Source: a virus. From it: a stretch of DNA of 26,200 nucleotides. The stretch spans positions 1 through 26,200 of IMG/VR virus record IMGVR_UViG_3300042293_000109, one strand, 5' to 3'. Shown here one piece after another: positions 1-26,200 of this stretch. The number at the start of each line of letters is the position of its first letter. Positions within the stretch are counted from its first letter, which is position 1. A program made the position numbers and the translations under genes. The notes beneath the pieces were generated by a model. It saw only the letters and a list, made by a program, of their open reading frames with translations. It had not been told where the DNA came from and searched no databases.

Positions 1-99
1 CAGGCAGAGATTGCTAAACGTGACGCTGAAACACAGAGAATGTACGCATTTTCTGAGGGCGAGATTCACACAGAAACTAGCCCATTCATACAACGTTGA
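1..99 (+). CDS. C-terminal end of upstream protein, probably the portal protein
   Basis: An open frame enters from the left edge and ends at TGA 97-99, giving 32 visible residues rich in charged residues at first and ending SPFIQR. The codons are open and the next gene follows in the usual P22 morphogenesis order, where portal precedes scaffold. The visible tail is too short to recognise by itself, so the portal call rests on position only. The stop codon is embedded in the -35 box of the promoter at 96-123. Confidence 0.55.
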   Translation, partial: QAEIAKRDAETQRMYAFSEGEIHTETSPFIQR

Positions 100-123
100 C
101 ATTTAATATATTTGGATTATTAT
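96..123 (+). promoter_or_regulatory. Candidate sigma70-type promoter for scaffold and coat
   Basis: A perfect TTGACA (96-101) is separated by 16 bp from TATTAT (118-123, five of six consensus bases). The predicted start is near 130. The -35 box overlaps the stop codon of the upstream gene. A hairpin at 136-153 would lie near the 5' end of the transcript. This could supply extra mRNA for the abundant scaffold and coat proteins. Confidence 0.5.
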
Positions 124-135
124 TAGCAAATCTTA

Positions 136-153
136 CCAGTTAGACACAACTGG
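136..153 (+). other. Hairpin at the 5' end of the scaffold transcript
   Basis: CCAGTT (136-141) and AACTGG (148-153) form a perfect 6-bp stem with a 6-base loop. No T-run follows, so it is not a good terminator. It sits a few bases after the predicted transcription start, as do the hairpins at 21081 and 23133 after two other promoters. Confidence 0.45.
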
Positions 154-173
154 GTTAATTCTTGGATAAATCC

Positions 174-1046
174 ATGTCAGAACGTCAAGCAGAGACAGTA
201 GTAACAAGTGAAAATATTGCAGAGTTTGCGGCACAGAAATTAGGTTTAGCTGACCGTGCAGATACTGAGGCTGATGATTCAGAGCCAGATCAAGCACCGG
301 AACAGAGTGAACCCAAGTCCGAGGACGAAGCTAGAACAGGTAAACAGAATCCTAAACTTGAAAAGCGGTTTTCTGAGATTACTAAGCAACGTGAGGCGGC
401 TCGTGAAGAAGCGAAGCGTGAACGTGAAGCGAGGGAGTCTCTAGAAGCAAAGGTAGCGGAACTAGAAAGACGGACTCAGCCACAACAAAGGGTTGATGCG
501 TTAGACGAAGAACCAAAACCTGAGCAATTCAACGATGCTTTTGAATATGCAAGAGCGTTGGCTGAATACTCTGCTGAACAAGCGTTAAAGAATCGTGATC
601 GAGTAGAGCTTGAAAAGAAGTATCAAGCAGAGCATGACAAACTAATTGAGGTTTGGAATGATCGGCTAGAAACTACTAAGAAAGAGCTACCGGATTATCA
701 GGACATGATTGAGTCATCTGACGTAATGGTTTCAGACCAAGTGCGTGATGCTCTTTTAGAAAGTGATGCAGGCCCAAGAATCCTGTACCACTTAGCTGAG
801 AATCCAGATTACGCTGAAAAGCTGTCAAAGATGACGGTGATTAGCGCATTGAGAGAGATAGGGAAACTGGAAGCTAGGTTTGAAAAGACCGAAACTAAAC
901 CTGTTGTGCGGTCTAAAGCACCAGCACCGATTAACCCTTTGCGGGCTACGGGCGGTTCGATGGATACCACAATCGGCAGCGATGGTGAGTTTCACGGAAC
1001 GTATAGCCAATGGCGTGAAGCCAGAAAAGCGGGGAAAATTAGGTGA
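174..1046 (+). CDS. Scaffolding protein, P22 gp8-like
   Basis: This 290-residue protein is likely the internal scaffold that directs coat assembly and then leaves the procapsid. P22 scaffold is 303 residues. The N-terminal quarter is acidic and disordered. Residues of about 60-120 are very rich in Lys, Arg and Glu (coiled coil), and the C-terminus ends in a basic helix with the pattern YSQWREARKAGKIR, typical of scaffold coat-binding ends. I chose ATG 174 because GGAT lies upstream, as it does before several neighbouring genes. A TTG at 162 in the same frame has no clear ribosome-binding site. Coat follows after 30 bases. The assignment rests on composition, length and position rather than on a catalytic motif. 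Confidence 0.8.
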   Translation: MSERQAETVVTSENIAEFAAQKLGLADRADTEADDSEPDQAPEQSEPKSEDEARTGKQNPKLEKRFSEITKQREAAREEAKREREARESLEAKVAELERRTQPQQRVDALDEEPKPEQFNDAFEYARALAEYSAEQALKNRDRVELEKKYQAEHDKLIEVWNDRLETTKKELPDYQDMIESSDVMVSDQVRDALLESDAGPRILYHLAENPDYAEKLSKMTVISALREIGKLEARFEKTETKPVVRSKAPAPINPLRATGGSMDTTIGSDGEFHGTYSQWREARKAGKIR

Positions 1047-1076
1047 TGGAAAATCTAATTTTTGATAGGATTTATC

Positions 1077-2315
1077 ATGGCAAACCAACTACTTACCATT
1101 AGCAAGATTACCAACGAGGCCTTGATGGTTCTCGAAAACGAATTGACTTTTACAGGTCAAGTCGAGCGCAAGTATGACGAGCAATTTGCTGTTGTCGGCG
1201 CAAAAATCGGTAACACCGTAAACGTCCGTAGACCAGGTCGTTTTATCGGTACTACTGGCCCAGCTCTAAACGTTGAAGATTTTAACGAAACCTCTGTGCC
1301 TGTTACCCTGTCAACTCAGTTTCACGTTGACACACAGTTCACCACCCAAGACTTAGCATTGAGCTTAGATTCTTTTTCGGATCGTGTGCTTAAACCTGCT
1401 ATTGCAGCGATTGCCAACAAAGTAGACGCTGATGGTCTGACGATGGCTAAAAACAATACCGCCAATACCGTCGGTACTGCCGGAACAACCCCAAGCGCAT
1501 TGCTTACCTTTCTGACTGCCCAAGCCTTTCTGGACAGCGAAGGCGCACCTCGTGACGGTAAGCGTTCTTGCATTATTGAGCCATTCACTTCAGCCTCAAT
1601 TGTTGACTCGCTCAAGGGCTTGTTTGTTCCATCGAACGTGATTGCCGATCAGTACAAGAAAGGCATGATGGGTCGTGACTCAGGCGGCATGAACTGGTAC
1701 ATGGATCAGAACGTTGTCAATCAAACTTATGGCACATCGGCTGGTACTGCTGTTGTTGCTACAACGACTGCTACAGGCTTTCTAACTAGCGGTTGGGCAT
1801 CAACATCAACCATCAGCCTAACTTCAACTGGTGCTGTCAGCTTAAACGTTGGCGATACCATCCAGATCGCTGGTGTGTTTGCTGTCAACCCACAGAACCG
1901 TGCTGCATACGGCACAAACAAGCTACGCAGCTTTGTTGTGACTACCGCTGCATCAGGTACTGGCGCAACGTTTAACGTAGTGGTTTCGCCTGCTGTCATT
2001 ACCGCAGGTCAATTCCAAAACGTTTCGATCCCGACCACGTCGGCTACCGCTGCTGTGACTTTCTTTAACAAAACTGGTACTGTTTCGCCGCAAAACATTG
2101 TGATGCACAAAAATGCTTTCACTTTGGCTTGTGCTGATTTAGAGCTGCCAGACGGTGTGCATTTCGCAGGTCGTGCCTCTGATAAAGAGCTAGGACTTTC
2201 GATCCGTGTTGTCCGTCAGTACACCATCAACAACGATTCGATCCCGACTCGTTTAGATGTACTGTACGGCTGGGCGCCCCTGTATCCCGAACTGGCCTGC
2301 CGAGTCGCAGCCTAA
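1077..2315 (+). CDS. Major capsid (coat) protein, P22 gp5 family
   Basis: This 412-residue protein is the likely HK97-fold shell subunit of the P22 coat family (P22 coat is 430 residues). The N-terminal half (helical start, then RRPGRF and DTQFTTQDLALSLDSFSDRV) and the C-terminal strand region resemble this family. Residues of about 220-345 are a Thr/Ser/Ala-rich beta segment between the two halves and may correspond to the inserted I-domain of P22 coat. The start at ATG 1077 is preceded by ATAGGA. An upstream in-frame start at 1062 has no ribosome-binding site. A strong G/C hairpin lies just past the stop codon. Confidence 0.9.
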   Translation: MANQLLTISKITNEALMVLENELTFTGQVERKYDEQFAVVGAKIGNTVNVRRPGRFIGTTGPALNVEDFNETSVPVTLSTQFHVDTQFTTQDLALSLDSFSDRVLKPAIAAIANKVDADGLTMAKNNTANTVGTAGTTPSALLTFLTAQAFLDSEGAPRDGKRSCIIEPFTSASIVDSLKGLFVPSNVIADQYKKGMMGRDSGGMNWYMDQNVVNQTYGTSAGTAVVATTTATGFLTSGWASTSTISLTSTGAVSLNVGDTIQIAGVFAVNPQNRAAYGTNKLRSFVVTTAASGTGATFNVVVSPAVITAGQFQNVSIPTTSATAAVTFFNKTGTVSPQNIVMHKNAFTLACADLELPDGVHFAGRASDKELGLSIRVVRQYTINNDSIPTRLDVLYGWAPLYPELACRVAA

Positions 2316-2321
2316 TTTAGT

Positions 2322-2339
2322 GGGGGGTAAAAGCCCCCC
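2322..2339 (+). terminator. Hairpin after the coat gene, possible weak terminator or mRNA stabiliser
   Basis: Six G (2322-2327) pair with six C (2334-2339) around a 6-base loop. Only GTTAATTA follows, with no long T-run, so full termination is doubtful. Protection of the coat mRNA 3' end or partial termination is more likely. Confidence 0.6.
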
Positions 2340-2365
2340 GTTAATTAAAATCAAAGGAAATTATC

Positions 2366-2785
2366 ATGTCGAATCCAGGCCCAGCAGTCACCATTAGCTC
2401 GCATCCACAGGTTGCGGGTACTAACCAAGCGTTGCGTTTGCTTGCATCGTTTCAAGGCGTTAACTGTAACGTTTTGGGCGATACCGTGTTGCCTATCATC
2501 AACACAAGCAGCTACAGCGTTTCTAACGTTATCTTTACCAACGCAAGCACAAGCCTAACAACTGCTGCTGCGGGACTGTTTACAGCCCCAGCTGCGGGTG
2601 GTACGGGTATTGTTGCAAACGCAGCGTTGTCGGCTCTTTCGGCGGCATCTGTTGTATCGCAACGTTCAGTAGCAAGTACAGCAGCTCAAGCAGGGCAAAA
2701 TCTCTACTTTAACGTAGCGACTGCTCAAGGTGCTGCGGCAACTTGTGATGTGTTTGTTTATGGCTACGACTTGACGTTTAATTAA
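2366..2785 (+). CDS. Small virion-associated protein of unknown function (decoration candidate)
   Basis: This 139-residue protein is rich in Ala, Ser, Thr, Val and Asn and has almost no charged residues, as is common for phage beta-sandwich structural proteins. I recognise no family motif. A good ribosome-binding site (AAAGGAAATTATC before ATG) supports the start. It lies between two hairpins (2322-2339 and 2803-2834), right after coat, so it may be made in large amounts with coat. A capsid decoration or head-fibre protein is a reasonable guess from position, but nothing in the sequence proves it. Confidence 0.65.
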   Translation: MSNPGPAVTISSHPQVAGTNQALRLLASFQGVNCNVLGDTVLPIINTSSYSVSNVIFTNASTSLTTAAAGLFTAPAAGGTGIVANAALSALSAASVVSQRSVASTAAQAGQNLYFNVATAQGAAATCDVFVYGYDLTFN

Positions 2786-2802
2786 TTAGTCAAAGCGTTA
2801 AG

Positions 2803-2834
2803 AAAGCCACTCAGTAAATTGGGTGGCTTTTTTT
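2803..2834 (+). terminator. Rho-independent terminator
   Basis: A 10-bp stem (2803-2812 with 2821-2830, core AAGCCAC/GTGGCTT plus one T-G pair) closes a loop of about 8 bases. It is followed by T2828-T2834. It separates the coat block from the tail/adhesin cassette, so the downstream late genes need read-through, antitermination or another promoter. Confidence 0.85.
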
Positions 2835-2851
2835 CTTAAAAAAGGATCATC

Positions 2852-3184
2852 ATGGCTTACAACAGTCCATTTTCACCATTCGGGCCAACTTACTTAGTCG
2901 GTACGTCATCGGTGCAAGTACAATCAAGTAACGGCAATCAACCCACCAGTTATAGAGTTAAAAATATGCTGGGTACGACACAATACTTTTCATGGTTGCC
3001 ACCACAGCCTAACAATGCAACACAAAGCATTACTGTGACTGCACCAACAGCGGGTAATCCATCTGCAAACACAATTGGTATGCTGCCGTATTCTGTCGAA
3101 ATCTTTGGCGGATTACCTGGCAACGCATGGTTTGAAGCTGATGCGGCTGCTGCGTTTGAAATCACAGCAGGAGAGGGACTATGA
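2852..3184 (+). CDS. Conserved small phage structural protein, unknown function
   Basis: This 110-residue protein begins MAYNSPFSPFGPTYLVG and has mostly beta-type composition with few charges until an acidic C-terminus. The start has a strong AAAAAAGGATCATC site. It ends in an ATGA overlap with the next gene, implying translational coupling. No function can be read from the sequence. Position suggests a minor head or tail-base protein. Confidence 0.65.
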   Translation: MAYNSPFSPFGPTYLVGTSSVQVQSSNGNQPTSYRVKNMLGTTQYFSWLPPQPNNATQSITVTAPTAGNPSANTIGMLPYSVEIFGGLPGNAWFEADAAAAFEITAGEGL

Positions 3185-3552
3185 GTTTGCGAGCCGTATC
3201 TTTGGGGACAAGTCCCGCAGTAACAAGCATTACTTCAGACGCTTTTATTCTAAGCTCTGCTGGCATAATTACCGAAGCAACAACGGCTCGCACACTTTCC
3301 GCAGGTGATAACGGTAAAGTCATTTACTGTACAAGCGGTTCTGCTACGACAATCACTTGTGCGGCAAGTTTAGGTAAAGGGTTTAGTTGCACAATTATCC
3401 AAGGTGGTGCGGGTAAGGTCACAGTCGCAGCTGGCGGTCAGACGCTTGTATCTTATTCGAGCTTGTTCAGTACGATGGGTCAATATGCGGTTGTAAGTGC
3501 AATTTGTCCTGTTGCTAATACTTTCCTGCTTGCTGGTAATTTAGGAGTCTAA
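3181..3552 (+). CDS. Phage structural protein with fibre-type beta domain
   Basis: This 123-residue protein starts in an ATGA overlap with the previous gene. From about residue 37 it has the pattern TLSAGDNGKVIYC, then alternating Thr/Ser/Gly strands, GKGFSCTIIQGGAGKVTV and a final FLLAGNLGV. This pattern is familiar from C-terminal domains of phage fibre and minor capsid proteins. No enzymatic motif is visible. It may be a stand-alone copy of a fibre tip domain or a decoration protein. Confidence 0.65.
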   Translation: MSLRAVSLGTSPAVTSITSDAFILSSAGIITEATTARTLSAGDNGKVIYCTSGSATTITCAASLGKGFSCTIIQGGAGKVTVAAGGQTLVSYSSLFSTMGQYAVVSAICPVANTFLLAGNLGV

Positions 3553-3553
3553 T

Positions 3554-5473
3554 ATGGCAGTCACATTATCCAGTTTGGCAGGCGCAGCTGCACAATTCTT
3601 TGATAACAACGGTGTGCCACTTTCAGGTGGATTGATTTATACCTATCTTGCAGGCACTAATACGCCTGCCGCAACGTATACATCAAGCACAGGTTTAATA
3701 GCTCATTCAAATCCTATTGTGCTTGATGCAGCAGGGCGCATTGCAACTGGCGAGGTATGGCTAACGTCAGGAATAGCTTACAAGTTTATTGTTCAAACTT
3801 CACTTTTTGTTCAACTCGGCTCATACGACAATATTCCAAGCATTAACGACTTTACATCTATTTATGCTGATCTCGCAAATACAGCAAATCCCGCATTAGG
3901 AGATGCTTTAGTTGGGTTTAGACAATCAAACAGTTTGGGAAATTTAACTGGTTCTGTTGGTCGCACCGTTCACCAAAAATTGCAAGAGTCAGTAAGCGTT
4001 AAGGATTTTGGTGCTGTCGGTGATGGTGTGACGGACGATACCGTTGCTATTCAAGCTGCTATTGATTATGTCAATCTTAACGGAGAGGGTGAGTTACTAT
4101 TTCCGTCTGGGAACTACATCATAACCTCTACTCTCATTATTAACCCATTAGGGGCGGATTCAATCGTACGGAATATTAGATTAGTCGGGGCAGGCGGAGA
4201 TTTAGCAGGCGGGACAGGATTAATATATCAAGGGAATGTTGGTGGTTTGTTAGTAGTCAATAGTCCGTTGTTCTTTTCTTGCGAAGATATAAGTTTCAGA
4301 AACAATGTATCTGGGCTGGATTATGTAGTGTTGATTGACGCAGGAAATGAACCACAGCAAACAGGTCGTAACGTTTACTTTAAACGCTGCACGTTTTTGG
4401 GAGAATTTAATTCAATAGATACGGCTCAAGCAGATGTATGGGTTATCAACCAAAAAACGGTGTTGTTTGAGCAATGCAGGTGGGCTGGGGTTTCTGGATC
4501 AGGCACAGCTTTGCGGATTGGTGATAACGCATCAAGCAATGTTGACAAATTTTTTAGCGGTGCGTGTATTAATACAGATGTTCGCTCAAGCGTGTTTAAC
4601 AAAGGTATAGATATTCGTAACGCTGGGGCTACTACTATCACAGCAACTCATTTTGATAACCCAGGCGCTGTGGCGGGGACTCCATCTAAGATTTTCTCAA
4701 CTGGAGATAAGTTGATGGGAGGTGTCACAGTCGATGGTTGCACTTTTCTTGCTACTGCCTCACGCCCTGGACACGGTAGTTACACACCTATTGTGCAAGG
4801 TGACGGAGATGAAACTGTAGGCCCAGCGGCTATTGATGCGTTTTCTGTTCCAGCTATGTCAATTAGAAACTGTTTATTTCGAGATGCTTCGGTTGCCGTT
4901 CAAGTAACAAAAGGATACTCTAATTTTTTAGCAAATCAATTTACACGAAGATCAGCAGGGGGTGTTGGAATCCAGATTGATGCTGGGGTTGATAGCGTAA
5001 CCATACAACCAGATAATAATTTTGAATCTCTTGTAGGAGAAGGTGGCACATCCATCTTGGACAACCGGACGCTACCATTTGCTCCGGTAATTGTTGCGGA
5101 ATCCTTGGCAGCATTTATCACCCTTGTACCTGAAGTAAATACCACAATACTTTCAGCTTCCAATATTAAATTTCGTGGAGGGCTAATACGCATTAATTTT
5201 GCAATTACCCTTACAGTAAATGACACTAATTTATATCGAGCGAGGCTTACGGTCGACGGCATTGATGTGCTTAACACGACTGTTCTTAGGACGCTGACAT
5301 CGGGAGATACTGATGTATTGCAACTTGAACGGATACTGCCACAAATTGCTGCGCCAAGTGGAGCAATAGTGCGATTGCAAGTGCGTCAGTTTGGCTCTGG
5401 ATCTGGTTCGGTGGTGAATGAGGATAGTCCATCAACGGGCGTTACGTTCTTGCAAATTGAGGAATTGGATTGA
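3554..5473 (+). CDS. Tailspike with head-binding-type N-terminus and pectate-lyase-like beta-helix
   Basis: This 639-residue protein likely recognises, and perhaps cleaves, host surface polysaccharide. Residues 1-100 look like a virion-binding domain of the kind that mounts tailspikes (FFDNNGVPLSGGLIYTYLAG, LDAAGRI, IPSIND). Residues 148-170 carry the signature SVKDFGAVGDGVTDD with a following helix, which marks the start of a pectate-lyase superfamily beta-helix. The helix runs to about residue 510 with short repeating strands. The last 130 residues are a separate beta domain, perhaps for trimerisation or binding. Catalytic residues cannot be assigned. The start has a TAGGAG site. Confidence 0.85.
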   Translation: MAVTLSSLAGAAAQFFDNNGVPLSGGLIYTYLAGTNTPAATYTSSTGLIAHSNPIVLDAAGRIATGEVWLTSGIAYKFIVQTSLFVQLGSYDNIPSINDFTSIYADLANTANPALGDALVGFRQSNSLGNLTGSVGRTVHQKLQESVSVKDFGAVGDGVTDDTVAIQAAIDYVNLNGEGELLFPSGNYIITSTLIINPLGADSIVRNIRLVGAGGDLAGGTGLIYQGNVGGLLVVNSPLFFSCEDISFRNNVSGLDYVVLIDAGNEPQQTGRNVYFKRCTFLGEFNSIDTAQADVWVINQKTVLFEQCRWAGVSGSGTALRIGDNASSNVDKFFSGACINTDVRSSVFNKGIDIRNAGATTITATHFDNPGAVAGTPSKIFSTGDKLMGGVTVDGCTFLATASRPGHGSYTPIVQGDGDETVGPAAIDAFSVPAMSIRNCLFRDASVAVQVTKGYSNFLANQFTRRSAGGVGIQIDAGVDSVTIQPDNNFESLVGEGGTSILDNRTLPFAPVIVAESLAAFITLVPEVNTTILSASNIKFRGGLIRINFAITLTVNDTNLYRARLTVDGIDVLNTTVLRTLTSGDTDVLQLERILPQIAAPSGAIVRLQVRQFGSGSGSVVNEDSPSTGVTFLQIEELD

Positions 5474-5485
5474 TAAAGGATTAAC

Positions 5486-5584
5486 ATGATCTTAGACTCT
5501 TTCAACATTCGACCAGAAGATTGTCGTGAAGATTACAAACCAAAAAAACATTGGTTTGTTCGTTTGTTTGAGGTATTAAAATGA
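5486..5584 (+). CDS. 32-residue ORF coupled to the second adhesin gene
   Basis: A short ORF begins at ATG 5486 after a strong AAAGGATTAAC ribosome-binding site and ends in an ATGA overlap with the next gene. The peptide starts MILDSFNIRPED and ends with a basic, aromatic segment (KKHWFVRLFEVLK). It is not recognised. The perfect ribosome-binding site and exact coupling argue that it is translated. It may be a leader that couples translation of the adhesin, or a small chaperone or structural peptide. Confidence 0.5.
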   Translation: MILDSFNIRPEDCREDYKPKKHWFVRLFEVLK

Positions 5585-6816
5585 TTACTCCTTCATTTGG
5601 ATTAACAGCAACTGAACGGGTCTTACCAAGGTTTACGCTTGACTGGACAACAGGTTCGCCCCAATCAGGCGTTGATGTTGATCGTGCTGGCGTGGCTACT
5701 TATGTAGATTTAAATGGCGTTTTGCAAGATGCTTCTGCTGACACGCAACGAATTAATTATTCAACAGGTATAGCGGGTTTATTGGTAGAAGAAGCAAGAA
5801 CAAATGGCTTGCCCAACAATACAATGCAAGGTGCTGTTGTTGGTACGCCAGGAACGATACCTACAAACTGGAGTCTAATTCCTCAAGGGCTTACTCAAGA
5901 AATTGTGGCAGTAGATACTGTAAATGGTGTTCAATATATCGACATTAAATTATCGGGGACAACTACGGCGACAAATCCAAATATTTTATTTGTTGGCACT
6001 ACAACAGTAGCGGCTTTGATTGGCCAAACATGGACAAGTTCGTTTTACCTTGCTGTTGTCGGAGGTAGCTTAACAAACATTACTGCTGTTCTTCATGTTA
6101 TTAGTGAACGTAGCGCCGTTGGTACTTTAGTCGCTAATAAAAATGGTACAAACATCGGAGCAACTGGGGTTTTAACCAGATCATCTTTTTCAACAACTTT
6201 AACAGGTGTAACAACCGCATTTATTTATAGCGCGGTACGCCTATCAATCACATCAGGTGTTGCGGTTGACGTTACATTGCGTATTGGTTTGCCACAACTA
6301 GAGCAAGGCGAATTTGCTACAAGCGTTATTAAAACCAGCACGGTTGCTGTCACCCGTAACGCTGACGTAGCAACAATAACGGGGACAAACTTTAGTGATT
6401 GGTACATCGCAGGTGCTGGCGGCGTAGTTGTTCGTGTGTTGCCTTCTACCGTTTCAGGCACTCGGCCTGCTTTGCAATTTGACGATGCGACTGCTGATGA
6501 AGTGATTGCTTTGCGTGGTAACACAACAAACCCTGAGCTGGTAATTGTTAATGGTGGTTCACCACAAGCGCAAATTGACGCTGGCACTATCTCTGCAAAC
6601 ACAGCTTACAACCTTGGTGCGGCATGGAACACAGATAATTGTGCAGCTGCTGTAAACGGTGGTGCTGCGGTTACAGACACCTCGGCAACGATTCCAACAG
6701 TCACACAGGCACTTTTAGGCTCTGACGGTACAAATTATCTAAATGGAAACATTCAGACTTTGCGATATTGGCCTCAACGAATCATTAACGCTGAAGTTCA
6801 AGCGTTTTCAAAATAG
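5581..6816 (+). CDS. Tail fibre/adhesin with lectin-like (ConA/LamG-type) features
   Basis: This 411-residue protein has an N-terminal segment with DRAGVATYVDLNGVLQ and the motif GLLVEEARTN, both common in phage receptor-binding and lectin-like fibre proteins. Two beta-sandwich regions can be guessed (about 75-235 and 250-405). The C-terminal one resembles a concanavalin A-like fold, with strands such as YNLGAAWNTDN and YLNGNIQTLRYWPQR. It follows the tailspike, so the phage seems to carry two different adhesins. The binding target is unknown. Confidence 0.75.
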   Translation: MITPSFGLTATERVLPRFTLDWTTGSPQSGVDVDRAGVATYVDLNGVLQDASADTQRINYSTGIAGLLVEEARTNGLPNNTMQGAVVGTPGTIPTNWSLIPQGLTQEIVAVDTVNGVQYIDIKLSGTTTATNPNILFVGTTTVAALIGQTWTSSFYLAVVGGSLTNITAVLHVISERSAVGTLVANKNGTNIGATGVLTRSSFSTTLTGVTTAFIYSAVRLSITSGVAVDVTLRIGLPQLEQGEFATSVIKTSTVAVTRNADVATITGTNFSDWYIAGAGGVVVRVLPSTVSGTRPALQFDDATADEVIALRGNTTNPELVIVNGGSPQAQIDAGTISANTAYNLGAAWNTDNCAAAVNGGAAVTDTSATIPTVTQALLGSDGTNYLNGNIQTLRYWPQRIINAEVQAFSK

Positions 6817-6823
6817 GCGCATT

Positions 6824-7120
6824 ATGAAAAACCTTGAACATCCCGCATACGCTCTTCTATTCATGGCAATCATTGGTTTGCTCACAGGCAATTGGTTTGC
6901 GGGTGCTTGTTTTGGATCTGCGTTTTTTGTGGGCCGAGAACACGCTCAAGCAGAGTATCGGGTAATTCAAAAGTTCTACGATGGTAAACGAGCGAATATG
7001 CCTTGGTACGGTGGGTTTGAATCCCGTGGGTGGGATATAAAAAGCATATTAGATTTTGGACTACCAATCATTGTCACAACAATTGCTTTGCTCATTATTA
7101 AATTTACGGGCTTAAAATGA
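6824..7120 (+). CDS. Small membrane protein, conserved in phages, unknown role
   Basis: This 98-residue protein has two predicted membrane segments: residues of about 10-35 ([16 protein letters not shown] onward) and about 75-95 ([16 protein letters not shown]). A soluble stretch between them contains [12 protein letters not shown] and ANMPW. I chose ATG 6824 because the longer frame upstream only overlaps the previous gene. It overlaps the gp4 homologue by ATGA. The motif [10 protein letters not shown] recurs in phage proteins of unknown function. A role in DNA entry or exclusion is conceivable but not shown. Confidence 0.7.
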
Positions 7121-8085
7121 CAACGCCATTAGATATTATTTCAAGGTCGCTTAAAGATATTGGCGCACTTGAAGCGGGTGAAACTCCTACTGCTGACGCA
7201 ACACAAGATGCTTTCGAAATGCTCAATGATCTATTGGATCAATGGTCAAATGAAAACATGATGGTGTATTACCAGACTGAGATCATCTTTCCGGTAGTGT
7301 CTGGGCAGACTCAGTACACGATTGGCCCAGGCGGTCAGGTCGGCGCAATCTTTACAGGTTCTATTTCCGGTACGACTTTGACCGTGACAGCTATTGCGTC
7401 GGGTGCGATTGCTGTCGGGCAGACATTAAGCGGCACAGGGATTACAGCAGGCACAACGATCACGGGCTTTTTAACGGGCGCAGGCGGCAACGTTAACGAG
7501 ATTGGTACTTACACAGTCAGCCTATCGCAAACGGCGGCTAGTACGTCTATAAACGCTTATTATCAACGTCCTACAAGCATTAACTCTGCGTTTGTCAGAA
7601 TCAACACAAACTCTAATGGTGTGCCAATCATTAACGGGGGTTTAGATTATCCCGTTGCGGTTTTGGGGATTGACCAGTACGAGATGATTGGATTGAAAAC
7701 GTTGTCAGGCCCGTGGCCTAAAGCAATTTATTACCAACCAACAGAGCTGCTAGGCAACATCTTTGTATGGCCTAACCCAAGTCAGGGTGAGTTGCACTTA
7801 TTTTGCGATACACAGTTTGCCAAGTTTATGACGTTGACCAACACGATTAACTTGCCTCCTGGCTTTAATATGTGTCTACGTTGGTGTCTAGCGGAACGGC
7901 TCATGCCAATGTACGGAAAGACCAATACCACTCAGATTGCAATGATTAACGCTTTGTCGGCACAATCTAAAGCAACGCTCAAACGCACTAATATGAAGCC
8001 TGCACCTGTTGCCCGATACGATGATGTATTGATAACGGGCAAGGCTAAAGATGCTGGTTGGATATTAAGTGGCGGATTTTATTAA
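7117..8085 (+). CDS. Head-to-tail joining protein, P22 gp4-like, with an inserted domain
   Basis: This 322-residue protein matches the P22 gp4 tail accessory family, which binds below the portal and begins tail assembly. Visible family features are the N-terminal helices ([30 protein letters not shown]), the YTIGPGG turn, a later SAFVR strand, YYQPTE/VWPNPS and the C-terminal helices. P22 gp4 has 166 residues. About 67 of the extra residues (80-146) form a Gly/Thr/Ser-rich module placed between YTIGPGG and the [11 protein letters not shown] strand. A related module occurs in the fibre gene at 10439. Confidence 0.85.
7354..7554 (+). other. Inserted beta-rich domain within the gp4 homologue
   Basis: This covers residues of about 80-146 of the gp4-like protein. 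Characteristic pieces are [24 protein letters not shown] and [10 protein letters not shown]. The same pieces occur in order in the protein at 10439 ([34 protein letters not shown]). Flanking gp4-family motifs continue on either side, so this is an insertion into a conserved core. Confidence 0.65.
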
Positions 8086-8093
8086 GGATTGAA

Positions 8094-8894
8094 ATGACTA
8101 CTACAACATTTGTTGATGGCGTAACCGTCATTGAAGCACCTTGGTTAAACGATGCAAATAACGTTGTTTACAACGGTATATTTCAAACCAATAACGTGCA
8201 ACTTGTTACGCCAACGTTAGGAACACCTGCGTCTGGAACGTTGACTAACTGCACAGGTTTGCCTGTAGCGTCGGGGGTTTCAGGTCTAGGTACAGGTGTT
8301 GCTACCTTTCTAACAACTCCATCAAGTGCAAACTTGCGAGCTGCGTTAACAGATGAAACTGGCACGGGTTCAGCGGTGTTTGCTACCGCACCAACAATTA
8401 CAACGCCAACATTGACAGCACCTGTTTTAGGCACGGTTGCATCAGGCAATATCTCAGCGTGTACTAGTACTTCTATGGTGATGGTTACGCCAGTATTGGG
8501 TGCTGCAACTGGTACTAGTTTAAATACTACTGGCAACCAAACCATTACTGGCGCAGGTAAACAAGGCTACGCCACAGGTTCAGGCGGTGCTGTTGTTCAA
8601 TCAAGTAGCAAATCAACGGGTGTCACGTTAGATAAGTCAAACGGTCAGATTACGATGGATGCTGCTAGTCTTTCGGCGGCAACAGTTGTTTCGTTTACGC
8701 TAACAAACAGCACAATTGAGGCTGGCGATATTATCGTAATGAACCATATATCAGGCGGCACATTAGGGGCATATATATTTAATGCTTCCACGGCGGCTGG
8801 GTCAGCATCAATTAATGTAAGCAATTGGACTGCTGGCGCACTTGCTGAAGCTGTTGTGATTCGATTCGCTGTGATTAAAGTTGTAAGCGCATAA
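8094..8894 (+). CDS. Repeat-containing phage tail fibre-type protein
   Basis: This 266-residue protein starts at ATG 8094 after AAGGATTGAA. An upstream in-frame ATG would overlap the gp4 gene. Imperfect repeats of about 20 residues are visible: TPTLGTPASGTLTNCTG (39-55), APVLGTVASGNISACTS (109-125) and TPVLGAATGTSLNTTGN (132-148). Such repeats are common in phage fibres. The C-terminal half is a beta domain (AATVVSFTLTNSTIEAGDII). It lies between the gp4 and gp10 homologues, where P22 has no gene, so it may be a fibre attached to the tail hub. Confidence 0.7.
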   Translation: MTTTTFVDGVTVIEAPWLNDANNVVYNGIFQTNNVQLVTPTLGTPASGTLTNCTGLPVASGVSGLGTGVATFLTTPSSANLRAALTDETGTGSAVFATAPTITTPTLTAPVLGTVASGNISACTSTSMVMVTPVLGAATGTSLNTTGNQTITGAGKQGYATGSGGAVVQSSSKSTGVTLDKSNGQITMDAASLSAATVVSFTLTNSTIEAGDIIVMNHISGGTLGAYIFNASTAAGSASINVSNWTAGALAEAVVIRFAVIKVVSA

Positions 8895-8903
8895 GGGGTC
8901 GAA

Positions 8904-10439
8904 ATGCCTGATTTTGGGTTTGTTGGGCCAAGCTACGAAGCACCTAGTATCTATCAAGATGCACAGGAATGTATTAACTTTTTTCCTGAAATTGACCCAA
9001 TGAAGCCAAAAGAGGAACGAGGCGTTATTGCCTTGTATCCTACGGCGGGGCTTGTTCAACGAACACAGTTAGCAAATGCACCAGTTCGAGGGATGCGAGC
9101 ATTATCTGGTGGACAGTATTTAATTGCAGTTGCAGGTGCAAATGTTTATTCAATCAATACATCTTGGCAGGCTACTTTAATCGGTACGCTTACCACAACC
9201 ACAAATCCCGTATCCATTACCGACAACATAATGACGGGTAGTGGACTTACGGCTTATCTTGTCGACGGTGTAAACAGATATACATGGATTGCAGCAACTA
9301 ATACGTTTGCGATTTTACCAGCCACAGACGGGGCATGGCAAGGGGCTACGATTTGCGACACAATTGATGGGTACGTTGTCTACAATCAACCAGGCACACA
9401 AAACTGGGCAAACACAGACTTAGATTCTCGATTATCTACTGCGGCGTTATACGGATCAAAAAATGGCGCACCTGATCCTATTGTTAGTTTGATTTGCGAT
9501 CATCGACAAGTTTATTTGCTTGGCGAAAAGACTACGGAAACATGGGTAGACGTTGGCGGCACAATACCGTCGATTACAACTTTTCCGTTTCAAAGAATTA
9601 GCGGCGCAATGATGCAACACGGCGTTGCTGCACCGTTTTCAGTAGCTCGATTTGACGAATCAATTATGTTTGTTGGTCGTGATGATCGAGGGACTGCCAC
9701 GATTGGCATGATTCAAGGTTATCAGTACATTCGACTATCAACTCATGCGGTTGAAAATACTTTGCAAGATGTTTACGTTGGAGACGCTATAGCCTTTACG
9801 CAGCAGCTCATGGGACATGAAATGTACGTTGTTACATTTCCAACTGCTGACTTAACGTGGGTTTTTGATTATTCAACTAAGCTCTGGCACAAGTGGCTGT
9901 CTTGGGAAAACGGTGAGTTTCATCGTCACAGGGCTAATTGCGGTGCTTTCTTTAATGGTGAAAACCTTGTTGGTGACTATGAAAACGGGTCAATTTACGA
10001 AGTTAACCTAGAGGTTTACACAGATAACGGCAACACAATTCGTCGAGTGCGGCGTTGCCCACATTTAGTATCTGACTTGCAAAGGTTTTATTTTCACGAA
10101 TTACAGATTCAGTTTCAGCCTGGCGTTGGTTTAGTAAATAATATAAATCCCTATGCGGCAATTGCAGGGGTAGCGGTTGCTGGCGTTGCTATTGTCGGAA
10201 CAGGAATATTTACCTCTGGCGTTGACCCACAAGCTATGTTGCGTTGGTCAAATGACGGTGGATCGACTTATTCAAACGAGCATTGGACAAGCATTGGACA
10301 GATTGGCGCATATAAGAATCGTGCAATGTGGCGCAGATTAGGTTACGCACGAGATCGAATCTTTGAAGTTGTGGTGACTGATCCGGTTAAGGCTGTGATT
10401 GTGAGTGCTAATTTAAAAGCCTCTAGTGGTGACAACTAA
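8904..10439 (+). CDS. Packaged-DNA stabilisation protein, P22 gp10-like tail hub
   Basis: This 511-residue protein matches the gp10 family, which forms the hub below gp4 and helps hold DNA in the head. P22 gp10 is 472 residues. Family features include the start [20 protein letters not shown] with NFFPE, the segment [11 protein letters not shown], repeated propeller-like strands ([40 protein letters not shown]) and a C-terminal region with [17 protein letters not shown]. The ribosome-binding site is AAGGGG. Its stop overlaps the next start as TAATG. Confidence 0.9.
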
Positions 10440-11776
10440 TGGCTAATATTATCTTTCCGCAAAGCCCATTTTTAGATCCTATGGGCAGACCTGCAAGAGA
10501 ATGGACGCAATGGCTGCAAAACCCTGACGTTCAAACACTTACGGCTGCTACTCTTAATGTTTCAAATGTAGTTTTGGATTTGCCGTTAGATGTTCAGTAC
10601 GGGGGAACAGGTTTATCGACAATCCCTACAAATGGTCAATTATTGATCGGTAATGGTACGGATTACACTTTAAGCACATTAACGGCGGGTACTGGGTTAA
10701 CGATTACAAACGCTGCTGGGTCAATTACGCCTAGAATTACAAACACAGGTGTCACGGCTGGCTCTTACGGTTCTGCATCGTCTGTTACGACTTTAACTGT
10801 AAACGCTCAAGGTCAATTGACGGTTGCGGGATCAGTAGCGATTGCAATTGCTGCAAGTCAGATTACCAGCGGCACGATTGCATCGGCTCGTATCTCAGGC
10901 TCGTATACAGGCATCACAGGCGTTGGAACGCTGACTGTTGGTACATGGAACGCCACAACAATCGGCACGGTCTACGGTGGCACAGGACTAACCAGTTACG
11001 CTACTGGCGATATTTTGTATGCGTCTGCTGCAAACACTTTGTCTAAATTAGCGAAGCCAACAGCCAACTCCTATTTAGCGATGACTTCAACGGGTGTGCC
11101 TAGTTGGAAGAATCCTAAATATGGCACGTTTTACAATACAACAACTGAAACCGTTGGCATCATCAATACGGCGTATCCACTTAATTTTGATACAACAGAC
11201 TTGAGCAATGGCGTGACAGTTGCAACGACTGCTGCGGTGGTAACGGGCAGCATTGCACTATTTGTGTTGACTGTCACAGCGGTCACAAGCGGCACATTGT
11301 CGATTGGACAAGTCATTAGCGGAACAGGCGTGACTGTTGGAACTCGGATTGTTGCGTTTGTATCTGGATCGGGCGGTGTTGGTACTTATACGTTAGATAA
11401 ATCACAAACTGTTTTAAGCACAACGATTTCAGCAACTAAGCAATCAAGATTAACGGTATCGGCTGATGGTGTGTACAACTTTCAGTTTTCTTGCCAACTT
11501 GATAAAACAAGTGCAACTGCTAAAAGCCTTTATATATGGCCTCGTATTAATGATGTTGATGTAACTAACTCAGCAACAGAAGTTACATTATCTGGCTCAA
11601 ATGCTGCGACTGTTGCGGCATGGAACTTTGTTTATAACTTGTCGGCTAATAGTTATTTTGAGCTAATGTGGTCTGCGGAAGATACGGGTTGCATTATGCC
11701 CGCATCGGCAGCGGCTGCACCAGTTCCTGCAATACCAGCAATCATTATGACGGTAATTAACAATATCAGCGTATGA
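10439..11776 (+). CDS. Tail needle- or fibre-like protein with C1q/TNF-type knob and inserted domain
   Basis: This 445-residue protein occupies the position of the P22 tail needle gene (gp26) but is built like a fibre. Residues 1-30 form a virion-binding segment ([20 protein letters not shown]). Then come Gly/Thr-rich fibre repeats containing YGGTGL at 54-59 and 179-184. The C-terminus (about 228-445) looks like a C1q/TNF-type jelly-roll ([14 protein letters not shown], then [14 protein letters not shown]). A module at about 268-333 interrupts that jelly-roll. Some needles carry a TNF-like knob, so a needle role fits, but a side fibre is also possible. Confidence 0.75.
11240..11437 (+). other. 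Second copy of the inserted beta-rich domain, inside the fibre knob
   Basis: This covers residues of about 268-333 of the fibre/needle protein. It shares ordered motifs with the insertion at 7354-7554 at roughly half identity by eye. It separates the strand ending SNGVTV from the strand [12 protein letters not shown], which would otherwise be neighbours in the jelly-roll. Confidence 0.6.
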
Positions 11777-12138
11777 GCGCACTATTTATGATCTATAAAT
11801 CTGTAGAAAATAGATTGCCATTTGGATTTGATGAGTTTAGTGAAGCGGTAAAAGAATGGGAAATAATCCCTGTAATACAGCGAGGCAAGTTATTTGGTGG
11901 GGTAATGGTCAAAGGCAATGAAATTCATGTTGGATTTGCTGAAAAGCCCACGGCAAGTATTCGGGGCAATATTAAGGCGGTATTAAAGCCATTGTTTGAA
12001 AAGCATGGTTTTGTGGTTACAACGGTAAAAAAAGACAATATAAACGGTTTAAATTTCTGTAAACGGCTTGGATTTGTTGAATCTGGGCAAGATAGCGATA
12101 AAATCTTATTGAAGTGTGACGGGAGTCATTATGTTTAA
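11773..12138 (+). CDS. GNAT-like acetyltransferase-fold protein
   Basis: This 121-residue protein begins in an ATGA overlap with the fibre gene. The order of strands ([20 protein letters not shown]), a helix ([18 protein letters not shown]), [16 protein letters not shown] and [10 protein letters not shown] follows a GNAT N-acetyltransferase fold. The R/QxxGxG acetyl-CoA loop is not canonical (only IRGNIK is seen), so activity is doubtful. GNAT-like proteins occur among short-tailed-phage ejection or assembly genes. In this slot P22 has gp14, an assembly factor. A structural role is as likely as enzymatic acetylation. Confidence 0.65.
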
Positions 12139-13483
12139 AGTTTATCTCAGCCGAAAACAAACACGGGCAATGTCTAGCGAACATCCAGTCGGCGATCCGA
12201 CGGGTGGCGCAGCATACCGTGAATTGCGTGATCCAACAACTGCAATTGCTGCGTCAGCTGGGGCTAACCTACTCGGTTCTGTTATCGGTGGTCAAGCGTC
12301 TAAATCTGCGTCTAAAACTCAAGCTAACGCAGCAGCAAATGCGGCAGCAGCACAACAACGCATTGCATCGCAACAAATTGAAGATATGCAAAAGATGCGG
12401 GCGCAGCAGATTATTGAGCTGCAAAACGCTCAAACTGATGCTATTAACCGTGGTCAGCGGGATAGAGCTTCTGCTATTCAAACGCTTGTCGATCAACGTA
12501 CCGACGCATTGGCTCGCATTTACGGATCAAAAGACGCTGCTTTAAACGTAATTAACGCTCAACGTTCAGACGCTTTAGCAACAATTGGCGAACAACGTGG
12601 CGAGGCGGCTCAAACGTTTCAACCCTATATGCAAGTGGGGCAACAAGGCGTTGGTGCGATTAGTCAGCAACTGCCGTATTTTCAACAAACTTTTGGGCCA
12701 GAGCAGTTTAAAGCAAACCTAGATCCTGGCTACGAGTTTATGAAGCAACAAGGTCTTGGCGCAATCCGTCAAGGCATGAACGTCGGGGGCGGCGGCTCTA
12801 ACATTGATCGAGCAGCTACTAAGTTTGCCGAAGATTATGCCAACACGGGGTATCAAAACGCTTACAACCGTTTTACAGGTCAACAACAAAACATTTATAA
12901 CCGTCTTGCAGGTATTGCGGGGATTGGTCAAACAGCTACGGGGCAATCTGCACAAACAGGGTTAGGTTACGGTCAACTTGGCGCACAAACAGGTCTAGGC
13001 TACGGTCAATTAGGCGCACAAACAGGGTTAGGTTACGAAACTCTTGGGGCGCAAACGGGTCTTGGGTATGGCACAGCAATGGCTAATACAGGTCTAGGTT
13101 ACGATCAAATGATTGGTAATCAGCAACTTGGTTTTGGTCAGACAATGGCTAGTTTTAACCAAGGAACAGGCGCAAACATTGCTAACTTAGCAACAGGCAT
13201 GGGTACAGCGCAGGCGCAAGGCATCACAGGACAAGCACAAGCACAGGCCGCGGGTGATGTTGGTCAAGCCAATATTTACGCTGGTGCGTTAGGCAATCTT
13301 GGACAGCTTGGTACGCAATATTCTTACTTGCAATCACCTGCAATTCAGAAAGCGTTACAAATAGGGCCATATGCGCCACAAACAGGATCAACACCAATAA
13401 GCGGGGCTAGTCCAACTGGATTGCCTGTGGGCGGGGGCAGCAGCATTATGGTGGGCGGCTCGCCTACCTACACAGTAGCATAA
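12131..13483 (+). CDS. Ejection (DNA transfer) protein candidate with Gly/Gln repeats
   Basis: This 450-residue protein probably sits inside the capsid and is injected with DNA, like P22 gp7/gp20. The N-terminal region has a short hydrophobic stretch (AASAGANLLGSVIGG, about 43-57), then a long Ala/Gln-rich coiled coil to about residue 155. Residues 275-340 carry six 11-residue repeats with consensus QTGLGYGQLGA. The tail is low in charge. ATG 12131 follows GGGAG with good spacing. It overlaps the previous gene by 8 bases. The ejection role is inferred from composition, size and position. Confidence 0.7.
   Translation: MFKVYLSRKQTRAMSSEHPVGDPTGGAAYRELRDPTTAIAASAGANLLGSVIGGQASKSASKTQANAAANAAAAQQRIASQQIEDMQKMRAQQIIELQNAQTDAINRGQRDRASAIQTLVDQRTDALARIYGSKDAALNVINAQRSDALATIGEQRGEAAQTFQPYMQVGQQGVGAISQQLPYFQQTFGPEQFKANLDPGYEFMKQQGLGAIRQGMNVGGGGSNIDRAATKFAEDYANTGYQNAYNRFTGQQQNIYNRLAGIAGIGQTATGQSAQTGLGYGQLGAQTGLGYGQLGAQTGLGYETLGAQTGLGYGTAMANTGLGYDQMIGNQQLGFGQTMASFNQGTGANIANLATGMGTAQAQGITGQAQAQAAGDVGQANIYAGALGNLGQLGTQYSYLQSPAIQKALQIGPYAPQTGSTPISGASPTGLPVGGGSSIMVGGSPTYTVA
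12953..13150 (+). repeat. Six in-frame 33-bp tandem repeats
   Basis: The units start at 12953, 12986, 13019, 13052, 13085 and 13118. Each encodes 11 residues around QTGLGYGQLGA. The first two are nearly identical in protein and later units drift (NTGLGYDQMIG, NQQLGFGQTMA). Synonymous differences between units show that the protein sequence is being kept. Confidence 0.85.
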
Positions 13484-13492
13484 AGGACAATC

Positions 13493-15187
13493 ATGGCTGA
13501 TAACACCATTGCGCTGCAAGTAAGACCAATGCCGCAAACCAATATTATTACTCCAATGACAGAGATTATGAATTTGGGGCGATCTGCTGTCGGTCTACAA
13601 CGTGAAACTGAAACCTTGCCTTATGCAATTGAAACTGCTAAAGGTATGGCATCACAAGCCACTACTGGCGCAGAAAGCTCAATTTTTAAGTTAAATAACG
13701 AGCAATCACAGTTAGCGTTAAATATTGCAGGCGGTCTTGCAAACGATGATGCAATCATCAACGCAGGCAAAAATCCTATGGCTGCAATGAATACGATCTT
13801 GCAAGCAAAAGCACGGATGCTTGCTCAAGGTATCCCAGCGCACATAGTAGAGGCGAACACAGCACCTTTGATTACTAACTTAGTGTCTAACCCTGGTGGG
13901 TTTTTGCAGACTCTTAAAAACGTGATTCAAGGCGGTCTGGGCGCACAAGGCCAACAAGCATTGCAAACACCACAACTTACCGAAGCTGGCGGCGCACCTG
14001 CAACATTCCAAGGCGGCACAGGTACATTACGGACTGCGCCTATTGCGCCTGCGGGGTCTGGGCCAAGCACGGCTTCTGGTTCTCCTGCACCATTTACCGG
14101 ACAACCTACAACGCAACCAACAGAACCACCATCACAACAAGTTATGCCGCAAACGCCAAGCGGCGATATGTTTGCAAAAGGTATGCCTACGGGCAAGCCT
14201 GGCACATTCTTTGGTGATAACGGTCAGATTGTTGATGCAAGCGGTAAGGTCGTATTTGATGCTGCGGTGCGTGATGCGTCAGGTCAAGTTGTTGACATGA
14301 AAGCCATGCCGCAAGAATACGATCCTATGAACAAGCCAATTGATAAAACACTTGGCACGGCGCAGCCTTTCCCTGTTACACCACCGCCAGCAACACAAGG
14401 CGCACCGTTACCACCACAAACAGGCGTAAGTGCCGATCAAATGTCACAACCTGTATCAACAGGCGCAGGCTTTAAATTATCGTATCCGGTTCGCAAGGCA
14501 GGCGAAGCTCGACAAGTGTTGGCTTCAGAAGTTGCAGACGAAGCGGCAGGTAATTTATATCGCAATTCGTTGATAAAGAATCAAGGCAATTTAGTCACTA
14601 ACCGTAGAAATCTTGAAGAAGTAATTTCTGAAGCAGACAAGGTTGAAAAGAATCTTAGTTTGCTTGGATTCAAAGTTGATAACGCAGGATTTTTAGGCGC
14701 AGGCGCACGAAAACTTAACGAATTCTTTGGTACAGAAACAGGCATTACGCTAAAACAACTTAACAAAGACTTGGCTAACGTTGCGATTTCAAACATCACT
14801 GCGGCAGGCGGGTCAATGGATACCGTTGCGGGTCAGCAATTAACAAAGATGGCTAACGGTGATGAAACATACCCACCAGTTATTTTGAAAGATATTGCAA
14901 GGCGAGCAATGTCAGACATGACAAACTTAGATATGCAAGCCCGTGGCGCACAGGAATTCTCTCGCAAGTTTGGTGCTGCTAACTTAAATGATTACCGTCA
15001 GCAATGGTCTAAAAATGCTGATTCAAGATTGTTTGAATTGGTTAACATTGAAAACAGCTCGATGAGTCCTGAACAACGCCAAGCTGCAAGAGTTAAATTG
15101 TTTGGCGGCTTAAATGATAAGCAGAAATCTGAAATGGCTCAGAAATTGCGTAACTTGCAAAAGTTAAGCACAACCGGACAGTTATGA
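13493..15187 (+). CDS. Internal virion/ejection protein candidate
   Basis: This 564-residue protein begins after AAAGGACAATC. The N-terminal part (1-165) is helical, with MNLGRSAVGLQRETETL and repeated hydrophobic heptads. Residues of about 170-330 are rich in Pro, Thr, Gln and Gly and probably disordered. The C-terminal 230 residues are helical and charged (NRRNLEEVISEADKVEKNLS, LNKDLANVAISNITAAGG). It lies between two other large proteins of similar style, matching the ejection block of P22 (gp7, gp20, gp16). No catalytic motif is seen. Its stop overlaps the next start (ATGATG). Confidence 0.65.
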   Translation: MADNTIALQVRPMPQTNIITPMTEIMNLGRSAVGLQRETETLPYAIETAKGMASQATTGAESSIFKLNNEQSQLALNIAGGLANDDAIINAGKNPMAAMNTILQAKARMLAQGIPAHIVEANTAPLITNLVSNPGGFLQTLKNVIQGGLGAQGQQALQTPQLTEAGGAPATFQGGTGTLRTAPIAPAGSGPSTASGSPAPFTGQPTTQPTEPPSQQVMPQTPSGDMFAKGMPTGKPGTFFGDNGQIVDASGKVVFDAAVRDASGQVVDMKAMPQEYDPMNKPIDKTLGTAQPFPVTPPPATQGAPLPPQTGVSADQMSQPVSTGAGFKLSYPVRKAGEARQVLASEVADEAAGNLYRNSLIKNQGNLVTNRRNLEEVISEADKVEKNLSLLGFKVDNAGFLGAGARKLNEFFGTETGITLKQLNKDLANVAISNITAAGGSMDTVAGQQLTKMANGDETYPPVILKDIARRAMSDMTNLDMQARGAQEFSRKFGAANLNDYRQQWSKNADSRLFELVNIENSSMSPEQRQAARVKLFGGLNDKQKSEMAQKLRNLQKLSTTGQL

Positions 15188-17508
15188 TGGAATTTCAAAG
15201 CGCAATAGATTTTCTCTCAGGGTCAAAAAAGCCAAAAGAAGAAAGTGCAACGGGCTTTGATTCCGCATTGCAATTTTTAGAAGGCTTGCAACGACCACCT
15301 GTTGCACCACTAACACCACAGCAAGCACAATCACAGTTTGCTCAAATCCCGTTTCAACCATCAGCTGCACCGCAAGCACCAGCACCGCAGCCAGCACCGC
15401 AAGGTAACGCTGTACAACGTGCAATTGCGCCTGCTGCGTCATTTTTAGATGTAACTTTGGGCGGTCTAGCACCTGGCATTATTGAACCTGTTACATACGC
15501 AGGATCACGAGCATTTGGTGCAACACCTGAACAAGCTACACAAACATCACAAGCGGCTGCTGCGCCCTTTGTAGACCCGTTTGGCAAGACATTAGGCGTG
15601 TCTAATTTGCCACAGTACAAAGGCGAAGCGTCTCGTCAACTCATGGAGTTTATTGGCACAAACATGGGTAAGGGTGCTGAGTACATTGCTCAAGAAACCG
15701 GATACCCTGTTGCTGACATTCAAAACATGATGGGTACGCTAGTTGCTGGCGGCGGCACAGCAGCTGGTCGAGCGTTAGCGGGTCGTGGCGTAAGCCCTGC
15801 CGTTACGCAAATGCAAGACCAATATGCAGCATCATTGAAAGCTAGACAGCCACGCATTGAGCCTACGATGACCCCAGAAGGTGCGGTTACGCCTGAAACG
15901 GTTGCAGCGGTTACACCTGAAGCACCAGTAGCACCTGTAGCGGCTGCGGCTATGCCAGAAGTGCCAATGGCTACGCCTGCGGGTGAACTGGTTGTGTCAA
16001 AAGCACCAGGCATTGAGGTGTCGTACATAAAGCCCACGCCTGACGTACCTAAAGACACGCCATTTATCACTAGCCCATTGCAAGAGCGCATTGCGCCTGA
16101 CTCAACGACTACGCCACGACCAACAATTGACAATCCTTTTGTTGAGCCAATGTACGCTAAGACGGGTACGCTGCCAATTGATGAACAGCTATACCGTGTT
16201 GAGACGGTTAAAGAGCTTGGCGTACCTACTATTCGTGATGGTACTAAAACAGGCGATGGGTTTAAGACTGCTGACGAATACGTTACGGCAAAGACTAGTG
16301 GCCCGAACAGAGATTTGTTTAATCAACAGATAGCGACCGAACAACAGGCGTTGCGAAACTACGCAAACGGTATCGTTGAGAAAACAGGCGGCAGCGTTGG
16401 ATTAGATGAAAATGCTTTGTACAACCGTGGTCAAGCCATTGCACAACCGTTTGATGCGTTTAAAACGTTGTTGACCGAGCAAATGCGTGGTGCGTATCAA
16501 GCAGCGGGTGAAGTCGCACAAGGTGCGCCAGCTGTAGCACCGGACACATTTCAAAAGTTTCTAAACACAAACTCTAACTTTGTTGTTAACGACAGTTTTA
16601 AATCTTTGCGAAACGGCATTAAGTCGCATTTGACTGAGCAGGGTTTAGTTAATAAAGACGGCAGTATTAAACAAATGACTGTCGATCAGTCTGAATTGCT
16701 CAGACAATACATTAACTCTAACTGGAATCCTGACCGATCAAGAATCATTCACAAGTTGACCGATTCAATTGATAACGATGTAACTAAAGTTGCTGGTACT
16801 GACATTTATGAGTCAGCCCGTGGTATTCGTACCAAGATGGCAAACTTGCTAGAAGATCCAGTTGGCGTGTCTAAGATCATGGATTACGATCCTAAGACCC
16901 CTATCAATCGTTCTACGGCCTTCCCTGATATTCCGAAAGCTGTTGAAAAGATGACACCGGATCAGCAGGCGCATTTGGTTAAAGTTTTGCAAGATATGCC
17001 ACCTGAATTGCAGCCACAAGCTCAAAAGGCTATTGCTGAAATTAAGTCACAATTCGCAAATCGAATTGCAGAGGTTGGCGGCAAAGGCGAGTTTTGGAAC
17101 GCACCTGCGGTCAGCAAGTATCTTAGGGATAACAACCGTTCTTTGCGTATCCTAACTGGTGATCCCTTGATGGCTAGGTCGTTGACTGTCTTGAATGACG
17201 GTGGACACTTTTTGCGTATGGATAACGGCTACAAAGGTGCTGCAATCCAGTTTAAAAATATGTACGATAATCCGTTAATTAGCGGCACAACTCAAGCATT
17301 GGGCGGTGCAATTGGCGGTGGTATTGCATATGGAATGGGTGGCGGCGGTGCTGTAGGGGCTGCGGCTGCGCCTTTTGGTGCGGCGTATGGTAGAAGTGTT
17401 GCTGCAGGTAAATTAGAACGTGCTGCGGCTCGTAGTGCGGCTAGGAAAGGACAAGAAAGTTTACGACCTATTTCTGAAGTTTTAACCTCTTTGCAAAAGA
17501 AACGCTAA
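15184..17508 (+). CDS. Large ejection protein candidate, P22 gp16 position
   Basis: This 774-residue protein closes the ejection block. P22 gp16, in the same slot, is 609 residues and helps DNA cross the membrane. Pro/Ala/Gln-rich segments lie at about 35-80 and 215-270. A Gly/Ala-rich hydrophobic segment near the end (about 695-745, QALGGAIGGGIAYGMGGGG onward) could insert in a membrane. It is followed by a basic tail. A second ATG at 15187 is an alternative start. No lytic transglycosylase motif is visible. The gp16 comparison is positional. Confidence 0.65.
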   Translation: MMEFQSAIDFLSGSKKPKEESATGFDSALQFLEGLQRPPVAPLTPQQAQSQFAQIPFQPSAAPQAPAPQPAPQGNAVQRAIAPAASFLDVTLGGLAPGIIEPVTYAGSRAFGATPEQATQTSQAAAAPFVDPFGKTLGVSNLPQYKGEASRQLMEFIGTNMGKGAEYIAQETGYPVADIQNMMGTLVAGGGTAAGRALAGRGVSPAVTQMQDQYAASLKARQPRIEPTMTPEGAVTPETVAAVTPEAPVAPVAAAAMPEVPMATPAGELVVSKAPGIEVSYIKPTPDVPKDTPFITSPLQERIAPDSTTTPRPTIDNPFVEPMYAKTGTLPIDEQLYRVETVKELGVPTIRDGTKTGDGFKTADEYVTAKTSGPNRDLFNQQIATEQQALRNYANGIVEKTGGSVGLDENALYNRGQAIAQPFDAFKTLLTEQMRGAYQAAGEVAQGAPAVAPDTFQKFLNTNSNFVVNDSFKSLRNGIKSHLTEQGLVNKDGSIKQMTVDQSELLRQYINSNWNPDRSRIIHKLTDSIDNDVTKVAGTDIYESARGIRTKMANLLEDPVGVSKIMDYDPKTPINRSTAFPDIPKAVEKMTPDQQAHLVKVLQDMPPELQPQAQKAIAEIKSQFANRIAEVGGKGEFWNAPAVSKYLRDNNRSLRILTGDPLMARSLTVLNDGGHFLRMDNGYKGAAIQFKNMYDNPLISGTTQALGGAIGGGIAYGMGGGGAVGAAAAPFGAAYGRSVAAGKLERAAARSAARKGQESLRPISEVLTSLQKKR

Positions 17509-17741
17509 TGGATTGGCAAAACGTAATCAACATAGGCATAGGATCATTGATTGCAGTCGGCGGTTGGTTTGCCCGTCAGCTGTGGGATGCTGTCCAAAAA
17601 CTTAAAAGCGACATTAGTAGATTAGAGCTAACGATTTCTGACAATTACGTTAAGAAAGACGATTGGAAAGACGGCATCAAAGAGCTAAAAGAAATGCTTG
17701 GCAAGATATTTGACAAACTCGACTCTAAACAAGACAGGTGA
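17508..17741 (+). CDS. Small membrane-anchored coiled-coil protein, lysis-associated
   Basis: This 77-residue protein starts in a TAATG junction. Residues 1-28 form a single membrane segment (VINIGIGSLIAVGGWFARQL). The rest is a charged helix likely to form a coiled coil (LKSDISRLELTIS, IKELKEMLGKIFDKL). Proteins of this form are common just before holin and endolysin genes in phages of Betaproteobacteria. It could be a holin partner, antiholin or inner-membrane spanin-like protein. The sequence does not decide between these. Confidence 0.65.
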   Translation: MDWQNVINIGIGSLIAVGGWFARQLWDAVQKLKSDISRLELTISDNYVKKDDWKDGIKELKEMLGKIFDKLDSKQDR

Positions 17742-17745
17742 AATC

Positions 17746-18111
17746 ATCGACCCGATAACCATTCTCGCAGCACTCGGCCCCTTGGCTGTCGACTTGGGTA
17801 AAAGCCTGATTGGTCGATTCATTCAAACCGACGTATACAAGCCTACAAATATTGGTGAGTACACGCAAATGAGACAGACCGATTTAGCGATGTTTCAGGC
17901 GATGAATAACGCAGGTGGGGGCGGTACTACCTACCCGTGGGTTGAAGCGGTTGTAAGGCTGATGCGCCCTGCTGTCGGGGCTATTGTGTTGGGTACATGG
18001 TCGTTCATGATGCTGACCGGACAAGAAAACCCTGCGGTCAATAATTTTGCGTCTGCTGTGGGTTTTTATTTGTTCGGTGATCGCACCCTTTTCTACGCAC
18101 AAAAGAAATAA
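17746..18111 (+). CDS. Holin candidate (GTA_holin_3TM-like), apparent ATC start
   Basis: The 121-residue protein begins DPITILAALGPLAVDLGKSL, then has a soluble part and two hydrophobic helices (VVRLMRPAVGAIVLGTWSFMM; ASAVGFYLFG). The RPA...G...FYLFG arrangement resembles the 3TM holins of gene transfer agents and phages, which form holes that release endolysin. No ATG or GTG begins this frame. The site AGGTG (17736-17740) is ideally placed for ATC at 17746, which would start the protein just before DPIT. TTG at 17698 or 17710 is possible but has no ribosome-binding site and creates a long overlap. Confidence 0.6.
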   Translation: MDPITILAALGPLAVDLGKSLIGRFIQTDVYKPTNIGEYTQMRQTDLAMFQAMNNAGGGGTTYPWVEAVVRLMRPAVGAIVLGTWSFMMLTGQENPAVNNFASAVGFYLFGDRTLFYAQKK

Positions 18112-18536
18112 TGTTTGCCTTTTCTGAACGCTCACTTAATAACCTTAAAGGCGTACATCCTAAACTGGTTGCTGTTGTCCATCGTGCGTTGGAGTTGAGC
18201 GCAATAGACTTTACGGTTTTGGAAGGTGTGCGCTCGCAAGCTCGACAAGATGAATTGTGGGCGCAAGGGCGAACTAAGCCTGGTGCGATTGTGACTTGGG
18301 TTCAAACATCAGGCACACACGGCATTCAGGCAGATGGCTACGGTCACGCTGTAGACCTTGCACCTTACCCGATTGATTGGGATGACTTACCTCGCTTTGA
18401 CCAACTTGCCAACACCATGTTTACGGCAGCTAAAGAGATTGGCGTGACGCTGCGCTGGGGCGGCAATTGGGACATGGATGCAACAATTCACGAACATGGC
18501 GAATCCGATAGCCCACATTTTGAATTGATTAAATAG
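18111..18536 (+). CDS. Endolysin, M15-family peptidase
   Basis: This 141-residue protein is probably an L-alanyl-D-glutamate or D-Ala-type peptidase that cuts peptidoglycan cross-links at lysis. The zinc site of the M15/VanY-like family is visible: H79 and D82 in GYGHAVDL, and H136 in SPHFEL. R41 in the EGVRS strand is also typical. Length and fold order match single-domain phage endolysins. There is no signal peptide, so release needs a holin, consistent with the two membrane proteins just upstream. It begins in a TAATG junction. Confidence 0.88.
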   Translation: MFAFSERSLNNLKGVHPKLVAVVHRALELSAIDFTVLEGVRSQARQDELWAQGRTKPGAIVTWVQTSGTHGIQADGYGHAVDLAPYPIDWDDLPRFDQLANTMFTAAKEIGVTLRWGGNWDMDATIHEHGESDSPHFELIK

Positions 18537-18541
18537 GTGAC

Positions 18542-19102
18542 ATGATGAAAACGCTTACTGTAGTCAGTACCGTTATCTTGTTTTGGGTTTTAGCTCTATT
18601 TTCTACAGCGCAAGCACAGATTGCCATCTGCAAAGGCGAATACGCTTTGTGTGCAGCCTCGCCAACGACTTTGACGGGCAAGTCTATATCTGTGGCAGGC
18701 AAGACGTTTAAAGAGGGCGTAGCGGTCTGTCCTGTGCTTACTGGCGATGCTGTGGCGAACATGACGCTGATGCAAGGATCGTGTGACGCACCAAAGGGTA
18801 AAGTATGGAGTCTGTTTGGTGTGCCACCATTGACTGCCTATCCACAAGCACCGGATTGGTCGGTTCAGCCTGCGGTGTTTCGCTCATTTAAAGTGGGTGA
18901 CACGCCAACCACAGGTATGTCAAATATGTGGTCATTTCTGTGTACTAAGCAAACTAAGCAAGTTAATGGCGTGACGCTAGCTAGTTGCTACGGGCCAGTC
19001 ATGGAGTCACCTTGGACTGGCAACCATGTTGTAAGTGGAGAGACTGCGTTTACACAAGCACCAGTCGGGGCTACTTACCCCGTTGGCGGCAATGTTCCGT
19101 AG
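18542..19102 (+). CDS. Secreted Cys-containing protein of unknown function
   Basis: This 186-residue protein has a clear signal peptide: MMK start, hydrophobic core (VVSTVILFWVLALFS) and a likely cleavage after AQA at residue 25. The mature part has six Cys, enough for three disulfides in the periplasm. It lacks a lipobox and the long coiled coil expected for Rz/Rz1 spanins, although it occupies the place of spanin genes. AGGTGAC precedes the start. It could be an accessory gene that acts on the host envelope, such as superinfection exclusion. The 3' end overlaps the convergent gene by 32 bases. Confidence 0.65.
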   Translation: MMKTLTVVSTVILFWVLALFSTAQAQIAICKGEYALCAASPTTLTGKSISVAGKTFKEGVAVCPVLTGDAVANMTLMQGSCDAPKGKVWSLFGVPPLTAYPQAPDWSVQPAVFRSFKVGDTPTTGMSNMWSFLCTKQTKQVNGVTLASCYGPVMESPWTGNHVVSGETAFTQAPVGATYPVGGNVP

Positions 19103-19292
19103 GTTTGTAGAAATTAGTGCAATACGCACACATTCCTTGTCGCAGCTCGCTAGACACTTGACCGCAACCATCACAAATCCAATCTTTGGGATATGTCGGC
19201 GGCTTGCGTCTAGTGCGATACATGAAGATCATGCCACCAACCGTGATTGCGGCAGACAAGTAAAACACAAACATCCAATCCCAGATTGTCAT
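19071..19292 (-). CDS. Small membrane protein with zinc-ribbon motif
   Basis: This 73-residue protein has one membrane helix (residues of about 4-24, WDWMFVFYLSAAITVGGMIF), a basic stretch (YRTRRK) and then two CxxC pairs (C40/C43 and C55/C58), a probable zinc ribbon facing the cytoplasm. A near-perfect GGAGGTG ribosome-binding site precedes the start, which overlaps the upstream stop as ATGA. It is the last gene of the minus-strand operon. Its function is unknown. Confidence 0.65.
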   Translation of the reverse strand: MTIWDWMFVFYLSAAITVGGMIFMYRTRRKPPTYPKDWICDGCGQVSSELRQGMCAYCTNFYKPTEHCRQRGK

Positions 19293-19546
19293 TTCACACC
19301 TCCAGACATGGCACGATCAACTTCAAAATTCATTTGAGGTTCAGTCACCATGAATAACTGCGATGTGTATTTGTTCAGCCAACGATAGCGTAGCGCATCT
19401 CTGCGTAAACGTTCAATCTCTGTTGCATTTGATTCTAGCTCTGCTTTCAACTCACGGGCAACAAATAGAGCTTCATCCATTCTTTTAGACCACACAGACG
19501 GTGGTGCTACCAGTAGCGCATCAATGATTAAGTCAATTTTCCCCAT
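19289..19546 (-). CDS. Small phage protein, unknown function
   Basis: This 85-residue protein has a helical first half, then a charged heptad-like stretch and the segment RLRRDALRYRWLNKY, which is a recurring pattern in short phage early proteins of unknown function. An AGGATAATC site precedes the ATG. It overlaps its neighbours on both sides, which supports one operon. Confidence 0.65.
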   Translation of the reverse strand: MGKIDLIIDALLVAPPSVWSKRMDEALFVARELKAELESNATEIERLRRDALRYRWLNKYTSQLFMVTEPQMNFEVDRAMSGGVK

Positions 19547-19730
19547 GATTATCCTTTTGGTTTAACTGGCGGCGCAAAGCAAAGATTTGATCGGCAAACT
19601 CAATCAATCCCTCCCGCAGTGATTTGTTAGATTCTTGCAAATTTCTTATGTACTCAGCGGCCTCAATTTGTTCTTCAGGTTTCATCACATACCCGTGTTC
19701 TAGGTAGCGCAGAATGTTGTCAGGTGTCAT
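19533..19730 (-). CDS. Small helical protein, unknown function
   Basis: This 65-residue, mostly helical and charged protein contains PEEQIEAAEYIRNLQESN and EFADQIFALRRQL. It is probably a coiled coil. AAGGATCAGCC provides a ribosome-binding site. It overlaps the next gene by 14 bases and the previous one by 4. No family is recognised. Confidence 0.6.
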   Translation of the reverse strand: MTPDNILRYLEHGYVMKPEEQIEAAEYIRNLQESNKSLREGLIEFADQIFALRRQLNQKDNHGEN

Positions 19731-19939
19731 GGCTGATCCTTGTCTAAAGCATACAGAGCTGTATATAGATGCGGAAGGGTCGTATTGTTAATCAACACAC
19801 CTTTATCCCCAATGAACCCTATAGGTTTTAATTTAGCTAGATTGTCAGCAGCCTGGCGAAAGGCACAAGGATTAAATTCAGCGTTGCAGCGACCACCGCA
19901 AGCCTCTTTAAACAGATGGATATAGTCGGCCTTGTTCAT
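19727..19939 (-). CDS. Small phage protein, unknown function
   Basis: This 70-residue protein contains three Cys (14, 18, 25) in its N-terminal helix region and a beta-type middle (KPIGFIGDKGVLI). The ribosome-binding site is weak, but the start overlaps the stop of the winged-helix gene as ATGA, so coupled translation is likely. The function cannot be read from the sequence. Confidence 0.55.
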   Translation of the reverse strand: MNKADYIHLFKEACGGRCNAEFNPCAFRQAADNLAKLKPIGFIGDKGVLINNTTLPHLYTALYALDKDQP

Positions 19940-20208
19940 AAACGCAGTCCAAACGGGTTGTGAGCGTGTTTAACAACGAGGTTTTCGTAATTGTCTGAGG
20001 ATTGTGTAGCAGTCGGTGCTTGTCGAATAGTGACATAAACACAAGGTGAGCCACGCCTACCATCCCCACGTTTCTCAATCTTGTTGTTGCGCTGAAGTTT
20101 GGCAAGTTGAGTGTAAATGCTGATCTTTTCAAGGCCACAGTAATCAGCAATATCAACTGTTGTTTTAGGCTCAATGCAATACCGCAATATCTTTTGTTCT
20201 GTTGACAT
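19936..20208 (-). CDS. Winged-helix DNA-binding protein
   Basis: This 90-residue protein has a predicted winged helix-turn-helix: helix 1 (EQKILRYCI), helix 2 (TTVDIADYCGL), recognition helix (KISIYTQLAKLQRNNKI) and a wing (EKRGDGRRGSPCVYVTI). It probably regulates phage genes or assists replication. GGAG lies ahead of the ATG. It heads the five-gene minus-strand operon and is preceded by a promoter with the shared operator (20229-20257). The protein at 23764 has a similar layout. Confidence 0.7.
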   Translation of the reverse strand: MSTEQKILRYCIEPKTTVDIADYCGLEKISIYTQLAKLQRNNKIEKRGDGRRGSPCVYVTIRQAPTATQSSDNYENLVVKHAHNPFGLRL

Positions 20209-20228
20209 ATGTTCTCCATAAAAGCATC

Positions 20229-20257
20229 ACATTAAGCCATCTAAACACAATGCACAA
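20229..20257 (-). promoter_or_regulatory. Promoter with shared operator for the minus-strand operon
   Basis: On the minus strand, TTGTGC (20257-20252) and TAATGT (20234-20229) are 17 bp apart. The spacer and -10 contain GTTTAGATGGCTTAAT (20246-20231), which matches the operator-like sequences at 21056 and 23110 in the same place relative to the -10. The -35 and -10 boxes are weak alone. The shared architecture is the main support. Confidence 0.55.
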
Positions 20258-20528
20258 GAGGTATTTATCTTAGTGATTACCCGTACTTTTATTATTTGGA
20301 CAATAGTATTCCCAAGGGTGGATAGCGTGTAGTTTCCCTACGCAGTCCAACTCGATCCATATTGTTTTATAACAGAACAATACCAATCCTACCGGAGTTA
20401 ATGTTCAATCGATTTAGAGTCTTGTCCCACCGTGTTCTCTAATCTTGTGTAGTCCCCATTTAAGGCTACGTGGCTTGCAGTCGGGTGTAGACCAGCCAAT
20501 CTTTCTTGAGTACCGGCGATTTAACCGT
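20258..20528 (-). other. Gene-free structured leader or second non-coding RNA
   Basis: No convincing gene is present. Frames on the minus strand are short and lack starts with ribosome-binding sites. Several hairpins are visible. TATTGTTTT/AGAACAATA (20360-20368 with 20374-20382) forms 9 bp around five bases. An arm region at 20322-20350 has GGA/TCC, GCG/CGC and TAG/CTA pairs closed on GGAAA (minus strand). A GGCTAC/GTAGACC stem lies at 20464-20493. With the promoter at 20529-20557 this would be transcribed toward the winged-helix gene. Confidence 0.4.
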
Positions 20529-20557
20529 ATTAGATAACGCTCTCTGACGGTTATCAA
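20529..20557 (-). promoter_or_regulatory. Candidate minus-strand promoter without operator
   Basis: TTGATA (20557-20552) and TCTAAT (20534-20529), each five of six consensus bases, are exactly 17 bp apart on the minus strand. The predicted start is near 20522. It lies just downstream of the small-RNA terminator and lacks the shared operator. Confidence 0.5.
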
Positions 20558-20562
20558 AAGAC

Positions 20563-20667
20563 AAATAAAAAAGCCGTTTTAGAGTGTATTTTGTTGGCAG
20601 ACCCTTTCGGGACATTCTCTATCGGCTTCAAGGCGCAAGAGAATCAAAATACACACTAAAACGGCTT
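20563..20667 (-). terminator. Long-stem rho-independent terminator of the small RNA
   Basis: The arms 20667-20645 and 20593-20571 are complementary except for one mismatch (20655 against 20583). On the minus strand they are followed by six T, one A and three T (20572-20563). The loop of 51 bases itself folds into two hairpins. On the plus strand no T-run follows, so the direction is minus. Confidence 0.7.
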
Positions 20668-20687
20668 ACATCGTCTGCCAAGACAAC
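20564..20687 (-). ncRNA. Candidate small RNA of about 124 nt with GNRA hairpin and long terminator stem
   Basis: A promoter at 20694-20722 predicts a start near G20687. The RNA holds, in order, a 9-base segment TTGGCAGAC (20681-20673), the 5' arm of a long stem (20667-20645), a 7-bp hairpin (20644-20638 with 20620-20614), a CCC-GAAA-GGG hairpin with a GNRA tetraloop (20611-20602), the complement of the first segment (20602-20594) and the 3' arm (20593-20571). The long stem pairs 22 of 23 positions and is followed by a T-run. The 5' segment can pair perfectly with 20602-20594, competing with the long stem. No ORF is present. Confidence 0.6.
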
Positions 20688-20693
20688 AATGCA

Positions 20694-20722
20694 ATTCTGC
20701 CACCGTCTTTCCGATGTGTCAA
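20694..20722 (-). promoter_or_regulatory. Promoter of the candidate small RNA
   Basis: A perfect TTGACA (20722-20717) is separated by 17 bp from CAGAAT (20699-20694, four of six) on the minus strand. It lies about 70 bases past the Cro-like gene's stop and has no copy of the shared operator, so it may be constitutive. Confidence 0.55.
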
Positions 20723-20794
20723 GCCCTGAAGCTAGGCTAGTGAAACACGACCCTTATCATTGATGAGTTTCTGCTTGCTAAAGGCTTAATCAGT

Positions 20795-21010
20795 CTATCG
20801 TAAGTCAGGCCAAATTTGTGACCAGTTAGGAATTTCTTTTCTTGACCATTTGCCTGCTGATTTCTTTTCAAGCTCGGTGGCCAGTAACACTAGCTTGTCA
20901 CCAGGCAAACCATTGTTGCGCCATTGCGACACAGCTGGTGGACTGACACGGCAAAGCTTGGCTACAGCAAATGTGCCACCTAATGTTTGGATGATTTCTG
21001 TTGTATTCAT
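20795..21010 (-). CDS. Cro/YdaS-like helix-turn-helix regulator
   Basis: This 71-residue protein has a clear HTH: IIQTLGGTFAVAKLCRVS, the turn SPPAVSQWRNNG as recognition helix, then LPGDKLVLLATELEKKSAG and the tail WSRKEIPNWSQIWPDL. This layout is that of the YdaS-type Cro proteins of lambdoid phages and cryptic prophages. It diverges from the recombination operon, as Cro-like repressors do. No ribosome-binding site precedes the ATG, and the operator copy at 21011-21025 touches the start codon. The transcript may have a very short leader. It is the best candidate binder of the shared operator. Confidence 0.85.
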   Translation of the reverse strand: MNTTEIIQTLGGTFAVAKLCRVSPPAVSQWRNNGLPGDKLVLLATELEKKSAGKWSRKEIPNWSQIWPDLR

Positions 21011-21025
21011 GTTAGATAGCTTAAC
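21011..21025. promoter_or_regulatory. Operator copy abutting the Cro-like start codon
   Basis: GTTAGATAGCTTAAC (plus strand) matches the core of the operators in the spacers at 21056 and 23110. It directly precedes the minus-strand ATG (21010-21008), so binding would block Cro-like gene expression. A weak -10 candidate TACAAA lies at 21040-21035. I see no convincing -35. Confidence 0.5.
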
Positions 21026-21044
21026 AGATGAGGTTTTGTATGTG

Positions 21045-21073
21045 TTGACTTATCTGTTTAGATACCTTAATAT
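21045..21073 (+). promoter_or_regulatory. Promoter and operator for the recombination operon
   Basis: TTGACT (21045-21050) and TAATAT (21068-21073) are 17 bp apart. The spacer holds TATCT-GTTT-AGATA (21051-21064), a perfect 5-bp dyad. A second dyad, TAGATA-CCTTAA-TATCTA (21059-21076), overlaps the -10 box. A dimer bound here would cover the promoter. The predicted start is near 21080. Confidence 0.7.
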
Positions 21074-21080
21074 CTATCTA

Positions 21081-21096
21081 CTGACATACCCGTCAG
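21081..21096 (+). other. 5'-terminal hairpin of the recombination transcript
   Basis: CTGAC and GTCAG form a 5-bp perfect stem with a 6-base loop starting at about +2 of the predicted transcript. No T-run follows. It may protect the mRNA 5' end or be part of regulation. Confidence 0.45.
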
Positions 21097-21116
21097 GACA
21101 ACATACAGGTGCATAA

Positions 21117-21680
21117 ATGAAAGAACTAGCAAAAGCATTAGTCACGGCGCAGGCAGCAATGTCACACGCAGCCAAAGATAGTAAAAATCCCCATTTTAAA
21201 TCTGCATACTCAAGTCTGGCATCAGTCATCGACGCTGTTAGACCGCATTTGTCTGCAAACGGATTAGCCGTTGTACAAAAGACACACGATGCCGAAGGTG
21301 GTGTTTGTGTGGAAACCGTGATTATTCACGAATCAGGTCAAGAAATGTCATTTGGCAAACTGTTTGTGCCTGCAAGCAAACACGACAGTCAGGGTTTCGG
21401 TTCAGCTTTGAGCTACGCAAAGAGGTACTCAATCCAAACCGCCATGTGCGTTGCGTCGGCTGACGATGATGGTGAATCTGCCGTTAAATCAGCGCCACCA
21501 AAGGTTGAAAAACCCAAAGGCATAGATATGGATGCAACAGTTGACCAAATGGCGGCAGCGGTCAGTTACGAAAGCCTGAAGGACATATTTAGACTGGCTT
21601 GGACACAATGCCTGAAAGAACAACAGCCCGTCTTAAAAGCAATGTATGACGGAATCAAAGCAAACTGGGAGAACCAATAA
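21117..21680 (+). CDS. erf: ERF-family single-strand annealing recombinase
   Basis: This 187-residue protein matches the ERF superfamily, first known from P22, which anneals complementary single strands in phage recombination and genome circularisation. Family signatures are the start LAKALVTAQAAMSHAAKDS with NPHFKSAYSSLASVIDAVRP, the strand GLAVVQKT and the block HDSQGFGSALSYAKRYSIQT, followed by a DDDGE acidic motif. The C-terminus is a variable helical region. AGGTG precedes the start. The SSB and exonuclease genes follow, so the three probably work together on DNA ends. Confidence 0.92.
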   Translation: MKELAKALVTAQAAMSHAAKDSKNPHFKSAYSSLASVIDAVRPHLSANGLAVVQKTHDAEGGVCVETVIIHESGQEMSFGKLFVPASKHDSQGFGSALSYAKRYSIQTAMCVASADDDGESAVKSAPPKVEKPKGIDMDATVDQMAAAVSYESLKDIFRLAWTQCLKEQQPVLKAMYDGIKANWENQ

Positions 21681-22111
21681 TGGCAAACGATCTTAACCGC
21701 TGCGAGTTTATTGGGCGCTTGGGCAAAGACCCTGAAGTACGTTACACCGCTGACAGTAATGCAATTTGTAATTTCTCAATTGCGGTTGGTTATAAGACCG
21801 CAACGAAAGAAACAACAGAATGGGTCAGGATCACAGCCTTTGGCAAGTTGGCAGGAATATGTGCCGACTACCTAAAAAAAGGCTCACAGGTCTTTATAGC
21901 GGGTCGTATGACTACTCGCAAGTGGCAAAACAAAGATGGCGTGGATCAGTACACAACAGAAGTCGTTGCTGACCAAATGCAAATGCTTGGTGGTCGGACG
22001 GCTGAAGATGCACCAGCTGCGCCTGCCAAACCCAAGTCTGACGCTTACAGGTCAATCAAAGAGGGGATTGTTGTGCCTCTTGATGAAATGATCGACGATG
22101 TGCCGTTCTGA
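21680..22111 (+). CDS. ssb: Single-stranded DNA-binding protein
   Basis: This 143-residue protein has the OB fold of bacterial SSB: NRCEFIGRLGKDPEVRYT, ICNFSIAVGY, TEWVRITAFGKLAGICADYL and KKGSQVFIAGRM. A Pro/Ala-rich linker leads to the acidic tip DDVPF, which resembles the DDIPF tip that binds partner proteins in bacteria. It begins in a TAATG junction with erf. It likely coats single strands made by the exonuclease and hands them to ERF. Confidence 0.95.
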   Translation: MANDLNRCEFIGRLGKDPEVRYTADSNAICNFSIAVGYKTATKETTEWVRITAFGKLAGICADYLKKGSQVFIAGRMTTRKWQNKDGVDQYTTEVVADQMQMLGGRTAEDAPAAPAKPKSDAYRSIKEGIVVPLDEMIDDVPF

Positions 22112-22254
22112 TGACTCAGACGGAGGAGGCAATACTTATTTCTTGGCGATTGCAGCAATGGTACGAAGGCATGGTTTTAGACGCTAGAGCCATGCAAGAC
22201 CTACAGGATGCAATCGAGATGCTTAAAACATTAGCTAAACAGGTGCAAAAATGA
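22111..22254 (+). CDS. 47-residue helical protein between ssb and the exonuclease
   Basis: ATG 22111 overlaps the ssb stop (TGATG), and its own stop overlaps the next ATG (ATGA at 22251-22254). The peptide is helical and acidic, with the segments SWRLQQWYEGMVLD and MQDLQDAIEMLKTLAK. No family is recognised. The perfect double coupling argues for a real gene. It may be a small partner of the recombination proteins. Confidence 0.65.
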   Translation: MTQTEEAILISWRLQQWYEGMVLDARAMQDLQDAIEMLKTLAKQVQK

Positions 22255-22985
22255 TTATTAAATCAGCAGACTCAGAATCAGGCCATTGGTACGCAGCTGA
22301 CGGTTCACCAGCGTATAAGATCATTGGCAAGAACGGCAAAGAACGCAACACAACGGTTCGTGACGCACGAGAACTTGGATTAAAGCCTAGCGTGACAACC
22401 GTGTTGGGATTGGTTGCCAAGCCTGGCTTATCCAACTGGCTGCAACAACAAGTATTACTAGCGGCTTTGACGTTGCCACGCATTGCTGGCGAAACAGAGG
22501 AAAACTGGCTAGAACGGGTAATGTCTGACAGCAAGAGTACGGGCCGTGACGCTATGGATCGTGGCACTCAAATGCATGGGGTGCTTGAGCGTTTTTACCG
22601 TGGCGAACAAGACGATTACCCTGTTTATGTTAATCAGGTTGATGCGTCAATCAGAATCCACTTTGGGCATGACCAGACTTGGGAGGCAGAACGCTCATTT
22701 GCGTATGAAGGGTTTGGCGGCAAAGTTGATTTGATTGCTGAAAACATCGTGATCGACTTTAAGAGCAAAGACAAGCTCGACAAGGTTGTGCCATATCACG
22801 AACAACTGATGCAACTGGCGGCTTACCGTGTCGGCCTTGGCAAACCAACAGCCAGATGCGCCAATGTGTTTTTTACTGCTGAAGGTGATGTGAAACTAAT
22901 TGAACATTCAGAGGATGATCTAGCCTCTGCATGGGATTGCTTTCAGTATTTACTTGCGTTCTACAAGCGTAAAAACAACTTATAA
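22251..22985 (+). CDS. PD-(D/E)XK exonuclease, RecB/Cas4-like
   Basis: This 244-residue protein carries the nuclease core in order: RGTQMHGVLERF with H109, acidic E147, then GGKVDLIAENIVIDFKSK with D160, D169 and K171, and YHEQLMQLAAY with Q188 and Y192. These match the RecB-like exonuclease fold. In this operon it is the likely 5'-3' exonuclease that resects double-strand ends for ERF annealing. No iron-sulfur Cys cluster of the Cas4 type is visible. A terminator follows 38 bases later. Confidence 0.85.
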   Translation: MIIKSADSESGHWYAADGSPAYKIIGKNGKERNTTVRDARELGLKPSVTTVLGLVAKPGLSNWLQQQVLLAALTLPRIAGETEENWLERVMSDSKSTGRDAMDRGTQMHGVLERFYRGEQDDYPVYVNQVDASIRIHFGHDQTWEAERSFAYEGFGGKVDLIAENIVIDFKSKDKLDKVVPYHEQLMQLAAYRVGLGKPTARCANVFFTAEGDVKLIEHSEDDLASAWDCFQYLLAFYKRKNNL

Positions 22986-23022
22986 TAAATTGTCGGTGTT
23001 GTTCACTCCTTGTTCCATCGAC

Positions 23023-23044
23023 CGCCCCGTAAATGGGGCGTTTT
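23023..23044 (+). terminator. Rho-independent terminator of the recombination operon
   Basis: CGCCCC (23023-23028) and GGGGCG (23035-23040) form a stem around GTAAAT and are followed by TTTTGTTGT. It lies between the exonuclease gene and the second early promoter. Confidence 0.85.
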
Positions 23045-23098
23045 GTTGTAAAAATCCAAATAAATCAAAAATAATTACAAAAACTAGGGTAAACACCT

Positions 23099-23127
23099 AT
23101 GAAATTACTGTTTAGATAGCTTAATAT
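23099..23127 (+). promoter_or_regulatory. Promoter and operator for the second early operon
   Basis: ATGAAA (23099-23104, four of six) and TAATAT (23122-23127) are 17 bp apart. CTGTTTAGATAGCTTAATAT (23108-23127) differs by one base from the 20 bases at the same place in the promoter at 21045. The second dyad arm is weaker here (TATTAG), so affinity may differ. The predicted start is near 23134. Confidence 0.6.
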
Positions 23128-23132
23128 TAGTC

Positions 23133-23147
23133 ATGGCAATTAGCCAT
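23133..23147 (+). other. 5'-terminal hairpin of the second early transcript
   Basis: ATGGC and GCCAT form a 5-bp perfect stem around AATTA at about +1 of the predicted transcript. It resembles in position the hairpin at 21081. The ribosome-binding sites of the first genes are also alike (AGGTGCATAA and AGGTACATAAA). Confidence 0.4.
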
Positions 23148-23172
23148 ACACACCACGATAAAGGTACATAAA

Positions 23173-23322
23173 ATGAGCAAATTGATTCGTAATTTTTTAG
23201 CATACCCATCAGATGAAGCACGAGCAAGATTGCAAAAGTATTTAACAAGACACCCAATGGCTGTTTGTTTGGCTACCCCAGAAGAAAATCAAATTCTTAA
23301 ACAACATGGGTTTAAGGGGTAA
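23173..23322 (+). CDS. 49-residue early protein, unknown function
   Basis: This is the first gene after the second operator-bearing promoter. ATG 23173 follows AAAGGTACATAA. The peptide starts MSKLIRNFLAYPSDEARARL and ends KQHGFKG. It is basic and helical, with one Cys. The next gene starts 3 bases after its stop. No family is recognised. Small first-expressed phage proteins often bind host factors, but that is only a general expectation. Confidence 0.65.
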   Translation: MSKLIRNFLAYPSDEARARLQKYLTRHPMAVCLATPEENQILKQHGFKG

Positions 23323-23325
23323 GCC

Positions 23326-23586
23326 ATGAAATACTCATACATTCAAATGACAGACGAAGGTAAACGCCAGCTGATGCGTGAACTTAGCCGTGAGCTGACC
23401 GACAAAAAGATTGCAGAGCTTATGGATCAATTTGCTGATGGCGTAAAAACAGATAGCAATGGCGAACCGTACATTAAGATTGATCGTGACGAGGTGTTGA
23501 TGTGTGCTGTGCCAATGTACACACATTTTATTGACGTTAACCACATTGAAACCGTCACCGCTAACGAGGAGGGCAGCGATGAATAA
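23326..23586 (+). CDS. Small acidic early protein, unknown function
   Basis: This 86-residue protein has a charged helical N-terminus (GKRQLMRELSRELTDKKIAE), then a beta-type C-terminus (PYIKIDRDEVLMC) and an acidic tail. GGTAAGCC precedes the start, a weak site, so it may be translated by coupling with the 49-residue gene. The function is not recognisable. Confidence 0.65.
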   Translation: MKYSYIQMTDEGKRQLMRELSRELTDKKIAELMDQFADGVKTDSNGEPYIKIDRDEVLMCAVPMYTHFIDVNHIETVTANEEGSDE

Positions 23587-23767
23587 GCGTAACTGGCCTT
23601 ACGGCACAGACATGAGCGAACCTAATTGGACAGGTCGCACGACTCGCCAAATGCGTGATTACAAACGATCTGATGACCGCATACCGCCAGTTGCGTGGGT
23701 AATTGGACTAATCGGCTTGGCGTTAGTGTTTGGTTTCTTTCCACTTTTATCATTGGTGATGCTATGA
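23579..23767 (+). CDS. Small single-pass membrane protein
   Basis: This 62-residue protein starts at ATG 23579 after a strong GAGGAGGGCAG site. The first 38 residues are polar and basic. Residues of about 39-61 are one membrane helix (VAWVIGLIGLALVFGFFPLL). It overlaps both neighbours (8 bases before, ATGA after). The function is unknown. Confidence 0.6.
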   Translation: MNKRNWPYGTDMSEPNWTGRTTRQMRDYKRSDDRIPPVAWVIGLIGLALVFGFFPLLSLVML

Positions 23768-24060
23768 ACCAAGTCGCTCGCAACACCGATCCGTCAACCA
23801 GTTGGGTGGCAGCTGACTCTGCGAAGGCTCTAGCGGCTCAACACGCCACGATCATCATTCAAGCCTTAGTCAGGTATGGGGCAATGGGGAAAGACGGTAT
23901 AGCCACGATTACGGGACTCGATGGCAACCAAGTCGCTAGGCGGCTTAGTGAGCTACAACGCAACCATGAAATACTGCTAACTGGGCGCAACGTGCAAAGC
24001 AAGTCAGGTCGAGCAGAACGAGAATGGAAAGTTATGCCAAAACAAATGGACTTAATCTGA
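23764..24060 (+). CDS. Winged-helix DNA-binding protein
   Basis: This 98-residue protein has a helical start, then helices HATIIIQALVRYGAMGKDGI, ATITGLDGNQVARRL and SELQRNHEI, followed by a basic wing (LTGRNVQSKSGRAEREWKV). This is a winged helix-turn-helix. The layout, including the QRN step before the wing, is similar to the minus-strand protein at 19936-20208. ATG 23764 overlaps the previous stop as ATGA. A role in replication or regulation is likely. Confidence 0.7.
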   Translation: MNQVARNTDPSTSWVAADSAKALAAQHATIIIQALVRYGAMGKDGIATITGLDGNQVARRLSELQRNHEILLTGRNVQSKSGRAEREWKVMPKQMDLI

Positions 24061-24329
24061 TGCCATACGCAAAAGAAACAACACAACAAACCATCGAATT
24101 TGAAGATGCTCAACACCCTATTTGGAGTGAATGGGTTGATATGCCTGAGTTTGTGCAAGAAAAACAAGATGGGTACGCAAAAATCATTGTGCGTGTAAGA
24201 AATCAAGAAGATTTGGAGGCATTAGCAAAGGTTTTAAATCAACCTTTAACGCCTAAAACTAAAGCTGCATGGTTTCCTGCATTGGTGCGTGGTATCCATT
24301 CAAACAAAAGGTATGTGGATGAATCCTGA
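24060..24329 (+). CDS. Conserved small phage protein next to the glycosyltransferase
   Basis: This 89-residue protein starts in a TGATG junction. It has an acidic N-terminal part (FEDAQHPIWSEWVDMPEF), a strand (AKIIVRVRNQEDLEALAKVL) and the ending LTPKTKAAWFPALVRG. The RNQEDLEALAKVLNQPLTPK segment resembles small phage proteins often found with glycosyltransferase-like genes. The function is unknown. It overlaps the next gene by 11 bases. Confidence 0.65.
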   Translation: MPYAKETTQQTIEFEDAQHPIWSEWVDMPEFVQEKQDGYAKIIVRVRNQEDLEALAKVLNQPLTPKTKAAWFPALVRGIHSNKRYVDES

Positions 24330-25146
24330 TTACCCTGTGTACATCATTTCAAAAGGAAGATGGGATACACGATTGACTAGCAAGGCATTAGAACGCATGA
24401 ATGTACCGTATCACATCGTTATAGAACCGCAGGAATATGATAATTACGCAGCTGTAATTGATCCAAAAAAAATACTTGTTTTACCTTTTAGCAATCTTGG
24501 TCAAGGCTCAATTCCTGCAAGAAATTGGGTTTGGGAACATTCAATAAGCATTGGCGCACTCAAACATTGGATACTCGATGACAATATTGAGAACTTTCAT
24601 CGTCTTAACAGGAACATCAAACCAATTGCTTTAACTGGTGCAATTTTTAAAGCGGCAGAAGATTTTATTGATCGTTATGAAAACGTACCAATATCAGGTT
24701 TTAATTATTATATGTTTTGTAAAGCCTCTGACAATGTTCCACCTTTTGTTTTAAATACCCGTATTTATTCTTGTATTTTGATTCAAAACGACATACCTCA
24801 CAGATGGCGTGGTAAGTACAACGAAGATACAGATTTGTCATTGCGTGTTTTAAAAGATGGTTATTGCACAATTCAATTTAATGCGTTTCTTGCTGGCAAA
24901 GTATCAACGCAGCGGTTGAAGGGCGGCAATACAGATGAACTGTATAAAAACGGGACATTGGAAAAATCACAAGTATTGGCAGATTGGCATCCAGACGTTG
25001 CAAGAGTTATTTGGAAATTTGGTAGATGGCATCATCAAGTTGACTATAGAAAATTTCGACGCAACAAACTTATAAAAAAACCCAATCTTGTAATACCTAA
25101 TCAAATAAATGAATATGGCATGAAGTTAATCGAGGTAAACTCATGA
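24319..25146 (+). CDS. Glycosyltransferase, TET-associated (TAGT-like) family candidate
   Basis: This 275-residue protein starts YPVYIISKGRWDTRLTS and has a GT-A-like order: a Rossmann-type start, IPARNWVWEHS, WILDDNI with D87 and D88 (a DxD-like nucleotide-sugar/metal site), then NEDTDLSLRVLKDG (residues 168-181) as the acidic catalytic region. This pattern matches phage glycosyltransferases of the TET-associated group, proposed to modify DNA bases. ATG 24319 is preferred because AAAGG lies at good spacing. Upstream starts in the frame lack a site. The true substrate is unknown, and no TET/JBP or base-hydroxylating gene is seen in the window. Confidence 0.7.
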   Translation: MNPDYPVYIISKGRWDTRLTSKALERMNVPYHIVIEPQEYDNYAAVIDPKKILVLPFSNLGQGSIPARNWVWEHSISIGALKHWILDDNIENFHRLNRNIKPIALTGAIFKAAEDFIDRYENVPISGFNYYMFCKASDNVPPFVLNTRIYSCILIQNDIPHRWRGKYNEDTDLSLRVLKDGYCTIQFNAFLAGKVSTQRLKGGNTDELYKNGTLEKSQVLADWHPDVARVIWKFGRWHHQVDYRKFRRNKLIKKPNLVIPNQINEYGMKLIEVNS

Positions 25147-25775
25147 GTTACATAATCGGCAACTTACCGCCAATTAAGTGTTTTGTGCGGCGAGAGTATC
25201 TGTACAACTTTGAGAAAGGTCACGGTGAGATTGAGCCTGCCATTTGGGTAAGCATCAAAGCAATCCGTGGGCAAGTGTTTCGCATTGAAAGCCTGTTGCC
25301 ACGGTACGGTGCTTTGTACGACAAATTACCTATCCAAGCCTACGTTTGGAATACTAAACATGGCGATTTAGATTTTGACATTCTGCAACTATGGGATTGC
25401 ATGGGTTACAGGTTTACCGTGCATGAAAAAATTGGTTTGCGTAATCTTGGGGTCAAATTTTTAGGTAAAGACAAAGAATGGCACTTTGGCAAATACTTGT
25501 TTACCGTAGACTTTTGTGCTGACGGGATGGATGTAGATACAGGATTTACTGAAGTCGCTGAAGAACACAAATCATTTAATTTTATTCGGCTAGATAATGG
25601 TCAGTTTGCAGCGCAGCCTAATAACCGTTGCCTTTGGTACGACCAGTCGTTAATACCGGCTAAGACGGACTTTCCTGATTTCCAAGCATCACGCCACATC
25701 TGGACTGTTGACGGGTCACGCAAATGGGCAGTAGGTGACGATTGGTTCTATGACATTGGGGAACGGCATGAGTGA
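25143..25775 (+). CDS. Conserved phage protein, unknown function
   Basis: This 210-residue protein begins in an ATGA overlap. It has well-marked blocks: LPPIKCFVRREYLYNFEKGH, PAIWVSIKAIRGQVFRIESL, YGALYDKLPIQAYVW, LQLWDC, WHFGKYLFTVDFC, EEHKSFNFIRLDNGQFAAQP and a Trp-rich end. I recognise the family as common in phages but without an assigned function. It follows the glycosyltransferase and may act with it. No classical catalytic motif is evident. Confidence 0.7.
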   Translation: MSYIIGNLPPIKCFVRREYLYNFEKGHGEIEPAIWVSIKAIRGQVFRIESLLPRYGALYDKLPIQAYVWNTKHGDLDFDILQLWDCMGYRFTVHEKIGLRNLGVKFLGKDKEWHFGKYLFTVDFCADGMDVDTGFTEVAEEHKSFNFIRLDNGQFAAQPNNRCLWYDQSLIPAKTDFPDFQASRHIWTVDGSRKWAVGDDWFYDIGERHE

Positions 25776-26097
25776 ATACAGCCCACACCCAGCAATTGAA
25801 TACATTTGGGACAATGCGCCAGCATATGCTAAAGCAAAGGGTGAACTGGCACAATTAGAGGCGTTTAAGTCAAGCCTTAAAGCTATCTTAATGAAAGAAT
25901 CGGGCGAAACTAGCATTGGAGGTCAAGAGCGAGAGGCTTATGCTCACCCAAAGTATCAAACCCATTGTGATGCAATTGGGGCAGCAACTGAGCAAGCCGA
26001 GTTGCTTAAATGGCGCATGATGAGCGCACAAATGAGGTTTGATGCCTGGCGCACCGAGCAGGCCAGTAACCGACAAATTGAGAAATTAACGAAATGA
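25768..26097 (+). CDS. Conserved phage coiled-coil protein, unknown function
   Basis: This 109-residue, mostly helical protein contains PAIEYIWDNAPAYAKAKGEL, EREAYAHPKYQ and a final helix RFDAWRTEQASNR. The motif REAYAHP is typical of a small phage protein family near replication genes. ATG 25768 overlaps the previous gene by 8 bases, and the stop overlaps the next start as ATGA. The function is not assigned. Confidence 0.65.
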   Translation: MSEYSPHPAIEYIWDNAPAYAKAKGELAQLEAFKSSLKAILMKESGETSIGGQEREAYAHPKYQTHCDAIGAATEQAELLKWRMMSAQMRFDAWRTEQASNRQIEKLTK

Positions 26098-26200
26098 GCC
26101 ACGAATTACTAAAACAGGTAGCTGCAATAACAAATAAGAAAACCACAAAACTATCAGCAACTGAAGTTTTAGAACTTCAAATATGCGCTTCAGTCTTAGA
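26094..26200 (+). CDS. N-terminal part of a further early gene, cut by the window end
   Basis: The frame starts at ATG 26094 in an ATGA overlap and stays open to the last base, giving 35 residues (MSHELLKQVAAITNKKTTKL and onward). It is helical and charged. It is too short to classify. Confidence 0.6.
   Translation, partial: MSHELLKQVAAITNKKTTKLSATEVLELQICASVL

Follow-up and report, generated by a model that had tools for sequence, protein, structure and literature searches.

A freshwater phage RNA family with a fast-changing, self-matching code

Behind the cro gene of an uncultivated freshwater phage lies a gene-free segment with a promoter-like sequence, a long stem resembling a terminator and a second, short pairing that seems to compete with it. 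Is a discrete small RNA encoded here, and what might its two pairings do? The window analysed is a virus record of 26.2 kb from a P22-like phage, with genes for a P22 coat protein, a phage stabilisation protein, ERF, SSB and a P22-type Cro. In this phage and its relatives, the small RNA sits mostly between the P22-type cro and either replication genes or large structured RNA elements. The features are as follows:

20795..21010, minus strand: P22-type cro gene, upstream of the RNA and in the same direction (PF14549 P22_Cro, 30.6 bits against a cut-off of 30.2)
20717..20722, minus strand: -35 hexamer TTGACA of the best promoter-like site of 19000-23400
20694..20699, minus strand: -10 hexamer CAGAAT with TG in front; predicted RNA start about 20687-20686
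20563..20687, minus strand: whole predicted small RNA, about 124 nt (match of 121.7 bits to model R1; one class A copy per phage genome)
20670..20687, minus strand: 5' hairpin H, GTTGTC/GACGAT (20687-20682 with 20675-20670), whose 6-nt loop holds the code
20673..20681, minus strand: code TTGGCAGAC, 5' strand of pairing P1, the exact reverse complement of 20602-20594
20645..20667, minus strand: 5' arm of the long terminator stem P2, with changes on both sides in 10/23 pairs
20614..20644, minus strand: inner hairpin 1, ATTCTCT/AGAGAAT, differing in size and sequence among relatives
20602..20611, minus strand: inner hairpin 2, CCC-GAAA-GGG, replaced by other short hairpins in relatives
20594..20602, minus strand: anticode GTCTGCCAA, 3' strand of P1, abutting the 3' arm of P2
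20571..20593, minus strand: 3' arm of the terminator stem P2, covarying
20563..20570, minus strand: intrinsic terminator T-run TTTTATTT, read from the sequence
20270..20548 (ends approximate), minus strand: D1, a larger structured noncoding element (15 relatives, 67 consensus pairs)
about 5483-5150 of the relative L070, minus strand: D2, a structured noncoding element (89 pairs, 98.7% of cells paired, 14 doubly changed)

A predicted transcript behind cro

A sequence-only reading had proposed a phage small RNA with its own promoter and two competing folds, and the parts it described were recovered to the base. The minus strand carries a perfect TTGACA, a 17-nt spacer and CAGAAT (10/12 in a consensus scan), and the long stem pairs 22/23 positions (20667-20645 with 20593-20571, with one T-T) before ending in TTTT-A-TTT. 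Both the 7-bp hairpin and the CCC-GAAA-GGG hairpin are present in its loop, and the 9-nt 5' segment is perfectly complementary to 20602-20594. That reading needs one correction, G20602 being common to the GNRA hairpin and the 9-bp pairing, and it had missed that the code segment is also the loop of its own 5' hairpin, that P1 is hypervariable and located in a U-turn-like hairpin loop, and that structured RNA elements or replication genes lie directly behind the terminator.

The RNA folds at -47.7 kcal/mol against -24.9 kcal/mol for shuffled sequences (z = -6.8), with 0/200 shuffles as stable. The plus strand folds almost as well as the minus strand, as any long inverted repeat also folds on the opposite strand; an RNA on the plus strand was rejected, because that strand has no T-run, promoter or P1 and because P1 is missing from the model matches on the reverse strand. 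The P2 terminator was not listed by a simple terminator scan because the loop limit of that scan is 8 nt.

Sequences upstream of the RNA fall into 23 groups with <60% identity between them. When promoters ending 10-14 nt ahead of the loop were counted, 16 of these 23 unrelated contexts had one scoring at least 8/12, against 4.8% in shuffles, and 12/23 had one scoring at least 9/12, against 1.1%; the L047 type has a longer cro gene, whose end the promoter overlaps. Since this fixed spacing is kept in most of the unrelated contexts, the 5' hairpin is most likely where transcription starts, and the RNA is most likely a defined transcript with its own promoter, as first proposed. Could the locus nevertheless be an ordinary transcription terminator behind cro, with the remainder incidental? 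A strong stem and a T-run do stand in the right place, but such a terminator would account neither for the fixed-distance promoter in unrelated contexts nor for the covarying P1 described below or the copies away from cro, and this already disfavoured explanation is highly improbable.

Two side observations concern the sequence ahead of the RNA. The spacer between the -35 and -10 hexamers (window 20716-20700, minus strand) contains a dyad around GAAAGA, which covaries between phages (CATCG..CGGTG, CTCTG..CAGAG, CCTCG..CGAGG) and is a candidate operator or hairpin in the upstream transcript. A conserved element lies between cro and the RNA promoter (window 20790-20725, minus strand), with the same stretch in L048, L050, L053 and L060; the cro-to-promoter interval holds one of two exchangeable conserved elements, GCCTTTAGCAAGC... 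with small dyads or TGTTGGTATGTGAAAGC...ACATACCAACA, which are candidates for antitermination-type RNA elements in the cro transcript.

Both pairings are conserved by compensatory change in a new RNA family

Scans of IMG/VR with the ERF protein, a Cro alignment and a stem pattern yielded over 200 loci. Class A, defined by a covarying long stem with T-run, a covarying 5'-loop pairing and its own promoter at a fixed distance, all present in the window RNA, has about 60 distinct homologues in freshwater phage contigs and is joined by a class B of the same design. A covariance model built on 24 class A sequences recovers the RNA at scores between 122 and about 54 bits. Among 29 whole records, 24 match this model at one locus each, with one weak extra match in one record, the second match listed per record being the same stem read on the other strand; records without a class A match, among those inspected, have another RNA class at the same place. 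A structural scan listed 90 distinct RNAs, and RNA length across the family ranges from about 95 to 147 nt. The linker is 4-6 nt and the P2 stem 22-23 bp in class A, with stem length hardly varying. Class B (L029, L030, L032, L033, L037, L075, L090, L166, L168 and others) is unlike class A in sequence and identical in the order of its parts; its linkers are 11-15 nt, and 13 of its P2 pairs are doubly changed; the class B count is depressed by four sequences shifted by one column.

That no known RNA family could be recognised had been stated at the outset, and Rfam agrees: version 15 gave 0 matches in the window at gathering score and nothing better than chance-level matches at E<=10, and there was no match at the RNA locus in 13 relatives. 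By these searches, the RNA is a new family, absent from Rfam.

Compensatory changes in both pairings, which the sequence-only reading had named as a check, do occur across related phages. In alignment A2, which leaves out a misaligned L028-type sub-class (P2 of 22 bp, pairing intact by inspection), the seven inner P1 pairs are Watson-Crick in 24/24 relatives, with no G-U. Six P1 pairs have changes on both sides, for 41 doubly changed cells, against 1-9 when the partner is slid by 1-3 columns and 10.6 when it is shuffled. For P2, 10 pairs are doubly changed, with 43 such cells and 0-6 after sliding. The 5' hairpin H is paired in 97% of cells across 24 relatives; because its changes are mostly G-C/G-U exchanges, its support is weaker and amounts to consistency rather than covariation. 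At least six of the seven P1 Watson-Crick pairs are kept in 58/58 distinct RNAs matched by the class A model on the sense strand, against mostly 1-4 on the reverse strand. In the 90-RNA catalogue, the absence of G-U is partly built in because the scan required Watson-Crick runs, and we base the no-G-U claim on A2 and the model matches, neither of which was selected on P1. The alignments show that the terminator stem and the code/anticode pairing are conserved by compensatory change.

Further RNAs were seen at or near this locus. In L038, L053 and L054, the small RNA behind cro is replaced by a third RNA type, whose terminator reads GCCCTAATAAGG...CCTTATTAGGGC; this type may be a third class, with a code pairing that is weak, short or doubtful. 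On the reverse strand of L228 (about 11760-12480), a class B and a class A RNA with different codes lie in tandem, with an HNH-endonuclease-like ORF between them.

Relatives of the window phage include MW202674 and MW202520, circular public genomes annotated as complete, from Manatee Spring, USA; in MW202674, small hypothetical proteins annotated on the opposite strand cover the RNA locus. Neither a tyrosine integrase (PF00589) nor an S24-type repressor (PF00717) was found in 24 records of the phage group, and most of these phages therefore look non-temperate, with the proviso that other types of integrase or repressor would escape a search for these two families. The result is virulent-looking lambdoid phages, in which cro, ERF and SSB are lambdoid yet this integrase and repressor were not found, and another regulator is conceivable on the same grounds. 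We found no isolated phage with a known host carrying the RNA, and an ERF search of bacterial genomes for cellular carriers gave nothing; among 22 matches to an RNA pattern search for such carriers, only one is real by model score, a phage-like contig (MAG L297) binned with a beta-proteobacterium. The cro region had no match in plasmids. Together with a Betaproteobacteria-1 RNA in L085 (472-599, plus strand), which lies behind the small RNA and replaces D1/D2, and an int-alpA RNA in L067 (9929-9995, plus strand), both from Rfam, the MAG contig hints at beta-proteobacterial hosts for the phage group.

A fast-changing code and where it can pair

The surprising part of this RNA family is its fast-changing, self-matching code. 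About 20 versions of the P1 loop occur family-wide, including TTGGTCG, TTGGCGG and CTGGCAG in L097, L177 and L182, and GTTGCAG and GTGACAG in L034 and L195. Class A pairs with identical 46-nt stem arms differ in their codes in 45% of cases, the mean code distance being 0.12 per side at a stem distance of zero. These comparisons show P1 as a hypervariable 'code' and 'anticode' that remain strictly complementary while their sequence changes quickly, the opposite of the behaviour expected from a pairing with a structural role alone, because every change needs a matching one opposite. The second base of the code loop is always U and the fourth nearly always a purine, the same preferences as in the U-turn loops of antisense RNAs, from which we infer that the code loop is U-turn-like.

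Where, then, is the partner of the code? Across 20 genomes, own 7-nt codes had 105 occurrences elsewhere, where genomes with other codes gave an expectation of 112; a separate code target in the phage genome was rejected for this lack of enrichment. No site was found to track the code except the anticode within the RNA. Since no second matching site is enriched in phage genomes, the P1 partner is the RNA itself, in cis or as another copy, and the earlier proposal that the tail could pair with a second molecule is narrowed to another copy of the same RNA. These patterns suggest that the RNA recognises copies of itself, probably controlling adjoining genes. The number of codes also bears on a role in trans, in which the code loop would be a seed for pairing with a host transcript and the anticode would lock that seed internally, silent until needed. 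An exposed seed-like 5' loop, a terminator tail and an own promoter recall many bacterial small RNAs, yet a single conserved host target is unlikely given about 20 codes within related phages, and we regard this explanation as very unlikely.

Whether P1 could form within one molecule depends on geometry. In class A, the P2 rod of 22-23 bp, about 62 Å, is joined by a linker of 4-6 nt. By our estimate, a kissing form with an intact 5' hairpin could not form in cis, and an open form of 7-9 bp would be just out of cis reach unless a few stem pairs fray. The proposal in the sequence-only reading that the two pairings exclude each other is thus likely right for class A but need not hold in class B; strict exclusion is not a family-wide rule because class B linkers are longer. 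These same linkers are long enough for a structural pseudoknot in cis, in which P1 would be part of the final fold of the free small RNA, stabilising it or binding a protein, apart from any read-through. Both P1 strands do lie in one RNA, with no other matching site, and the promoter and terminator define a discrete RNA. However, a class A linker would have to span a stem whose length hardly varies, and a pseudoknot of this kind gives no reason for codes to outpace the stem or to avoid G-U, which leaves it rather unlikely.

In another reading, the code of one molecule may pair with the anticode of the next, forming a homodimer or ring that would serve as a scaffold or particle like ROOL, GOLLD or phi29 pRNA. 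The rod has a constant length of 23 bp, about two turns, and presents the code at one end and the anticode at the other; nearly all code versions have a UNR-type hairpin loop, a type typical of fast loop-loop pairing. In the phage RNAs ROOL and GOLLD, moreover, covarying loop contacts proved to be intermolecular kissing contacts (PMC12286853), so covariation of this sort can be between molecules. Against a precise particle, the inner hairpins vary widely in size, which would be unusual, and fast code change would go unexplained unless mixing with related RNAs were harmful. We consider a homodimer or ring unlikely.

A tentative read-through switch and known systems

What lies behind the terminator gives read-through a possible purpose. 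In the window, D1 begins right behind the terminator with no room for its own promoter, and in the window and many other phages D1 or D2 starts within some 16-30 nt of the terminator. D1 has 91.5% of cells paired and 29 pairs with double changes in 15 relatives; neither element has an Rfam match, and D1, about 270 nt long, and D2, about 330 nt long, may each be a new RNA family. Because there is no promoter room between terminator and element, D1 and D2 must be made by read-through, and because they depend on it, control of the terminator would be worth having. Elsewhere, genes follow: in L025 and L029, a gene starts just past the T-run, with its ATG some 13-25 nt on (...ATTGGGGAAACCATG), and in L033 and L090 a large protein gene lies behind the RNA, the start of the L033 protein matching primosomal-protein families.

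The observed feature is genuine and defines a new RNA family; its mechanism is tentative. We give a probability of roughly 40% to the reading that it is a self-recognising attenuator or small RNA controlling read-through in lambdoid (P22-like) freshwater phages. While transcription is under way, the code would pair with the anticode before the 3' arm emerges, and P1 formation would block full closure of the terminator, letting the polymerase run into the structured element or replication genes. In a finished class A RNA, code and anticode would be held at opposite ends of a rod of ~23 bp, hardly able to meet in cis; such a finished copy could capture the code or anticode of a nascent copy and restore the terminator. 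Acting in this way, the RNA would restrict its own operon together with the operons of sister phages that share its code, and the advantage of escaping such cross-talk would make codes diversify. A read-through switch would in this way yield both self-limitation and exclusion of same-code relatives, which would explain why codes diversify.

Several lines of evidence point towards such a switch. P1 and P2 covariation, P1 on the sense strand, the fixed-distance promoter, code change, the lack of a second site and class B all appear to count for it, and so does the placement behind cro, directly ahead of genes (L025, L029, L033) or promoterless elements. The calculated energy of P1 (-10.4 +/- 1.6 kcal/mol) also differs little from the -10.8 +/- 0.8 kcal/mol of the outer nine P2 pairs, those at the terminator base that it would have to outlast. 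Other considerations count against it. P2 as a whole is calculated to be far more stable than P1 (about -31 vs -10 kcal/mol); a promoter-and-terminator cassette in varied contexts may function as a free small RNA, rather than a leader; and the absence of G-U in P1 fits any exact-match pairing. Immunity, moreover, is most readily understood in temperate phages, whereas the phages of this group look virulent. A self-coded system of RNA control or immunity in such phages, in which each phage type would have a loop code and matching anticode of its own, a finished copy would shut read-through only in genomes with the same code and escape would diversify the codes, as with plasmid incompatibility groups but built into one terminator RNA, is a doubtful proposition.

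The RNA is widespread in uncultivated freshwater phages, and its versions form a natural series of codes and anticodes on a fixed architecture, in which the question of RNA self versus non-self can be posed. If the RNA does tell self from non-self, these phages use RNA where their relatives use a repressor protein; if it does not, it would still represent a new RNA family, either a covarying pseudoknot or an RNA that forms dimers, whose contact is unusual and evolves fast. Other unassigned structured RNAs lie in the same hot spot.

Known phage RNAs resemble this one in part. HK022 put RNA consists of two adjacent stem-loops that act on RNA polymerase and make it terminator-resistant, and has no terminator of its own. 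It shares with the small RNA a place in a lambdoid early operon and a possible action on termination, whereas its architecture differs on inspection and the small RNA has its own terminator. The C4 antisense RNA of phages P1 and P7 (RF01695) is likewise a small phage RNA with short complementary segments, but it differs in structure and context, with no covariance model match. ROOL, GOLLD and phi29 pRNA are phage-coded structured RNAs with loop contacts; compared with ROOL and GOLLD, the small RNA is far smaller and unrelated in structure, with no Rfam match. The phi29 packaging RNA is needed for DNA packaging and forms a ring via loop contacts. A packaging role of this type is an idea suggested by analogy, a terminase large subunit being present, adjoined by a small-subunit candidate without a named family.

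Closer likenesses are found in plasmid and satellite phage control. In the repZ leader of IncI/IncB plasmids, a UUGGCG loop and a CGCCAA partner form a pseudoknot that is subject to the Inc antisense RNA. A UUGGCG-type hairpin loop with a distant complement is found in class B, some members of which carry TTGGCGG and CCGCCAA, and class A is analogous with other sequences; in some phages, the small RNA also precedes a replication gene. The distant complement lies directly upstream of the rep start codon in the plasmids, but before the terminator 3' arm here, and the sense transcript of the small RNA itself ends at the terminator, unlike the repZ leader. A consensus scan, which is weak evidence, gave no sigma-70-like antisense promoter on the plus strand near 20560-20700. 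In the CI RNA immunity of satellite phage P4, complementary RNA segments decide whether early-operon transcription terminates, and it is RNA pairing that gives the immunity its specificity. The likeness is that of a short phage RNA with complementary segments, the role in termination being established for P4 and only proposed here. The segments with which the P4 CI RNA pairs are outside it, in the leader, whereas both partners lie inside one terminated RNA in the present case, where separate leader sites of P4 type were not found (own code elsewhere, 105 against 112 expected). If the proposed switch operates, its logic resembles that of P4 CI RNA immunity and of plasmid copy-control RNAs.
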